Part shown: piece after piece, positions 1 through 64,000 of the stretch
Layout of the letters: the number at the start of each line of letters is the position of its first letter
How positions within the stretch are numbered: position 1 is the first letter of the stretch
Assembly (NCBI GenBank): GCA_001513155.1
Contig: LFSR01000044.1
Location: forward strand, 1 to 64,000
Source: Syntrophomonas sp. DTU018
Lineage (GTDB): Bacteria; Bacillota; Syntrophomonadia; Syntrophomonadales; Syntrophomonadaceae
Reading direction: 5' to 3'
Length of the DNA stretch: 64,000 nucleotides
Made by a program: the position numbers and the translations under genes
Notes under the pieces: generated by a model
Seen by the model: the letters and a program-made list of their open reading frames with translations, nothing else
The model's database searches: none
What the model was told of the DNA's origin: nothing

Positions 1-6
1 CTTTTT

Positions 7-38
7 GAGGTCTCTTTTCTATTCCTGACCTCTTTTTT
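7..38 (+). terminator. Intrinsic terminator of a gene to the left
   Basis: The arms GAGGTC (7-12) and GACCTC (27-32) flank a 14-nt loop and are followed by six T on the plus strand. It would end a plus-strand transcript that enters from outside the window. Read from the minus strand the stem is followed by A residues, so it is not an obvious terminator for the small minus-strand gene beside it. Confidence 0.55.
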
Positions 39-130
39 CCTACTAAAACTTTACACTACCCCGGCTAATGTGTTGTTGATCAGTTGTTTTTGCAAGTATA
101 GCTCATTAGGGATGATGGATATGAGTTTAG

Positions 131-238
131 CTAGAAAAGAAGCAAGAAACCGACACTGAAAAGATAAACCGATACCGTCATAGAAACTGCAGTTAAAAAT
201 GAGCGGATGAACTCTCTTTTACTCAGACCGGTAAACAT
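131..238 (-). CDS. SOS-regulated 35-aa membrane peptide (candidate)
   Basis: A small ORF with ATG at 238-236 and TAG at 133-131. A strong ribosome site, GAGGTG, lies 6 nt before the ATG. The peptide opens with a short polar, basic stretch (MFTGLSKREFIR) followed by about 23 hydrophobic residues ending in GFLLLF, which reads as one transmembrane helix occupying nearly all of it. The gene sits directly behind a promoter carrying two LexA boxes, so its expression should be DNA-damage inducible. Known SOS-induced small membrane peptides include the division inhibitor SidA of Caulobacter (29 aa) and the toxin TisB of E. coli (29 aa). The firmicute division inhibitor YneA also has an N-terminal transmembrane helix but adds a LysM domain, which is absent here. 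I see no sequence similarity to these; the parallel is size, topology and regulation. Function is inferred. Confidence 0.62.
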   Translation of the reverse strand: MFTGLSKREFIRSFLTAVSMTVSVYLFSVGFLLLF

Positions 239-253
239 TGTATTTCACCTCAC

Positions 254-302
254 AGAACAAGTGTTCTGTAATAAGTATACTTACGAACAAACGTTCTGTA
301 AA
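254..302 (-). promoter_or_regulatory. SOS promoter with two LexA boxes
   Basis: On the minus strand there is a -35 TTTACA (302-297), a 17-bp spacer and a -10 TATACT (279-274). Two boxes match the firmicute LexA/DinR consensus GAAC-N4-GTTC. Box 2 at 284-297 (CGAACAAACGTTCT) fills the -35/-10 spacer. Box 1 at 254-267 (AGAACAAGTGTTCT) lies just downstream of -10, next to the ribosome site. Their centres are exactly 30 bp apart, so two LexA dimers would sit on nearly the same helical face. The tight fit to the 35-codon ORF downstream argues that the ORF is the regulated gene. Confidence 0.82.
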
Positions 303-545
303 GAATAATTTTATTATTGCCAGAATATGATTTAAGATAATTGTATTGCAGATAATTTGCGGTTTGAGCTAATTGATCACCACATCGCTCAGCTCCTCGC
401 GATGATACATAATAAAGCAGAAATTGCCGCACGTTGCATACTCGCTGTAACAATAAGGTGGCTAGAGGTTAAGAAAATATTAATTATGAAAGATAAGCAT
501 AGCTAGGGGCATAAATTATCTATATAAACAAGATGGAGGGTCAAA
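303..545. other. Intergenic region with a degenerate dispersed repeat
   Basis: This is the rest of the gap between the SOS promoter and ddl. At 375-407 there is a decayed copy of the palindromic repeat arm found intact at 54671-54704 (about 28 of 33 positions match, sharing CTCCTCGCGATGA). No convincing gene is present. The 67-codon minus-strand reading frame across 250-453 covers the LexA boxes and the repeat and has no support as a protein. Confidence 0.5.
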
Positions 546-1475
546 ATGAAAGTATTAGTACTGATGGGCGGCACATCTGCCGAAAGAGAAATATCCTTGC
601 AGAGTGGTAAAGCTGTTTTGGAGGCTTTACAGAAGAAAGGTTACCAGGCAGAAGGCTGGGATTTTAATCCGGACGCTGTTGAGGAAATAAAAAAGTATGA
701 ACCGGATGTGGTATTTATAGCTTTGCATGGTAAACCAGGTGAGGACGGTACGGTACAGGGATTGCTGGACTTGTGGGGAATACCCTATACCGGATCGGGA
801 TTAGCTTGCAGTGCTATTTGTATGGATAAAATTCTGACCAAAAAGTATCTCACTTTGGAGGGAATTCCTACTGCTCCTTATGTTATAGTGAGCCAAGATG
901 AGTACCATCGCGATCCCCAGGAAATGTGCACAAGATTAGCTGAAAAACTGGGATTGCCCCTGGTGGTTAAACCACCTACCCAGGGTTCCAGTATAGGTAC
1001 CATAATTGTTAGAGATAAAAACAAAATCGGCCCGGCTTTGGAACATGCCTTTCAATATGACAGTGATGCCCTGGCGGAAAAATATATATCAGGGTCAGAG
1101 GTTACAGTGGCTATTCTGGGAAATGAAGATATACAGGTTCTTCCCATAATTGAGATAACCTCGGCAAATGAGTTTTATGATTATGAATCCAAGTACACTA
1201 AGGGCAAATGTGAACACATAATACCGGCTCGTATCAGCGAAGAAGTCCGGCAAAAGGTGGAGAAGGTAGCGGCAGATGCCTATCGTTTGTTAAAATGCCG
1301 TGGTTTTGGCCGGGTGGACCTTCGCATTGACGAATCCGGGAATCCTTATGTTCTGGAGGTGAATACCATACCGGGGTTGACAGAAATGAGCTTAGTTCCT
1401 GATGCAGCCAGGGCTGTCAATATTAGTTTTGAAGAGCTGGTGGATAAAATTGTAAAATTAGCTTTGGAAAAGTAA
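546..1475 (+). CDS. ddl: D-alanine--D-alanine ligase
   Basis: It makes the D-Ala-D-Ala dipeptide for peptidoglycan in the cytoplasm, using ATP. The 309-aa protein has the usual family length. It shows the N-terminal GGTSAEREISLQSG motif (residues 9-22), the ATP-grasp phosphate loop KPPTQGSSIG (about 142-151) and the C-terminal metal-binding segment RVDLRIDESG...VLEVNTIPG (about 258-280). The ATG at 546 has GGAGGG a few bases upstream. Other wall genes in this window (dacF, ddh, murB) are scattered rather than clustered with it. No special regulatory site was recognised. Confidence 0.95.
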   Translation: MKVLVLMGGTSAEREISLQSGKAVLEALQKKGYQAEGWDFNPDAVEEIKKYEPDVVFIALHGKPGEDGTVQGLLDLWGIPYTGSGLACSAICMDKILTKKYLTLEGIPTAPYVIVSQDEYHRDPQEMCTRLAEKLGLPLVVKPPTQGSSIGTIIVRDKNKIGPALEHAFQYDSDALAEKYISGSEVTVAILGNEDIQVLPIIEITSANEFYDYESKYTKGKCEHIIPARISEEVRQKVEKVAADAYRLLKCRGFGRVDLRIDESGNPYVLEVNTIPGLTEMSLVPDAARAVNISFEELVDKIVKLALEK

Positions 1476-1541
1476 TGAAAAAAAGGTTTTTGGGGGCTAC
1501 TGCAGAAATTTAAACTAGTTTTGGCTGAGAGGTAGACAGCG

Positions 1542-1856
1542 ATGACTAACTTTCTCCCTGCGGGAATAATTAACGAAACCATTTTGGAGATACAGGCTAA
1601 AAGCTCCGAATTGCAGAAGGAATTAGCCCAGCAAAACCTGTATAATGTCAAAAAGGGCCTCCAGGAAATTGAAGAAATGGCGGTTGAGCTGGCTATGTTT
1701 TTAGAAAAACTGTCCTGTCAGCCTTTGATTTATACAGGACCGGGCACTACCGAGGAAGTAATCCGGCGATTGGAGTGGGCCCTGGCTTTTAGCGAAGAAA
1801 TTGATCCTATCGAATATTTTCAATACATGGAGCAAGTCCGTAAGAATGCTAAATAA
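1542..1856 (+). CDS. Hypothetical 104-aa helical protein
   Basis: Not recognised. The protein is acidic, rich in Leu, Glu and Gln, and predicted mostly helical, with no Cys pair, signal peptide or membrane segment. GAGAGG lies about 9 nt before ATG 1542. It follows ddl by 66 bp and ends just before the 189-bp inverted-repeat element. Its codon use looks like that of its neighbours, so I take it as real. The overlapping reverse frame 1346-1651 also overlaps the conserved end of ddl and is rejected. Confidence 0.65.
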   Translation: MTNFLPAGIINETILEIQAKSSELQKELAQQNLYNVKKGLQEIEEMAVELAMFLEKLSCQPLIYTGPGTTEEVIRRLEWALAFSEEIDPIEYFQYMEQVRKNAK

Positions 1857-1861
1857 TTAGT

Positions 1862-2050
1862 GGGGTCAAGGCAGAAATATGCCCTAATTAAAGTGTGGAC
1901 AGCAGTTTAAACGGTGAGTCTGGCAGAGCGCCATGTAACACCATGTCACATGGCTCCTTGGCGATGACCAGGAAGGAATTCTTCTTCCCCAAGGACGCCT
2001 CGAGTCATATGCTGCTGTCATCAGTTAGAGGATATTTCTGCCCTGACCCT
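1862..2050. repeat. 189-bp MITE-like inverted-repeat element
   Basis: The terminal inverted repeats at 1862-1880 and 2032-2050 match at 17 of 19 positions (GGGGTCAAGGCAGAAATAT against its partner ending in CTGACCCT). Pairing continues inward less perfectly and includes GACAGCAG against CTGCTGTC. The middle contains smaller hairpins (CCATGT...ACATGG; GGAAGGAATTCTTCTTCC) and no ORF. No clear target-site duplication was found. The right terminus contributes the -35 hexamer of the promoter facing mqnE. Confidence 0.6.
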
Positions 2051-2070
2051 ATTTAATAATCTGCTATAAT
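2043..2070 (+). promoter_or_regulatory. Predicted promoter of the menaquinone operon
   Basis: CTGACC (2043-2048) and TATAAT (2065-2070) are separated by 16 bp and lie 30 bp before the mqnE start. The -35 lies inside the right terminal repeat of the upstream inverted-repeat element. Assignment rests on hexamer match and spacing only. Confidence 0.5.
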
Positions 2071-2099
2071 ACAGCTAAGTGTTAATGGGAGAGATTTAA

Positions 2100-3182
2100 A
2101 TGGCAAAACGTATGCAAGAAATAGCCGACAAGGTAAGAAACGGGGTACCCCTGGATAAAGAGGACGGCCTGTTTTTATATAATGAAGCCGAACTGCTGGA
2201 TGTAGGGCAGTTAGCCAGGGAGGTTAAGCTGCGCAAGTCTGGTAAGCATGTCTTTTTTAATGTGAACTGCCATATTAATCTGACCAACATCTGCATGTCC
2301 CGCTGCAAATTCTGCGCTTTCGGAGTGGATGAAGACGGTGAAGGCGGACCTTATTTGATGTCCGTAGAGGAGGCTTTTGACTATGGCAGCAGGGAGGCTG
2401 ACAGTGGCATAACTGAGTTTCACATAGTCAGTGCTCTTCATCCCCAAATGCCTTTTGAGTATTATGTGGAGGTTGTTGAGAGATTTCACCAAGCCTATCC
2501 TCATATTCATATTCAAGCCTTCACTGCTGTAGAAATAGTCTACTTTTCACAAATCAGCGGCTTATCCGTGGAAGAAGTACTGAAAAAACTGAAATCAGCA
2601 GGCTTGGGGTCCATGCCCGGAGGCGGAGCGGAGATCCTGAACGACGATATCCGGCGAGAATTATGCCCTAAAAAAGCCACCAGTGAAGAATGGCTGGAAG
2701 TACATCGCATTGCCCACCAGCTGGGCATAAAAACCAATTGCACCATGCTGTACGGGCATGTGGAGACTATTGAGGACCGCATTGACCATATGCTGAAAAT
2801 ACGGGAACTGCAAAAGGAAGCTCCCGGTTTTCAATCCTTTATACCCCTGCCGTTTCTGCCGGATAATACCAAGTTAAGCCATATACCTCGCACCAGTGCT
2901 GTTGATGATCTGAAAACCATTGCCATCTCCAGGTTGATGCTGGACAACATAGATCACATCAAAGCTTTCTGGATAATGCAGGGCATTCCCATTGCGCAGA
3001 TAGCTTTGCATTTCGGGGCTGATGACATGGACGGAACTATTGTGGAAGAGCGCATTATGCATGCTGCCGGAGCTAAGACCAGAAAAGGTATAACCAAGCA
3101 GGAGATGATCAATTTAATAAGAGAAACCGGCTATATACCCACAGAAAGGGACACGGTTTACAATATCCTGAAGACTTATTAA
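2100..3182 (+). CDS. mqnE: Aminofutalosine synthase (radical SAM)
   Basis: In the futalosine route to menaquinone, MqnE joins the adenosyl moiety of SAM to 3-[(1-carboxyvinyl)oxy]benzoate to give aminofutalosine. The 360-aa protein carries the 4Fe-4S cysteine motif CMSRCKFC (C-x3-C-x2-C, about residues 66-73), the radical-SAM dimer-family segment SMPGGGAEIL and the MqnE-type GADDMDGTI near the C terminus. ATG 2100 follows GGGAGAG. It is the first gene of mqnE-mqnA-mqnC-nucleosidase-UPF0182, with short gaps or overlaps throughout. The second radical SAM gene (4042) is its paralogue; the GADDMDGTI versus GADDLGSIM signatures separate MqnE from MqnC. Confidence 0.88.
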   Translation: MAKRMQEIADKVRNGVPLDKEDGLFLYNEAELLDVGQLAREVKLRKSGKHVFFNVNCHINLTNICMSRCKFCAFGVDEDGEGGPYLMSVEEAFDYGSREADSGITEFHIVSALHPQMPFEYYVEVVERFHQAYPHIHIQAFTAVEIVYFSQISGLSVEEVLKKLKSAGLGSMPGGGAEILNDDIRRELCPKKATSEEWLEVHRIAHQLGIKTNCTMLYGHVETIEDRIDHMLKIRELQKEAPGFQSFIPLPFLPDNTKLSHIPRTSAVDDLKTIAISRLMLDNIDHIKAFWIMQGIPIAQIALHFGADDMDGTIVEERIMHAAGAKTRKGITKQEMINLIRETGYIPTERDTVYNILKTY

Positions 3183-3197
3183 AAGGAGTGGCACAAA

Positions 3198-4025
3198 ATG
3201 AGGCCAAGGGTTGGGCATATTCAGTTTATAAATTGCTTTCCTCTCTTTTATGGCTTAATTGAAAAGAAGTTTTTACTGGATATTGATTTAATCAAAGGTA
3301 CTCCCAAAGACCTGTCTGCCATGCTGCAGGCCAATCTCCTTGATATGGCTGCCATTCCTTCTATCAAATATGCTCAAAACTACCATGACTATATGATAAT
3401 GCCTGATATATCCGTTAGCTGCGACGGTGAGGTAAAGAGCATTTATCTTTTCTCCAAGGTTCCTATAGAGGATCTGCATCATAGGAAAATTGCCTTAACC
3501 AACACCTCAGCAACTTCCCAGGCTCTGCTGCGCATAATCATGGCCCGCAAGTATGAAGCGGTACCGGAGTATTTTGATTCCATCCCGGAATTAAGGGCTA
3601 TGCTCATGGAAGCTGACGCAGCTCTGCTCATCGGCGATGATGCCTTAAGAGCCAAATACAAAACCTCAGATAGCCTGTATGTATATGACCTGGGCCAGGA
3701 GTGGAAAGATATGACCGGCTTGCCCATGGTGTTTTCGGTTTGGGCTATACGCCGGGAGTTTGCGGAAAACCGGCTGGATCAGGTTAAGTTGATATACGAC
3801 GCCTTCTGCGACTCTATGGCCTATAGTCTGGAAAATATTGAGGATGTGGCCCGCAAGGCCAGCCAGTGGGAAGACTTTCCTCCCGAATATCTGGTAGAGT
3901 ATTTTAAGACCTTGCGATTTGATTTTGACGAATCCAAACAGGAAGGACTGCTGGAGTATTACCGGCAAGCCTACAGCATGGGGTTGCTGGAGCATGTCCC
4001 GCCGCTTAACATTTTAAAACTGTAA
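3198..4025 (+). CDS. mqnA: Chorismate dehydratase
   Basis: MqnA dehydrates chorismate to 3-[(1-carboxyvinyl)oxy]benzoate, the first committed step of the futalosine pathway. The 275-aa protein has the periplasmic-binding-protein-like fold family start RPRVGHIQFINCFPL. Other typical segments are DLSAMLQANLLDMAAIPSIKYA, TSATSQALLRI and the ALLIGDDALR region. The paralogous MqnD starts differently (MKIGYSPCPND-type), so MqnA is preferred. AAGGAG lies 9 nt before ATG 3198, and the gene starts 15 nt after mqnE. No mqnD is present in this window. Confidence 0.88.
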   Translation: MRPRVGHIQFINCFPLFYGLIEKKFLLDIDLIKGTPKDLSAMLQANLLDMAAIPSIKYAQNYHDYMIMPDISVSCDGEVKSIYLFSKVPIEDLHHRKIALTNTSATSQALLRIIMARKYEAVPEYFDSIPELRAMLMEADAALLIGDDALRAKYKTSDSLYVYDLGQEWKDMTGLPMVFSVWAIRREFAENRLDQVKLIYDAFCDSMAYSLENIEDVARKASQWEDFPPEYLVEYFKTLRFDFDESKQEGLLEYYRQAYSMGLLEHVPPLNILKL

Positions 4026-4041
4026 TAGGGAAGGGTTGTTT

Positions 4042-5124
4042 TTGCCAAAGGTAGAGGATATTTTACAGGAAATCATAGCAGGTCGCCGGATGACCCCAGA
4101 TGAGTTCCGTTTTTTATTCAATGAAGCTGATCTTTACGATTTGGCCCGGGCGGCTAATGCAGTGCGGGATCGCCGTTTCCCTGAAAAGATGACCACCTTT
4201 GTGATAGATCGCAATATCAACTATACCAATATATGTTCCTGCAAATGCCGCTTTTGTGCCTTTTACCGGGATAAAGATGATCCGGATGCTTATGTAATCG
4301 ATGAGAAGCTTCTTTACCAGAAAATAGATGAGGCCCTGGAGCTGGGGGCCACCCAATTGATGATTCAAGGGGGATTAAATGAGGATTTAGACCTGGCCTT
4401 TTTTGAAAGGATGTTCCGGGGTATAAAGGAACGCTATAACATTACCATCCATTCCCTGACTGCTCCTGAGGTAGCCTTTCTAGCCCGCAAAGAGGGTTTG
4501 ACCCTTGAGCAAACCCTCCGCCGCCTGCGGAATGCAGGCCTGGACTCTTTGCCGGGAGGAGGAGCAGAGATCCTTCACGACGAGGTACGTGCCCAGATTA
4601 GTCCTAATAAAATCAGCAGCCGGGAGTGGCTGGAGGTTATGAGGGCAGCTCACAGGGAAGGAATGAAAAGTACGGCTACTATGATGATCGGTACCGTGGA
4701 AACCCTGGAGCACCGCCTGTTCCACCTGCAGAGTATTCGGAATTTGCAAGATGAGACCGGCGGTTTTCGGGCTTTTATCGTGTGGACTTACCAGCCCGGT
4801 AATAACGAATTAATGGGCGAAAAAATGTCCTCCCTGGAGTACCTGAGGTTTTTAGCCCTTAGCCGTCTTTTTTTGGATAACTTTGAGCATATTCAGGGAT
4901 CCTGGGTCACCCAGGGGAAACAAATCGGCCAGATAACCCAGTTTTTTGGCGCTGATGATCTGGGCAGCATTATGATAGAAGAAAATGTAGTGCGGGCAGC
5001 TGGGTTAAGCTACCGTATGCAAATAGAAGAAATGATTGCATTGATTGCTTCAGCCGGGCGTATACCGGCCCTGCGGGATACGGAGTATCGCATTATTAAA
5101 ATTTTTCCAGGAGGACTTAAATGA
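4042..5124 (+). CDS. mqnC: Cyclic dehypoxanthinylfutalosine synthase (radical SAM)
   Basis: MqnC cyclises dehypoxanthine futalosine by a 5'-deoxyadenosyl radical mechanism. The roughly 360-aa protein has the cluster motif CSCKCRFC, the family segment SLPGGGAEIL and the MqnC-like ending GADDLGSIM...RDTEYRIIKIF. No ATG is available at the start. TTG at 4042 lies 6-7 nt after AGGGAAGG, and TTG 4036 is an in-frame alternative too close to that site. The last codons overlap the next gene by 4 bp (ATGA), implying translational coupling. Confidence 0.88.
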   Translation: MPKVEDILQEIIAGRRMTPDEFRFLFNEADLYDLARAANAVRDRRFPEKMTTFVIDRNINYTNICSCKCRFCAFYRDKDDPDAYVIDEKLLYQKIDEALELGATQLMIQGGLNEDLDLAFFERMFRGIKERYNITIHSLTAPEVAFLARKEGLTLEQTLRRLRNAGLDSLPGGGAEILHDEVRAQISPNKISSREWLEVMRAAHREGMKSTATMMIGTVETLEHRLFHLQSIRNLQDETGGFRAFIVWTYQPGNNELMGEKMSSLEYLRFLALSRLFLDNFEHIQGSWVTQGKQIGQITQFFGADDLGSIMIEENVVRAAGLSYRMQIEEMIALIASAGRIPALRDTEYRIIKIFPGGLK

Positions 5125-5975
5125 CAATTCCCCATGCTCCATTAGCCTTAATAGGGGGCTCAAGCACTTTAAGCATCCAGATTCCGGAAGACCTGAACCT
5201 GGATTATGTAAAAACTGTTGACCGGGATATGGTTTTTGCTACTCCCTTTGGGGACAGTCCGCCCTTTAAGCTGTTAGAGCTTGACGGCCAGCAAGGGCCC
5301 AGGAGGGTCTTGACTTGCCGTATGCATGGATGGCGCCGGGGAGTAACTCGTGCCAATGCCTCCCGCCAGGTATTTTGGGTTTTTGCCCAGGCTGGAGTGA
5401 AGAGAATTCTGGCAGAAGGGGGCGTTGGGGCAATTAACCATTTACTGGATCCCCGGGATGTGGTAATTCCCCATGACTACATAGATGTATCCATGCGCAA
5501 GGATGTAAACATAGATGATCGCTATTTGCTGGTTATGCGGGACGCTATTTGCCCGGATCTGCGCCGGCTTTTGACGGAAAAGGCCCGAGAAATGTGGAAG
5601 TCCGGCCGGATTTTTAACCGGGGCATTTATGTCAACACTGACGGCCGGCATTTTGAAAGCCCGGCGGAAGTGCATTTCTATCGATTGGGAGCGGGAGATG
5701 TAATCGGCCAGAGTATTTGTCCCGAGGTTTACCTGGCTAGGGAAATAGGGGCCTGCTATGCAGGTTTCTATATGGTAGTCAATTATGCTGAAGGAATCGT
5801 TGCTCCCTGGACTCACCAGGAATTATCTGATATATTTTACAATCAAAGCCAGGAAGTGGGGGAATTACTCTTTGCTGTTCTGCGCGATTTACCCTTGGAA
5901 AGCAGCTGTGAATGCCGTGAACTGCGCAAGGCAACTTTATTAAAGGAAGTCTATGAGGAGGGATTGGATGGATAA
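5121..5975 (+). CDS. MTAP/PNP-family nucleoside phosphorylase in the mqn operon
   Basis: The 284-aa protein belongs to the 5'-methylthioadenosine/purine nucleoside phosphorylase family 2. It has IGGSSTL (11-17), TPFGDSPP (41-48), an RMHG segment in place of [15 protein letters not shown], and TxPEV-like [15 protein letters not shown]. Adenine-specific MTAPs carry an Asp-rich ATDYD motif in the base pocket; here it reads VVNYAEG (Asn221, Ala223), as in 6-oxopurine enzymes. The operon lacks a recognisable mqnB (futalosine hydrolase), so this enzyme may release hypoxanthine from futalosine. Alternatives are 5'-deoxyadenosine or methylthioinosine salvage. GGAGG precedes the ATG, which overlaps the mqnC stop. 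Family is confident; substrate is inferred. Confidence 0.8.
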
Positions 5976-8727
5976 TCAGCAGAAGGGTTCCATGAGCAGT
6001 ACCATTAAGCTGATTTTGCTGGTTCTTGTATTATGGCTGTTATCATTCCTGTCCAATTTATATGTGGACTGGCTATGGTTTGATTCCGTGGAGTTCAAAG
6101 AGGTTTTCGTCACTTTTCTGATTAACAAAGTGGGGCTGTATTGCCTGGTATTTTTATTGGTTTTTATTATATTTGCCGTAAACCTTTTCATAGCCCGCCG
6201 GTACCTGGCCAATGAAGAAGACCGGCCTTACCGGAGCGACCCCGATCAGGATATCATCTACCTGAACCCTAACCCAGATCCCTGGAAACAGTTTTTGCGG
6301 GGGAAAAACGCCATTTGGATCTTCCTGGGAGCATCTTTGCTGGGGGCTTTTTTGGTCAGCTCAGTAGCGGCCGACAACTGGATTGTGGTACAGCAGTTCC
6401 TTAATCGAATGCCCGTAGGTACATCCGATCCCATTTTTAATAAAGATTTAAGTTTTTACTTTTTCAATCTTAATTTCTACCGGTTCATTTATGGCATCTT
6501 AATGTCATCCCTGGTTCTCATTTTCATTACCCTGATAGTTGTCTATATGCTGAATGCCAGCTCAGCAGCTTTGCTGGGGAATTGGAGAGAGTTCACCTTT
6601 GCTAAAGGGCATCTGGCTATCGTCCTGGCTATGATCTTTGCTCTTAAATCCTGGGGATACCAGCTGAATAGTTACGAACTGCTTTTCTCCAATAATGGCT
6701 TAATATTTGGAGCGGGTTATACTGATGTTCATGCCCGGCTTTTGGCTCTTAAAGTATTGATGATTGTCTCCCTGGCAGTAGCCCTAATTATCCTGGTCAA
6801 TATCTTCGTACAAAAAATCAGCTGGGTTATTTGGGGAATAGTAGCCTGGATGGGGATAGCCATAATCCTGGGAGGCGCTTATCCAGCCCTGATGCAGAAA
6901 CTGGTGGTTCAGCCCAATGAATTCAACAAGGAGAAACCTTATTTAGAAAATGCTATTGCCTTTACCCGTCAGGCTTATGCCCTGGACAGAGCCGAAGAGC
7001 GGGAGTTTAAGATTGATTATAACTTGGATATTAATGATCCTGCCCATGAAAGTACCATTAGCAATATTCGTCTTTGGGACTGGCAGCCGTTGAAAACCAC
7101 CTATCAAAACCTGCAGCAGCTAAGACCCTACTATGTATTTAATGATGTGGATATCGATAGATATACCATCAACGGGCAATATCGCCAGGTTATGCTGGCA
7201 CCCCGTGAAATAGATCCCAGCGAACTGACAGCTGAAGCTCAAACCTGGATTAACCAGCGTTTAATGTACACCCATGGCTATGGCATTGTAGCCAGTCCGG
7301 TAACGGAAGTGGCTGAGGAAGGATTCCCCGAGTTTATAATCAAGGACATTCCTCCTCAGTTTACTGCAGATCTCAAGGTTACCCGGCCGGAAATTTACTT
7401 TGGCGAACGCACTAATTCCTATGTTATTGTAAACACCAACCAGGAAGAATTCGATTATCCCATGGGAGATGAAAATGTCTATACCATTTACCAGGGCAAG
7501 AACGGCATCAAGGTAGGTTCCATGGCCAAGCGGCTGGTATTAGCTTGGGTGTTAAAAGATTATAAGATGATACTGTCCAATGATGTGCACAGTGAAAGCC
7601 AGGTACTGATGAATAGAAACATTCTCCAGCGGGTCAGGAAAGTTGCTCCTTACTTGCGTTTTGACCAGGATCCCTATATCGTAATTGATGATCAGGGACA
7701 CCTTTACTGGATGCTGGATGCCTACACTTTCACCGATAAATACCCTTATTCCCAGCCTTTTGACAGCGCTGGCAACAACTATATTCGCAATGCAGTCAAG
7801 ATAACCATTAATGCGTACAGCGGGGAGATGAAATTTTACGTAGCTGATGATAATGATCCGATAATCAAAACGTACGAGAAGATATTCCCGGGTATGTACC
7901 TGCCGCTGGAATCAATGCCCGACAGTTTAAAAGCCCATATTCGCTATCCGGAAGATATGTTCCAGATTCAGGCCAACATGTACCGCACTTACCATATGAC
8001 GGATCCTAATGTGTTTTACAATAAAGAGGACATATGGGTCATTCCTACGGAAATTGTGGGAGAAGAGCCCCAGCAGGTGGATCCTTATTATCTGATTATG
8101 AAACTGCCCGGGGAAACGGAAGCTGAATATGTGTTGATGCTTCCCTATACGCCTAAGAGCCGTCCCAATATGATAGCCTGGATGGCAGCCCGCATGGATG
8201 GTGACCATTACGGCAAAATGCTGGTCTTCAACTTTCCCAAACAGGAGACGGTCTATGGTCCGGAACAGATTGAAGCCCGCATAAATCAAAATACAGAAAT
8301 AGCCCAGCAACTGACTCTCTGGAGTCAAAGGGGGTCACGGGTCTACCGGGGTAATCTTTTGGTAATACCCATGGCCAATTCCATCCTGTATGTGGAGCCT
8401 TTGTACCTCCAGGCAGAAAATGGCCGTATTCCGGAATTAAAACGAGTAATAGCCGCCTTTGGCAACAAGGTAGTGATGGAGCCATCCCTGGAAGAGGCCT
8501 TGCTGGAGCTTTTCGGCGGACAACCTGCCGGACAGGTGCCGGGTACTGAGCAAAAGCCTGGTGATGAACCTGCTGCTCCCTCCAGTGTAGCCGAATTAGC
8601 CGCTTTAGCCAGAGAATACTACGACCGGGCGGAACAACGACTGCGGGAAGGTGATTGGGCCGGCTATGGAGAAAACATCAATAAGTTGGACGAGATAATA
8701 CGTCAACTGGAGGATGCGGTGGAATAG
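5968..8727 (+). CDS. UPF0182 family multi-spanning membrane protein
   Basis: About 919 aa. The N-terminal third has roughly seven hydrophobic segments (first at about residues 12-35). A long extracytoplasmic-type region follows, with the family signature stretches [20 protein letters not shown] and [17 protein letters not shown] Pro/Ala-rich linker and a helical tail close it. Its molecular function is unknown in the literature I know. I chose ATG 5968 rather than 5953 because GAGGAGGG lies 4-5 nt before it; it overlaps the preceding stop by 8 bp. Being last in the mqn operon suggests a membrane-linked role with quinones, but that is only context. Confidence 0.88.
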
Positions 8728-8765
8728 ATAGAGAGAAAGCACGTACAAACAAGGGGTAGGGGAGA

Positions 8766-9665
8766 ATGGTTGTTGTTTCCATTGATCATCATGTCAAATT
8801 GGTCTTTAGTGAAGCAGGTTTTATGTTCTGTAACTGTGTATTCATTGACGATGATGTTAAAGCCATAATCGATACTGGCGCTGATGTTCAATCTTTAATG
8901 TCAATTAAACCCGAACAAATCGACATGGTTATGTACACCCATCATCATTATGATCATACCAGAGGGCACCGGTTTTTCACCGGTGCTCAGACCTATATAC
9001 ATGCTAGTGATACTCAGGCTCTGTCTGATTGGGACGATTTTATGTATTACAATTCTATCGATCGCTGGGAAGAATTGATGCCCGGGGTTGATTACCGGGA
9101 GGCTGCGGCTCAGCTGGGTTTGGACTCAGGTGTGAAGCCGGATATAAATATCCATGGAGAATTGACGGATGGACAAGTACTGGATTTCGGTCATACCAAA
9201 GTTGAAGTACTGCATACACCGGGACATTCCGCCGGGCACTGTTGTTTCTGGTTTCCTGACCAGGAATTTCTGTTTACAGGTGATATTTGCTTGACTCAAG
9301 CAGGGCCATGGTATGGGGAAATTATGGCTAGTCCTGACGATATGCTCAATTCCATCGATCGCTTAATTGCCTTGAAGCCCCCGCGGGTATGTTCATGCCA
9401 TATCAGCGATATTAATACCGATCCCATAGAGATTATGCAGGAATTTAAACGACGGATTATCAAAAGGGATGAACGCATTTATAATTTTTTGAAAAAGAAG
9501 CCGGCTGACATACATGAAATAGCGGATCAGCATTTAATATATCGCCTGCATCCTACTGCTTTTGTTCTGTTCTGGGAAAAGCTGATGGTAATAAAGCATT
9601 TGGAGCGCTTGGAAAAGATGGGCCTGGTAAAACCAATTGGCAATGGGTTATATACAGCGGCATAG
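8766..9665 (+). CDS. MBL-fold metallo-hydrolase
   Basis: 299 aa. It has the metallo-beta-lactamase metal motif THHHYDHTRG (about 58-67), a second metal His in TPGHSAGHC, an Asp in FTGDICL and the distal His in CSCHIS. The C-terminal 70 residues look like the winged-helix/helical tail of LACTB2-like hydrolases. Substrate cannot be read from sequence. AGGGGAG precedes ATG 8766 after a 38-nt gap from the UPF0182 gene, and the SGNH hydrolase follows after 11 nt, so co-transcription with the mqn operon is possible. Confidence 0.85.
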   Translation: MVVVSIDHHVKLVFSEAGFMFCNCVFIDDDVKAIIDTGADVQSLMSIKPEQIDMVMYTHHHYDHTRGHRFFTGAQTYIHASDTQALSDWDDFMYYNSIDRWEELMPGVDYREAAAQLGLDSGVKPDINIHGELTDGQVLDFGHTKVEVLHTPGHSAGHCCFWFPDQEFLFTGDICLTQAGPWYGEIMASPDDMLNSIDRLIALKPPRVCSCHISDINTDPIEIMQEFKRRIIKRDERIYNFLKKKPADIHEIADQHLIYRLHPTAFVLFWEKLMVIKHLERLEKMGLVKPIGNGLYTAA

Positions 9666-9676
9666 GGGGATAAGGG

Positions 9677-10225
9677 ATGAAGATCGTGTGTTTAGGCGAT
9701 TCAATTACCTGGGGATTTCCCTATGGACCTCAGGATTCCTGGGTAGCAATGCTGCAGAAACAGTTGCAGGTGGAAATAATCAACCGGGGGATCAACGGCA
9801 ACACAACCTCCGATATGCTAGCCCGCTTTGACCGCCATGTGCTTCAGGAAAAACCAACCCATTTAATACTAATGGGCGGCATTAATGATGTGGTATGCCA
9901 GGATTCCTTTGATCTTATTACTCATAATATCCGGACGATGGTGGAAAAAGCTCTTGCTGCTGGTATTACTGTTATACTGGGTACTCCTACCGCCGTGGAC
10001 TATCCGGCCTGGGAGCGCATCCTGCAGCGCTTAAGGGATTGGATACATGAATTGGCAGAAAAATATAATCTCCAGGTAATCGACTTTCACAAGGCTTTTT
10101 ATGATGAGGCAAGCAATCTGCGCACTGACCTGTTGCTGCCGGATGGGGGACACCCCACCCGTTCTGGATATCAGGCCATATATGATCAGATAGATCTAAG
10201 TATTTTTAAATCTCCAACCAGCTAA
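9677..10225 (+). CDS. SGNH/GDSL-family esterase
   Basis: 182 aa with all four SGNH blocks. Ser is in GDSITWG (residues 7-13), Gly in INGNTTSDM, Asn in MGGINDV, and the Asp/His pair is in LPDGGHPT near the C terminus. No signal peptide is visible, so a cytoplasmic thioesterase, lysophospholipase or acetylesterase are all possible. ATG 9677 has GGGGGATAAGGG upstream. The gene ends tail-to-tail with the minus-strand PP-loop gene; the two stop codons overlap by three bases. Confidence 0.85.
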   Translation: MKIVCLGDSITWGFPYGPQDSWVAMLQKQLQVEIINRGINGNTTSDMLARFDRHVLQEKPTHLILMGGINDVVCQDSFDLITHNIRTMVEKALAAGITVILGTPTAVDYPAWERILQRLRDWIHELAEKYNLQVIDFHKAFYDEASNLRTDLLLPDGGHPTRSGYQAIYDQIDLSIFKSPTS

Positions 10226-11211
10226 ATAGTAGTAGGAACCTGTTCCGGGGACAGGGGAACCACTTCTATAGTCTTAATAATCTGGCCGTCCGGGGTATAG
10301 ACCTTTACGCGGGCGGTATTTTCATTTTTGGCATCGCTGTAGCGAGCCACTATGGAACCAGCGTAATCTACATAAGGTTCAGGATCAACCGGCAGTATAG
10401 CCCGTAACAAGCCCACTGGTCCGGGACGGTCAGTAACTTTAAGCAAAAGATCAGATGAATTAGCCAGGGCTTCCAACCGTTCGTTTTCCGCATGATTGCG
10501 CCCCACTGCCAGGAGCAGTCCTTCTTCCAGGTAGAAATGACGGCCCACTCGTAATATACCCAATTGTTCAGGACGAGGAGATTCGATCAGGTTCATTATG
10601 TGCTTGAGACGGCGGACATAGTTCTGTTCAGTCAGCAAGCATCCGCCGGCAGGAGAAGGATAGTCCTTAATACCGTATTTTTCAGCCAACTGCATCTGGC
10701 GAGTGCGGCTGCGCCCGCTGATGTCCAGTAATTTGTCCCGATCTATCCAGCCTTCTTTTTCAGGTATGGTTACATCCAGCAATTTACCGCTGAGAGGCCG
10801 GACGATATATCCTTTATATCCTGACAGTTTATCAACTGCATTTAAGGCATTGCGATTCTGGCTCATAGGCCGCTGACCTAAAACTTCACCGGTTATGATA
10901 AAGGATGCTCCCAGCTCCGGCATTAAGTCTCCGGCCTTTCTGAACATAAAGGCATGGCAGTCAATGCAGGGGTTGAGGTTTTTGCCGTATCCATATACCG
11001 GGTTTTTCAGAACCTTTTCAATATATTCGTCACCCACTGGTCGTACCAGCAGTTCAATACCCAGTCTGCGGGCAGCTCGTTTGATACGATCAGTGCCGCC
11101 GAAAAAAGGACTTTCAAAATGTACGGCTACTACATCAATGCCTTGATCCTGTATTATACGAACTGACAGCTGGGAATCCAGTCCCCCTGAGAAAAGGCTG
11201 ATTGCCTTCAT
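10222..11211 (-). CDS. PP-loop RNA thiolase-like protein, possible NFACT-R tail
   Basis: 329 aa. The N-terminal ATP pyrophosphatase P-loop is SGGLDS (8-13). Two cysteine positions resemble the tRNA-thiolation enzymes MnmA/ThiI: NPCIDCH (about 81-87) and GGCLLTE (about 188-194). The C-terminal ~120 residues (from about ILRVGRHFYLEEGLLLAVGR) look like the DUF814/NFACT-R RNA-binding module. ThiI's THUMP domain is absent. A tRNA or other RNA sulfur-transfer role is the best guess. Its ATG overlaps the TGA of the DUF523 gene (ATGA), so the two are translationally coupled. Confidence 0.75.
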   Translation of the reverse strand: MKAISLFSGGLDSQLSVRIIQDQGIDVVAVHFESPFFGGTDRIKRAARRLGIELLVRPVGDEYIEKVLKNPVYGYGKNLNPCIDCHAFMFRKAGDLMPELGASFIITGEVLGQRPMSQNRNALNAVDKLSGYKGYIVRPLSGKLLDVTIPEKEGWIDRDKLLDISGRSRTRQMQLAEKYGIKDYPSPAGGCLLTEQNYVRRLKHIMNLIESPRPEQLGILRVGRHFYLEEGLLLAVGRNHAENERLEALANSSDLLLKVTDRPGPVGLLRAILPVDPEPYVDYAGSIVARYSDAKNENTARVKVYTPDGQIIKTIEVVPLSPEQVPTTI

Positions 11212-11672
11212 TCCTGACCACGCTCCTTGAGATATTCCACATCACTTACCACCGAAAAGCCGTTTTCTTTTAACAAGGCCGCCGTAACCCCGCAACCATC
11301 CCGCAGCTTACGAGAGAAGGTGCCATCGTAAATTTGCCCCACTCCGCAAGAAGGACTTTTGCTTTTCAGAATTACTATACTCACATCAAATTCCCGGGCC
11401 AATTCCAGAGTCCGCTTGGCACCCAAGAGGAAGGAACTGGTTACATCTTCTCCATCCCGGTTGACTACTTGAGCCTTGCCCTCCAATACATCATATCCGG
11501 TTCCGTTGATTATTTCTGCTGCCTTGCGGGGAATGGGCAGTCCTCCCAGGACTTCCGGGCATACGGTGATTACCTCGCCGCGGTCCAGCATTTCTGCGAA
11601 CAAAGGGTGTTCGTTGTTGCCGCCATCGTATTTACAGTTTAACCCACATAAACAGGCGCTTATAAGTATCAT
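11208..11672 (-). CDS. DUF523 (YbbK-like) cysteine-rich protein
   Basis: About 154 aa, the usual length for DUF523. It has the N-terminal CLCGLNCKYDG motif, the VCPEVLGGLPIPR segment and the KSKSPSCGVGQIYDG block. The conserved Cys residues suggest metal or Fe-S binding. Family function is unsettled; some members have been linked to desulfidase-type chemistry. I start at ATG 11672 because GGAGAG lies 9 nt upstream; the 33-nt longer frame has no ribosome site. It is coupled to the downstream PP-loop RNA thiolase-like gene, which suggests a shared role in sulfur handling (inference). Confidence 0.85.
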   Translation of the reverse strand: MILISACLCGLNCKYDGGNNEHPLFAEMLDRGEVITVCPEVLGGLPIPRKAAEIINGTGYDVLEGKAQVVNRDGEDVTSSFLLGAKRTLELAREFDVSIVILKSKSPSCGVGQIYDGTFSRKLRDGCGVTAALLKENGFSVVSDVEYLKERGQE

Positions 11673-11811
11673 AGGAATAATCTCTCCATCTTGTCCTATT
11701 ATCAATAGTATTGCTTGGTATGGTGGTGCAGCATCGATATTTTTAATATTAGCAAAGAATCAACCATTTTCATATTATAAGATACTTAATTGTAACGGTG
11801 GCGATAATAGG
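11673..11811. promoter_or_regulatory. Divergent intergenic region with a CATATTAT motif
   Basis: This 139-bp AT-rich spacer separates the DUF523 gene from the first ATP-grasp gene. CATATTATA at 11771-11779 fits the CATANNNTA form of a sigma-K -10 and resembles a sigma-E -10. A similar CATATTATG stands before the third ATP-grasp gene at about 23324. No convincing -35 partner was found here, so mother-cell control is only a suggestion. Confidence 0.25.
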
Positions 11812-13191
11812 GTGCACATATTTCCTAAGGTTCGCATTACGGCTGACAATCGACTGGGCACGAAAAGAATTGGCATAACGGAGAGCTTGGGTAAACGACT
11901 GTCCCTGCAGGATAATGGGCAGTTGGTTGTTGGAGTAGGGAAACGGAGAATCCCTTATGTCATTAGTCTGCAACCCGGCAATAACGATACCGTCTTTTTG
12001 CACACATCTAGTATTCGCCAACTGTGTCTGATACCTAACCAGGATTATGGTTATGTTTACCAAGCCGGAGAGCTGCGGCTTGGACCCATGGTAGGAATTA
12101 TGATAGAAGTTTTAGGTGGGCCTGGCAGGCTTTTTGCCGGTCAAACCACTTTTATTAAGTCACTGATCAGCAGAGGACAGGAACTCGGAGAGATATGTTA
12201 TGCCTTCAGTCCTTACGCTATTGACTGGCAACGTCAGCTGGTCACCGGATACACCTACAGAAATGGCAAATGGGTTAAACAGAGTTTCCCTTTTCCGGAT
12301 GTGGTTTATCCCCGGGAGAGAACTTACGCATATTCCCGCATAATTGTGCAGATCCGTCAGCGCTTTTCTGCCATGGGAATAAAGTTTCTCAATCCTCAAT
12401 TGGCAGGCAAGTGGGTAACTTATCAGACTATCCATAATCATCCCCAGCTAAGAGCTTTTGTTCCTGATACCAGGTTGTTAACCAGTTTTCATGTAGTTGA
12501 AGCTATGGTGAAAAAATACCGGACAGTTTATTTAAAACCGGTTATCGGCTCAAAAGGGCAAAACATTATTAGGATAACTCGCAATTCGTCTAACAATTTA
12601 TATCAATTCCAATATCAGCGGAGCCAAAAGGCGGTAAGGGGAACAGCAACCAGCCTGGGGCAATTAAGAGCATCTTTGCGCCCGGTAATGGGGAAAAGAG
12701 AATATTTAGTCCAACAGGGCATTAAACTGCTGACTTTCCAGGGACATATCACCGATGTACGGGCCATCGTACAAAAAGATCATACTGGCCAGTGGATGGT
12801 TACCGCTATAGGCTGTCGCATGGGACCCGCTGGGTCCATTACCAGTAATCTAGCCTCCGGTGGGCGGGGAGCCAAACTCTCTACCATACTGGAAAAGCAT
12901 TTCCCCAGTCAGCAGCAGCGTGATCAGATTGAGCGGGATATCCGTTTTGTAGCTTTAGAATCAGCGAGGGTTTTAGAAAACACCATCGGTACAGCCGGGG
13001 AAATGGGGGTTGATTTAGGCATAGATGTGAATGGGAAGATCTGGTTTATCGAAGCTAATTTGCGCCCCGCCCGCCGGTTGTTTCGTCTGATTGATGAGAC
13101 TGAATCCAGGCAGCAGTCAATAGTAAATCCCATGCTTTATAGCCGCTATCTGGCAGGTTTTTCTGGAAAGGAGTATGACGAGTGCAAGTAG
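11812..13191 (+). CDS. YheC/YheD-like ATP-grasp protein A
   Basis: Predicted ATP-dependent carboxylate-amine ligase of the spore-coat-associated YheC/YheD family. The frame is open from 11476, but homology begins near 11812, where GTG follows GGTGG. This gives 459 aa, matching its 445- and 448-aa paralogues here. The N-terminal half is the family-specific domain (RLGPMVGIMIEVL; FPFPDVVYPRE). The ATP-grasp half shows YLKPVIGSKGQNI, the DVRAIVQKD block and the metal-binding GVDLGIDVNGKIWFIEAN, with the ExN intact. The stop overlaps the next gene by 10 bp. Substrate is unknown; the family is thought to modify coat or envelope polypeptides. Confidence 0.8.
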   Translation: MHIFPKVRITADNRLGTKRIGITESLGKRLSLQDNGQLVVGVGKRRIPYVISLQPGNNDTVFLHTSSIRQLCLIPNQDYGYVYQAGELRLGPMVGIMIEVLGGPGRLFAGQTTFIKSLISRGQELGEICYAFSPYAIDWQRQLVTGYTYRNGKWVKQSFPFPDVVYPRERTYAYSRIIVQIRQRFSAMGIKFLNPQLAGKWVTYQTIHNHPQLRAFVPDTRLLTSFHVVEAMVKKYRTVYLKPVIGSKGQNIIRITRNSSNNLYQFQYQRSQKAVRGTATSLGQLRASLRPVMGKREYLVQQGIKLLTFQGHITDVRAIVQKDHTGQWMVTAIGCRMGPAGSITSNLASGGRGAKLSTILEKHFPSQQQRDQIERDIRFVALESARVLENTIGTAGEMGVDLGIDVNGKIWFIEANLRPARRLFRLIDETESRQQSIVNPMLYSRYLAGFSGKEYDECK

Positions 13192-14519
13192 TTGGCAAGA
13201 TATTCCTATCCAATCGTCTGGTGGAACGTCTGGGAATAAATGTTCAGCCCTTAATAAAAGTAAGAGCAGGTTGTCTGGTAGTTACCACCGAAATGGTAGT
13301 AACCCCGGATAATCGCACTACTTACATGCTGTCACCTGCTCTGGCTCAAGCCCTATATATTCACAGACAAAAGCGTTTGCTGATTCGCTATGACTATGAA
13401 AACGCCATGCTGCATGTGGGACCGACCATAGGCATATTCGCTACCGGTTTACCCCGGAGGGGATATTATGAACCCACCAGTATTGGGGCTGAGCTTATAT
13501 TTTTAAGTAACATCAGCAATACTATGCCGGGACAGATTTACATTTTTACCCCTACATCCATAAACTGGGATAATTTAACGGTGCGGGGGTATTCCTACCG
13601 GCATAGCAACTCGGGCAAGGGGACTTGGATATCATCCCTGTATCCTTTGCCGGATGTGGTATATGACCGAGTATCAACTCGTACCGGAGAAGCCCGGGAA
13701 CAGATTAGGAATACTAAAATTAAGCTGATGCAGCAGCCTTATCTTAAATATTTTAATCCCTCCTTTTTGAATAAATGGAAAGTCCACGAAATGCTCCTTA
13801 CCAATCCCTGGCTGCACAAACATCTTCCTGAGACCAGGCCTTTGACTACGGAAAACTTAGAAGCCATGTTAAAAAAGCACAAAACCCTGTATGTAAAACC
13901 CAGCAACGGAAGTCTGGGATTGGGAATTATACGGGTTACCCAGGATCAGAAAGGCACCTTGCATTACTTGGTTCACCGGACCAAACGTTTCCGGAGTAGC
14001 GCGGAAAGTGCTGCTGACTTTATGACCAAAACCCGCAAAATTCGCGCCGATAAGCCCTATATAGTGCAGGAGGGAATAGATATCGCCACTTACCATGGAT
14101 CGCCTTTTGATATTCGTATAATTTTTCAAAAAAACCGTTATGGTCAATGGCAGATTGGTAAGAAATTTGCCCGGGTGGCTGCCAGGGGAAGTTCAGTATC
14201 TAATTTAAGCAGCGGGGGGAAAGCTCTGCCCACTAAAATAATAATGAGAGCCATGTTTCGCAAAGCCGACTTAATCGAAGAAAAGAATAAGCAGATTAAA
14301 GAAGTTTGCTGTCAGGTAGCCAAGACCATTGAGAAAGTCAGCCAGATGACTTACGGTGAATTGGGACTGGATTTAGGATTTGATAAAAACGGCCACATTT
14401 GGCTGATTGAAGTTAACTCTAAACCTCGCAAAACTACCCAGACCGAGTTGTCAAAGATAATTATGCGGAATGCTTTTAAAAGACCCTTGGAATTTAGCAC
14501 CTATTTAGCAGGATTTTAA
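13182..14519 (+). CDS. YheC/YheD-like ATP-grasp protein B
   Basis: 445 aa, paralogue of the upstream gene and translationally coupled to it. GTG 13182 lies about 8 nt after GGAAAGGAG. Family landmarks are GPTIGIFATGLP, LYPLPDVVYDRV, the ATP-grasp loop YVKPSNGSLGLGI, DIRIIFQKNRYGQW and the metal motif GLDLGFDKNGHIWLIEVNSKPR (EVN intact). It ends in TYLAGF, the same tail motif seen in protein A (RYLAGF). Two intact paralogues in tandem suggest successive or alternative ligations on one substrate (inference). Confidence 0.85.
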   Translation: MQVVGKIFLSNRLVERLGINVQPLIKVRAGCLVVTTEMVVTPDNRTTYMLSPALAQALYIHRQKRLLIRYDYENAMLHVGPTIGIFATGLPRRGYYEPTSIGAELIFLSNISNTMPGQIYIFTPTSINWDNLTVRGYSYRHSNSGKGTWISSLYPLPDVVYDRVSTRTGEAREQIRNTKIKLMQQPYLKYFNPSFLNKWKVHEMLLTNPWLHKHLPETRPLTTENLEAMLKKHKTLYVKPSNGSLGLGIIRVTQDQKGTLHYLVHRTKRFRSSAESAADFMTKTRKIRADKPYIVQEGIDIATYHGSPFDIRIIFQKNRYGQWQIGKKFARVAARGSSVSNLSSGGKALPTKIIMRAMFRKADLIEEKNKQIKEVCCQVAKTIEKVSQMTYGELGLDLGFDKNGHIWLIEVNSKPRKTTQTELSKIIMRNAFKRPLEFSTYLAGF

Positions 14520-14696
14520 GTTTAAATAGGAAACACAGATATATAACCTTGTTAATAGCGCATCTTGCAATGAAAGTATAAGCAGAATAGTGATATACTG
14601 GAATAGACCATTAATTTACAATAGGTATAAAAGTTTACACTATAGGCTCAAACACTATTTGATGATCTGAGTATTTCAATCTTCTGGAGGTTAGAT

Positions 14697-15791
14697 ATGG
14701 CAACGATAAAACGTATTGGAGTGCTTACCGGAGGAGGAGACTGTCCCGGGTTAAATGCGGTAATTCGGGCTGTTACTAAAACGGCTATAAATGAGTACGG
14801 AGTTGAAGTGGTAGGCTTTCGCGACGGTTTTAAGGGCTTAGTGGAAAACGATTATGTTCCCCTGGATTTGAGGGCAGTATCAGGTATTGCCCATCTAGGT
14901 GGTACCATTCTGGGTACTACCAACCGGGACAATCCTTTTAATTTTCACAGGGTAATAAACGGACAAGACCATTTCAGTGACAGGTCCCAGGAAGCTATTG
15001 CCAATATGGAAAAGCTTGGCCTGGGGGGATTAGTGGTTATCGGCGGTGACGGCAGCCTGAATATCGCCTACCGCTTCTATCAAATGGGCGTGCCCGTGGT
15101 GGGGGTACCCAAAACTATAGATAATGACCTGTCAGCTACCGATATTACTTTCGGCTTTTATACAGCGGTTACCACTGCTTCAGAAGCCCTCGACAAGCTG
15201 CACACCACTGCGGAGTCGCATCACCGGGTTATGATATTGGAAGTGATGGGACGGTATGCCGGTTGGATAGCATTATATGCAGGTTTGTCAGGGGGAGCTG
15301 ATGTTATACTCATTCCGGAAATACCTTACCACATTGAGGCAGTGGTGAAGAAGATCAGGCAGCGCCACCAGCAAACCAAAAAGTTCAGCATCATAGTAGT
15401 GGCCGAGGGAGCAGCACCTGTAGGCGGAGAAATGGTGGTGCAAAAACTGGTTCCCACCAGTCATGATCCGATCCGCCTGGGGGGAATTGGCAATCAATTA
15501 GCTGAACAGATTGAAGAAATAACCGGTATAGAGACCCGGGTCACGGTACTGGGGCATTTGCAACGAGGAGGCCAGCCGATCCCTTATGATCGTATTTTGG
15601 CCACCAGATACGGAGTAGCTGCTACAGAAAATTTAATCGAAGGCAATGTTGGAGTTATGGTGAGTCTGCAGGGAACAAGGATAACTACTGTACCTTTGCA
15701 AGAAGCTGTCAAGGAAATACGGAAAGTGCCATTGGACAGTGATATGATAAGGGCAGCCAAGGCGGTAGGCATTAGTTTTGGCGCTGAGTAA
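14697..15791 (+). CDS. pfkA: 6-phosphofructokinase
   Basis: It phosphorylates fructose-6-phosphate in glycolysis. The 364-aa protein has TGGGDCPGLNAVIR (11-24), GGDGSLNIA and the catalytic PKTIDND. Gly in GGDGS together with Lys in GVPKTID matches the actinobacterial-type group III enzymes that use ATP; PPi-dependent members usually have Asp at the first position. GGAGGT precedes ATG 14697. It is followed after 32 nt by a sigma-54 activator and then hbd. A PPi-dependent activity cannot be excluded from sequence alone. Confidence 0.85.
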   Translation: MATIKRIGVLTGGGDCPGLNAVIRAVTKTAINEYGVEVVGFRDGFKGLVENDYVPLDLRAVSGIAHLGGTILGTTNRDNPFNFHRVINGQDHFSDRSQEAIANMEKLGLGGLVVIGGDGSLNIAYRFYQMGVPVVGVPKTIDNDLSATDITFGFYTAVTTASEALDKLHTTAESHHRVMILEVMGRYAGWIALYAGLSGGADVILIPEIPYHIEAVVKKIRQRHQQTKKFSIIVVAEGAAPVGGEMVVQKLVPTSHDPIRLGGIGNQLAEQIEEITGIETRVTVLGHLQRGGQPIPYDRILATRYGVAATENLIEGNVGVMVSLQGTRITTVPLQEAVKEIRKVPLDSDMIRAAKAVGISFGAE

Positions 15792-15823
15792 AACCTTTTG
15801 AGAATGAAATGAGGGTTTAGGGT

Positions 15824-17458
15824 ATGCTGGTTAAAGATATCATGCGTACTGAGTTTCATGCCTTTAATATCCATGATACCCTGGCGTCTGCCTGCAAAAG
15901 CATGGACAGCCTTAAACTTTATGGTGCTCCGGTGATTGATGATCAGGGTGTTATCAAAGGCATATTTACCCGGCCTCATTTAATAAGAGCCTTAATTGAA
16001 AAGCGTGATCCCAACACTTTGATAAAGGATCTTATGCAGCCGTCTATAGTAACCCTCGAACCTGATAACGACATCAGCGAAGCTATTAAAATGTTTGTGG
16101 ATACCGGTTATCGTCATTATCCCGTCAGGGATAGTGAGGGAAAACTGGTGGGACTGGTTTTATCTTCAGACTTGCTGCAGGTGGGGGCCCAGGAACTGTA
16201 TCGGGTGTTTGGAACCCATCGTCTTGATTACCTGGGCAATGCCATGATTGGTATTGACGCCAAGGGATACATAAGGTCAGTAAGTGAGAGTGCCCGCAGG
16301 ATATTTGGCCCTCGAGCTGCAGAATTGGTGAACAAGCATGTGATGGAGACTATTCCTCTTATGGAAAACCTGGCCAAGGAGATGGCATTGGATGCCCAAA
16401 AAGCCAAACACCTGGCGCACCAGTTGTCTATTGCCTTGAATAGACTGGAGTATTACCGTAACGAACTGAAAACGGTACGCAGCAAATACACTTTCAACGA
16501 GATAGTGGGTATGTCCCCCCAGATGAAAAAATTGCGCCACCTGGCTGCGCAAGCTGCCAAAACTACTTCCACTGTCCTTATCAGGGGTGAGAGCGGAACC
16601 GGCAAGGAACTGCTGGCCCAGGCTATTCACAATGCCAGCCCTAGATGCAACCAGCCTTTTATTAAAGTTAACTGCGCAGCCATTCCTGAAACGCTGATGG
16701 AATCCGAGCTGTTTGGCTACAGCGAAGGGGCCTTTACCGGAGCCCTGAGAGGCGGTAAGCCTGGCAAATTTGAACTGGCTGATGGGGGAACAATATTCCT
16801 GGATGAAATCGGCGACCTGCAACCCAGTCTCCAGTCAAAGCTGTTAAGGGTTCTGCAGGAATTTGAGTTTGAACGATTAGGCAGCACCAAAACCATTAAT
16901 GTTGATGTAAGGGTTATTGCCGCTACCAATCGCAATCTGGAAGAGTTGATAAAGCGGGGCAAGTTCAGGGCTGATTTATTTTACCGTCTTAATGTGGTGG
17001 AGATAGTAACTCCGCCGCTGCGGGAACGCCGGGAAGATATTGATTATTTAACGGATTATCTGCTGGAGAAGATAACTGACCGTTTGCATATACCACTGGT
17101 GGGGATAAGTGAGGAAGCACGCCAGATACTGCGGGAATATGATTTTCCAGGCAATGTCCGGGAACTGGAAAACATCCTGGAAAGGGCCATTAATTTGATT
17201 AATGAAAACAGCGATACTATTCTTCCTGAGCATCTGCAGTTGCTGGGACATCATGCTAGTTCCAATATGGATTTGACGGTTAGTAAAATAACGGAAAGCA
17301 TGCCCAGGAGTTTAGAGGAAACTGTAAAGCTGGCAGAGAAAAATGCTATATTAGAGGCATTGAAACGTTCTGGAGGCAACCGCAATAAGGCTGCTCAAAT
17401 GCTGAATATCCACCGGTCACTGCTGTATAAAAAGATGCAAAAGCATAATATACGATAA
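15824..17458 (+). CDS. Sigma-54 activator with twin CBS domains
   Basis: 544 aa. Residues 1-120 form two CBS repeats, each starting with the DIM/DLM signature (VKDIMRTEF, IKDLMQPSI), which commonly bind adenosyl ligands such as AMP, ATP or SAM. A PAS-like segment follows at about 130-190 (AMIGIDAKGYIRSVSESA). The AAA+ core has Walker A GESGTGKE, the sigma-54 contact loop GAFTGA and Walker B GGTIFLDEIGD. A Fis-type helix-turn-helix closes it (GGNRNKAAQMLNIHRSLLYKK). Its position between pfkA and hbd suggests that energy charge controls fatty-acid oxidation genes (inference). No -24/-12 element was seen in its own upstream region. Confidence 0.88.
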   Translation: MLVKDIMRTEFHAFNIHDTLASACKSMDSLKLYGAPVIDDQGVIKGIFTRPHLIRALIEKRDPNTLIKDLMQPSIVTLEPDNDISEAIKMFVDTGYRHYPVRDSEGKLVGLVLSSDLLQVGAQELYRVFGTHRLDYLGNAMIGIDAKGYIRSVSESARRIFGPRAAELVNKHVMETIPLMENLAKEMALDAQKAKHLAHQLSIALNRLEYYRNELKTVRSKYTFNEIVGMSPQMKKLRHLAAQAAKTTSTVLIRGESGTGKELLAQAIHNASPRCNQPFIKVNCAAIPETLMESELFGYSEGAFTGALRGGKPGKFELADGGTIFLDEIGDLQPSLQSKLLRVLQEFEFERLGSTKTINVDVRVIAATNRNLEELIKRGKFRADLFYRLNVVEIVTPPLRERREDIDYLTDYLLEKITDRLHIPLVGISEEARQILREYDFPGNVRELENILERAINLINENSDTILPEHLQLLGHHASSNMDLTVSKITESMPRSLEETVKLAEKNAILEALKRSGGNRNKAAQMLNIHRSLLYKKMQKHNIR

Positions 17459-17474
17459 TTAGGGAGGAGAGGCA

Positions 17475-18320
17475 ATGGAAAAAGTTGCAATTCTGGGCGC
17501 TGGCATTATGGGTGCTGGTATTGCTCAGGTAGCAGCTCAGGGTGGATACCAGGTAATCCTGCGTGACCTCCAGCAAAGTATTGTTCTGGACGGATTGCGT
17601 ACGGTAGAGAAAAATCTGCAAAAAGCCGTTGAGAAAAAACAGCTGAACGCCCAGCAGCGGGATGAAATACTTAGCCGTATATCAACCTGCACCGACTTGG
17701 CAGAAGTCCACGCAGCGGACTTAGTCATAGAAGCAGTAGTCGAGAACATGGCGGTAAAAAAACAAATCTTCGCTGAGCTAGACCACCTGTGCCAATCCCA
17801 TACCTTGTTAGCTACCAATACATCATCATTATCCATAACCGAGATTGCTTCAGCTACGCGCCGGCCGGACAAGGTACTGGGCATGCATTTTTTTAATCCG
17901 GTACCGGTAATGAAGCTTGTGGAATTGGTAAAAGGCATGGAAACCAGTGATGAGACTATTGACATTGCCCGCCAGTTTGTAAAGCACATCGGCAAAGAGG
18001 AAGTGGTTGTGCATCGAGACAGTCCGGGTTATATAGTTAACCGGATTCTGGTGCCTTTCATAAATGAAGCCACATTTGTAGTGGGCGAGGGCTTAGCTGA
18101 TGCAGAAGCAGTGGACATGGCCATGAAATATGGGGCGGGAATGCCCATGGGACCTTTGGAATTGGCAGACATGATCGGTTTGGATATTATTTATGCAGTT
18201 ATTCTGGCATTTTATAATGAATTCCGCGATCCTAAGTATCGTCCTCACCATTTGCTGTCTACTATGATAAGAGCTGGATACCTGGGACGAAAAAGCGGGC
18301 GCGGATTTTATAGATACTAG
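17475..18320 (+). CDS. hbd: 3-hydroxybutyryl-CoA dehydrogenase
   Basis: NAD-dependent interconversion of 3-hydroxybutyryl-CoA and acetoacetyl-CoA, a core step of butyrate oxidation. The 281-aa protein begins with the NAD loop VAILGAGIMGAGIAQV. It has the catalytic His in MHFFNPVPVMKLVE, SPGYIVNRIL and the C-terminal GPLELADMIGLD. GGAGGAG precedes ATG 17475, 16 nt after the sigma-54 activator, so both are probably in one transcript with pfkA. The thiolase and CoA-transferase acting beside it are encoded at 33-36 kb. Confidence 0.93.
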   Translation: MEKVAILGAGIMGAGIAQVAAQGGYQVILRDLQQSIVLDGLRTVEKNLQKAVEKKQLNAQQRDEILSRISTCTDLAEVHAADLVIEAVVENMAVKKQIFAELDHLCQSHTLLATNTSSLSITEIASATRRPDKVLGMHFFNPVPVMKLVELVKGMETSDETIDIARQFVKHIGKEEVVVHRDSPGYIVNRILVPFINEATFVVGEGLADAEAVDMAMKYGAGMPMGPLELADMIGLDIIYAVILAFYNEFRDPKYRPHHLLSTMIRAGYLGRKSGRGFYRY

Positions 18321-18344
18321 AGGAGAATAATGGGAGGTTAAGAG

Positions 18345-19172
18345 TTGAAGATCAAGGCTAAACCGTCAAAGGCCTTTTGGCTGGGATTAATATTGGGCGT
18401 GGTAATATTTGGCTTTGTATTCTGGGGTATTAACTATTCCCTGGGCTCCGGGGATCAAGCCTTAAAAATGGCTCTGTTATTGCCAGCTTACTTGTTTGCC
18501 GGAATTTTTATCGTTTTATTGCTAGGTTCCCTTAACCTTAAATATCAGGTTGAAGATGATCACCTGCTGATTTATTGGGGGATAAGAAAGATTAAAGTTC
18601 CCTTCAGTGAGATAAATGAGATTATCCAGGTTAAAGGCAGAGCCAATTTATTTTCCATCCTGGGAGTAAGTTGGCCGGGATATATGGTAGGCCTGTACTC
18701 CGCCAAGGGATTGGGACCGGTGAGAATGTACGCTACTCAACCTTACCAGGGATTTGTATATCTGAAAACCAATCTGGGCTTTTTCGGGTTGACTCCCGCA
18801 GATGATACCTTGATTAACACCCTGGCCCAGCGAACGGAAAAGGAAATAACCATTACCGACATGGACGGGATACCCGAGGAAATCAAGGGAAAAAGCTTGC
18901 AAAGCGATGGGTTCTACCGGTTATTGTTTATCTTAAACATTGTATTCCTGCTGGCTTTTGCTGTGTACCTGGCAGTGTTTTTCCCAGGTTCGGGAGCTCC
19001 GCCTATTGTAGTCTTGCTGTTGGTCTTAGCGATTGCCTTGTTTTTCTTTAATATCAGCAATGCGGGACGGTTGTACCAGTTTAGTGAAATAGGCGGGTAC
19101 ATCCTGTTAATTATTGGCCTGGCTGTTACCGGTATATTTATAATCCTGTCTCTATCCGAGATCAGTTTATAA
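18345..19172 (+). CDS. Membrane protein with bacterial PH-like domain
   Basis: 275 aa, TTG start at 18345 with GGGAGG upstream. Two transmembrane helices (about 10-30 and 40-62) are followed by a bacterial PH-like beta domain (LKYQVEDDHLLIYWGIRKIKVPFSEINEI, about 64-175). Two or three further helices lie at the C terminus (about 190-270). This resembles DUF1648/bPH-type membrane proteins. Specific function is not recognised. It trails hbd by 24 nt and is followed by an intrinsic terminator, so it probably ends the pfkA-hbd operon. Confidence 0.7.
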   Translation: MKIKAKPSKAFWLGLILGVVIFGFVFWGINYSLGSGDQALKMALLLPAYLFAGIFIVLLLGSLNLKYQVEDDHLLIYWGIRKIKVPFSEINEIIQVKGRANLFSILGVSWPGYMVGLYSAKGLGPVRMYATQPYQGFVYLKTNLGFFGLTPADDTLINTLAQRTEKEITITDMDGIPEEIKGKSLQSDGFYRLLFILNIVFLLAFAVYLAVFFPGSGAPPIVVLLLVLAIALFFFNISNAGRLYQFSEIGGYILLIIGLAVTGIFIILSLSEISL

Positions 19173-19242
19173 TCCATTTGCCTTTACTTAACGGAGAGCT
19201 TTTTGCAGGCATTGAAATAAGGGCATAATATAGAACTAAATT

Positions 19243-19277
19243 GGCCTTTTCAGATGGGGAAAGGCCTTTATTTCTTT
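19243..19277 (+). terminator. Intrinsic terminator after the pfkA-hbd operon
   Basis: GGCCTTT (19243-19249) pairs with AAAGGCC (19260-19266) and is followed by TTTATTTCTTT. It separates the PH-domain gene from ychF. Confidence 0.8.
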
Positions 19278-19353
19278 GGAACAGGAAACTGCTGGTATAA
19301 TGGAAATTACCGCGCTATAATAGGATTTGACATTTTAGGAGGAATGGTAGCAT

Positions 19354-20418
19354 ATGCAGCTGGGAATAATCGGTTTGCCTATGGTGGGCAAGACAACTAT
19401 TTTTGAATTGTTAACGGAAAGCCGGCAAAAAGGCGGCACTGCCAACAAAGCTAATGCCGCAATGGCCAGGATACCAGACGAAAGAATCGATTATCTGGCT
19501 AATCTTTACAAACCTAAAAAAACCACATATGCTCAACTGGAAATAGTAGATATTCCCGGGTTGGCTCCGGGTAATGTTAAAGCCGCTTCGGTATTTTTAG
19601 ATGCAGTTAGGCAGGCTGATGCCTTGCTGCATGTGGTCAGGGTGTTTGAAGATGACCAGGTACCGATGGTGAATGATAAAATTGATCCCATCGGCGATAT
19701 TGAGCTAATCAATTACGAACTTCTCCTGGCTGACTTGGATTTGATCGATAAAAGAGTAGAAAGAATCAATGCGGGCAAACGCAAAGCCCATACCGAAAAA
19801 GAACTGCATCTGCTGGCCCGTTTGCGGGAAGCTATAGAAAACCAACAGCCTATTTCTGCAGTAGATCTTGATGAGGAAGAACAGATGATTATGAAAAGCT
19901 ATCAGTTCCTCACCAGCAAACCCATGCTGATATGTCTCAATTTATCGGAAAAAGATTTGCTGTCAGGTAATTATCCGGACAAGGAAAAGGTAATGGAATA
20001 CTGCCGGGAACACCAGATACCCATGGTAGAATTGTCGGCCAGCATTGAACGGGATATTGCTGAATTAGAGGAAGAGGAACGGGAATTGTTTATGCAGGAA
20101 GCTGGTATAACTGAACCTGGTCTGGTTAAGGTTACCCGTATAATGTATGAGCGTCTGGGGCTGATATCCTTTTTCACAGTAGGGGAGGATGAGGTAAAAG
20201 CCTGGACCATTAATAAGGGTACTAATGCCCGCAAGGCAGCAGGCAAGATCCATTCCGATATTGAACGGGGCTTTATCAGAGCGGAAGTAGTGGAATTTGA
20301 GGATCTGAAAAAATATGGTTCTATGGCTGCGGTAAAAGAGCATGGCTTATTTAGGCTGGAAGGAAAGGACTACATTGTCAAAGACGGCGATATAATTCAT
20401 TTCCGCTTTAACATCTAG
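19354..20418 (+). CDS. ychF: YchF/Obg-family ATPase
   Basis: 354 aa. A ribosome-associated P-loop protein of the Obg superfamily that hydrolyses ATP rather than GTP. The P-loop is GLPMVGKTTIF (7-17), G3 is DIPGLAPG, and the base-recognition motif is NLSE (NxxE), as in ATP-specific YchF, instead of NKxD. The C-terminal TGS domain has GLISFFTVGEDEVKAWTI and the family ending GSMAAVKEHGLFRLEGKDYIVKDGDIIHFRFN. The loop reads PMVGKTT rather than the usual PNVGKST. It lies 11 nt before trkA. Confidence 0.88.
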   Translation: MQLGIIGLPMVGKTTIFELLTESRQKGGTANKANAAMARIPDERIDYLANLYKPKKTTYAQLEIVDIPGLAPGNVKAASVFLDAVRQADALLHVVRVFEDDQVPMVNDKIDPIGDIELINYELLLADLDLIDKRVERINAGKRKAHTEKELHLLARLREAIENQQPISAVDLDEEEQMIMKSYQFLTSKPMLICLNLSEKDLLSGNYPDKEKVMEYCREHQIPMVELSASIERDIAELEEEERELFMQEAGITEPGLVKVTRIMYERLGLISFFTVGEDEVKAWTINKGTNARKAAGKIHSDIERGFIRAEVVEFEDLKKYGSMAAVKEHGLFRLEGKDYIVKDGDIIHFRFNI

Positions 20419-20429
20419 GGGGAAGGCTG

Positions 20430-21782
20430 ATGAAAGCCATTATTATCGGGGCCGGTAAAGTCGGTTTTAGCATTGCGCAAATGCTGTCTAGTGAAAATCA
20501 TGATGTGGTAGTAATCGAACAGGATGAAGAAAGAGCTCTTCTGGTGGATGAGGTCTTGGATGTTCAGGTTATCAATGGCAGCGGTGCCTCCTGGAAAGTG
20601 CTGGAATCGGCTGGGGTACGCCATGCTGATATGGTTGTGGCCGTTACGGAAATAGATGAGCTAAATATGATTGCCTGTTTGCTGGCCAAAAGATATGGGG
20701 TAAGAACGACGGTAGCCCGGGTACGCAACACTGAATATGTGGAAACCCCTCACTTTTCACCTGAATCTTTGCTGGGCATTGATCTTATCATTAATCCAGA
20801 GAGAGTAACGGCAATGGAAATAGCCAAAATTGTAGCTAACCCGGAAGCTTTGAATGTGGAGTATTATGCCCAGGGCCGAGTGCAGTTGGTTGAACTGATG
20901 GTGGACGAAAACTCTCCGCTGGCAGGGGTGAAGATCAATACTCTTGACAGTTCCAAGTATGTTATTGTTGCCATCAGCAGAAAGCACCGTACCATTGTTC
21001 CCAGCGGAAGTGACAGTATTTATGCCGGTGATCATATTTACGTTGTAGCTAATACTCACGACATGCCGGAGGTTCTGAAATCTATCGGCGTACACAGGCG
21101 CCGGGTGGAAAATATCATTATTCTGGGAGGGGGCCGAACCGGCTGCTATATAGCTCAGATTTTGGAAAAGAAACGCTTGCCCATAAATATCAAAATCATT
21201 GAAAAGGATCCCAAGAGAGCCCGGGAAGTTACCCATCTGGTAAAGAACGCCCTGGTGATCAATGGTGACGGAAGTGATTTGGAGCTTTTAGAAAGTGAAA
21301 ATGTGGGACAGGCTGATATGTATATTGCCGTCAGTAACGATGACAAGCTGAATTTGCTGTCTTCGTTAATAGCTCGTAATTTGGGTGTTCCCAAAACCAT
21401 TGCCAAAGTGAAGCGTTCTGAATTTATACCCTTAATGCAGCAGGTAGGAGTGGATGTAGTATTTAGTCCCCGGATGCTTACCGCAGGAGCAATTTTGAAA
21501 TATATCCGGCGGGGTGATATTATCTCCGTCACGGTTCTGGGAGAAGAACAGGCAGAAATGATCGAACTGGCCGTTCAACCTGGGTCAGTGGCTGTTAATA
21601 AGGAGTTAAGCAAAATCGGATTCCCCAAGAGCTCTGTTATCGGTGCCATTGTACGGGGAGATGAGGTGATAATTCCTACTGGTAAGAGCGTCATTCGAGC
21701 TGGGGACCAACTGATGGTATTTGCTCTGCCAACCAGTATTCATAAGGTGGAAAAACTGTTCAGTAACGGAGGGAAACACTAA
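20430..21782 (+). CDS. trkA: Trk potassium uptake regulator TrkA
   Basis: 450 aa, the cytoplasmic NAD-binding gating subunit for TrkH. Two RCK-N/RCK-C repeats are visible. The first begins KAIIIGAGKVGFSIAQML (residues 2-19). The second begins IIILGGGRTGCYIAQIL (about 230-246). Each is followed by a TrkA-C domain, the second including GSVAVNKELSKIGFP. GGGGGAAG precedes ATG 20430. The stop is immediately followed by the TTG start of trkH. Confidence 0.93.
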   Translation: MKAIIIGAGKVGFSIAQMLSSENHDVVVIEQDEERALLVDEVLDVQVINGSGASWKVLESAGVRHADMVVAVTEIDELNMIACLLAKRYGVRTTVARVRNTEYVETPHFSPESLLGIDLIINPERVTAMEIAKIVANPEALNVEYYAQGRVQLVELMVDENSPLAGVKINTLDSSKYVIVAISRKHRTIVPSGSDSIYAGDHIYVVANTHDMPEVLKSIGVHRRRVENIIILGGGRTGCYIAQILEKKRLPINIKIIEKDPKRAREVTHLVKNALVINGDGSDLELLESENVGQADMYIAVSNDDKLNLLSSLIARNLGVPKTIAKVKRSEFIPLMQQVGVDVVFSPRMLTAGAILKYIRRGDIISVTVLGEEQAEMIELAVQPGSVAVNKELSKIGFPKSSVIGAIVRGDEVIIPTGKSVIRAGDQLMVFALPTSIHKVEKLFSNGGKH

Positions 21783-23222
21783 TTGGTCCGACCAGCGGTG
21801 GTTCTCAATTACATTGGGAAGATCATTGCCTTCATTGGCATCGCCATGCTGGCAGTAGTAGCCTGCGCTTTGATTTACGGTGAAAATACCGTGGGCCAGT
21901 TGTTGCTGGCAGCGGTAATTACCATAACCATAGGCGGATCTCTGAGCTGGTTTTTCCGGCATAATCAAACCATAAATTATCGGGAGACCTTTGCCGTAGT
22001 AGGATTAGGCTGGTTAGCCGCATCTCTGGTAGGAACCTTGCCTTTTTTACTCACCGGTTATGCTGGTATTGCCGATGCTGTTTTCGAGACGGTATCCGGA
22101 TTCACAACCACCGGAGCCAGTATTTTTTCTGACGTAGAAGCTCTGCCCCATAGCTTGCTTTTTTGGAGAAGTTTAACCCACTGGCTGGGGGGCATGGGTA
22201 TTATTGTTTTGTTTGTATCTATTATCGGCGGTATCGGTGTCCGGGCTAATCAATTGTTCCGCGCTGAAGTTACCGGACCCGTATCGGACAAACTTAGTCC
22301 CCGCATAAAAGAAACAGCCCGTTTCCTCTGGATTACTTATGTTTGTTTTACCATAGTGCTGACAATTGTCTTATTGGTCTTAGGCATGGACCTCTTTGAT
22401 GCCCTGTGTCATGCCTTTGGAACTGTGGCTACAGGTGGTTTTTCCACCAAAAACCAGAGTATAGCCTACTGGGACAGTGCCTTGATTCAGTGGGTTCTTA
22501 TTCTCTTTATGTTTTTATGCGGTGCCAGCTTTGCCCTCCACTATCAGGTGTATGCCAAAAAGTCCTTAAGGCAATACCTGAAAGATCGTGAATTCCAGCT
22601 CTATTCCCTTATCATATTATCGGCGACCTTATTAAGCCTTTTTGGTATTGCCCAGGCTGGCGGAATTGAGGAGAAACTGCGGGCATCGGCTTTTCAGGTG
22701 GTATCTATAATTACTACCACAGGGTATGTTAGCATGGATTTTACCCAATGGACTCCTCTAGGAAAAACCGTGCTGTTAACGCTAATGTTTATCGGAGGGT
22801 GTGCTGGTTCAACTGCTGGCGGTATCAAGGTTATCCGTCACCTCATAGCCCTGGAAAGAGTCAAAATAGAAATCAAACACCTGCTGCATCCCAGAGCTAC
22901 CATTTCTCAGAAATTTGGCAACAAGTTTCTTGATGATTCTCTGGTTATAAATGTTCTGCAGTTCATATTTTTTTATAGTTTTCTGGTGATATTAGGTGCT
23001 TTAGCCATGACTGCCTTGGGATTGGACGTTATCAGTGGGCTATCTGCCTCTTTGTGCTGTATGGGCAACGTCGGACCTGGTTTTGGCAATGTGGGACCTA
23101 TGGTAAACTATGGTTTTATTCCTGATCTGGGGAAATACCTGCTCAGCCTGCTGATGCTTTTGGGCCGTTTGGAGATCTATCCCTTATTACTGCTATTTAA
23201 TCCCGATTACTGGCGCTCATAG
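21783..23222 (+). CDS. trkH: Trk/Ktr potassium channel subunit TrkH
   Basis: 479-aa integral membrane K+ translocator. The repeated selectivity-loop motifs are recognisable: SGFTTTGASIF, HAFGTVATGGFSTKN, SIITTTGYVSMDF and CCMGNVGPGFGNVGP. About ten hydrophobic segments are visible. Translation starts at TTG 21783 with GGAGGG 8 nt upstream, directly abutting the trkA stop. Together with trkA it forms a complete Trk system for potassium homeostasis. Confidence 0.93.
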   Translation: MVRPAVVLNYIGKIIAFIGIAMLAVVACALIYGENTVGQLLLAAVITITIGGSLSWFFRHNQTINYRETFAVVGLGWLAASLVGTLPFLLTGYAGIADAVFETVSGFTTTGASIFSDVEALPHSLLFWRSLTHWLGGMGIIVLFVSIIGGIGVRANQLFRAEVTGPVSDKLSPRIKETARFLWITYVCFTIVLTIVLLVLGMDLFDALCHAFGTVATGGFSTKNQSIAYWDSALIQWVLILFMFLCGASFALHYQVYAKKSLRQYLKDREFQLYSLIILSATLLSLFGIAQAGGIEEKLRASAFQVVSIITTTGYVSMDFTQWTPLGKTVLLTLMFIGGCAGSTAGGIKVIRHLIALERVKIEIKHLLHPRATISQKFGNKFLDDSLVINVLQFIFFYSFLVILGALAMTALGLDVISGLSASLCCMGNVGPGFGNVGPMVNYGFIPDLGKYLLSLLMLLGRLEIYPLLLLFNPDYWRS

Positions 23223-23323
23223 CCAGGGTACAACTCGTGTAAATTGAAATGATATTTTTTATTGAACAGACCCCAGTTTATTGACACTAGTGGGCGGTTT
23301 GCACGCACTTCGCGCATGAGACA

Positions 23324-23332
23324 TATTATGCA
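23324..23332 (+). promoter_or_regulatory. Sigma-K-like -10 motif before ATP-grasp C
   Basis: CATATTATG lies about 25 bp before ATG 23357. An AC dinucleotide sits 17 nt upstream (CACG...CATA), the layout of a mother-cell sigma-K promoter. The last base departs from CATANNNTA. The similar string before ATP-grasp A makes it worth noting, but it is weak. Confidence 0.3.
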
Positions 23333-23356
23333 TTATATAATCAATGAAGGAGTATC

Positions 23357-24703
23357 ATGATGCGAAGTATACACAGCAAAAAGCCTACAGTTCTGATACC
23401 GCCTTCCGTCGCTGACTCAAACCTTCCAGCTACTATTCTCCTTCAAGCTGGAAATCGTTCTCTCTCTGTGCACGCAAAACTGGATGACAATTCGGGTGAC
23501 AAAAAACCAGTAAATCGCCTTGAATTACCGCCATATATTGCTCGTTTACTGGCTATACCAGCTTATTCCTATCGGATTTTGCGTTACGATGACCATAGTA
23601 TAAGAATTGGTCCCATCGTGGGAATACTTACCGCTGGTAAACCTGGTGAAACTGCCGCGTCAGAGAAAACTGTCCGGCGGTATAAACAGCTTATTCTCCA
23701 AGGGTGGGCCAGAGGAATATTTGTCTACTGCTTTTTACCTCAGGCTATATCCTGGAACCGGGGATTTATTTATGGGCATACCTGTACCCCCAATGGCAAA
23801 TGGCTTAAAGGTTACTTTGCTATACCTGACGTAGTCTACAACAGAATATTGTATCGGAGCACTGAAAACCAAAAATTGGTGCAAAAAATGCTAGAGGAAT
23901 TCGACGAGAATCCGGGGGTATATTTATTCAACCGGCGTTTTTTAAATAAATGGGAAGTAGCGCTAGCATTAGCGCAAAATCCCCAAACCCGCCAATGGAT
24001 CCCTGAAACCGATATTTTTAGCAGCACAAATCTTAAATCATTTCTGCAGCGCCACCAGGAACTGTTTCTGAAACCCTGCCATAACAGCAGAGGCCAGGGC
24101 ATTGTTAAAATTGAAAGAACCAGTAACAATGGCTACCGCTATGGGCGAACGGAATGGAAGGGTAAGCATTGGATTTATGCGCCCACTCCCAACCTCCTTG
24201 CCATGAGATTGAGACAAAATCTGAAGCATCCCAGGCAATACATTATTCAACAGGGTGTAGATTTAGCCCGTTTAGATGGAAGAGTTTTTGATTTGCGCGC
24301 CCAGGCACAAAAAAACCGCCAGGGGCAATGGATATTGACCGGAGTAGGTGTGCGTATAGCTGCTCGCAACCGCTTTGTGACTCATGTTCCCAATGGAGGT
24401 TCACGAGCTGAATTTTACAATGTAATCAGGGAGGTGTTTAACTCTCCGCAAATTCAAAAATCCATTGAGCAGGAACTATATAAAATCTGCACCATTGTTC
24501 CGGCTGTATTAGAACAGGAATTAAATATACCCCTGGGGATTTTATCCCTGGATATTGGAGTGGATTCATCCGCCAGACTTTGGATATTAGAAATAAATTC
24601 CAAGCCCGCTCGTTTCGATGAAGATGATATTCGTCAGAGACACACGCAGCTTTTACTGGATTATTTTATATTTGCAGCCGAACATAATTCCAAAGGAAGG
24701 TAG
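23357..24703 (+). CDS. YheC/YheD-like ATP-grasp protein C
   Basis: 448 aa, third member of the family in this window. It has GPIVGILTAG, YFAIPDVVYNRI, the ATP-binding FLKPCHNSRGQGI, DLRAQAQKNRQGQWILTGVG and the metal motif SLDIGVDSSARLWILEINSKPAR (EIN intact). Two adjacent ATGs at 23357 and 23360 follow AAGGAG. It lies 4 nt before the COOH-NH2 ligase, a pairing known from firmicute genomes where both families neighbour spore-coat genes. Likely role: ATP-dependent amide or peptide ligation on a coat or envelope polypeptide (inference). Confidence 0.85.
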   Translation: MMRSIHSKKPTVLIPPSVADSNLPATILLQAGNRSLSVHAKLDDNSGDKKPVNRLELPPYIARLLAIPAYSYRILRYDDHSIRIGPIVGILTAGKPGETAASEKTVRRYKQLILQGWARGIFVYCFLPQAISWNRGFIYGHTCTPNGKWLKGYFAIPDVVYNRILYRSTENQKLVQKMLEEFDENPGVYLFNRRFLNKWEVALALAQNPQTRQWIPETDIFSSTNLKSFLQRHQELFLKPCHNSRGQGIVKIERTSNNGYRYGRTEWKGKHWIYAPTPNLLAMRLRQNLKHPRQYIIQQGVDLARLDGRVFDLRAQAQKNRQGQWILTGVGVRIAARNRFVTHVPNGGSRAEFYNVIREVFNSPQIQKSIEQELYKICTIVPAVLEQELNIPLGILSLDIGVDSSARLWILEINSKPARFDEDDIRQRHTQLLLDYFIFAAEHNSKGR

Positions 24704-24707
24704 TCTC

Positions 24708-26357
24708 ATGAACCTGACTATACTTTACCAAATGAATTCGGTGGGGGAAAAGCTGCTAAATACAATGCAAAAGCTATTTGAAGAAGTTGAGTACCGGATC
24801 CTGACTATAAACAATGTGGATTATTACCAGATTACCCGCACAGATCGTTTATCCAAGGTACATCGCATATTAAATACTCCCAGAGCTATCCGCAACAGTC
24901 AAAATCCTGAACAAGCTTCAGGAATATTGAGTGCTAATAACATCCATCATGGATTGTCAGAGGAGGAAACGGTTAACAGAAGCTATGAAGTTTTAATAGC
25001 CGATTTAGAAACCGTATCGATAAAAGTTACCACCTTCATCAAAGGGAAACAGCAGACCAAGTATATACGGGAAAGGGATAACCAAAAGATTGCTGATTTA
25101 GCACGACGGGTGACCTATCTCCTTGGTCTTGATATCGCCATGGTTACTATTGTGCTAACGGCCAGACGGCGCTACAAAGTTGTTGATATAAATTCTTCTC
25201 CGGAAACCCGCGACAAAGATTTTGAGCGCATAGTGGAGAAAATCAAGGATCTGGCTCAAAGAGACCATGAGTTGAAGGGAATAGAGGTGAAAATGGGAGC
25301 GGATCCGGAGTTTATGATTCTGAACAGCAAGACAGGAAAAATGATTTCTGCTTCCGAGTTCTTTCCCCGGGACGGTATTGTGGGCTGTGACAACATACGG
25401 ATACCTAACCGTCAACAGCGGCCTGTTGCAGAAGTAAGACCCAAACCAGACTCATCGCCCCTTGAATTGGTAGCCAATATACGACAGGCACTCACCAGTG
25501 CTTCCCGGCTGGCACCTTATAGAAATACCCGCTGGATTGCCGGAAGCCAACCGGTAAACGGTTATTCGGTTGGAGGACATATACATTTCAGCAACATTCG
25601 ATTAGATGGCGGACTGCTGCGAGCTTTGGACAACTATCTTGGCATACCGGTATTTTTGATTGAAAACCCTGCTACGGCGGCTAAAAGGAGAAAAAAGTAT
25701 GGATTACTGGGTGATTACCGGCTGAAAGAACATGGAGGTTTTGAATATCGCACCCTGGGAAGCTGGCTAGTCAGCCAAAAAATTGCTACAGCGGTGTTAT
25801 GCCTGGCCAAAATTGTAGCAAATCGTTATGCGGAAATTCCTCAGAATTATCTCAATACTGCTGAAGCCCAGCGCGCTTTTTATAAAGGTGATCAGGATTT
25901 TTTCCGCCCCATGTTTAATTCCATATGGACCAATTTGGAGAAATTAGATTTGTATGAGTTATACCGGGAAGAGCTGCAAATCATTCCGGAGATGATCAGG
26001 AACAGTGTTATTTGGGACGAGAAAAGTGATCTTCGGCGGGGTTGGAAATTAGGCCAACCCCTTAAGAAGAACTATAATGAATCGGATAAGCCGGGTCTCA
26101 GACCGTCCCAGGTAACCTCCGTTACCAGCAGTGCTTCAGTTAACAACTCCAGCCGGCCATCGGTTTCAGCTCGTTCCAGTCGTTCTGGGCACTATACTAG
26201 TGGTTCATCCCGGGTAAGTGTAATAGATGTCCGGCCTTCCCGTTACCGGAGTACATCGGTAGTAAGCCGTGACCGGAGGTCAGTGTCATCCTCCCAACGG
26301 GGTAGGATTACCTCCGGTCAAATTCGCACTTCCCACAGATACAACGTTGTTCGGTAA
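24708..26357 (+). CDS. COOH-NH2 ligase with ATP-grasp remnant and Ser/Arg tail
   Basis: 549 aa from ATG 24708, with GGAAGG 7 nt before it. Residues 1-205 look like the C-terminal half of an ATP-grasp domain (LGLDIAMVTIVL...YKVVDINSSPETRD). Residues ~210-440 match the phiEco32-type COOH-NH2 ligase fold of the glutamate-cysteine ligase superfamily: GADPEFMIL, VAEVRPKPDSSPLEL, GGHIHFSN and FEYRTLGSWL. From about 465 to the end the protein becomes a low-complexity Ser/Arg-rich basic tail. Such tails occur in coat proteins phosphorylated on serine (CotB/CotG type). Context suggests coat-protein modification; substrate unknown. Confidence 0.78.
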   Translation: MNLTILYQMNSVGEKLLNTMQKLFEEVEYRILTINNVDYYQITRTDRLSKVHRILNTPRAIRNSQNPEQASGILSANNIHHGLSEEETVNRSYEVLIADLETVSIKVTTFIKGKQQTKYIRERDNQKIADLARRVTYLLGLDIAMVTIVLTARRRYKVVDINSSPETRDKDFERIVEKIKDLAQRDHELKGIEVKMGADPEFMILNSKTGKMISASEFFPRDGIVGCDNIRIPNRQQRPVAEVRPKPDSSPLELVANIRQALTSASRLAPYRNTRWIAGSQPVNGYSVGGHIHFSNIRLDGGLLRALDNYLGIPVFLIENPATAAKRRKKYGLLGDYRLKEHGGFEYRTLGSWLVSQKIATAVLCLAKIVANRYAEIPQNYLNTAEAQRAFYKGDQDFFRPMFNSIWTNLEKLDLYELYREELQIIPEMIRNSVIWDEKSDLRRGWKLGQPLKKNYNESDKPGLRPSQVTSVTSSASVNNSSRPSVSARSSRSGHYTSGSSRVSVIDVRPSRYRSTSVVSRDRRSVSSSQRGRITSGQIRTSHRYNVVR

Positions 26358-27149
26358 TTATCGCATATCTAAGCTGCTAAGCAGCTTATTAACTGCCTGG
26401 GTATGGTAACCGACCCGAACAGACAGGGAAGGGTTGTCGCAGGTTTCAAAAATCATAGCTCTGACACCCAAATACTGAGCTGAGGCACGGGCTAAGCTTC
26501 CTTTCACCGGGTAGCGCAGCAGCGTAAATTTCTTTAGTGAACTGCTAATGCCTTTGTTAAGGTCATTTATTATGGCTTGAGCGGTGGTTTTGGTAGAGTT
26601 AGCCGGATAATAAATTAAGGTTTGTCCAACTGAATCAGTTTTGGAATTCTTGTAGTAATCATATCCCTCATGGAGGTCTATCAGCCAATCAACTTTATAA
26701 TCCTTTACCGCCTTGTATATTGCCCGGGATAAAGTGTTTTTCGGCTTTTGGGTGGAGGACTGGGGAAAAGCCCGGTTAAGATCAATCTCACCTGGGGCGA
26801 TACGGCGGTTAGCTTTAATAGCCAGTTTGTTTGCCTCAGGTAGGACCAAGAGAGTACCACGGGTGATCTTATATTCCGTTATTTTTCGTGCGGCTGTATA
26901 TCCGGCTTTTTCATTACCATGTATACCACCTACGACCATCACTACTGGCCCAGGTTTACCGCTGCTGATTATGTATAGTGAAGTTTCATATTTGGTTCCG
27001 GCAGCTAGCTTCTCTACTTTAACACTAGTCTGGGATGAAGCCGTTGCCGCCTCAGCATTAGCAGGCCATAATAATACAGCGCAGCAGGTGAGAGCACCTA
27101 TCACAACTGCTGCCATACACAGTAAAAGGGTAGTTCTTACTTTCTGCAA
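26358..27149 (-). CDS. Secreted AstE/AspA-like (M14 superfamily) zinc hydrolase
   Basis: 263 aa with an N-terminal signal peptide (hydrophobic about 7-28, ending ANAEAA). It has the zinc motif GGIHGNEKAG (HxxE) and a second metal His in LIDLHEG, typical of succinylglutamate desuccinylase/aspartoacylase-like deacylases. An ETCDNPS segment near the C terminus may supply the general base. TTG 27149 is preceded by AAGGAG. Its stop abuts the stop of the COOH-NH2 ligase without spacing. An exported amidase or carboxypeptidase next to an amide-forming ligase could trim or reverse the same bond (inference). Confidence 0.75.
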   Translation of the reverse strand: MQKVRTTLLLCMAAVVIGALTCCAVLLWPANAEAATASSQTSVKVEKLAAGTKYETSLYIISSGKPGPVVMVVGGIHGNEKAGYTAARKITEYKITRGTLLVLPEANKLAIKANRRIAPGEIDLNRAFPQSSTQKPKNTLSRAIYKAVKDYKVDWLIDLHEGYDYYKNSKTDSVGQTLIYYPANSTKTTAQAIINDLNKGISSSLKKFTLLRYPVKGSLARASAQYLGVRAMIFETCDNPSLSVRVGYHTQAVNKLLSSLDMR

Positions 27150-27262
27150 AGTTTTTCACTCCTTTCCATTGCTCTAACTTCTTTACAGAAAAGTAATTAC
27201 TACCCAATATTCAACAATATCTAACAATTTCCTGCATATTAACCAAGGTAATATATGGTAAA

Positions 27263-27553
27263 TTAATCCGAGATTTGGTTATAGTGGAAGTCTATCAATT
27301 CAGCTTGATCGCTGTATTGATAGACAATTTCTTTTAATGTGGACAGGATTAAAGCAGATTCGGCGAAACTGGCACTTACGGCCGCAAAACCAATGGTGGA
27401 ACGCTGCCAAAGTTCGTGATGATCAACCTCACATATGGAAACGTTAAAACGCTTACGGACTTTGGCGATGATAGCCTGAACCGTTTTGCGTTTTTCCTTT
27501 AAAGAAGAGGTATAGGGGAGATGTAACTCGATCTTGCCATAGACCACAAACAC
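27263..27553 (-). CDS. DUF503 (YlxP-like) protein
   Basis: 96 aa, full length for DUF503. Features are the N-terminal beta strand YGKIELHLPYTSSLKEKR, the helix KRFNVSICEVDHHELWQRSTIG and the AAVS segment. In other firmicutes the family neighbours rbfA and translation genes; here it stands alone upstream of the zinc hydrolase. GTG start at 27553 with AAAGGTGG upstream. Function unknown. Confidence 0.85.
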   Translation of the reverse strand: MFVVYGKIELHLPYTSSLKEKRKTVQAIIAKVRKRFNVSICEVDHHELWQRSTIGFAAVSASFAESALILSTLKEIVYQYSDQAELIDFHYNQISD

Positions 27554-27688
27554 AGGTTAATAACCACCTTTCAATAATTTACTAGCACGAAATATCCGCC
27601 TTGCAGTCGAAATGTATTGTATAATGTCTGAAGTTTGATATTATATAGATATAAAAAATTTTAATATGCCATGACCAGGGGGATTTGG

Positions 27689-28636
27689 ATGAATATTGAG
27701 CAATTTGAAATATTTCGGACTATAGCTCAAGCCAAGAGTTTTACCAAAGCTGCTAAAATACTTAATTTTACTCAACCAGCAATCAGTTCCCAAGTCAAGA
27801 TGCTGGAACAAAACTTTAATGTTGCGCTTTTTGAACGCTGCAATACCGGTGTGAAACTTACAGACGCAGGCCGAAAGTTTTACGAATACGGTGAGCGTAT
27901 CCTGGCTCTTTATGCGGAAATGGAACGGGAAATAGCCAATATTTCCGGAAATAATAAAGAATTTATCAATGTGGGGGCTAGTTATACTGCCGGTAACTAC
28001 TTTTTGCCTTCGTCTATAATAACCTTCAAAGAATTGCATGAGAATGTCCATATTCGCTTAGACATTGGTCACAGTCCTGATATTATCAATGCCATAAAAG
28101 AGCGCTCTCTTGATCTGGGAGTTGTTGAAGGTGATTATTATTTGGACAAGGATCTGGATGCATATAAAGTCCAGAGTAATGAACTGGTAATAATATCACC
28201 CCCCAATAATCGCTGGTTTGACAGCCGAGTGGTTACTTTAGAAGAACTGATGCAGGCCCCTTTTATAGCCAGGGAAGCAGAATCCAGCATACGCCATTTT
28301 GTTGAATCATACCTGAAAACTCAGGGCATTTCATTTGATGATTTTAATATCATTACCGAAATAAGCAATTTTGAGGCTATTAAAGAAGCGGTAATGAGGA
28401 ATAAGGGTATATCCTTGGTTCCCCTGCCGGTAGTGCAGAGAGAAATCCAGGAAGGACACCTTATACGTCTGGAAGTGAAGGGTTTGCAGTTAGCTTGGGA
28501 CATGAGAGTTGTGGTCCGGGCTAATGAAACCCTGACGGGAATAAAAGAAGAATTCCTGCAGTTTTTAACCGATCCAAATACTATGTGGAAAGCGGAAAGC
28601 GATTATAACCAGAATCAAAAAATGCGATTTATATAG
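27689..28636 (+). CDS. LysR-family transcriptional regulator
   Basis: 315 aa. The N-terminal winged helix is typical (MNIEQFEIFRTIAQAKSFTKAAKILNFTQPAISSQVKMLE region, 1-40). A periplasmic-binding-like effector domain follows (VGASYTAGNYFLPSSI; DLGVVEGD). The form resembles CysB/CysL-type regulators of sulfur metabolism, but the effector cannot be named. ATG 27689 has AGGGGGAT 6 nt upstream; an 18-nt longer frame is less likely. It is divergent from DUF503 and followed by a terminator. No obvious target operon flanks it. Confidence 0.88.
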   Translation: MNIEQFEIFRTIAQAKSFTKAAKILNFTQPAISSQVKMLEQNFNVALFERCNTGVKLTDAGRKFYEYGERILALYAEMEREIANISGNNKEFINVGASYTAGNYFLPSSIITFKELHENVHIRLDIGHSPDIINAIKERSLDLGVVEGDYYLDKDLDAYKVQSNELVIISPPNNRWFDSRVVTLEELMQAPFIAREAESSIRHFVESYLKTQGISFDDFNIITEISNFEAIKEAVMRNKGISLVPLPVVQREIQEGHLIRLEVKGLQLAWDMRVVVRANETLTGIKEEFLQFLTDPNTMWKAESDYNQNQKMRFI

Positions 28637-28667
28637 CTTAATAAAATGATATTTATAAACCAACTGA

Positions 28668-28692
28668 AAAACCTGGCTGCGCCAGGTTTTTT
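28668..28692 (+). terminator. Intrinsic terminator of the lysR gene
   Basis: ACCTGGC-TGC-GCCAGGT (28671-28687) is followed by six T. It lies 32 nt after the lysR stop. Confidence 0.85.
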
Positions 28693-28801
28693 ACGCAATA
28701 CTATAAGATGTGTTTATATCGTACAACAACAAGTAATATCGATTATTTTTTATTTCGGAATTGGTTTATACTTAATCACGACAATCCAATCTTCATTTTA
28801 G

Positions 28802-28827
28802 CCCGCTTGACTGAGCGGGTATTTTTA
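28802..28827 (+). terminator. Second hairpin with T-rich tail
   Basis: CCCGCT-TGACTG-AGCGGG (28802-28819) is followed by TATTTTTATAA. It lies 110 bp after the first terminator with no gene between them, so it may end a small unannotated RNA from about 28690-28800, or be a remnant. The AT-rich interval contains no convincing ORF. Confidence 0.4.
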
Positions 28828-28922
28828 TAACTTCTCTAACTTCCGATAATGAACATTATGTAAACTAATATAAAAATTACACTGCCAGCTGGCTGGCGAA
28901 GCAAAGATCATGGGCGACCCTA

Positions 28923-29093
28923 ATGGAAAAAATTAAGGCTTCGCCCCCTGATACTCCCAATTATTATCGTTATATGACCCTTGAATTACACTTGGTGGTA
29001 TTAGATGTCATGGTGATAAAAAATGCGCCCTTTACAACAGGTTTCCGTGCGAAAGATGATTGGCCGGTGGACGGGCTAGCCAATGGTGCGTAG
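28923..29093 (+). pseudogene. Possible remnant reading frame, not recognised
   Basis: A 56-codon frame starts at ATG 28923 and is open upstream to 28869. It reads like protein (PPDTPNYYRYMTLELHL; NAPFTTGFRAKDDWP) but has no ribosome site and no upstream promoter. It overlaps the end of the minus-strand membrane-protein gene by 18 bp. Composition is less AT-rich than the flanking intergenic DNA. It may be the C-terminal end of a lost gene. I do not recognise the family. Confidence 0.25.
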
Positions 29094-29555
29094 TTTACCA
29101 GGTTTTAACACCGAAACTCCAATCATGACTAGCAGGATCGAAATTTGTAAAGCTATGCAGAGAAGAATACGTCCCCCCATCTGCAAAGATGCCGAAAAGC
29201 CTGCAGTGTTTATCACATCTAGGACTGAAAAAAGCTGGCCAATAGTTCCCAAGCCTACACATGGGATCAAGAGAAAAGTAAGAATCCATTTTAACATAAC
29301 CCAGGGATACTTAAAAAATCCCCACTTGGTTGATGAGCCATAGATGATGCCCTGCAGAATCGTCAAAACAGCAACAGGCAAAACAATCTTTTGATAGAGT
29401 TCCGGTATTAAAGGACCTACAATCAAAAACTCAGCTGTACTTAAATGATAGAAACAAATTATAGATAAAAAGCCGATACAAACCGTTGCTCCAAACCATA
29501 TACTGACTAGTATTAGATGCAATACCCGTAACCATTTCATACTTGCAGCGCTCAA
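29076..29555 (-). CDS. CopD/DUF2269-like four-helix membrane protein
   Basis: 159 aa with four hydrophobic segments (about 10-35, 45-72, 82-104, 125-150). The N-terminal helix has LRVLHLILVSIWFGATV, the H-x6-W arrangement of CopD or DUF2269-type integral proteins. TTG 29555 has GGAAGGG 6 nt before it; ATG 29540 is an alternative. It is the last gene of an ArsR-led minus-strand cluster. Transport or redox function is not demonstrable from sequence. Confidence 0.65.
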   Translation of the reverse strand: MSAASMKWLRVLHLILVSIWFGATVCIGFLSIICFYHLSTAEFLIVGPLIPELYQKIVLPVAVLTILQGIIYGSSTKWGFFKYPWVMLKWILTFLLIPCVGLGTIGQLFSVLDVINTAGFSASLQMGGRILLCIALQISILLVMIGVSVLKPGKLRTIG

Positions 29556-29596
29556 TAATACCCTTCCTTTCTTATCTGTTGCTAAGCGGCTTACAC

Positions 29597-29887
29597 TTAT
29601 TCAATTTCCCTCAGCATTTTTTCTATAGAATTGATCCGGTCCTTAAGTTCTGATATATCTTGGGCAATTTGTTTATTGTTTTCCGTCATCTGCTTCTGAT
29701 AAGAAATGGATTCTTCGGCCAGCTTGCGATAAGCTTCATCCCTGGTTACTTGAGCCATACTATCCGCCTTTGCTCGAACTGTTTTGAATATTTGAGATAC
29801 TGCCACCACTGCTATTATGGTTATCAAAGTTAAAATGAAAAGCACAAATCCCATTCCACCTACACCAAAAATAATCTCTTCATTCAT
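29597..29887 (-). CDS. Small membrane-anchored coiled-coil protein
   Basis: 96 aa. One N-terminal transmembrane helix (about 8-34, GMGFVLFILTLITIIAVVAV) is followed by a charged heptad-like coiled coil (about 38-96) rich in Glu, Lys and Gln. It resembles phage-shock or YneF-like membrane-anchored helical proteins only in layout. It starts 4 nt after the ArsR-type gene stop and shares its operon. Unrecognised function. Confidence 0.65.
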   Translation of the reverse strand: MNEEIIFGVGGMGFVLFILTLITIIAVVAVSQIFKTVRAKADSMAQVTRDEAYRKLAEESISYQKQMTENNKQIAQDISELKDRINSIEKMLREIE

Positions 29888-29890
29888 CTG

Positions 29891-30349
29891 TCAATCATTC
29901 TCCTTTTCACTTTTTTCAGATTTAGTAGTGCCAGTTTTTTTTATCGTTAATGTTTTGACTGCCTCAGCAATGAGGTTGGGAGTCAGTTTTAGTTCAAAAG
30001 GTACTAATTCAAAATAGTTCATAGCTTTGCCATCTTCTGAAATCTCCATTTTGCTGGTTACCAATCCAGCGCTTTCCAATCTTTTTAGATGCATATACAG
30101 CAAAGGTCTGCTGATCATAATCTCACGGGCCAGTTGACTCACATGAATACGCCTCTCCCTTAGTAAGGCGACAATTCTTAAACGATATGGATTTGAGAGT
30201 GCTTCCAGAATGGTTAACAGTTCGTCTCCTGAGGGTATTACCGGCAACAGTTTGTCGTCATTTATTTTAGGATTCCTCCTTTCCGTACCAGTTCTAAACC
30301 AGCGCGTCACAAGTAGTTCAAGCTTTATATGTTCTAATATCAATATCAT
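29891..30349 (-). CDS. ArsR-type winged-helix repressor
   Basis: About 150 aa. The core reads LLTILEALSNPYRLRIVALL, then RIHVSQLAREIMISRPLLYMHLKRLESAGLV, the ArsR winged helix. No metal-binding Cys pair is seen in the recognition helix. The start is uncertain: a good AAAGGAGG site (about 30280) has no in-frame ATG, GTG or TTG at proper distance, while ATG 30349 and TTG 30358 fall in the operator. A start at ATA just after AAAGGAGG or a leaderless transcript are possible. It heads the cluster with the coiled-coil and CopD-like proteins, which it probably controls. Confidence 0.75.
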   Translation of the reverse strand: MILILEHIKLELLVTRWFRTGTERRNPKINDDKLLPVIPSGDELLTILEALSNPYRLRIVALLRERRIHVSQLAREIMISRPLLYMHLKRLESAGLVTSKMEISEDGKAMNYFELVPFELKLTPNLIAEAVKTLTIKKTGTTKSEKSEKEND

Positions 30350-30375
30350 ATGTAACAAAAATATTACATATGTAA
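30348..30375 (-). promoter_or_regulatory. Palindromic operator of the ArsR-type gene
   Basis: ATATGTAA (30348-30355) and TTACATAT (30364-30371) form 8-bp arms with an 8-bp spacer. TTACATATGTAA at 30364-30375 is itself a perfect 12-bp palindrome. It overlaps a minus-strand -35-like TTGACA just upstream, as expected for autorepression. Confidence 0.6.
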
Positions 30376-30770
30376 GTCAATGTCAAGAGTAAGTCTAGCA
30401 GTTATTCTTTAATTTTGAATATAACCTTGGGAGGATAGCTAAAAGACAGCCTGGCTGCTGTCTCAATTAAATAATATGGTCATCCTTCTGTTATCCTCTC
30501 CCCTCACCGGAACAAGTTTATCCTTCCCTACAGGTGTTGCTCAGCACTCGCTGCACAGAGAACAATTGTTCTTATGATGATGAAAACATACGATATTGAT
30601 AGCTTGCAGTTAATCAGTGCCTTGAAGGTACCAATTGACCACAGATATCGACACAGCAATGCTTGTTATTTAAGATTAAATCTGATACTATTTCCACAAC
30701 GGAATATAATGTAAAGATAAATTGAATATTTTGACGAAATGCATAAATAAATAAACAGGAGAGGATCAGA
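30376..30770. other. Intergenic region, no gene seen
   Basis: This interval between divergent regulators holds a hairpin AGACAGC...GCTGTCT (about 30443-30463) without a T-run, and otherwise AT-rich unstructured DNA. No -24/-12 element or ORF of credible quality is present. Confidence 0.4.
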
Positions 30771-32879
30771 TTGTCAAAATCATCGTATATAGAATTATCA
30801 AATATAATGGATGCGATGATTGAGAATCCCCACATGTTTTTTGTGGTGGTTAATGCTGAAGGTAAGCTCATAAGTATCAGCCAGACTCTGTTAAATCTCC
30901 TGGAAATGACGGAAGAAGAAGCTTTGGGTAAATACATACTGGATGTTATACCGGATGGCAAACTGCCTGAGGTATTGAGAACTGGACGAATTCATGATGC
31001 AGATGTACTATGGGTAAACGGGCACAAGACTATTGTAACCAGAGTGCCAATCTATAAAAACGGTGAAATTGTGGGGGCTGTGTGCAGCAGCTTGTTTATG
31101 GATATCTCCACTGCCCAGGATCTGTTAGAAAGATTTAATACCCAAGTACCGGAACCAGATCTTGATTTGGTACTCAATGAATTAATAGACAATCCTTCCA
31201 TAGGCTATATAATAGTCGACGCTAATGGCATCGTTACTCACGTCAATCAGACCTATCTTAATGTACTCGGAAAAACAAGAAGAGAAGTTATTGGCAAGCC
31301 GATAACGGAGATAACTCCTGGTACAAAACTGCCTGAAACTCTGGCAACAGGGAAAATTGATACTGTTGATGTCTGGACAGTTAATAATCATAGTATGTTA
31401 GTCAACCGTCTGCCTATCAAGAGCAAAGGTAAAATTGTAGGGGCTATTGCCCATACTCTGGTGCTGGGTAAATCAGTCCATCAATTTCTCTTGGATAAAC
31501 TACAGGAGACTGATGGCGTGATTTTCGAGGGGTTAATAGAAAATCCTCATACCGGATATGTGGCTGTGGATAAACACGGAATCGTTACTTTAATAAACAA
31601 AACCATGCTGGATGCCCTAAATTTGAAAGAATCAGATGTTGTAGGCAAGTATATATTGGACGTGATTCCCAATTCCAAGCTTCCTGAAATTTTGGCTACT
31701 GGAAGAACTGATCGAGCTGATGTCTTTACATTAAGTCCTGGACGGGATATACTGGTTGATCGCATGCCAATTAGAAAAGACGGAGAAATAATCGGCGCCA
31801 TTGCCCGCAGCGTTGTCATGGATATGTCGGAAGTCAGGTACTTGATTCAGAAGCTGCAGGATACCCAGCAGGAACTTAACCTTTATAAGGATGCGGTCTG
31901 CTCCATTTATAAAGCAAAATGGCGTTTTGAGAACCTGATAGGTCAGAACTATGAATTTACCAATATTGTTACCATGGCTAAACAGTTTTCCCGAACCTCC
32001 TCCACTCTGTTGATTACCGGCGAGAGCGGTACTGGCAAAGAACTATTTGCTCAAGCCATTCACAATGCCAGTCCCAGATGCAATGGTCCGTTTATTCGCA
32101 TAAACTGTGCTGCCTTGCCGGAAAGCTTGTTGGAATCTGAACTGTTTGGATATGCTGACGGAGCCTTTACTGGTGCCAAAAAAGGCGGGAAACCCGGTAA
32201 GTTTGAGTTAGCTAACGGGGGTACCATATTTTTGGATGAGATTGGCGATATGCCTATGAGCATGCAGACCAAGCTGTTAACTGTTTTACAGGAAAAGGTT
32301 ATTGAAAGAGTCGGAGGTACTACTCCCATTCAAATAAATGTGCGGATAATAGCTGCTACCAATAGGGATCTGGAAGAAATGGTGAGAAACCATGAGTTTC
32401 GTGATGATCTCTACTACCGGTTGAATGTAGTCCAGCTGAAACTGCCTCCCTTAAGAAGGCGTATGGATGATCTGCCCTTGCTCACTGAAGATCTAATAAA
32501 AAGATTGAATGCCAAGTTGGAAACATCGATAAAGGGAATATCTGATCAAGCTATGCAGCTATTGCTTAATTACCACTGGCCAGGCAATATCCGAGAACTG
32601 GAGAATCTCCTTGAAAGAGCCATTAATCTTGCTCACATGCATGGCCGAGATATAATAGAGCCTCCAGACTTTCCTTCACTATGTGTCTGTCCTGACGGAC
32701 AGGTTCCCTTTGAGTCAGATGAGTCCAAAACCCTTCCTGAGAGAATAGATGAGTTGGAAAAGCAGCTTATTATGCAAGCCCTGGAGAAGTCTGACGGCAA
32801 TAAAACTCAAGCGGCTAAGATGTTAGGTATACATTCCTCAGCATTATACCGGAAACTAAAAAAATACAACTTGGAATAA
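30771..32879 (+). CDS. Sigma-54 activator with three PAS repeats
   Basis: 702 aa, TTG start at 30771 with GGAGAGG upstream. Residues 1-360 hold three homologous PAS modules. Each repeats a block like KYILDVIPDGKLPEVLRTGR (compare KLPETLATGK and KLPEILATGR), so they arose by internal triplication. A short helix leads into the AAA+ domain with GESGTGKE, GAFTGA and GGTIFLDEIGD, and a Fis-type helix-turn-helix ends the protein (GNKTQAAKMLGIHSSALYRKL). A terminator follows. The next gene is preceded by a strong sigma-54 promoter and a matching palindrome, so this is its likely activator. The sensed ligand is unknown; acyl-CoA or a fatty acid is a guess. Confidence 0.9.
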   Translation: MSKSSYIELSNIMDAMIENPHMFFVVVNAEGKLISISQTLLNLLEMTEEEALGKYILDVIPDGKLPEVLRTGRIHDADVLWVNGHKTIVTRVPIYKNGEIVGAVCSSLFMDISTAQDLLERFNTQVPEPDLDLVLNELIDNPSIGYIIVDANGIVTHVNQTYLNVLGKTRREVIGKPITEITPGTKLPETLATGKIDTVDVWTVNNHSMLVNRLPIKSKGKIVGAIAHTLVLGKSVHQFLLDKLQETDGVIFEGLIENPHTGYVAVDKHGIVTLINKTMLDALNLKESDVVGKYILDVIPNSKLPEILATGRTDRADVFTLSPGRDILVDRMPIRKDGEIIGAIARSVVMDMSEVRYLIQKLQDTQQELNLYKDAVCSIYKAKWRFENLIGQNYEFTNIVTMAKQFSRTSSTLLITGESGTGKELFAQAIHNASPRCNGPFIRINCAALPESLLESELFGYADGAFTGAKKGGKPGKFELANGGTIFLDEIGDMPMSMQTKLLTVLQEKVIERVGGTTPIQINVRIIAATNRDLEEMVRNHEFRDDLYYRLNVVQLKLPPLRRRMDDLPLLTEDLIKRLNAKLETSIKGISDQAMQLLLNYHWPGNIRELENLLERAINLAHMHGRDIIEPPDFPSLCVCPDGQVPFESDESKTLPERIDELEKQLIMQALEKSDGNKTQAAKMLGIHSSALYRKLKKYNLE

Positions 32880-32907
32880 TACCATATCTAACATAGCAAT
32901 GAGTCCT

Positions 32908-32936
32908 GGAGCGCTAATGAAGAGCGCTCCTTTTTT
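32908..32936 (+). terminator. Intrinsic terminator after the triple-PAS activator
   Basis: GGAGCGCT (32908-32915) pairs with AGCGCTCC (32923-32930), followed by TTTTTT. It isolates the activator gene from the operon it is thought to control. Confidence 0.88.
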
Positions 32937-32987
32937 AATGGAATTTTTAGTTTTGCATGTACCATATTTCACATACTGCAAATCTAC

Positions 32988-33004
32988 TCTCCTATTTTAG
33001 GAGA
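32988..33004 (+). promoter_or_regulatory. Upstream activator palindrome
   Basis: TCTCCTA-TTT-TAGGAGA is a perfect 17-bp palindrome about 160 bp before the -24 element. The left arm recurs with its spacer as TCTCCTATTTT at 33068-33078, exactly 80 bp further on, as a half site. Position and symmetry suit dimer binding by the sigma-54 activator encoded just upstream. Confidence 0.6.
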
Positions 33005-33160
33005 ACTGTATACACCCCATAAAGCAATGATTGTGAAAGATCTCACGATAGCAAACCCCCCAATTACTCTCCTATTTTGACATAGTTGGTCGCTATTTGA
33101 CGAATTATCTGATTGCCCTCAACCCCCAATATTATTGGATTGTTGCTGAATTTTTATATA

Positions 33161-33176
33161 TGGCATGAAACTTGCT
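33161..33176 (+). promoter_or_regulatory. Sigma-54 (-24/-12) promoter
   Basis: TGGCATGAAACTTGCT matches the consensus TGGCAY-N5-TTGCW. The invariant GG (33162-33163) and GC (33174-33175) are separated by 10 bp. It lies 60 bp before the CoA-transferase start and downstream of the palindromic activator site. Confidence 0.9.
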
Positions 33177-33235
33177 TCTTTGTAGAGCAGATAAAATTTC
33201 ACAATCGGAAGTTCAATAAAAGGAGGGATTAAAAA

Positions 33236-34579
33236 TTGAACTATGAAGCAGAGTACAAGGAAAAATTGATAACCGCGGACGAAGCAGCTAAATTAGTTAA
33301 ATCCGGTGATTGGGTCCAGTATGGCGAGTTCGTCATGCAGCCCAAAGATTGTGATGCTGCACTGGCTAAACGCAAGGATGAGTTGACAGATGTTAAAATT
33401 CGTTGCACTACTATGAGTTGGCTGCCCGAGGTATGCAAGGTTGATCCGGAACGGAAACACTTTGTCATGAATGACTGGCATTTTTCCGCTACTTCACGGC
33501 AACTCATGGACATGAATCTTTGCAGTTATATTCCCCTCACCTACCATGAAGCCGGCTTACTCTATGAAAACCATTTGGAGGTAGATGTAAGCTTTCAGCC
33601 AGTAGCCCCCATGGATAAAAATGGCTTCTTTAATTTCAGCGTTTCCAATTCCATGGCTTCTTACAGTACTAAAAAAGCCAAGATTCTGGTGGTAGAAGTT
33701 AACAAATCGGCACCAGTCTGTTTGGGCGGAATGGAGGAAGGCGTTCACATTTCAGATGTGGACTATATCGTAGAAAGCACCACCAATCCCAAACTGTTAA
33801 ACATACCCCCGGCTAAACCCAGTGAAGTAGATAAAAAGATTGCTGACATAATTATGGGACTAATGATGGACGGCGCCTGTTTACAGCTGGGTATTGGAGC
33901 CATGCCCAATACAGTAGGGGCCCTGATAGCTGAATCCGATCTTAAAGACCTGGGAGTACACACCGAGATGCTGGTGGATTCTTTTGTTGGTATGTATGAA
34001 GCCGGCCGAATTACTGGCAAGAGGAAAAACATTGATGTGGGAAAGATGGTTTATACCTTTGCCATGGGAACTGACAGGCTTTATGAGTTCATTGATCACA
34101 ATCCGGTGTGCGCCAGTTATCCGGTACATTACTGCAACGATCCATATGTTATTGCCAAGAACGACAACGTAGTAGCTATCAATAATGCTTTGGAAGTGGA
34201 TCTTTATGGACAAGTTGCTTCCGAAGCTTCAGCGGGGCGGCAGATATCAGGGACTGGCGGACAGCTGGATTTCATTTTCGGTGCCTATCATTCCAAAGGC
34301 GGCAAACCTATTATTGCCTTAAGTTCCACGGTTAAGAAATCTGATGGAACTCTGGCTTCACGGATTACCCCGGCTTTGAGTCCCGGAACCATTGTAACCG
34401 TTCCTAGATCTATCGCTGCCTATATCGTTACCGAATATGGCTATGTCAATTTAAAAGGCAAGAGCACCTGGGAACGGGCTGAGGGTCTGATCAATATCGC
34501 TCACCCCTCTTTCCGGGACGAATTGATTAAAGCCGCTGAGAAGGCCAAGATCTGGCTGCGCACCAACAAAATTGCTTAG
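33236..34579 (+). CDS. Butyryl-CoA:acetate / 4-hydroxybutyrate CoA-transferase family
   Basis: 447 aa. Family members exchange CoA between short-chain acids. The catalytic Glu is probably in NNALEVDLYGQVASE, and the CoA-binding glycine motif is SGTGGQLDFI. LQLGIGAMPNTVGALI and ITEYGYVNLKG-like VTEYGYVNLKG are also typical. TTG 33236 follows AGGAGGG. With thiolase and acyl-CoA dehydrogenase downstream, the likely role is activation of butyrate (or other short acids) with acetyl-CoA. 4-hydroxybutyrate as substrate cannot be excluded. Expression should depend on sigma-54. Confidence 0.88.
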   Translation: MNYEAEYKEKLITADEAAKLVKSGDWVQYGEFVMQPKDCDAALAKRKDELTDVKIRCTTMSWLPEVCKVDPERKHFVMNDWHFSATSRQLMDMNLCSYIPLTYHEAGLLYENHLEVDVSFQPVAPMDKNGFFNFSVSNSMASYSTKKAKILVVEVNKSAPVCLGGMEEGVHISDVDYIVESTTNPKLLNIPPAKPSEVDKKIADIIMGLMMDGACLQLGIGAMPNTVGALIAESDLKDLGVHTEMLVDSFVGMYEAGRITGKRKNIDVGKMVYTFAMGTDRLYEFIDHNPVCASYPVHYCNDPYVIAKNDNVVAINNALEVDLYGQVASEASAGRQISGTGGQLDFIFGAYHSKGGKPIIALSSTVKKSDGTLASRITPALSPGTIVTVPRSIAAYIVTEYGYVNLKGKSTWERAEGLINIAHPSFRDELIKAAEKAKIWLRTNKIA

Positions 34580-34627
34580 TTAAAAGAGTCGGCAATTAAT
34601 AGATTTTAAAAGAAAGGAGAATCATTA

Positions 34628-35827
34628 ATGAACGAAGTGGTAATCGTAAGTGCCTGCCGAACTGCCATAGGCAAATTTTTGGGGAGTCTTAAAGACGTAC
34701 CCGCCAAAGAATTAGGAATAACTGCAGGCAAGGAAGCCGTTCGCAGAGCAGGTATTCCCGCTGATATCATTGACGAGATAGTAGTGGGGCAGACTTATGG
34801 AGGAATGCAGGGCTCCCTGGTTTCACGTCAGATTGCGTTAGCTGTTGGCTTGCCCCTGAGAAGCAATGCCTGCCAGGTAAATCAGAACTGTGGATCTGGA
34901 ATGCGGGCTCTGGATATTGCCTGCACCAATATTATGGCCGGGAAGACTGACATCGCTTTGGTAATCGGTATGGAGAGTATGAGTAATGCCCCCTATATGC
35001 TTCCTAAAGCCAGAGCGGGATACAGGATGGGACCCGGTTCTATTGAAGATTCCATGCTGCACGACGGGTTAATTGACGGCATGGTGCCCGGCCATATGGG
35101 AGTAACTGCGGAGAATGTGGCTGAATTATACGGCATCACCCGTGAAGAATGTGATCAGCTGGCGTTAATGAGCCACCAGAGGGCTACTAAAGCAATAGAT
35201 GAAGGTATTTTCAAACAGGAAATCGTGCCCGTAGAAATTAAGACCAAAAAAGGGGTCACCATTTTTGACACCGATGAACACCCGCTCAGAGATACTAGCT
35301 TAGAGAAAATGGCCCAATTGCCGCCAGTCTTTAAGAAAGGCGGTGTGGTAACCGCTGCCAATGCCTCCGGTATCAACGATGCAGCAGCGGCTGTAGTAGT
35401 AATGTCCAAGCAAAAAGCTAAAGAACTGGGTGTAGAACCACTGGTAAAAATGATCAACATTGTTGCTGAAGGTGTAGCTCCCGAGGTCATGGGCTTAGGT
35501 CCGGCAGTAGCTGTTCCCAAAGCTCTTAAGCAGGCAGGCTTGAAATATGAAGATATCGATTATTGGGAGATAAATGAAGCCTTTGCCGCACAATTCCTGG
35601 GTGTTGGCCGCAAGCTCAAAGAAGATTTCGGAATCGAAATAGACCTGAATAAGACCAATCTCCACGGCTCCGGAATTGCTCTGGGTCATCCGGTAGGATG
35701 CACTGCTCTGCGCATTATTGTAACCATGATCTATGAACTGCAGAGACAGAACAAGACCCTGGGCGGTGCATCCCTTTGCGTAGGAACCGGTCCGGCCCTG
35801 GCTTCCTTGTGGACCCGCGACATTTAA
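34628..35827 (+). CDS. Acetyl-CoA C-acetyltransferase (thiolase)
   Basis: 399 aa, cytoplasmic. It cleaves acetoacetyl-CoA with CoA to two acetyl-CoA during butyrate oxidation. The nucleophilic Cys is in QNCGSGMRALD (about 88-98), the NEAFAAQ motif is at about 317-323, and the second catalytic Cys/His block is GSGIALGHPVGCTALR (about 347-362). AAAGGAG precedes ATG 34628, 48 nt after the CoA-transferase. No promoter or terminator is obvious between them, so co-transcription is likely. Confidence 0.94.
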   Translation: MNEVVIVSACRTAIGKFLGSLKDVPAKELGITAGKEAVRRAGIPADIIDEIVVGQTYGGMQGSLVSRQIALAVGLPLRSNACQVNQNCGSGMRALDIACTNIMAGKTDIALVIGMESMSNAPYMLPKARAGYRMGPGSIEDSMLHDGLIDGMVPGHMGVTAENVAELYGITREECDQLALMSHQRATKAIDEGIFKQEIVPVEIKTKKGVTIFDTDEHPLRDTSLEKMAQLPPVFKKGGVVTAANASGINDAAAAVVVMSKQKAKELGVEPLVKMINIVAEGVAPEVMGLGPAVAVPKALKQAGLKYEDIDYWEINEAFAAQFLGVGRKLKEDFGIEIDLNKTNLHGSGIALGHPVGCTALRIIVTMIYELQRQNKTLGGASLCVGTGPALASLWTRDI

Positions 35828-35918
35828 AAAGAAAATGAATAACTAGAGCCAGCTAAATTCTTTAATTGGATTTATGCTGCATATGCATAGTATTAAAAAG
35901 GATTAGGGGGTTTTCATA

Positions 35919-37082
35919 ATGGATTTCCGTTTAACTGAAGAGCAAGAAATGATACGGCAGATGGCAGCTGACTTTGCGGCCAATGAAATCGCACCTTATG
36001 CCGGTGAATGGGACAAAAACCACATTGTTCCCTACGATACCATTAAGAAGATGCAGGAACTTGGTTTGATGACCATTGGTGTACCGGCTGAATATGGCGG
36101 AGACGGACTGGATTGGCTGTCCAAATATCTGGTTTGTGAAGAAATCGCCTATGGTGATGCCGGATTAGCCACCACCATGATCGCTTCAACCCTGTTGGCT
36201 TCAGATCCTATTTGGGTTGGTGCTAATGACGAACAGAAAAAATGGTGGTACGGACGGATGCTGGAAGGTGCTACCTGTGGCTTCTGTCTGACTGAGCCTG
36301 GTGCTGGTTCCGATGCCCTGGGATTGTCTACTAAGTGTGTAAAAGACGGCAATGATTATATTATTAATGGTACCAAGCAGTTCATAACCAATGGCGGACA
36401 TGCCAGACAGTTTACAGTCTTCGCCACTTTGGACAAAAGCCTGGGCAATAAAGGTATCTGCTGCTTCATGGTTGACAGGGATACCCCCGGTATTACCATT
36501 GGCCCCGAAGAAGATAAAATGGGAATCAGAAGTTCCAGTACCACCCAGGTCATCTTCGAAGATGTCAGAGTACCTGGTTGGATGTTACTGGGCGGCGAAG
36601 GCAAAGGAACCCCTATCTTAATGGAGACCCTGGATCTATCCCGTACAGCTATTGCGGCCATGGCAACCGGAATCGCCCATGCAGCCTTAAATGCAGCTCT
36701 CAACTATGCTAATGAAAGACAGCAGTTTGGCAAACCTATTTCCTCCTTCCAGGCTATTTCCTTTATGCTGGCTGATATGGCTACTGCTGTGGAAACAGCA
36801 CGGTTGCTCTACCAGAAAGCTGCTTGGCTGCAGGATCATGAGCTGCCTTTCAAGATAGTTTCCAATATGGCCAAAATGTATGCCGCTGATTGTGCAATGA
36901 AGGTCACCACTGATGCGGTGCAGATTTTCGGCGGATATGGCTATGTGAAAGAATATCCGGTGGAAAAATACATGCGTGATGCCAAGATCATGCAGATATT
37001 CGAAGGTACTGTCCAGGTGCAGAGAATGGTTATCGGCAAATATTTGAGCCAGGGCGGTTATAATCCTTATCCAACTAAATAA
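35919..37082 (+). CDS. Short-chain acyl-CoA dehydrogenase
   Basis: 387-aa FAD enzyme oxidising acyl-CoA (butyryl-CoA) to the enoyl-CoA. It has the N-terminal DFRLTEEQEMIRQM, the FAD motif CGFCLTEPGAGSDA, FITNGGHARQFTVFA, and the C-terminal QIFGGYGYVKEYPVEKYMRDAKIMQIFEGT region. That region includes the catalytic-base Glu in IFEGT and the second signature (QIFGGYGY). AGGGGG lies 7-8 nt before ATG 35919. A 91-bp gap follows thiolase; it may have its own promoter but I could not define one. Electron-transfer flavoprotein genes are not in this window. Confidence 0.93.
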   Translation: MDFRLTEEQEMIRQMAADFAANEIAPYAGEWDKNHIVPYDTIKKMQELGLMTIGVPAEYGGDGLDWLSKYLVCEEIAYGDAGLATTMIASTLLASDPIWVGANDEQKKWWYGRMLEGATCGFCLTEPGAGSDALGLSTKCVKDGNDYIINGTKQFITNGGHARQFTVFATLDKSLGNKGICCFMVDRDTPGITIGPEEDKMGIRSSSTTQVIFEDVRVPGWMLLGGEGKGTPILMETLDLSRTAIAAMATGIAHAALNAALNYANERQQFGKPISSFQAISFMLADMATAVETARLLYQKAAWLQDHELPFKIVSNMAKMYAADCAMKVTTDAVQIFGGYGYVKEYPVEKYMRDAKIMQIFEGTVQVQRMVIGKYLSQGGYNPYPTK

Positions 37083-37148
37083 CTAAATAAGTACTTAGCT
37101 CAATAATATTGATGCCCCTATTAACACCATCGATCGCTGAAAATACTT

Positions 37149-37178
37149 AACCCGGGCAATGCAACTGCCCGGGTTTTT
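37149..37178 (+). terminator. Intrinsic terminator of the beta-oxidation operon
   Basis: CCCGGGCA-ATGCAAC-TGCCCGGG (37151-37173) is followed by TTTTT. It lies about 70 bp after the acyl-CoA dehydrogenase stop and 3 bp from the end of the convergent dacF. Confidence 0.9.
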
Positions 37179-37181
37179 CAT

Positions 37182-38483
37182 CTAAAAACGGTGTCTTCTG
37201 TACTGGCTGGGTATTCTTTTGCGCAGCAAAAGCAATATTAGTCTTTTTAGAGCATTTTGCAGGCGTATGCTTTTTTTAAATATCAGTATCAATGCGACCA
37301 AGCCTGCCAGGATTAATGACCACTTGGAGGCGATGATTGTGGCAGGTAACGATACTGACAAAGGAAAGGCAGAACTTGTCTTAAGGTTTATATTGTCCTG
37401 AGCTATCAAATCGATACCTCCTACTTGCTCGCCCTTCAGATACAATAAACAAGTTCCTATCTTCTCCCCTGCCTTGATAGGAGCCTCCCTTTCCGAATCA
37501 ATGTCCAGGCTGTAGGCTAAATAAAGAGCTTCTTCATCGGTAACCGCTATTTTTATATCAGTTTTTGGAGCCGCAGCAACTGCATGGGAAGTGCCATTTT
37601 TGACATTCACCATCCGGGATACATCCTGGGCTTTTCCCAGGGATACCATGTGATAATTATTAAAACCGAATTCAAATAAGTTGATCAAGTCTTCATAGAC
37701 TGTAGAAGAATTCATGGAAACAGCTATTAAAAGCATATCTCCTCTTTTCGCTGCTCCCACTACACAGTTGCCTGCCTGCCGGGTATAGCCGGTTTTTACT
37801 CCTACCGCATCATCATAACGGTAAAGCAGGCGATTTTGATTAAGCAGGATACGATCTTCTTCAGGCCTGCTGTCCCAGGGAATAACTGCTCTCTTGGTAC
37901 TGACCACTTCAGCAAAAACTGGATTGACCAGAGCATGCTTGGCTAGTAAAGCCATATCATAAGCGGAGCTATAATGAGCCTCATCATGCAATCCGTGGGG
38001 ATTCATAAAATGAGTGTTTTTCAGCCCCAAGTCCCGGGCTTTTTGGTTCATCATTGAGACGAAAGCTGTTTCACTGCCTGCAATACTTTCTGCCAGAGCT
38101 ACACAGGCATCATTAGCTGAAGGCAGCATAGCTGCATAAAGCAAATCCCTTCTGGTCAGCACCTCGCCGGGCTCTAAGTATACAGTGGCTTCAGGAGTTT
38201 CAGCAGCATGTTCACTTATGGTTACTTTTTCATCAAGGTTACCGTATTCCGCAACCAAAAAACCGGTCATTATCTTGGTCAGACTGGCAGGGGGGAGCTG
38301 TTCATGACTGTTGTGTTCATACAATACTCGGCCTGAATAGGCATCCAGTAAAACAACCGCTTTGCCGTTGGTTTGCAGTTCTGTACCAGCAGGTGAACTG
38401 CCGCCGGCGGCTAAGGGGATGGTATTAGCAAAAATAAAGCACAGGGTAAGCAAGCAACATGTCAATCTATATAAAAAGTTCAT
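37182..38483 (-). CDS. dacF: D-alanyl-D-alanine carboxypeptidase, DacF-like
   Basis: 433 aa. A penicillin-binding protein of type 5/6 that trims the terminal D-Ala of peptidoglycan stem peptides outside the membrane. There is an N-terminal signal peptide (about 1-27), the catalytic SLTK (about 67-70), SAND and KTGYTRQAG motifs, a C-terminal PBP5-like domain and an amphipathic/hydrophobic anchor with a basic tail (about 395-433). The DacF name is by length and architecture; a vegetative DacA is an alternative. No forespore promoter was firmly identified upstream. Confidence 0.88.
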   Translation of the reverse strand: MNFLYRLTCCLLTLCFIFANTIPLAAGGSSPAGTELQTNGKAVVLLDAYSGRVLYEHNSHEQLPPASLTKIMTGFLVAEYGNLDEKVTISEHAAETPEATVYLEPGEVLTRRDLLYAAMLPSANDACVALAESIAGSETAFVSMMNQKARDLGLKNTHFMNPHGLHDEAHYSSAYDMALLAKHALVNPVFAEVVSTKRAVIPWDSRPEEDRILLNQNRLLYRYDDAVGVKTGYTRQAGNCVVGAAKRGDMLLIAVSMNSSTVYEDLINLFEFGFNNYHMVSLGKAQDVSRMVNVKNGTSHAVAAAPKTDIKIAVTDEEALYLAYSLDIDSEREAPIKAGEKIGTCLLYLKGEQVGGIDLIAQDNINLKTSSAFPLSVSLPATIIASKWSLILAGLVALILIFKKSIRLQNALKRLILLLLRKRIPSQYRRHRF

Positions 38484-38695
38484 TGAAAAAGACTCCGTTC
38501 AATTGCCAATCTTTAGTAATCTAAGCAGGATTAGATGCTCCTATTAAATATACCGGCATATAACCACGAAGAAATTTTATCAGTTTGTTTAATTTCAATG
38601 CAACATTTCTGCCCGGTTGCGATGGGCAATTATGAGCAATTGCAGCGGTAAGGCTCAATGAGATAGCTTAAACTCGATTTCGATTTTTTAAACCG

Positions 38696-38732
38696 GGAAT
38701 AAAAAACTCTCCGGTAATTTAATCCGGAGAGT
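38696..38732 (-). terminator. Terminator of the small zinc-binding protein gene
   Basis: On the minus strand CTCTCCGG (38732-38725) pairs with CCGGAGAG (38714-38707) and is followed by TTTTTTATT. It lies 48 nt past the stop of the 66-aa gene, supporting that gene as real. Confidence 0.8.
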
Positions 38733-38780
38733 GTGCTGCTGAGCATTATTTTAATTGTGGAACCTCACCCCAATTGGTTG

Positions 38781-38981
38781 TTAGTGCTGACCACGACTGG
38801 AGGATGGATACTGTCCGGCAGAAGACTGTCTCAGGCAACTGGTGTGAAAATAGCGTTCTTCGAAGCATATGTGGTCTTTCTGCCCTATTGGTTCGTGACA
38901 GATCTTGCAGCGGGTGTTAGCAATTTTTCTTTGCATTTCTGCATAGAGCTGTTTTTCATATTGGGTCATAGTGCTGGTCAT
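38781..38981 (-). CDS. Small zinc-binding (treble-clef/LIM-like) protein
   Basis: 66 aa. The residues C25-x2-C28, H37-x-C39, H46 and C49 form a plausible two-site zinc cluster (CKICHEPIGQKDHIC; YFHTSC), preceded by a short basic helix. GGGGGTGG precedes ATG 38981, and a structured leader with a TATAAT promoter lies upstream; a terminator follows. It belongs to no family I can name. The opposite-strand frame 38733-39137 is rejected in its favour. Confidence 0.65.
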   Translation of the reverse strand: MTSTMTQYEKQLYAEMQRKIANTRCKICHEPIGQKDHICFEERYFHTSCLRQSSAGQYPSSSRGQH

Positions 38982-39100
38982 AGACCCACCCCCTTTTCGT
39001 CTTTGCTCCCGATGTCCTTCAGACCCGATCCGGGAGGTTTCCTTTGGTCTGCCATTTCAATTCTTCTGTATACATTATACAATATCCCCAACCGGGTTAA
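38982..39100 (-). promoter_or_regulatory. Promoter and structured 5' leader of the zinc-protein gene
   Basis: On the minus strand TTAACC (39100-39095), a 15-bp spacer and TATAAT (39079-39074) give a probable start near 39066. The roughly 85-nt leader can form mutually exclusive stems: CTCCCG with CGGGAG across 19 nt, a small CCCG-GAT-CGGG, and AGACC with either of two GGTCT copies. The second GGTCT lies right against the start codon. It matches no riboswitch class I recognise. Confidence 0.4.
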
Positions 39101-39397
39101 CACTCCCAGAATCCCCAGGAAACAGCTAATTCTCTAAGGAAACAACACAATTATGCTATTGAGTCGGATTTAACCTTGATTTTTAAGGATTACCAAGTAG
39201 CTGGTCGGGATTAGTTGTAATTTCCTTTACAAAGGTCAAGTACCAAACCGGCAACTGCTCAGCAGATATGGTTAGCTGTGATATTATTGTATTGAAGGGT
39301 TTTACCTACAATACGATATAATAAAAAAGATGGTGTAATAAGGAAAACTGAGTTTTACCTTAGAGTGATGTAAAAGACCCACTTTCAGGAGCATAAT
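39101..39397. other. Intergenic region before the diguanylate cyclase gene
   Basis: TATAAT at 39317-39322 with TTGAAG about 19 bp before it is a weak candidate promoter for the downstream plus-strand gene. No ORF or strong repeat is visible. Confidence 0.35.
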
Positions 39398-40573
39398 ATG
39401 GGGGCCAACTCATTGGCAAGCAATACCACAAAGCAGTTTCTTGACGATTTATTTACCTCCCGGGACCAGGGACATGTTGACCCCCGGAGAATAATATTGG
39501 CCTCCCGGATTCGGTTGGTTTTTGTCTTTCCCCTGATGTGCCTTATCATTTATGCCTATCTAGCCAGCTTTTCCAGCCGCAATTGGCCGGCTTACATCCA
39601 ATTCTGGTTATTAAGACTAATTGTAGTAATGGCTGTTACATATTTAATCGCTAACTGTGCCATTAATTTTTCCATCAAGTGGCCCCGCTTGATACAGCGA
39701 GTTAATGGTCTCATCTTGTTAGCCGAATTGGCTACTATCCAGTTGCTATGCTTATGGGGAGGATTTCTTTCCTTTCCGGCGGTTTTACTTTTAATTGTAG
39801 CAGTGGTGATTTATCGAGTAGGTCTGGATTATTACACTGCTTTGCTGGCGGCTGTATCCGGGGCTGTCATTTATACCTTTCTGGTTATAGCGGAAATAAC
39901 AGGCATAATTCCTCAGTATCCCGGGATGGCCGGTTCTGTTAGTGTCCAAGCTGCCGGGGTTAACTTGCTAATGATTTATATGAGTACATTTATACTTTTT
40001 GTCATCTCCAACTATACTATGAATCAGTTAACCCAATTAAACCAGCAATTGGAAGAGAAAAGCAGCATAGACAGTATGACCGGGATTCCCAACAGACGTT
40101 ATTTTGAGGAACATTTGGTTAAAGAATGGCGCCGGGCTATGCGCGACTCAAGACCTCTGTCCCTCATAATGATCGATATTGATAATTTTAAGAAATATAA
40201 TGATACATATGGCCACCTTAAAGGGGACGAATGTTTAAAAAAAGTAGCCGATTGCCTGTACAAGGGAGTACACAGGCCCTCTGATGTAGTGGCTCGGCTT
40301 GGTGGCGAAGAGTTCGCAGTATTGCTTCCCGAAACTACCTTGAATGGAGCAGCCAGTCTGGCAGAAAAACTGCGGCATGATGTGGAAATGCTGAATATCC
40401 CACACAAGCATTCTGATTGTGGCGGGAAGATTACTATTAGTTTGGGGGTAGCTTCCCTAGTCCCCGGTGCTCCCCTGCACCCGAGAGATCTTTTGAAACA
40501 TGCGGATAAAGCTCTCTATCAAGCCAAGCAATTGGGAAAAAACCGGGTATCGGTTGATTTTACTCTTTCCTGA
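39398..40573 (+). CDS. Membrane-bound diguanylate cyclase (GGDEF)
   Basis: 391 aa. Five or six transmembrane helices occupy about residues 35-215, followed by a short coiled linker and a GGDEF domain. The active-site motif is GGEEF (in ARLGGEEFAVLLPE) and the product-inhibition site RxxD is intact (RPSD, five residues before GGEEF). The entry DSMTGIPNRRYFEE is typical. It should make cyclic di-GMP from GTP under control of a membrane signal. AGGAG precedes ATG 39398. No EAL domain or riboswitch was seen nearby. Confidence 0.9.
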   Translation: MGANSLASNTTKQFLDDLFTSRDQGHVDPRRIILASRIRLVFVFPLMCLIIYAYLASFSSRNWPAYIQFWLLRLIVVMAVTYLIANCAINFSIKWPRLIQRVNGLILLAELATIQLLCLWGGFLSFPAVLLLIVAVVIYRVGLDYYTALLAAVSGAVIYTFLVIAEITGIIPQYPGMAGSVSVQAAGVNLLMIYMSTFILFVISNYTMNQLTQLNQQLEEKSSIDSMTGIPNRRYFEEHLVKEWRRAMRDSRPLSLIMIDIDNFKKYNDTYGHLKGDECLKKVADCLYKGVHRPSDVVARLGGEEFAVLLPETTLNGAASLAEKLRHDVEMLNIPHKHSDCGGKITISLGVASLVPGAPLHPRDLLKHADKALYQAKQLGKNRVSVDFTLS

Positions 40574-40673
40574 TTCCAGCTGGCATAATTCCTTAATAAA
40601 ACTGGATATGGAAAGACTTCATGTCCAATAACCATAATCGGGCTAATCTATCGGAGAAAGGTGCTGGTATGAA

Positions 40674-41630
40674 GTGAAAATATGCATATTAGATGCTAAA
40701 ACCCTGGGTGACGATCTTGAGTTTTCGGAATTGGATCAATTAGGGTCATTGTATGTATATCCGGTAACTCCCCCGGAAAAGGTGGTAGAGCGAATAAAAG
40801 GGTGCGATGCGGTGATCACCAACAAGGTAGTTCTGAATGCCGGCAACTTAGCCTCGGCTCCTACTGTTCGCTTAATATGTGTGGCAGCTACCGGCACTAA
40901 TAATATTGACTTGGAATATGCCCGCCAACAAAAGATAATGGTGTGCAATGTTGCCGGGTATTCTACTCCCAGTGTGGTGCAGCATACTTTTGCCATGCTT
41001 TTTTATCTTTTGGAAACCACTGCTTATTACGACCAATATGTTAAATCTGATCAGTATGCCGGCAATGACATTTTTACACACCTGGGGCGGCCCTTCTGGG
41101 AAATAGAGGGCAAAACCTGGGGAATAATCGGCTTAGGCACTATCGGTAAAAGTGTGGCTAAAACTGCTCAATCCTTCGGATGCCGGGTAATATACTATTC
41201 CACCAGCGGCAAGAATATAAATAATAACTATGAAAGAGTGGATTTGGCGGAACTCCTGCAGAGATCGGACATAATATCTATTCATGCTCCCCTGAACCAA
41301 GATACTATGAATTTACTTGACTACGAGCGAATCAAACTGATGAAGCCTCATGCAATCCTGTTGAACTTGGGACGGGGAGGTATTGTAAACGAAGAGGATC
41401 TGGCCCGGGCGTTGAATGAAAATCTGATCGGTGCTGCTGGCCTGGATGTTTTGGAAAAGGAACCTATCAATAAAGATAATCCCCTACTAAAGATAAAAAA
41501 TCCTGAAAAGCTGTTAATAACGCCCCATATTGCCTGGGCAAGCCAGGAGGCCCGCCGTCGCTTGGTACACGAAATAGCACTAAACATTCAGGGCTTTTTA
41601 CAGGGGGCGCCACGAAACGTGGTGGTTTAA
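40674..41630 (+). CDS. D-2-hydroxyacid dehydrogenase
   Basis: 318 aa, NAD-dependent. The Rossmann motif is GIIGLGTIGKSVAK (about 150-163). The catalytic triad is Arg in NLGRGGIVNEEDL, Glu in DVLEKEPI and His in TPHIAWAS. Glycerate dehydrogenase/hydroxypyruvate reductase is the closest functional type, but substrate is not certain. GTG 40674 has AAAGGTG about 10 nt upstream. It stands alone between the diguanylate cyclase and ddh genes. Confidence 0.88.
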   Translation: MKICILDAKTLGDDLEFSELDQLGSLYVYPVTPPEKVVERIKGCDAVITNKVVLNAGNLASAPTVRLICVAATGTNNIDLEYARQQKIMVCNVAGYSTPSVVQHTFAMLFYLLETTAYYDQYVKSDQYAGNDIFTHLGRPFWEIEGKTWGIIGLGTIGKSVAKTAQSFGCRVIYYSTSGKNINNNYERVDLAELLQRSDIISIHAPLNQDTMNLLDYERIKLMKPHAILLNLGRGGIVNEEDLARALNENLIGAAGLDVLEKEPINKDNPLLKIKNPEKLLITPHIAWASQEARRRLVHEIALNIQGFLQGAPRNVVV

Positions 41631-41966
41631 CGGTTTTTGCATTCATAACGACATAAACTTATGATTAGTCGTTTTATTTAAGTTTAGGCAAATATAATTG
41701 CTTCCAATTGGGAGTAAATCATACAAATAATAGCATTTAATTCCTGACTGATTTCCCAATTATCCCGAGCAACTAAAAATAATTTATAATAAGCACTAGT
41801 TTATAATATAAGCAAATATTAATTGCTTCTTGAAACTTGTATTTATTAGCAATAAAGATGGGTCACAGATTGTATACAGTACATTCTAAGGGACTGTCTT
41901 GATTTGCATTACCTGCATGTTTTACCCTATTTTTAATGTCTGATTAATGCTTAATTGGAGGGTTCT
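41631..41966. promoter_or_regulatory. AT-rich region with a repeated GCAA-N6/7-TTGC motif
   Basis: GCAAATATAATTGCTTC (41688-41704) and GCAAATATTAATTGCTTC (41812-41829) are near-identical direct repeats, 124 bp apart. Each contains an inverted GCAA/TTGC pair. They precede the diaminopimelate dehydrogenase gene and may be operator sites. No ORF is present. Confidence 0.4.
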
Positions 41967-42875
41967 ATGGAAAATAAGATTAAAGTAGCTATAGTAGGTT
42001 ATGGAAATATTGGCCGATATGCTGTGGATACGGTTCAGTCTGCTCCAGACATGGAACTGGTCGGAATAGTACGCCGTAAAGAATCCTTGCACAATCAGCA
42101 GCCAAATGAACTCAGCGGAATTAAGGTAGTCTCTTCTATTAGCGAATTGCCAGGAGTGCAGGTTGCCCTGTTGTGCACCCCTACCCGCTCAGTACCGGAG
42201 TTCGCTAAAGAAATTCTGGCTGCGGGAATCAATACCGTGGACAGCTATGACATTCATAATCAGTTGGCTGACCTGCGTCTTGAACTTGATCAGATCGCTA
42301 AAGCTCATAAATCAGTGGCAGTGGTTTCTGCAGGATGGGATCCCGGTACCGACTCCATAATCCGCTGTATGTTTAAGTTTATGGCTCCTCAGGGAATCAC
42401 CTACACTAATTTCGGCCCTGGTATGAGTATGGGGCACTCAGTTGCTGTCAATGCTATAGCGGGAGTGGAAAAAGCTCTGTCTCTGACTATTCCTATAGGT
42501 ACTGGTATGCACCGGCGCATGGTCTATGTGCAGTTAAAACCGGGTGCAGACTTTGCTGAAGTTGAAAAGGCTATAAAGAATGATCCTTACTTCATAAAAG
42601 ATGAGACTCATGTGCAGCAAGTTGAAGATGTGCGGCAGTTAACAGATATGGGCCATGGCGTAGTAATAGAACACAAAGGCAGTTCTGGAAATGCCCACAA
42701 TCAAAGGATGCAATTTACCATGAGCATAAATAATCCGGCTTTGACTGCCCAGATTATGACAGCTGCAGCCCGGGCCAGTCTAAAACAACCACCTGGTGCT
42801 TATACTCTCATACAAATCCCAATAATTGATTTTATGTATGGAAACCCCGACGACATAATCAGAAGTCTTGTATAA
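41967..42875 (+). CDS. ddh: meso-Diaminopimelate D-dehydrogenase
   Basis: 302 aa, NADPH-dependent. It converts tetrahydrodipicolinate directly to meso-diaminopimelate (or the reverse), bypassing the acylated branches of lysine and wall biosynthesis. It has the N-terminal VAIVGYGNIGRYAVDTV, LCTPTRSVPE, VSAGWDPGTDSIIR and FGPGMSMGHS signatures. ATG 41967 has GGAGGG 5 nt before it; the TTG 12 nt upstream overlaps that site and is rejected. A bidirectional terminator follows. It supplies the same wall pathway as ddl and murB. Confidence 0.9.
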   Translation: MENKIKVAIVGYGNIGRYAVDTVQSAPDMELVGIVRRKESLHNQQPNELSGIKVVSSISELPGVQVALLCTPTRSVPEFAKEILAAGINTVDSYDIHNQLADLRLELDQIAKAHKSVAVVSAGWDPGTDSIIRCMFKFMAPQGITYTNFGPGMSMGHSVAVNAIAGVEKALSLTIPIGTGMHRRMVYVQLKPGADFAEVEKAIKNDPYFIKDETHVQQVEDVRQLTDMGHGVVIEHKGSSGNAHNQRMQFTMSINNPALTAQIMTAAARASLKQPPGAYTLIQIPIIDFMYGNPDDIIRSLV

Positions 42876-42882
42876 TTAATGA

Positions 42883-42920
42883 GGCCTCACTACCGGTTCA
42901 GGAAGTGAGGCCAATTTATT
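42883..42920. terminator. Terminator between convergent genes
   Basis: GGCCTCAC (42883-42890) pairs with GTGAGGCC (42905-42912), followed by AATTTATT. It serves the plus-strand ddh, and possibly the facing gene. Confidence 0.7.
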
Positions 42921-42926
42921 AGGAGA

Positions 42927-43769
42927 TTAAAAGTTGTATTCCGCTTCTTGTACCTCAAATTGAAACCAGTTGAAGTCTCCTCCTGCTAACTCCCAGATTA
43001 CTTCCCCTTTTGAGGGTATCTGTATACCATCGAAGCAGTGATATTCAGTTAAATATATGCTCCAGGGAGTCAACTCAAAGTGATCACCCACAGCGCGAGG
43101 ACGATTGGCCTTGAATTCCACTACTTCTCCCCGGTCATTAAACTTGAATATTCCTGAACCGGTCACTCCTTTGTATTCCATGGTTGCTTTGGCTGTATAA
43201 GGATCGATCTCCTCCCAACGTATTTCAGAACTGACTGCTGCCGATGGAAACCAAACCGTCTCAGCTAGATAGCGCAGTAAAGAACCCTGGTTTATTTCCT
43301 CGTTATTATTTAGATTGACCACTGGAAATATTCCCATTAATTTGATAAGCATACTGCCAATTCCGCTGAAATACTTATCTCTGGCCAGTAATTTTACCCC
43401 TGGGGCGAAATTTACTCTCGCATGCCAAATAAAACCAGGCTGATCAACATTATAATAACTGACTGCTGCAAACGGCATCCATTTGCCTTCAGGTGAGGTT
43501 TTCATCTGCCCCTTTTGCCTGATCATGGCCTTATGTATTCTTTCCCTGCCAATGATTTGTGAATTGCGCAGCCAATGCTGAACACAGTCCGGCAGGTTGT
43601 GTAAATTTTCGCTGGTTATTTGGCCTTTTTGACTGAAGTCCTGCGGCAATAATTCCTTAATTTCACTATCTACAGAGTATTTAAATTGCCGGGAAGCAAT
43701 ACCAGAACCCAATATCAACAGGATAATTAAGCTTGCTGCCGAAATAAGAAAATAATAGATTGCCGTCAT
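42927..43769 (-). CDS. DUF6544-like membrane-anchored protein
   Basis: 280 aa. One N-terminal transmembrane helix (about 3-22) is followed by a soluble beta-rich domain with DCVQHWLRNS, HARVNFAPGVKL, LLRYLAETVWFPSA and WSIYLTEYHCFDGIQIPSKGEV. These are typical of the DUF6544/DUF6920 family of unknown function. I start at ATG 43769, which has AAAGGAG 8 nt upstream, and drop 29 codons of an unsupported extension. It faces ddh and diverges from the DUF4349 gene. Confidence 0.72.
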   Translation of the reverse strand: MTAIYYFLISAASLIILLILGSGIASRQFKYSVDSEIKELLPQDFSQKGQITSENLHNLPDCVQHWLRNSQIIGRERIHKAMIRQKGQMKTSPEGKWMPFAAVSYYNVDQPGFIWHARVNFAPGVKLLARDKYFSGIGSMLIKLMGIFPVVNLNNNEEINQGSLLRYLAETVWFPSAAVSSEIRWEEIDPYTAKATMEYKGVTGSGIFKFNDRGEVVEFKANRPRAVGDHFELTPWSIYLTEYHCFDGIQIPSKGEVIWELAGGDFNWFQFEVQEAEYNF

Positions 43770-43969
43770 TCTTGCCGCTCCTTTGCACCGGTAGACCGGT
43801 TCAGTTTGAATTTTGGATACACCTACAATTATCACCCCATATACACGGTCTGCCAAGTAACACCCATATTATTTTGTTTTGTCCAAAACAGGTAGGCTCA
43901 CACAGCGGCAGTTTATGCAAGGTATCAGCTTTAATACACGTAGTAAAGGAAAAAGAGGGAGGCATTAAT

Positions 43970-44827
43970 ATGAGTTCAAGCTTGCGAAAAGTAATTCTAC
44001 TACTGCTGTTAATAATCCTTGCCTATACAATCAGCGGCTGTGGGTCTTCCAAAAGTATGGATGCTGCGGTAGAAACCAGCCATAGCAGAGTAGCTTCTGA
44101 AGCAGAAATGATTAACGATGGCGTTATGTATGATGGTGCAGGGGCAGCCTTGGGGACTAAGCTTGTACATACTCTGGAATATAGCCTTTTAGTATCAGAT
44201 CCTCAGGAAGCAGTCAGCAGAATTATAGAACAGGCTAATAACCTAAACGGATACTTAGTGGAGAGTCATATCTCAGCCCACAATGGTGAATCCAATTATG
44301 CGCGCCTGGTGGTTAAAGTACCCCAGGATAAAATGCATGAGATGTCCAATTATTTGGAATCAATGGGTACGGTTCAAAACCAGTCCATGTATACCGAAGA
44401 TGTAACCACTGAGTATTATGACACCGAAGCGCGGATCAAAGTCTTGCAAAAGGAAGAAGAACGCATGCTGTCATTCATGGATGATGAATCGGCAACTATT
44501 CAGGATTTATTAGCTATTGAACGGGAAATTGCCCAGGTAAGGGAGAAGCGGGAATCACTGCAAGCCCGCATGAATGTGCTGAAAAATCAGGTTAACTATG
44601 CCCAGTTTAATATTCATCTGAATTCTTCCTACGATGAGATTTCCGCTCCTCAAGGTACCGTGTCTAAAGCCAAAGCTGCTTTTATAAAAAGTATTAACTC
44701 GATGATGCAGCTGTTTAACTGGTTAGTGATAATATTCTCTGTAGTACTCCCCTATTTGATCTTGGCAGGATTAGGATACGGCATATTACGTGCTGTTAAA
44801 AAGCGGAGATTAGCAAAAAAGGAATAG
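43970..44827 (+). CDS. DUF4349 lipoprotein
   Basis: 285 aa. Signal peptide with lipobox ISGC (Cys at about 24), then a DUF4349 domain (LVHTLEYSLLVSDPQEAVSRI... to about 225) with a coiled-coil hairpin rich in Glu/Arg (about 140-195). A C-terminal transmembrane helix (about 248-272) and a basic tail follow. ATG 43970 follows GAGGGAGG. It is probably an envelope protein. Family function is unknown. Confidence 0.82.
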   Translation: MSSSLRKVILLLLLIILAYTISGCGSSKSMDAAVETSHSRVASEAEMINDGVMYDGAGAALGTKLVHTLEYSLLVSDPQEAVSRIIEQANNLNGYLVESHISAHNGESNYARLVVKVPQDKMHEMSNYLESMGTVQNQSMYTEDVTTEYYDTEARIKVLQKEEERMLSFMDDESATIQDLLAIEREIAQVREKRESLQARMNVLKNQVNYAQFNIHLNSSYDEISAPQGTVSKAKAAFIKSINSMMQLFNWLVIIFSVVLPYLILAGLGYGILRAVKKRRLAKKE

Positions 44828-44845
44828 TCATAGACCGATAGATGA

Positions 44846-44882
44846 AAACAGGGAGCGACTGGTCTGCCAGCGCTCCCTGTTT
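44846..44882. terminator. Bidirectional terminator
   Basis: AACAGGGAGCG (44848-44858) pairs with CGCTCCCTGTT (44871-44881). T-rich sequence lies at one end and A-rich at the other. It lies between convergent genes 44827 and 44891. Confidence 0.8.
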
Positions 44883-44890
44883 CCTATGAG

Positions 44891-45868
44891 TTATCGTTTT
44901 TGAAAATAGAATACATCGTTGTCACAGGTAATCTGCAGTACCCCTTGCTGAAACAGGTGATAAAGATGAGACATGGCTTCACCTACAGCGAAAAGCTTCT
45001 GACCCCAGGGAAAATCGTGCCATTCCTTGATGGTGAGGTCCCATTTCATCTGTTTAGCTACCTGGGTACCAGTTAATCTTTGGCTGCCAAGAATGTCCAG
45101 TACATTTGCCAGACGTGCTTGATGATGGTTTTTTAATTCATTTATTCTGCCTTGACAATCGTGTATGATATTGCGGTGACCCGGTAAAACCACCTCAACA
45201 TCTAAGGCGGCTATACGGTCCAAACTGTTCAGATAATTACCCAATACATCCTCCCCCAACTGCCACAGGGTTATGTTGGGGGTAATTTTATCCAGGATAT
45301 GATCTCCTGACAGCAGGAGTTTCTTTTCCTGATCATACAGGCATATATGTCCGGGAGTATGTCCTTTGGTTTCCAGGCACTTGAAGCAGTATGAGCCTAC
45401 CTTTATGACATATCCTTCCTCTACGGTAGTAAAACCGTGGAATCTTTCCGGTGCATAACGATAACCCGGATGGCGCTCAATGGTGTTTTCGATTCCATCA
45501 GCTATTAAACCACTGTTGAGCAGAAATCTGCTGAATATTTTCCAATGAGCACTCTCCTGTCCGCCTCCTACCACATAAGCATCCGGTTCACTCATCCAAA
45601 CTGTAGTTTCAGGAGTGACCAGAAAACTAAGCAGTCCGGCATGGTCGGAATGCAAGTGGGTAATAAAGAGATCAGTGTTTTCCATACGGACGTTTAATTC
45701 CTGCAAAGCGCTAACCATGGCCTGGCGTGATTCCTCACAATTAAACCCCGTATCCACCAATAGATTTCGTTCATTACCTCGAATAAAGTAGGAATTGGTA
45801 GCCCTTAAAGGGTTTTTGGGTAAAGGAATTTCTATTTTGAAAATGTCTGGCAATACTTGTTCAATCAT
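44891..45868 (-). CDS. MBL-fold metallo-hydrolase
   Basis: 325 aa. The metal motif is THLHSDHAG (HxHxDH, about 69-76). TKGHTPGH and LLSGDHIL give the further metal ligands, and PGHRNII the distal His. The C-terminal helical tail (GTQVAKQMKWD, VGEAMSHLYHL) resembles the winged-helix tail of LACTB2-like hydrolases. AAGGAGAG precedes ATG 45868. The crotonase gene upstream on the same strand may be in the same operon. Thioester or phosphate substrates are both possible. Confidence 0.85.
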   Translation of the reverse strand: MIEQVLPDIFKIEIPLPKNPLRATNSYFIRGNERNLLVDTGFNCEESRQAMVSALQELNVRMENTDLFITHLHSDHAGLLSFLVTPETTVWMSEPDAYVVGGGQESAHWKIFSRFLLNSGLIADGIENTIERHPGYRYAPERFHGFTTVEEGYVIKVGSYCFKCLETKGHTPGHICLYDQEKKLLLSGDHILDKITPNITLWQLGEDVLGNYLNSLDRIAALDVEVVLPGHRNIIHDCQGRINELKNHHQARLANVLDILGSQRLTGTQVAKQMKWDLTIKEWHDFPWGQKLFAVGEAMSHLYHLFQQGVLQITCDNDVFYFQKR

Positions 45869-45919
45869 AGCTGCTCTCCTTGCTGAATTATTACTGTGAT
45901 GTAAGTATGCAATTGGCTA

Positions 45920-46708
45920 TTAGCGGCCCTTAAAATTAGCTTCCCTGCGTTCAATAAATGCCCGTACCCCTTCTGCAGCATCTTCACTCTTCATAATAGG
46001 CATGATATCCGGCATTAATCTGGCCAGTGCTTTTCTGGTACCATCCACCCTGGCAATTCGCGCTGACCGTAATGCTGCCTGTACTCCCAAAGGTGCTTGT
46101 TTGGCTATACGATTGGCAATCTCCAGAGCACGATGGAATTGCTGGCCAGGTTCAACCACTTCCTGTACGAGACCAAGACGATAAGCCTCTGCTGCAGTTA
46201 TCTCGTCACCGGTAAGCAGGTAGCGCATAGCGTTACCCCAGCCCAGTTCCTCAAACATGCGCACTGTTGCTCCGCCTACCGGATAAATGCCTCGTTTGAC
46301 TTCAATCTGGGCCAGACGCAGATCTGAGGCTGCAATCCTCACGTCGGTACACAAGAGCATCTCAAAGCCCACGGTATAGCAGATACCTTGCACCGCCATC
46401 ACCAAAGGTTTGCTTAAGCGGCGATCTTCATCCAGACCGAAGGGATCGATCATATCTTCAGGCAGATCAGGCATTTTGCCTTCAGCGAAAACTCCTGTCC
46501 ACTCAGGTAAATCCAGACCGCCTGTAAAATGATCCCCGTGGGCAAACAGCAAGCCGCAGAAAAGATCGGGATCCTGATGCAGCTCTCCATAGGCTTTGGC
46601 CAATTGCCAGTACATATCCAGGCTCAGAGCATTCCTTTTCTCGGGACGATTCAAGCCGATCAGCAGTACATGTCCCTGTCTCTCCACTGTCACCAAATCT
46701 TTACTCAT
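45920..46708 (-). CDS. Enoyl-CoA hydratase/isomerase (crotonase family)
   Basis: 262 aa. It has LLIGLNRPEKRNALSLDMY, the oxyanion-hole segment GDHFTGGLDL and the second block VQGICYTVGFEMLL. The usual catalytic Glu pair of enoyl-CoA hydratase is not clear (IKRGIYPVGGATVR holds the second-site region), so hydratase activity is uncertain. GGAGGG precedes the ATG. It neighbours an MBL hydrolase on the same strand. Confidence 0.8.
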   Translation of the reverse strand: MSKDLVTVERQGHVLLIGLNRPEKRNALSLDMYWQLAKAYGELHQDPDLFCGLLFAHGDHFTGGLDLPEWTGVFAEGKMPDLPEDMIDPFGLDEDRRLSKPLVMAVQGICYTVGFEMLLCTDVRIAASDLRLAQIEVKRGIYPVGGATVRMFEELGWGNAMRYLLTGDEITAAEAYRLGLVQEVVEPGQQFHRALEIANRIAKQAPLGVQAALRSARIARVDGTRKALARLMPDIMPIMKSEDAAEGVRAFIERREANFKGR

Positions 46709-46755
46709 ACCTTTCCCTCCCGAATAATTATTTATATTCCGTTTCCTAGGGGAAC

Positions 46756-46905
46756 TTACTCATCCTGCTGAGGTTTGATACGGCATAATTTTTTCTGCAG
46801 TTCCTTCTTTTTATCCACATGAGCTCCGGCACCACCCCTGAGAAAGTGAGATGTTCCTACTCTAACCTTCTTATAAACTGGTTTGGTTTTAGAGCGCTTA
46901 GTCAT
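46756..46905 (-). CDS. Small basic protein, not recognised
   Basis: 49 aa, very rich in Lys and Arg, with a Gly-rich turn (FLRGGAGAHVDKK). I start at ATG 46905, which has GGAGAAGGAG just upstream; the longer 63-codon frame lacks a site. It could be a nucleic-acid-binding or ribosome-associated protein. There is no family assignment, and it may be cotranscribed with the crotonase that follows. Confidence 0.5.
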   Translation of the reverse strand: MTKRSKTKPVYKKVRVGTSHFLRGGAGAHVDKKKELQKKLCRIKPQQDE

Positions 46906-47124
46906 TCTGCTCCTTCTCCTAAAGGTTGTTTTAATTAAGCATACCATATTGGTACCTGAAAATTACCAATCCTATACAATTATCTTCAAGATTAATACTT
47001 GTTTATGGATGCTCATCCGCTTCATATCTATAATTAAGCCCGGCCATTGAGTAAAATAATATGGTACGCCATTATCTCGTCCTAATACCAACAGCAGTAA
47101 AAGTGACTATAAGGAGGAATAACT

Positions 47125-48243
47125 ATGGCAGGAAATGTTAAGGTAATGGTTGCTCCGGGGCGTTATGTTCAGGGACAAGGAGCTATTTTTGAGATTGGAC
47201 GTCACGTTAAGAAATTAGGTAAGAAAGCACTGGTAATAGGAGGCAAAACTGGTCTGGCCAGTACTCGGGAAGGACGGGAAAAAAGTTTTGCCGAAAATGG
47301 CATCAGCCAGGTGGAGGAACTCTTCGGCGGTGAATGCAGTTCTGCGGAAATTGAGCGCCTGAGTAATCTGGCCAGGGAAAAGGAATGTGATGTGATAGTT
47401 GCCAGTGGAGGCGGCAAAGCCATTGATACCGCTAAGGCCGTCGCCGCAGCGGTAAATGCCCGGACGGTAATTGTACCTACCATAGCATCCAGCGATGCTC
47501 CCTGCAGTGCCATGTCAGTAATTTATAAAGACGATGGTACAATCGAAAGATTCTTCATCCCCCCTACCAACCCAGATTTAGTTTTGGTCGATACTGAAAT
47601 AATAGCCAAGGCACCCGTCAGAATGCTGGTAGCCGGCATGGGTGATGCTTTGGCTACCTGGTTGGAAGCTGATGCTGCTTGTCAATCAGGTGCCCGTAAT
47701 CCTGCCCGGGGACTGCCTACTTCCGCAGCGATGGCTTTGGCCAGGCTGTGTTTTGACATTCTGATGGAATATGGACTGCAGGCTAAAATAGCTAATGAAC
47801 GCCAGGCAGTAACCACCGCTTTGGAAAAAGTAGTTGAGGCCAATATTCTGCTGAGCGGTATCGGTTTTGAGAGCGGTGGGGTGGCTGCAGCCCATTCTCT
47901 CCAGGATGGTTTAAATATGCTGGAAGAATGCCATGACTTTTATCACGGCGAAAAAATAGGATTCTTGGCTCTGGTACAAATGGTATTGGAGGGCCGGCCG
48001 AAAGAGCTTATCCAACAGGTTTATGAGTTCAACTATAAAGTGGGCCTGCCGATTACTTTAGCTGATTTGCACATAGATAACATCAGCGAAGAGCGTCTGA
48101 GAGAAGCTGTGGCTGTTTCCTGCAAGCCCAAAGCCATCATTTATAACCATGCTTTCCCCATTACTGAGGAACTAGTGTTTGATGCTATTTTGACTGCCGA
48201 CGAAATGGGAAAACGTATTAAAGCCGGCCAGCCCATAGTATAA
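47125..48243 (+). CDS. gldA: Glycerol dehydrogenase
   Basis: 372-aa member of the iron/zinc-containing alcohol dehydrogenase family, oxidising glycerol to dihydroxyacetone with NAD. It has VIASGGGKAIDTAKAVA (NAD loop, about 92-108), TIASSDAPCSAMSVIY, and the metal ligands Asp in GMGDALATWLEADA and His in AAAHSLQDGL and CHDFYHGEKIGF. AAGGAGG precedes ATG 47125. Glycerol kinase is encoded 10 kb away, so both oxidative and phosphorylating glycerol routes appear present. Confidence 0.9.
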   Translation: MAGNVKVMVAPGRYVQGQGAIFEIGRHVKKLGKKALVIGGKTGLASTREGREKSFAENGISQVEELFGGECSSAEIERLSNLAREKECDVIVASGGGKAIDTAKAVAAAVNARTVIVPTIASSDAPCSAMSVIYKDDGTIERFFIPPTNPDLVLVDTEIIAKAPVRMLVAGMGDALATWLEADAACQSGARNPARGLPTSAAMALARLCFDILMEYGLQAKIANERQAVTTALEKVVEANILLSGIGFESGGVAAAHSLQDGLNMLEECHDFYHGEKIGFLALVQMVLEGRPKELIQQVYEFNYKVGLPITLADLHIDNISEERLREAVAVSCKPKAIIYNHAFPITEELVFDAILTADEMGKRIKAGQPIV

Positions 48244-48327
48244 ATAGCAGCAACTCCTAGCGGATGGAATATTACTTCGCGGTTAGAATATTATGGATTA
48301 TAATATTTTTAGAAAGGAGTGAAGCGC

Positions 48328-49110
48328 ATGCCGGATTTTGAATATTATGATCTTAATGTGCAAGGCCCTCTGGCTTATGTAACACTGAAGCGGCCTGATC
48401 GCTTAAATACCCTGGGCTTGGGTCCCTGGAAAGAGATTGTCTTAGTTCAGGATGAAATTGAGGCCAACCCTGATATTCGTGTGGTAATTATCAAAGCCGA
48501 TGGCGATCATTTCAGTGCCGGTATTGATCTGCATGACCTGGAAAAGGTTGATTCCCGCTGGGTAGCCGACAATATCCACTGGCTGCAGCGTCTCAATTCT
48601 CGCTGGCAGGACATGAATCCGATAGTAATTGCCGCAGTACATGGGGTTTGCTACGGAGCAGCTTTTGAAATGATTATCGCCTGCGATATCCGCATAGCTT
48701 CGGAAGATGCTCGTTTTTCTATTCCGGAAGTGAGATTCGGCTTATCTCCTGATATGGGAGGCAGTCAAAGGCTGCCGCGCCTGGTAGGTCCTGGCCAGGC
48801 CAAGCGTCTAATTATTGCCTGTGATGAAATTGATGCCCGTGAAGCTAAAGAGATCGGATTGGTGGAAATAGTGGTGCCCAGGGATCAACTGTACGAAAGA
48901 GCTGAGAAAATGGCCAAAAGAATCATTAACAATCCGCCCTGGGCAGTGCGGTTTGCCAAAAAGGCCATTAATGCTTCCCTGGACAGCAGCATAGCGGGAG
49001 GACTCTTACTAGAACAAATTCAATCTATTTTCTGCTGTGGTACGGAAGATCAGAATGAAGCTATCCGGGCTTTCTTTGAAAAACGCAAGCCCCAGTTTCA
49101 GGGGAAATAG
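48328..49110 (+). CDS. Enoyl-CoA hydratase/isomerase (crotonase family)
   Basis: 260 aa. It has AYVTLKRPDRLNTLG, the oxyanion-hole block GDHFSAGIDLHDLE, and AVHGVCYGAAFEMIIACDIRIAS. The region of the second acidic residue, PEVRFGLSPDMGGSQRLPRLVG, resembles delta3,5-delta2,4-dienoyl-CoA isomerase-type members (Asp rather than Glu in SPDMGG). ATG 48328 has AAAGGAG at good distance; the GTG at 48319 overlaps it. It follows gldA by 84 nt. It may serve unsaturated or branched acyl-CoA. Confidence 0.85.
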   Translation: MPDFEYYDLNVQGPLAYVTLKRPDRLNTLGLGPWKEIVLVQDEIEANPDIRVVIIKADGDHFSAGIDLHDLEKVDSRWVADNIHWLQRLNSRWQDMNPIVIAAVHGVCYGAAFEMIIACDIRIASEDARFSIPEVRFGLSPDMGGSQRLPRLVGPGQAKRLIIACDEIDAREAKEIGLVEIVVPRDQLYERAEKMAKRIINNPPWAVRFAKKAINASLDSSIAGGLLLEQIQSIFCCGTEDQNEAIRAFFEKRKPQFQGK

Positions 49111-49135
49111 CCGGAAACAGGATATATAAACAACG

Positions 49136-49181
49136 AGGCTGTCCCCAACCCGCCAGCGGACTAAGGGACAGCCTTTTCTTT
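49136..49181 (+). terminator. Intrinsic terminator
   Basis: AGGCTGTCCC (49136-49146) pairs with GGGACAGCCT (49165-49174), followed by TTTCTTT. It ends the gldA-crotonase transcript before the convergent SLH gene. Confidence 0.85.
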
Positions 49182-49198
49182 GCCTAGTACAAATGGAG

Positions 49199-50524
49199 TT
49201 AGAATAACCCGGCTATAAAGTTATCCCCGAAACTATCCAGGGGGAATCTGAACTCCTGTATTCCCGCAACATAAGGAGCGATTTCATAGAGACCAAAATA
49301 GATAACCAGATTACCTTCTTCTATATAAAAGGGTTGGTTTTCGGTGATGCTCTGGAAACCCAATTCCCCATCAAAAAAGATCCCATCACTGGCCTCAATT
49401 TGTTTTTTTATTTCCTGGTTAATTATAGAAATATAGTCATAATCCGGTGCAAACAGATCACTTAACCTTAATTCCCCACCGGTGGTCAGGTCTATATTGT
49501 AAGCCCGGCGGTCAGTAAAACCATGAGCTCCCCCGGTATAGCTGTAGTATTCAATATACAGGCTCAGGAAGCGATCGCTGCAGAAGCTTTCCTGAACGCG
49601 GGACATAGCCACATAGTCATGAACAGGATAACCGTATTGCTTGGCATTATTTACATACTCCTCCAAAGTGGAAGCTACTTCTTGCCGGAAATCTTCAGCC
49701 TCTTTTACCCAGCGGGAGTTGATTTGCTCCTGCAGTGATTGATCAGGCATACCAGTTATTACTGGCAGTTCCAAGTCCACCTCCATATTTTCCTGTTTCT
49801 CTTTTATTATCTTCTTTTCCAGTCTTAAGTCCTGCTGGGAGTCAGGTGCAGGTGGTTGAGCATTCAGATCAATGATTTCTTTACAGGCGGTAATGATGCG
49901 AGCCAGTTCTGCCCGAGTCAGGCTGTCCTGAGGACGAAAATACCCGTCATCGCCTTTCATGATTCCCGTATTGTGAACAAAAACCACCGCATTCATTTCT
50001 TGATTGCTTAGACCTTCGGTGTCTTTAAATTCGGGCATCAGCATAATCATAGGCACACTGATACCTTTGGCGGTAAAGGCATTTTGGATAGCCTGTGCCA
50101 TTTCCAGCCGGATTATAGGACGGTCCGGGTAAAAGAGGTCGCCCTGGAAAGGAAATACTTCATTTATTGCGCACAGGAGAACTGATTGAGCATACCAGGT
50201 ATCTTCCTTTACATCCTGGAAAAAGTCAGATACAGCCGGCTCTTTGACATCCTGCTGTTTATCGTGGTTTAATGCGAAAGCTCGCGCTAGAACCGAGGCT
50301 GCCTGGGAGCGAGTAACTAACTGGTTGGGGGCAAATATCATTTCACCCCGTTCATTTTTCCCTATTCCCATCATTAACTGTTGTTCTGCAGCTTTGGCAA
50401 TATACGTCTGGGCCCAGTGATCCCTGGTATCGCTGAAGATCTGATCAGAACTGGCTGAAGCTATCCCCGGCATACAAAGGGTGAAAGTAATAACTGCACT
50501 TATTGCTGTGAAACGTTTGAACAT
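49199..50524 (-). CDS. SLH-domain protein with DUF3298-like C-terminal domain
   Basis: 441 aa with a signal peptide (about 1-25). Three surface-layer homology repeats follow (first DTRDHWAQTYIAKAAEQQLMMG; also PDRPIIRLEMAQAI and FRPQDSLTRAELARII). After a linker there is a DUF4163/DUF3298 (RsiV-type) domain with YVAMSRVQESFCSDRFLSLYIE and YSYTGGAHGFTDRRAYNIDL. The protein is exported and probably bound to secondary wall polymer. I use ATG 50524, which has AGGAGGT upstream, and drop a 20-codon extension. Confidence 0.85.
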   Translation of the reverse strand: MFKRFTAISAVITFTLCMPGIASASSDQIFSDTRDHWAQTYIAKAAEQQLMMGIGKNERGEMIFAPNQLVTRSQAASVLARAFALNHDKQQDVKEPAVSDFFQDVKEDTWYAQSVLLCAINEVFPFQGDLFYPDRPIIRLEMAQAIQNAFTAKGISVPMIMLMPEFKDTEGLSNQEMNAVVFVHNTGIMKGDDGYFRPQDSLTRAELARIITACKEIIDLNAQPPAPDSQQDLRLEKKIIKEKQENMEVDLELPVITGMPDQSLQEQINSRWVKEAEDFRQEVASTLEEYVNNAKQYGYPVHDYVAMSRVQESFCSDRFLSLYIEYYSYTGGAHGFTDRRAYNIDLTTGGELRLSDLFAPDYDYISIINQEIKKQIEASDGIFFDGELGFQSITENQPFYIEEGNLVIYFGLYEIAPYVAGIQEFRFPLDSFGDNFIAGLF

Positions 50525-50682
50525 ACACTGACCTCCTGAATGTTTTCTATTAGAAAATACGCCTTTAGCTATTAATACTTTCAAAGGAGAAAGGATTTTT
50601 CTCGGTAAGGGCAGCTAATTAATTATATAAAACCAGGTCCGAATGTAAATGCTAATACCAAACTAAAGGAAGAGGTGAAGGT

Positions 50683-52236
50683 ATGGATACTATTGATATG
50701 CTTCCCGAGGTGCCCAGCTCATTCTGGATAGATTCCACACCTGGAACCGATTATCCCGCCTTGGACCGGGATATAGGAGTGGACATAGCAATCATCGGCG
50801 GCGGAATCGCGGGTATAACTACGGTCTACTTGTTAAAACAGGCGGGGGGATCGGTGGCGGTACTGGATGCCGATCGTATTCTTCAGGGTACTACCGCCCA
50901 TACCACGTCCAAGCTTACTGCCCAGCACGCTATTATCTACTCCAAAATTAAAAAGCAGATGAGCGCAGAACTAGCCCAGCAATATGCTGATGCCAATATG
51001 TATGCCCTAGATCTGGTAGAACAGATCAGCAAGGAGAAAAAGATAGACTGTGATTTCACCCGGTTGCCGGCTTATACTTTCACACAATCTGACCAGTATG
51101 TTAAACAAATTGAAGAGGAAGTAGAAATAGCCCGCTTATTGGGCCTGAAAGCTTCCTTTCAGCAGGATATTCCCCTGCCCTTTCCGGTCAAAGCAGCCAT
51201 GCGCTTTGATAATCAAGCCCAGTTTCACTGTCTGAAATTCCTGAAGGAACTGGCCCGGCACATTCCCAGCCGGGATAGCTATATATTTGAAAACACCAAG
51301 GCCATCAATATCGAGGAAGGCAGCCCCTTGACCGTTGTCACTGAAACGGGCAAAAAGGTAAGAGCCTCCCATATAGTGATTGCTACTCATTTTCCCTTCT
51401 TTGATGGCGGGGGATTTTATTTTTCCCGTATGTATCTGGAAAGATCATATGTCGTTGCTGCCACTATTGCGGAAGAGTTTCCTGAGGCCCACTTCATATC
51501 CGCAGAAGACCCGGGGCGTTCCCTGCGCTATACTTCCTCTCAATATGGCCCTTTGGTTTTATTTGGGGGTGAACACCACAAAACCGGGCACGGTACCGAT
51601 ACCAACAAGCATTATAAAAATCTGATGGATTTTGCCAACCAGCACTTTCATGTTAAAAAAATCTATTATCGCTGGTCTACCCATGATTGCGTGACCATTG
51701 ATGGTGTACCTTATGTAGGAAACCTCACTTCCCGCAGTCCCAATATTTATGTGGCTACTGGTTTTGGCAAATGGGGCATGAGCAACGGCATAGCCGCGGC
51801 GAAAATAATCAGTGACCTGATCGCCACCGGAGATAATCCCTGGGCTCAGGTCTACAATCCTTCCCGTTTTATCACTTCCGGATCAGCTCTAAAGACATTT
51901 ATCGGTACTAACTTAAGTGTGGCTGAAAAGTATATTACCGGTAAATTGGAACGGGGCGAAAAGGATGCTGATGTTAAAGAAGGAAAAGTAATCGATGTTG
52001 AAGGGCAAAGAATTGGAGCTTACCGGGATGCCGAGGGTGTTCTGCACATGGTAGATACCACCTGTACCCATCTGGGCTGTGAATTAACCTGGAACGATGC
52101 GGAAAAGTCCTGGGATTGCCCCTGTCATGGTTCACGGTTTACCTACGAAGGTGAAATTATTGAAGGACCGGCAATTAACAAGTTACAGCATGTCAAAGCC
52201 GGGCCTAATGAAGTTGAAGCCAGGATTTTCAGTTAA
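50683..52236 (+). CDS. FAD oxidoreductase with C-terminal Rieske domain
   Basis: 517 aa. A DadA-like FAD-dependent oxidase region begins with the dinucleotide motif VDIAIIGGGIAGITTVYLL (about 28-46) and continues with VATGFGKWGMSNGIAAAK. It is fused to a Rieske [2Fe-2S] module near the C terminus (CTHLGC and CPCHGSRF, about 463-490). Family members of this fused type occur in many bacteria without a settled substrate. AGGAAGAGG precedes ATG 50683. It neighbours a UVDE endonuclease, perhaps as stress functions (inference). Confidence 0.88.
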   Translation: MDTIDMLPEVPSSFWIDSTPGTDYPALDRDIGVDIAIIGGGIAGITTVYLLKQAGGSVAVLDADRILQGTTAHTTSKLTAQHAIIYSKIKKQMSAELAQQYADANMYALDLVEQISKEKKIDCDFTRLPAYTFTQSDQYVKQIEEEVEIARLLGLKASFQQDIPLPFPVKAAMRFDNQAQFHCLKFLKELARHIPSRDSYIFENTKAINIEEGSPLTVVTETGKKVRASHIVIATHFPFFDGGGFYFSRMYLERSYVVAATIAEEFPEAHFISAEDPGRSLRYTSSQYGPLVLFGGEHHKTGHGTDTNKHYKNLMDFANQHFHVKKIYYRWSTHDCVTIDGVPYVGNLTSRSPNIYVATGFGKWGMSNGIAAAKIISDLIATGDNPWAQVYNPSRFITSGSALKTFIGTNLSVAEKYITGKLERGEKDADVKEGKVIDVEGQRIGAYRDAEGVLHMVDTTCTHLGCELTWNDAEKSWDCPCHGSRFTYEGEIIEGPAINKLQHVKAGPNEVEARIFS

Positions 52237-52310
52237 ACGGATGCACCATATGCGGCCGTCATTATAGATATGGCGGTCTTTTATTTTGTTTTTTAGAAAG
52301 GTGAGTTTCC

Positions 52311-53273
52311 TTGAAAATTCGTCTAGGTTATGTAGCCATGTCTTCTGTATTGCAAAACTGCTCCCCTTCCAAGACTATAACGGCCGGCAATCTCAGCAAA
52401 ATTGAGCCAAAAGAAGCCAGGCACAGCCGCTTGCTGCGCTTGGCGAGGGAGAACCTGCACAACACTCAGCGTTTGTTTTTTCATAATAAAGCTCACGATA
52501 TTAAAGTGTTTCGCTTGACTTCCAAATTGATTCCTTTGGCCACTCACCCTCTGGCGGAGGATTGGAACTGGTATGAACAGCTTCAGGAGCAACTGGCCTC
52601 TCTAGGTGAATATGCCCGCCAAAACGGGTTTCGGCTTAGCGCCCACCCCGACCATTACACTCTGCTTAATTCACCTCGTGAGGAGGTTGTCTCTGCTTCC
52701 CTGCGGGATCTGGAATACCATCATAAGATATTTCAGGCTATGCAAATGGATGCATCAGCTAAGCTGGTTATACATGTAGGAGGCAGTTATAAGAACAAAA
52801 AAGAATCCCTGCAGAGGTTTAAAGAAAATTTTGCCCTGATACCAGCGGAAATCAGGAGCCGTATTATTTTAGAGAATGATGACAAGATATTCACTGTTGC
52901 CGAGGTGCTGGAACTATGTCACCAGATACATATTCCTATGGTTCTGGATATCCATCATCACTGGTGCAATAACCAGGGGGATGATATCCGGGATTATTTT
53001 GGTGATATTCTGGCCACCTGGAAAGAAGAATCCTTCCCTCCTAAGGTACATGTCTCCAGTCCCCGCAGCAGCAGAAATATTCGGGCCCATGCCGATTATG
53101 TGGATGTGGAGTTTTTCATGTCTTTTGTAGATAAAATACGTGGTTATAACACGGATATTGATGTTATGATTGAAGCCAAGAAAAAGGATGGTGCCCTGTT
53201 CCAGTTGATGGACGATCTGAAAAAAGTTCCATCCATCAAGATCTTGGATGAAGCAACCATCCTGGCAGAGTGA
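52311..53273 (+). CDS. uvsE: UV damage endonuclease (UVDE/UvsE)
   Basis: 320 aa. This TIM-barrel endonuclease nicks 5' to UV photoproducts and other lesions. It begins IRLGYVAMSS and has FRLSAHPDHYTLLNSPRE, KLVIHVGGSYKNKK, ILENDD and MVLDIHHHWCN, which supply the His/Glu/Asp metal ligands. TTG 52311 follows AAAGGTG 7 nt upstream. UVDE is common in spore-formers. No LexA box was seen in the 74-bp gap before it, in contrast to the SOS promoter at 254-302. Confidence 0.9.
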   Translation: MKIRLGYVAMSSVLQNCSPSKTITAGNLSKIEPKEARHSRLLRLARENLHNTQRLFFHNKAHDIKVFRLTSKLIPLATHPLAEDWNWYEQLQEQLASLGEYARQNGFRLSAHPDHYTLLNSPREEVVSASLRDLEYHHKIFQAMQMDASAKLVIHVGGSYKNKKESLQRFKENFALIPAEIRSRIILENDDKIFTVAEVLELCHQIHIPMVLDIHHHWCNNQGDDIRDYFGDILATWKEESFPPKVHVSSPRSSRNIRAHADYVDVEFFMSFVDKIRGYNTDIDVMIEAKKKDGALFQLMDDLKKVPSIKILDEATILAE

Positions 53274-53297
53274 ATCGGATGAGATTATTGAGGCTGA

Positions 53298-54179
53298 CTA
53301 CATCCGTTTGGCAACATTGTTTATAAGCTGACCTACTGAGGCAAGCATTATCTGTACAGGATAATCAGCCAGCCCGCCTTTTATATATTGATCATAGAAT
53401 TTTTTGGTTAATAAATCATGGTTTGCTCCCGCCAGCAATTCTTCCTTAATAGCTGCAAAAGCGTCCTGAGCGGATTGCAAGGACCGTTGATAAAAATCTT
53501 GTACCTGCTCATACCCGCTGATAACCGGTCCATGCCCCAGGGCCAGAACACGGGTGGGGTAATTCATCAACTTGCGCAGGCTGTCCAGGTATAAATCGTA
53601 GTCTTGAAAGAAAACCGGTGCTATTATTCCCTCGTTTATGGCTGTTCCTGCAGCGTCAGATACGAACATGACTTCTTCTTCAGGTAAATATACAGAGATG
53701 GAACAGGAGCTGTGCCCGGGAGTTTCAATAATTTGCAGGGTAAGGCCGGATCCCAAACTGATAGTGTCCCCTTCCCCTACTGTTTGGTCAATCTGTAACA
53801 GGGCTATATCCGGAGGAACCGGTTTTTCGCTGATACGGTGATCCTCAAAATACACCTGGCTGACCATTTCATCGCCCATCTGCATTAGTTGACGGACTTT
53901 CTCCTTGGCAAGCAGCTTTTCAGCAGCCGCATGGCCTAACACCTGTGCCTGGGGGAACATTTTTTTAAAGCTGGGGAGTCCGCATACGTGATCAAAATGG
54001 GAATGCAATACCAGGATATGAGTCACTTGGGGCTGGGGATTCAGACTCTCCCATTGACGGATAAAAGCAGGAATACCGGCACTCATACCGCATTCAAGTA
54101 AAGCAGCCTGGCTGCGGCCTACAATATAATGATTAAAGTGCCCGTTACCCAGCAGCATTACATTATCTGATATCTGCAT
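53298..54179 (-). CDS. MBL-fold metallo-hydrolase
   Basis: 293 aa. The metal motif is LHSHFDHVCGL (about 55-65). Further ligands are in ETPGHSSCSISVYL and FVSDAAGT, and GHGPVISG carries the distal His. A C-terminal helical tail is present. ATG 54179 has AAGGAGGA upstream; the 6-codon extension is rejected. It is convergent with uvsE. This is the third MBL hydrolase in the window and the three are not closely alike. Substrate unknown. Confidence 0.85.
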   Translation of the reverse strand: MQISDNVMLLGNGHFNHYIVGRSQAALLECGMSAGIPAFIRQWESLNPQPQVTHILVLHSHFDHVCGLPSFKKMFPQAQVLGHAAAEKLLAKEKVRQLMQMGDEMVSQVYFEDHRISEKPVPPDIALLQIDQTVGEGDTISLGSGLTLQIIETPGHSSCSISVYLPEEEVMFVSDAAGTAINEGIIAPVFFQDYDLYLDSLRKLMNYPTRVLALGHGPVISGYEQVQDFYQRSLQSAQDAFAAIKEELLAGANHDLLTKKFYDQYIKGGLADYPVQIMLASVGQLINNVAKRM

Positions 54180-54347
54180 TCTAGATTCCTCCTTCATGAT
54201 AAAAAACGGTTGTCAAGCTAATTCGTCATTGCTAAGGAATAAACCTTCCTAAACCTGTAATGCCGTCAATACTGCTGGCAAATGGTTAGTTTTGTGCTTC
54301 CTGTAACATACTAATTCTGTCAGAAAAACTTACCCCGGAGGTGGAAT

Positions 54348-54593
54348 ATGGATCGAGTAATAGCTGTGGAGAATAATTTAAAGCCGGTTAAAGATTTTTT
54401 AGCCGCTCAAGGTTGCAGGATCATAGCGGTGGACAGAGTCAAGGACACGGAAGTGGATGCTGTTGTATTATCCGGCGCCGATCAGAACATCATGGGGATG
54501 CAAAATATAGTCACCAAGGCCCCGGTAATAAATGCCAGCGGTTTAAGTCCTGAGGAAATCTGGAACGAAATCCAACGACGTACCATGATGTAG
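54348..54593 (+). CDS. UPF0180 family protein
   Basis: 81 aa, full length for the firmicute UPF0180 (YkuS-like) family. It has the pattern VIAVENNLKPVKDFLAAQG, then VDAVVLSGADQNIMGMQN and VINASGLSPEEIWNEI. CGGAGGTGG precedes ATG 54348. Function unknown; a soluble cytoplasmic protein. Confidence 0.88.
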   Translation: MDRVIAVENNLKPVKDFLAAQGCRIIAVDRVKDTEVDAVVLSGADQNIMGMQNIVTKAPVINASGLSPEEIWNEIQRRTMM

Positions 54594-54612
54594 CATGTTG
54601 AATGTGGGAACT

Positions 54613-54644
54613 TAAAAAAAGAGCCTTATTCCTTAGATAAGGCT
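54613..54644 (-). terminator. Minus-strand terminator for the DUF1540 transcript
   Basis: AGCCTTAT (54622-54629) pairs with ATAAGGCT (54637-54644). Read on the minus strand the stem is followed by CTTTTTTT. The palindromic repeat region then forms the 3' untranslated part of the DUF1540 mRNA. Confidence 0.65.
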
Positions 54645-54668
54645 GGAGAGTGTGAAAAATTTGCTAAA

Positions 54669-54849
54669 AGAGATCGCCACGTCGCTGCGCTCCTCGCGAT
54701 GACATACCAAAAGGCCATCATTTGTGTCATTGCTGTGAAAACGGCTTCCTAGTATGTCATGGCTGTGAAAATAGCTCCCAATTGTGTCATTGCTGTGAAA
54801 ATGGCTTCCTTTTATGTCATCACGAGGAGCGAAGCGACGTGGTGATCTC
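54669..54849. repeat. Palindromic repeat enclosing tandem 30-bp units
   Basis: The left arm (54669-54704) and right arm (54815-54849) are imperfect inverted repeats (GCTCCTCGCGATGACA against TGTCATCACGAGGAGC, then CGCCACGTCGC against GCGACGTGGTG). They enclose three direct repeats at 54722, 54752 and 54782, exactly 30 bp apart (core TGTCATTGCTGTGAAAA), and a partial fourth at 54812 that runs into the right arm. The 106-codon reverse frame here is a by-product of the repeat. Confidence 0.85.
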
Positions 54850-54876
54850 AACCGGTTGGCCCGGCTGATTTGAATG

Positions 54877-54944
54877 AGATTGCCACGTCGCCAAGGACTA
54901 TGCAATGACAATTTAGACATTGCGGGACAAAGACGTGGCAATCT
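54877..54944. repeat. Second palindromic repeat
   Basis: AGATTGCCACGTC (54877-54889) and GACGTGGCAATCT (54932-54944) are perfect 13-bp inverted repeats. An inner partial pair (GCAATGACA...TAGACATTGC) strengthens the hairpin. It is the same repeat family as the neighbour at 54669, so this is a composite array. Confidence 0.85.
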
Positions 54945-54961
54945 GTTTCTCATGACTGGGT

Positions 54962-55126
54962 TTAAGAAATGCCTTCTATAAAGGTAGTACAGCAGGTTCC
55001 ATCACTGGAAATAGCTATACCGTCTCCCTTGGCATTTACTTCCAAGGCATCGGCATGGCAGAAGCGGTTCTTGTTGTAAAAACAGTTTTCCACGCTGCAT
55101 TTGACTGGTATTTTAGGTGCGCTCAT
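54962..55126 (-). CDS. DUF1540 cysteine-rich small protein
   Basis: 54 aa. The DUF1540 pattern is clear: KCSVENCFYNKNRFCHADALEV and DGTCCTTF. The five conserved Cys (C10, C15, C23, C45, C46) plus His suggest metal binding. GGAGG lies 6 nt before ATG 55126; ATG 55129 is possible. Small DUF1540 proteins are frequent in spore-forming clostridia. Function is not known. Confidence 0.85.
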   Translation of the reverse strand: MSAPKIPVKCSVENCFYNKNRFCHADALEVNAKGDGIAISSDGTCCTTFIEGIS

Positions 55127-55287
55127 CATATTCCTCCTTCAGTAGCCGCAGACTAGGTTCAATGTTTATTTTGTTCAAAGTAAGGGGCTTTTATGATCGA
55201 AGGAGACCAATCCGGCCGGAAGGTCAGCAGCATTTATTTTCTGGTCATCCAGACCAGCCTGTTATATAATGGGCCGTGGTGGTGATT

Positions 55288-55662
55288 ATGTTGGCCGGTA
55301 GTTCTCTCTTAATGCCAGTGTTGCTGCGCTTCCTGCTGGGAGGAGGAGCTATCGTACTCTGTACCATAATAGCACGATCTTTCGGGCCGCGAATAGGCGG
55401 TATTTTTGCTGCTTTTCCCGCTGTTTATCTGGCAGCTCTTCTTAGTCTCACCCTTGATTACCAGGGGCAAAAGCTGGTGGAAATGTCAGTCCATGTTTCC
55501 GAGGGTGCCTTGGTTGGAATGCTGGCAAATATTATATGTGCAATAGCTGCTAGCCGCTTGGTGCTTAAAAAGGGATGGCAAAAGGGATTGGGCCAGGCCC
55601 TGTTGATCTGGCTGCTGGCTGCCACCTGTATTTATTTCACCTGGAAGCTGGTGCTGGTATGA
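55288..55662 (+). CDS. DUF3147 membrane protein 1
   Basis: About 124 aa with four transmembrane helices. The glycine-rich start LLRFLLGGGAIVLCT and the motif GGIFAAFPAVYLAAL match its tandem partner (LIRFLLGGGAVAGCY; AGIFAAFPAVLASAV). ATG 55288 follows GGTGGTG; upstream GTGs are alternatives. Overlap of ATGA with the next gene indicates coupling. A pair of such half-size proteins likely forms a heteromeric transporter or channel (inference). Confidence 0.75.
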   Translation: MLAGSSLLMPVLLRFLLGGGAIVLCTIIARSFGPRIGGIFAAFPAVYLAALLSLTLDYQGQKLVEMSVHVSEGALVGMLANIICAIAASRLVLKKGWQKGLGQALLIWLLAATCIYFTWKLVLV

Positions 55663-56021
55663 AGAAATCAGGGATTTGGTTGGATCTGTTGATTAGGTTC
55701 CTGCTGGGTGGTGGAGCTGTAGCCGGGTGCTACTTGCTGCTCTTAATACTGCCCTGGAAATCTTTCGCCGGAATATTTGCTGCTTTCCCGGCAGTTTTGG
55801 CTTCAGCAGTGATTATGTCGGGCTGGCTGGAAGGGCCGGAAGCAGCTTCCCAGTTAGCCTTAGGAGCTACTGCCGGCATGTTAGGTTGTACAGTATGTGT
55901 AGCCGTTGCTTTATGGGGACTGCTGGCAGGGATTGAATGGGGTTGGGCCATTGTATTGTCTATCCCCGCCTGGCTTATTAGTTCTTTGTTATTTATCAGC
56001 CTGTTTAAAAAAGAAAATTAA
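55659..56021 (+). CDS. DUF3147 membrane protein 2
   Basis: 120 aa, four transmembrane helices, paralogue of the preceding gene. Its ATG at 55659 overlaps the TGA of that gene. It carries LIRFLLGGGAVAGCYLLL, FAGIFAAFPAVLASAV and a third glycine-rich helix (LALGATAGMLGCTVC). The tandem of two four-helix paralogues is reminiscent of small transporters that assemble as heterodimers. No substrate can be read. Confidence 0.75.
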   Translation: MKKSGIWLDLLIRFLLGGGAVAGCYLLLLILPWKSFAGIFAAFPAVLASAVIMSGWLEGPEAASQLALGATAGMLGCTVCVAVALWGLLAGIEWGWAIVLSIPAWLISSLLFISLFKKEN

Positions 56022-56031
56022 AACTCTTATC

Positions 56032-56823
56032 CTATTCTTTTTCTTCCACTAATTCAAAGCGGTTTACGATACGGTTCTGGGATTCCAGTTCTTTTTTGCC
56101 GCAGAACAGATCGTAGGGGCGGGCGTAGACTTCTCCTGTGGATAGATTCTTATAGACCACTAAAGGGCAATAGTTTTCACTATGAAGGGCTGTGGTAATA
56201 ACTTCATACAGATCACCTTTGAAATGTCTATAGCGCTGGCCTGGTTCTATGACCCGGTTGATAGGAGGAGCATTAATCTCCTTTCTGAGAATATCTTTCA
56301 GCTGTTGATAAGCCTCAGCTAAGGAACCGATGTTGTACAATACATAGTCAGAGGCACCAATTTCCTTCATTTCTTGTTTGGCACTGGCAACCTTCCTGGT
56401 ATACTCCATTTCATTGCATATCTGCTTAAGTTCCTGCAGAATATCTTTCAAATCCCGGTAGATAAATATACTGACAATGTTCTGCGGGCCTAATACCTTT
56501 TTTAAAATGCGCAGTCCCTCCAGGTTTAATATGGCGAGTCCATTTTTACCGGATTTCTGTACTCGTTCAAGTTCTTTTCGGGTAATACCGTAATTGTTCT
56601 CCATGTATGTAATTTCTTCAATTATCTCTCCTTTGACCCGATAATCAGTGTATTGCTGCCGAGTTATAAAATAGTAGTCCTTGCCCTCCTTTTCTCCGGG
56701 TTTGGGTCTGCGGGTGGTGAAGGAGATAATAGGTTCAAGATAATCACTGTCATTCAATAACAAATAATCCATCAATACCGATTTTCCGCTGGCAGGAGGT
56801 CCGTTGAGCACGAAAATCTTCAT
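56032..56823 (-). CDS. Guanylate-kinase-like protein fused to DUF1653
   Basis: 263 aa. The N-terminal guanylate-kinase-like domain has the P-loop LNGPPASGKSVLM, the TTRRPKPGEKEGKDYYFI nucleotide-recognition block and YGITRKELE. The C-terminal 60 residues match DUF1653 (YRHFKGDLYEVITTALHSE, VVYKNLSTGEVYARPYDLF). I start at ATG 56823, which has GGAGAGGGAG upstream. A housekeeping Gmk normally has no DUF1653, so this is probably a specialised paralogue. Substrate may not be GMP. Confidence 0.78.
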   Translation of the reverse strand: MKIFVLNGPPASGKSVLMDYLLLNDSDYLEPIISFTTRRPKPGEKEGKDYYFITRQQYTDYRVKGEIIEEITYMENNYGITRKELERVQKSGKNGLAILNLEGLRILKKVLGPQNIVSIFIYRDLKDILQELKQICNEMEYTRKVASAKQEMKEIGASDYVLYNIGSLAEAYQQLKDILRKEINAPPINRVIEPGQRYRHFKGDLYEVITTALHSENYCPLVVYKNLSTGEVYARPYDLFCGKKELESQNRIVNRFELVEEKE

Positions 56824-57028
56824 AGCTTTCTCCCTCTCCTTTAACCATCCAAAAACTATCTCTTTTTGCCAAATTACCTCAAAATTCGTAAAATGTCCAT
56901 ACATTTACCAAGTGGGCTAAATCGAATCTACAGTAAATTATCTTACTGTGTCCTGGTTTCCTGAGAATTTTGCGATGCATGCAAATTGGTTTGTTAAAAT
57001 AAAGGTAATGGCAGGAAGGAGTGAGGGT

Positions 57029-58537
57029 ATGCCAAACAAATATATTTTAGCTATTGATCAAGGTACTACAGGAACTACAGCTTTGCTGATCGATCATGAG
57101 GGAAAAGCTATTTCTCGAGCTTACCGGGAGTTTACCCAAATATACCCCCAGCCCGGATGGGTAGAACATGATCCCCAGGAAATCTGGGCAGTTACTCTCA
57201 GTGTAGCTACCCAAGCCCTGCTTCAGGCCAATCTTAAAAGCAGCGATATTCATGCTATAGGTATTACCAACCAGAGGGAGACTACGGTAGTATGGGACCG
57301 GGAAACCGGGATGCCGGTAAGCAATGCTATAGTCTGGCAATGCCGTCGTACCGCCCCTATATGTGAAGAAATGAAAAAGGCAGGCTGGTCTCCTAAAATA
57401 AGTGAAAAAACCGGATTAGTAATTGATGCCTACTTTTCGGCTACCAAGCTGGCCTGGATTTTGGACAGCTCTCCTGCTATTCGCTCTCAAGCTGAACAGG
57501 GACAATTTTTGTTCGGCACCATTGACAGCTGGCTTTTATGGAAGCTAACCGGCGGCAAGGTCCACGCTACCGATGTAACCAATGCTTCCCGAACTATGCT
57601 ATATAATATCCATCAACTGGAATGGGATAAGGAAATTCTAAGCTATTTCAGTATTCCCGCCAGCCTATTGCCTCAAGTTTGCAGTTCTTCCGAAATCTAC
57701 GGTTATTCCGATCCCCAGTTGCTGGGCAATGAGATTCCCATAGCCGGCCTGGCTGGAGATCAGCAGGCCGCTCTTTTCGGACAGACCTGCTTTACCCCCG
57801 GAGAGGCAAAGAATACTTATGGTACTGGGTGTTTCCTGCTCATGAATACTGGTCAGCAAGCGGTCCGCTCCCAGCATGGCCTTTTAACTACTATAGCTTG
57901 GTCGCGGAAAAAGGAAGGCCAAGTATATTATGCTTTGGAAGGCAGCATATTTATTGCCGGGGCCGCAGTCCAATGGTTACGAGATGAGCTGAGAATTATC
58001 GAGACTGCTGCGGAAACTGAAGCTCTGGCTGAATCACTGTCCGGAAATGACGGGGTTTACCTGGTGCCTGCTTTTGTAGGCATGGGAGCTCCCTATTGGG
58101 ATATGCATGCCCGGGGTACGTTAATCGGTCTTACCCGTGGCACCGGCCGGGCCCATCTGGCCCGGGCTGCTTTGGAGTCTATCGCTTACCAGACCATGGA
58201 TGTTTTGGAGGCCATGCAGCGTGATTCCGGTATTTCCCTGCAGACCCTTAATGTGGACGGCGGAGCAGCCGCCAATAACTTTTTAATGCAGTTTCAGACC
58301 GATATATTAGGTGTTCCGGTGGAAAGACCGATTAATACTGAGTCTACAGCCATAGGTGCTGCTTACCTGGCGGGCTTGGGCAGCGGGTTCTGGCATAGTC
58401 TGGAAGAATTAAAGAATATGCGGCAGATAGACCGCCGCTTTATGCCTTCCATTGGTTTAGACCAGCGCCAGCGCCTTCAGCAGGAATGGCATAAGGCAGT
58501 TAAATGTGCTCTCACCATTCCCAACCAAGCATTATAA
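57029..58537 (+). CDS. glpK: Glycerol kinase
   Basis: 502 aa, ATP-dependent phosphorylation of glycerol. The N-terminal signature [15 protein letters not shown], the [14 protein letters not shown] substrate block, [15 protein letters not shown] and [18 protein letters not shown] are complete. ATG 57029 follows AAGGAG; 27 codons upstream lack support. An NAD(P)-dependent Ldh2-family gene follows after 12 nt. No glpF or glpD is in the window. Confidence 0.93.
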
Positions 58538-58549
58538 TGAGGTGAAAAG

Positions 58550-59668
58550 ATGGAGAAGGATAAAATTTACTGGATTCCCTTTGATCTGATGGAGCAATTT
58601 ATGATCGACGTTTTTGTGGGATCAGGGGTTCCCCCTGAAGATGCCAAAATCTGCGCTGATGTGCTCATTACCGCAGACCAACTTGGAATTGATTCTCATG
58701 GTATCGGCAGACTTAAGCCAATATATTACGACCGGATCAAAGCCGGGATTCTGAAGCCGGTAACCCGCATGGAAATAGTTAAAGAAGGTCCGACTACGGC
58801 AGTTATTGATGGACATAATGGCATGGGACATGTAATATCCTACCATGCAATGAATATGGCTATAGAAAAGGCTTCTCAATATGGCATGGGTATGGTGGCA
58901 GTGCGCAACTCATCCCATTATGGCATTGCCGGCTACTATGCTTTAATGGCAGTTGAAAAGGGCATGATCGGCATTACCGGAACCAATGCCCGGCCTTCTA
59001 TTGCCCCTACTTTTGGAGTTGAAAATATGCTGGGGACTAATCCCCTTACCTTTGGGATTCCTACCGATGAAGAATTTCCTTTTCTCTTGGATTGTGCCAC
59101 TTCAGTAACCCAGCGGGGCAAAATTGAGGTTTATGCCCGGAAAGGCCGGGAAATACCTCCGGGATGGGTTATTGATGAAAATGGAAATACCCGCACTGAC
59201 ACGATTCAGATTCTTGAGGATCTGGTTAAAGGCAAAGCTGCTTTGACTCCCCTGGGAGGCCTGGGTGAAGAACAAGGCGGTTATAAGGGCTATGGTTATG
59301 CTACGGTGGTGGAGATATTATCGGCAGCCCTGCAGCAAGGAGCCTTTTTAAAAGCTTTATCAGGTTTCGATGAAAAGGGCAATAAGCGGCCCTACCGTCT
59401 GGGCCACTTTTTCATAGCTATTCAGGTGGAAGCCTTCATTGATTTGGATTCATTTAAAAAGACTGCCGGGGATATTCTGCGCCAGCTGAGAGCTTCTCGT
59501 GTGGCTCCCAATGCGGATAGAATTTATACCGCCGGTGAAAAAGAATATTTAGCCTGGCTGGAACGCAAAGACCGTGGTGTACCTGTTAATAAAGCCCTGC
59601 AGCAGGACATGCTGGTTATGAAACAGGAACTGGGTTTGAACCAGTATCATTTCCCCTTCGAGGATTAG
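58550..59668 (+). CDS. Malate/L-lactate dehydrogenase (Ldh2 family)
   Basis: 372 aa, NAD(P)-dependent oxidoreductase of the non-Rossmann type-2 family (malate, lactate, ureidoglycolate and related 2-oxoacids). Features are DSHGIGRLKP, AVRNSSHYGIAGYYA, GTNARPSIAPTFGVENMLGTNPLTFGIPT, CATSVTQRGKIE and GGYKGYGYATVVEIL. GAGGTGAAAAG precedes ATG 58550. It is coupled to glpK by close spacing; the substrate is undefined. Confidence 0.9.
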   Translation: MEKDKIYWIPFDLMEQFMIDVFVGSGVPPEDAKICADVLITADQLGIDSHGIGRLKPIYYDRIKAGILKPVTRMEIVKEGPTTAVIDGHNGMGHVISYHAMNMAIEKASQYGMGMVAVRNSSHYGIAGYYALMAVEKGMIGITGTNARPSIAPTFGVENMLGTNPLTFGIPTDEEFPFLLDCATSVTQRGKIEVYARKGREIPPGWVIDENGNTRTDTIQILEDLVKGKAALTPLGGLGEEQGGYKGYGYATVVEILSAALQQGAFLKALSGFDEKGNKRPYRLGHFFIAIQVEAFIDLDSFKKTAGDILRQLRASRVAPNADRIYTAGEKEYLAWLERKDRGVPVNKALQQDMLVMKQELGLNQYHFPFED

Positions 59669-59678
59669 CGGTATTTAG

Positions 59679-60524
59679 TTATACATGAGATAGTATCCAT
59701 TGTTCCACCTTGGCCAGTACTTCTCTTCGCCGGTCTGCAGTTTCATTCATGGTTTCATGGAGCAGACCATCAAATATGTAAAGAGTTTTATCAGCTGAGG
59801 ATGCCCGTTCCATAGTCTGTTTACTGGCCCGATAGTCGCAAATAGGGTCATCTTTTCCGTGAATTATTAAAAGGGGCATGGTTAATTCTCCTGCCCGGCC
59901 CAGGGCATCCTGTCCTGCTGAAATAAATTCAGTAAACCAACGCATACTTACCTTGTCATGAACCAGCGGGTCATTAAGATACTCATCCACTACCCTTTGG
60001 TCATGGGACAGACCTGCCGCGTCAAGGCCATTGGGAATTGACAAGCCCGGACAAATCTTGGCCAAAACACCAACCAGTTTCTGCTGCCAACGGGGTACTG
60101 CCAGTATGGGCATTAAACCGGCAGAAGACAGTATCAGCCCGTCTATCGCCTGGGAGTGTTTAAGAGCGTACTGAAAAGCAATAACCCCGCCCATACTGTG
60201 GCCAAGGAGTATCAGGGGAATGCCGGGATTTTCCCGGCGCGCCGTCTGCACCAGGATATCCAGATCATCTACATATTCTTTAAAGCTTAATATGTGCCCC
60301 CGTTTACCCTGGGAACGGCCATGTCCCCGGTGATCAAGGGCATAAAAAGATATGCCTTTCCCTGCCATCTGATCCAGCAAATTCTGGTACCGGTTGCTGT
60401 GTTCGCCCAGACCGTGGGCGATAACTACCACACCTTTAACTTGGTCAGCAATCCACTTCTGGCAGAAAAGTTCCAGGCCGTCGGAGGAATTGAATTTATC
60501 CTGGATGTTTTGATAAGCAGGCAC
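59679..60524 (-). CDS. Alpha/beta hydrolase, monoacylglycerol-lipase-like
   Basis: 281 aa. The nucleophile elbow is GHSMGG, preceded by the family motif IAHGLGEHSNRY and LDHRGHGRSQG. The acid/His pair lies in HGKDDPICD and LLHETMNE. I use GTG 60524 because GAGGTG lies 6 nt before it. No signal peptide is seen. It is convergent with the glpK-Ldh2 pair. Lysophospholipase activity is an alternative. Confidence 0.87.
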   Translation of the reverse strand: MPAYQNIQDKFNSSDGLELFCQKWIADQVKGVVVIAHGLGEHSNRYQNLLDQMAGKGISFYALDHRGHGRSQGKRGHILSFKEYVDDLDILVQTARRENPGIPLILLGHSMGGVIAFQYALKHSQAIDGLILSSAGLMPILAVPRWQQKLVGVLAKICPGLSIPNGLDAAGLSHDQRVVDEYLNDPLVHDKVSMRWFTEFISAGQDALGRAGELTMPLLIIHGKDDPICDYRASKQTMERASSADKTLYIFDGLLHETMNETADRRREVLAKVEQWILSHV

Positions 60525-60612
60525 TATAATCACCTCGGTCACCCTGTTTTATAAAAGATATTTCCCTATACCCGTCCCCATTCCCTGCCCGGTTAACAGC
60601 AATCCAACCCAT

Positions 60613-60639
60613 AAAAAAAGACGGATACGCAATCCGTCT
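60613..60639 (-). terminator. Terminator of the CBM25-like gene
   Basis: AGACGGAT (60620-60627) pairs with ATCCGTCT (60632-60639). On the minus strand the stem is followed by TTTTTTT. Confidence 0.85.
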
Positions 60640-60664
60640 TCTGGAAAAAGCTATGCCAATGATA

Positions 60665-60997
60665 TTAAGCATAGGACAAATTGTTGGAGTTGGTAGCCAT
60701 GCTCCAGTACTGCTGGTTATTATCATCTATATGACCGTGGGCATCTTTGAAAGCAAAATTTAATGTGTCGGAAGTATCAACTACAAAGCTAGCTGTATAA
60801 TGGTCGCCTTCCCGATGCATGGGTATTTCCCGCTGGCCGAACATCTGGTCCTTGGGCCCGTATCCAATCATCAGGTTGATGGGAGCACTTCCCTGTTCCT
60901 GGGTGAGTTTCCCTGAGTAAGTTACTACCACTTTCTCACCTACCCCAGGAGGCATAGGATCCACCGTAACACCTCCGGGCAAATCTGCTCTGGCCAT
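60665..60997 (-). CDS. Stand-alone CBM25-like carbohydrate-binding protein
   Basis: 110 aa, a single immunoglobulin-like beta sandwich. VVVTYSGKLTQEQGSAPINLMIGYG and REIPMHREGDHYTASFVVDTSDTLNFAFKDAHGHIDDNNQQYW match the family-25 (starch-binding-type) carbohydrate-binding domain layout. There is no signal peptide and no catalytic domain. It may bind intracellular glycogen or another polysaccharide (inference). The ATG at 60997 has AGGAG (AAAGGAGTGG) upstream. Confidence 0.72.
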   Translation of the reverse strand: MARADLPGGVTVDPMPPGVGEKVVVTYSGKLTQEQGSAPINLMIGYGPKDQMFGQREIPMHREGDHYTASFVVDTSDTLNFAFKDAHGHIDDNNQQYWSMATNSNNLSYA

Positions 60998-61069
60998 TGA
61001 ACCACTCCTTTATTTTGTTTTTGCATAGGTTAACCAGCCGGGCGAGATTTATGCGAGACCAAAGGATGG

Positions 61070-62800
61070 TTATAGATCTGGTTCGGTTTGCACTATCGTT
61101 TCCAGCTTGTTGCGGAGAGCATTATAGACCAGAAAAGTGGGACGGGGGTTAGATATATAGGTATTGGTAATGATATCTAATTTAAGCCATTCCAGATGCA
61201 TTCTCCGCCGTCTCTCCCGGTGAGAAAGCTGGGTCAACTGGGGAAAATGAGCGGCAATGAATTCTTCATCCTTAATGCGTCTGTACAGGTAATCATTGTT
61301 ATTATCCGGGTTAAAGCGTGCAAACTCCTCCGGCAGGTGACCGGTGGGGAATGAGCTCAAATAATCAAGTTTAAGCAGTTCCTGCAATAAATTGAACTCT
61401 CCTGCCCAATGCTGCTGAATAAACTGCAAAAGGAATACATACTCCCTTTCCCGGCTATGCTGGAGCAGATAATACTGGCCTTGCTGCCATGCCGAGGCTA
61501 AGTCCTCGAAGAACTTAAAAGCTTGACCGTCATATACCCGGCGGGTCAAATAATTTATAGTACGCGGAAAATGATGAGAGTTATAATAGCGTTCCAGCAT
61601 GTCCTCCAGATAGTGAAGCCGGTCCAATTCTGCAAAGGAAATCACATGATTTCCCAGGACTTCATAAGGAGCCTGCTGCTGGTAAACATAATGGTATTCC
61701 TCAGCTTGATCCCGTAATGGTGAACCTTTGAGCATTTTCAGGAAGCCCAGCTGAATAACATCGGCTTGCAGGTAAAATACCTGGTTGAAGGAGTTCCCAA
61801 ATTCTTCATAGGTTTCATGGGGCAGCCCGGCGATTAAATCCACATGCAGGTGTATGTTGCCCATTTTTTGCAGGTGCTGGATTCTATCCCGCAAATGATC
61901 CCAGTTGTGATACCTGTTAATGGCTTTAAGGGTGGGCGGATAAGTGGACTGAATTCCTATTTCAAAATCAAAAACACCCTTTGGCACCCTGGATAGGTAA
62001 TCCAACATTTCATCCGAGAGCAGCTCGGCATTGATTTCCATATGAAAACGTGTGGATATATTATTGGCCAGGATAAAGTCCATAATTTGGCGAGCCCTTT
62101 TTTCATGGCAGTTGAAAGAGCGATCCACAAACTTCACTACTTTGGCTTGGTTTTGCATAAGGAATAATAAATCCTTTTTAACCCGTTCCAGGGAAAAGTA
62201 CCTTACTCCCGAGTCACAGGCAGACAAACAATAGGCGCACCGGAAGGGACAGCCCCGGGAAGTCTCATAATATACCAGCCCTCGATGGATTTCCATAAAG
62301 GGCAGTGGTGAAGGTATTTGATCCAGGTCTTTTAGGGGCGGCCGAGCAGGAGTGATATGTACTGCCTTACCATATCTTACTGCCAGACCCGGAATTTCTT
62401 CCAGAGCTTGTCCGTTATATTTCGCTTCCAGTAATTCCTGCAGGACTAATTCCCCTTCCCCGCATATAACTGCATCAATCCGTGGATTTTCCTGCAATAA
62501 CTCATCGGCATCATAGGAAACTTCCGGACCGCCCAGGACAATGAAGCAGTCCGGCCTGGCCAGTTTAAGATCATTGCACAGTTTCTTGACCATTTCAACA
62601 TTCCATATGTAGCAGCTAAAACCGTAGATATCTGACTGGGCGGCAAACAGACGGGACAGAATTGACCTGTAGTGGTCATTGATGGTGAATTCCATTATAT
62701 CAATGCACCAGCGGGGATCCTGGCAGAAGCTTTTCAAGTAAGCGCATGCCAGGGAAGTGTGGGTATAGCTGGCATTCAAAGCTGCCAGAGTTACTTTCAT
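61070..62800 (-). CDS. B12-binding radical SAM protein (DUF4080)
   Basis: 576 aa. An N-terminal cobalamin-binding-like domain (about 1-130; IVLGGPEVSYDADELL) precedes the radical SAM core with CPFRCAYC (C-x3-C-x2-C, about 181-188; SRGCPFRCAYCLSACD). A C-terminal DUF4080 region follows (about 400-576). The DxHxxG motif for base-off B12 binding is not seen, as in many family members. The reaction is unknown. It stands between the CBM25-like gene and murB. Confidence 0.88.
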   Translation of the reverse strand: MKVTLAALNASYTHTSLACAYLKSFCQDPRWCIDIMEFTINDHYRSILSRLFAAQSDIYGFSCYIWNVEMVKKLCNDLKLARPDCFIVLGGPEVSYDADELLQENPRIDAVICGEGELVLQELLEAKYNGQALEEIPGLAVRYGKAVHITPARPPLKDLDQIPSPLPFMEIHRGLVYYETSRGCPFRCAYCLSACDSGVRYFSLERVKKDLLFLMQNQAKVVKFVDRSFNCHEKRARQIMDFILANNISTRFHMEINAELLSDEMLDYLSRVPKGVFDFEIGIQSTYPPTLKAINRYHNWDHLRDRIQHLQKMGNIHLHVDLIAGLPHETYEEFGNSFNQVFYLQADVIQLGFLKMLKGSPLRDQAEEYHYVYQQQAPYEVLGNHVISFAELDRLHYLEDMLERYYNSHHFPRTINYLTRRVYDGQAFKFFEDLASAWQQGQYYLLQHSREREYVFLLQFIQQHWAGEFNLLQELLKLDYLSSFPTGHLPEEFARFNPDNNNDYLYRRIKDEEFIAAHFPQLTQLSHRERRRRMHLEWLKLDIITNTYISNPRPTFLVYNALRNKLETIVQTEPDL

Positions 62801-62894
62801 ATGATTTCATCCCTAATTATTGTAATTATCATCTGGAAAATCGGCTACGGTAAATGAAAAATCTTTATCCTGCTATCGTCAGGAGCGAAGCAGG
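62801..62894. other. Gap with a repeat-like fragment
   Basis: The segment at 62877-62892 (CGTCAGGAGCGAAGCAG) resembles one arm of the palindromic repeat at 54815-54849 (ACGAGGAGCGAAGCGAC). It is too short to decide whether it is a remnant. Confidence 0.25.
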
Positions 62895-63794
62895 CTATTC
62901 CTCACCGACAATACGTACTTCCGGCTCCAGAACAATATTGTGTTCCTCTAAAGCCCGCTTTTGAATGTAGCGGATCAAATCGATTATATCTTGGGCAGTA
63001 GCCTGCCCGCAATTAACTATGAATCCGGCGTGTTTAGTGGAAACCTGTGCATCGCCGATCTTAAAACCCTTTAAGCCCATTTTTTCCAACAGGGGGCCTA
63101 CATAGACCCCGGGGGGTCTTTTGAAAATGCTGCCCGCGCTGGGCATATCCAAAGGCTGTTTTTCCCGGCGCAAACGAGCATATTCCTGCATCTTGGCTAC
63201 TATTTCTTCCCTATTTCCCGGTGATAGCTTCATCACTGCCGATACCACAATCCAATCGCCTTTCTGAAATATGCTGGAGCGATAGCCAAAAGCCATTTCT
63301 TCAGGGGAAAAAGTACACAAATTTCCGGAACCGTCCAAAGCAGAAACTGCTGATATCACCTGGCTCATTTCCCCGCCATATGCCCCGGCATTCATCACCA
63401 CTGCTCCCCCGACACTGCCGGGAATTCCTTCGGCAAACTCCAGCCCGCTTAAGCCATGAGCAGCAGCTTTTTTACTCAGTTCGGAGAGACGGATACCGGC
63501 TTCCGCCATTATTTCATTACCGGATATATATAAGCCATTTAAGGAATGTCCTATTTTAATAACCACGCCCCGAAAACCTTTGTCCCTGACCAGCAGATTG
63601 CTGCCCAGACCTATTACCATGTAAGGAATACCATCTTCCCGGCAGGTCCGGACCAACTGCTGGATTTCTTCTATTGTCTCCGGAAAAACCATCAAGTCGG
63701 CAGGACCGCCGACTTTCAATGTGGTATGAGCACTAAGCGGTTCCTGCCAGCGCAGTCTTTCCGGGGGTATAATTTTGAGAATTTGGCTATACAT
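62895..63794 (-). CDS. murB: UDP-N-acetylenolpyruvoylglucosamine reductase
   Basis: 299 aa, FAD/NADPH enzyme of cytoplasmic peptidoglycan precursor synthesis. The type IIa family is indicated by TTLKVGGPADLMVFP, IGLGSNLLVRDKGFRGVVIKIG, AEGIPGSVGGAVVMNAGAYG, FGYRSSIF and the proton-donor Ser region (SAGSIFKRP, Ser of PSAGSIFKRP). The closing HAGFIVNCGQATAQDI and EPEVRIVGE are standard. The start at 63794 is ATG. It neighbours a LarA-like gene rather than other mur genes. Confidence 0.95.
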   Translation of the reverse strand: MYSQILKIIPPERLRWQEPLSAHTTLKVGGPADLMVFPETIEEIQQLVRTCREDGIPYMVIGLGSNLLVRDKGFRGVVIKIGHSLNGLYISGNEIMAEAGIRLSELSKKAAAHGLSGLEFAEGIPGSVGGAVVMNAGAYGGEMSQVISAVSALDGSGNLCTFSPEEMAFGYRSSIFQKGDWIVVSAVMKLSPGNREEIVAKMQEYARLRREKQPLDMPSAGSIFKRPPGVYVGPLLEKMGLKGFKIGDAQVSTKHAGFIVNCGQATAQDIIDLIRYIQKRALEEHNIVLEPEVRIVGEE

Positions 63795-63842
63795 TGTTGT
63801 CCCCTACTCCCTGTGATTATGCTGCTATTTTATTGAAAGACT

Positions 63843-64000
63843 TCAGCTTTTATTCTCACTGGTAATTTTAACCGCTATTTTAGGTGCTTCAGGCATGACC
63901 AGTATGGATGCCTGGGGGCCGTATTTGTACAACAGATCCTTTAACAATTCCTGCAGGTCATGTACCGGCGTAATATACAGGCGCTGTACCGTACTGTCCG
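63843..64000 (-). CDS. LarA-like (nickel-dependent lactate racemase family) C-terminal end
   Basis: Partial: the last 52 codons are visible and the gene runs off the right edge. The sequence QRLYITPVHDLQELLKDLLY, then KYGPQASILVMPEAPKIAVKI, resembles the ending of DUF2088/LarA-family lactate racemases. The TGA is at 63845-63843. The family call rests on this short tail, so it is tentative. The downstream murB start is about 49 nt away on the same strand, and the two could be co-transcribed. Confidence 0.6.
   Translation of the reverse strand, partial: DSTVQRLYITPVHDLQELLKDLLYKYGPQASILVMPEAPKIAVKITSENKS

Follow-up and report, generated by a model that had tools for sequence, protein, structure and literature searches.

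The membrane segment of YneA from Bacillus subtilis binds on its own to TM7 of FtsW, and the LysM domain of the protein is needed to inhibit (PMC13396833). SidA of Caulobacter crescentus, with 29 residues, blocks division through FtsW (PMC4211646), and SosA of Staphylococcus aureus (77 aa) is without LysM and needs an extracellular tail for inhibition (PMC6851548). DinQ of Escherichia coli, with 27 residues, is a toxic SOS-regulated single-helix peptide of the inner membrane that depolarises, and its locus resembles tisB-istR (PMC3567139).

The 35-residue peptide described here is encoded in a window of 64,000 nucleotides, the whole stretch of DNA that was analysed, from Syntrophomonas sp. DTU018. 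Like SidA, it would be a single-helix inner-membrane microprotein under LexA boxes with no folded extracellular domain. This likeness is one of working and not a claim of homology, SidA coming from an unrelated phylum, and the interaction of SidA with FtsW and FtsN is experimental whereas the partner proposed here is a predicted one. With YneA and with the helix-plus-LysM proteins encoded at four further loci (L294, L295, L303 and L304) the peptide has in common a short N-terminus followed by one membrane helix, and the genes at these four loci have a double-LexA-box promoter very similar to its own. In contrast to the YneA type, however, the peptide has no LysM domain, is about one third of the size and shows no similarity by eye, and in the window genome its gene is neither beside lexA nor divergent from it. 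SosA is likewise a Firmicute SOS membrane protein lacking LysM, but its extracellular tail is probably required for CtpA turnover, whereas the peptide ends at the membrane, and the SosA gene lies beside lexA. TisB and DinQ, too, are LexA-controlled and consist of a single short helix in the membrane, but they are under antisense RNA control, of which we saw no conserved sign at the peptide locus in three genomes of the same genus or by Rfam. The open-access literature, to which our search was confined, yielded no description of the peptide. Apparently, it represents a new protein family within the known class of SOS membrane microproteins, one that is helix-only in a Firmicute lineage.

The locus and its operator

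The features of the locus are as follows.

131 to 238, minus strand: 35-aa open reading frame MFTGLSKREFIRSFLTAVSMTVSVYLFSVGFLLLF, a candidate SOS membrane microprotein from conservation, dN/dS and predicted helix; below usual gene-calling limits
246 to 251, minus strand: Shine-Dalgarno sequence GAGGTG, 7 nt 5' of the ATG; kept in two relatives (G001 and G003)
255 to 266, unstranded: LexA box 2, downstream, covering the expected transcription start; minus strand GAACACTTGTTC; part of the recurring box pair
274 to 279, minus strand: -10 hexamer TATACT; TATAAT-like hexamer at about the same place in most homologues
285 to 296, unstranded: LexA box 1, within the 17-bp promoter spacer; minus strand GAACGTTTGTTC; part of the recurring box pair
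297 to 302, minus strand: -35 hexamer TTTACA, abutting box 1; TTGACA in most homologues

The reading frame starts with the ATG at 238-236 and includes the TAG stop (133-131), and since the window begins at base 1 of its contig (C48), just 130 bases lie 3' of it here. On the minus strand the order is TTTACA, the 17-bp spacer containing GAACGTTTGTTC, TATACT, GAACACTTGTTC, GAGGTG, ATG and 35 codons. Both boxes, GAACAAGTGTTC (255-266) and GAACAAACGTTC (285-296), are exact, with a spacing of 30 bp. A preliminary description had placed them at 254-267 and 284-297, positions that add one flanking base on each side of the same two boxes; its 30-bp spacing, its box inside the 17-bp spacer between -35 and -10 and its GAGGTG, ATG and 35 codons agree exactly with the sequence, and all its coordinates are correct. 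The 2.56-Mb genome contains 28 GAACN4GTTC sites, against 12 for a reversed control pattern, and box pairs this close occur in two places only. Judged from this rarity and from the recurrence of the layout at homologues, the box pair at the reading frame is more than a chance occurrence.

Both lexA and recA are kept in this genome. The recA gene stands just after a single box, GAACATATGTTT, and lexA, whose own box is degenerate, lies at C48:69179, about 69 kb from the peptide gene. Further likely SOS genes are dinB, an imuB-like gene and one for an SMC-like ATPase. The only other double operator of the genome precedes the imuB-like gene (IMS_C domain; G000:C43:15539-16630, L111), and a DnaE-type polymerase gene (17120-20335) follows close behind, which makes a likely SOS mutagenesis cassette. 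A single LexA box directly precedes a gene for a SMC/RecN-like ATPase followed by one for a winged-helix (Trans_reg_C) protein (G000:C57:76269-78699, L113), perhaps a further SOS operon. In the window itself, a single intergenic GAACAATTGTTC at 30560-30571, a candidate site only, lies about 200 bp before a 702-aa reading frame that reads like a sensory or regulatory protein.

Conservation of the peptide and its neighbourhood

Homologues of 35 residues with the same MF start were found among 60 relatives searched. A profile (A1) built from 19 homologues, with acceptance at E <= 1.3e-5, found them in 41 of 54 Syntrophomonadaceae genomes and 18 of 23 genera. A profile search of a sample of 398 genomes of the phylum gave no homologue in the roughly 385 that are outside the family, the best outsider (8.5e-4) being inside a 432-residue frame. 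We also scanned 84,980 species genomes with a DNA pattern of box, start and motif, which matched at 67 places, and every short hydrophobic peptide of this type among them belongs to the Syntrophomonadaceae group. The matches outside the group offered no comparable short membrane peptide, were nearly all single-box and look like chance; viral contigs, phages and plasmids held nothing convincing. The gene is absent from one genus (g21, three genomes) and from some others, all of which keep lexA, and it is therefore not indispensable for the SOS response.

Close pairs of homologues differ mostly by silent changes, with four synonymous and no replacement changes in one pair (G024/G065), nine and none in another (G075/G077), and a dN/dS ratio of mostly about 0.1-0.2 in further pairs. 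Codon variability is highest at position 3 and lowest at position 2. With dN so far below dS, these comparisons indicate purifying selection on a real protein.

The neighbouring genes vary by genus, with ddl upstream in the genus of the window and other genes elsewhere, and no conserved operon partner was found across the genera compared. The next downstream gene is often convergent; it is tRNA-Trp in G001 and G003, and in one genome (G017) the peptide gene is convergent with lexA. These changing neighbours show that the gene stands alone, its promoter and reading frame having been kept together through rearrangements. A scan for downstream terminators found hairpins in 11 of 41 homologues and was uninformative.

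The reading frame is short and, in this genome, sits at the end of its contig, as might be expected if it had arisen by chance near LexA boxes with no function or with one for another gene. This explanation is extremely improbable, and we consider it ruled out by the conservation data, given that 41 homologues keep start, length and sequence with dN far below dS and that boxes and reading frame stay paired across different neighbourhoods. The preliminary description had named loss of the frame beside the boxes in relatives as an outcome that would speak against it; the two are in fact kept together. Its LexA-controlled membrane peptide is thus strongly supported by the 18 genera, the purifying selection and the recurring double operator, and its interpretation overall, as a damage-induced peptide acting on division or membrane potential, is supported in part.

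The predicted helix

AlphaFold2 gave a single helix over residues 7-34 with a mean pLDDT of 89, and the peptide had no sequence match above threshold in Pfam, NCBIfam, PHROGs or the PDB. Met1 and Phe2 are essentially invariant, and Tyr25 and an acidic residue at position 9 are present in all 41 homologues. Positions 5-10 are mostly [FLYI]-[ST]-[KR]-[KR]-[ED]-[FL], the F-S-K-K-E-F cap, in which we read S/T6...E/D9 as a helix capping box, with F5...F10 as a hydrophobic staple. From these two elements, the cap motif probably fixes the start of the helix at the inner face of the membrane. Between positions 14 and 33, just one of the 41 homologues carries a charged residue or His, and the peptide is predicted to be a single-pass membrane helix with an almost charge-free span. 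A conserved helix face at 100 degrees was not significant (p about 0.8).

A membrane peptide of this size under LexA control might also be a depolarising peptide of the TisB/DinQ type, which oligomerises or perturbs the membrane and lowers potential and ATP, leading to dormancy. The similarity of size and regulation is on the side of this explanation. However, TisB and DinQ belong to the type I toxins, with mRNAs that undergo processing and are kept in check by antisense RNA, whereas the leader expected here is only about 30 nt; in three genomes of one genus the sequence outside promoter and reading frame is poorly conserved and has no clearly conserved non-coding block, although an sRNA that is unconserved or distant may exist; Rfam matched no family at the locus, and the span is nearly devoid of charge across the homologues. 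We therefore regard a depolarising role as unlikely.

LexA control across the family

In 38 of 41 homologues, a pair of GAACN4GTT(C/T) boxes lies no more than 140 nt from the start. Their spacing is exactly 30 bp in 20 of these 38 and 25-37 bp in all of them. Box 1 comes immediately after TTGACA, TTGACG or TTTACA in 34 of the 38, and one base further in the other four, and most of the 38 have a -10-like hexamer downstream of it. The exceptions are G032 with degenerate boxes, G008 with no box within 700 nt, and G064 (L292, C106:24534-24779), where the box pair is about 245 nt upstream compared with the usual distance of about 25-45. When the whole family was searched for box pairs of any kind, most genomes yielded the promoter of this gene and hardly anything more. 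Taken together, the promoters suggest that the gene is apparently repressed by LexA, and LexA binding and SOS induction would follow from the same layout. One genome without the peptide (G023) has four LexA boxes crowded into about 100 bp (C1:1510027-1510130, L290); this locus adjoins a terminase-like gene, looks like a prophage region and, when checked for a hidden homologue, had none.

In a sample of 299 genomes from the phylum, a double-operator pattern closely resembling this one gave 14 matches, two within the Syntrophomonadaceae and 12 outside; the pattern demanded two bases between TTGAC and GAAC, so that the commonest TTGACA-GAAC spacing was missed, and the fraction of yneA-type genes among the matches is accordingly a sample and not a census. 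Four of the 12 outside matches, the loci L294, L295, L303 and L304 from two families, drive a gene divergent from lexA, whose product has the yneA arrangement of short N-terminus, membrane helix and LysM (the last confirmed by Pfam for one protein per family). In 30 Syntrophomonadaceae genomes there was no LysM-like small reading frame within about 3 kb of lexA, and the window genome had no LysM frame under 276 aa. With yneA-type genes under a similar operator elsewhere and none at lexA here, the peptide seems to hold the regulatory place of YneA.

A similar double operator also precedes a reading frame of 130-145 aa at seven other loci (L296-L302, in G138, G326, G303, G256, G206, G280 and G173); one genome apart, these belong to a single family (f64). 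In the one member that was scanned, the match to an RNase H-like domain (RVT_3) was weak and fell below cut-off; perhaps this is an undescribed SOS gene.

Proposed function

We propose that the peptide is an SOS checkpoint microprotein that delays division by an intramembrane, SidA-like block of septal wall synthesis, and we give this a probability of just under 0.6. The operator shared with yneA-type genes and the anatomy of the helix favour such a block, and action on membrane potential appears less likely. The lack of both the LysM domain and the extracellular tail that YneA and SosA need weakens the division-inhibitor reading, which no sequence likeness to a known division inhibitor supports.

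Many bacterial single-helix proteins of fewer than 50 aa regulate membrane complexes, and the peptide might likewise be an SOS-induced regulator of a membrane protein unconnected with division, such as a protease, transporter, ATP synthase or sensor kinase. The invariance of Tyr25 and the conservation of the cap motif suggest that the peptide has a specific partner, as a regulator of this kind would. No conserved neighbour gene indicates one, however, and the operator architecture is common to yneA-type genes; we consider such a role improbable, a little more so than depolarisation.

For the division checkpoint, the events would be as follows. Two LexA dimers would cover the near-consensus promoter and keep the gene off, until RecA triggers self-cleavage of LexA and the mRNA, with its short expected leader, is made. 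The peptide would insert as one helix, probably with its N-terminus inside, and bind inside the bilayer to a membrane partner, for which FtsW, the septal-wall synthase, or its complex is the likeliest candidate; the window genome has two FtsW/RodA-type proteins. Division would then be delayed until repair is done. We infer topology, partner, division arrest and clearance alike. In this role the peptide would take the place of the membrane-helix-plus-LysM YneA of related families. Perhaps, and this we offer as a tentative idea, a helix-only microprotein that halts septal wall synthesis from within the membrane has replaced the helix-plus-LysM inhibitor in a whole Firmicute family, in which case the extracellular part that the Firmicute inhibitors studied so far need would be dispensable.

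The gene, too short for usual gene calling, is predicted to be a widely kept part of the SOS regulon in syntrophic anaerobes. The approach taken here, which looks for a double LexA operator that stays with a short reading frame while the neighbourhood changes, could reveal other missed SOS microproteins. If the peptide does arrest division, it would represent a minimal inhibitor for a Firmicute lineage, 35 residues long and helix-only, and it would allow a direct test of whether SOS inhibitors share an intramembrane site on FtsW.
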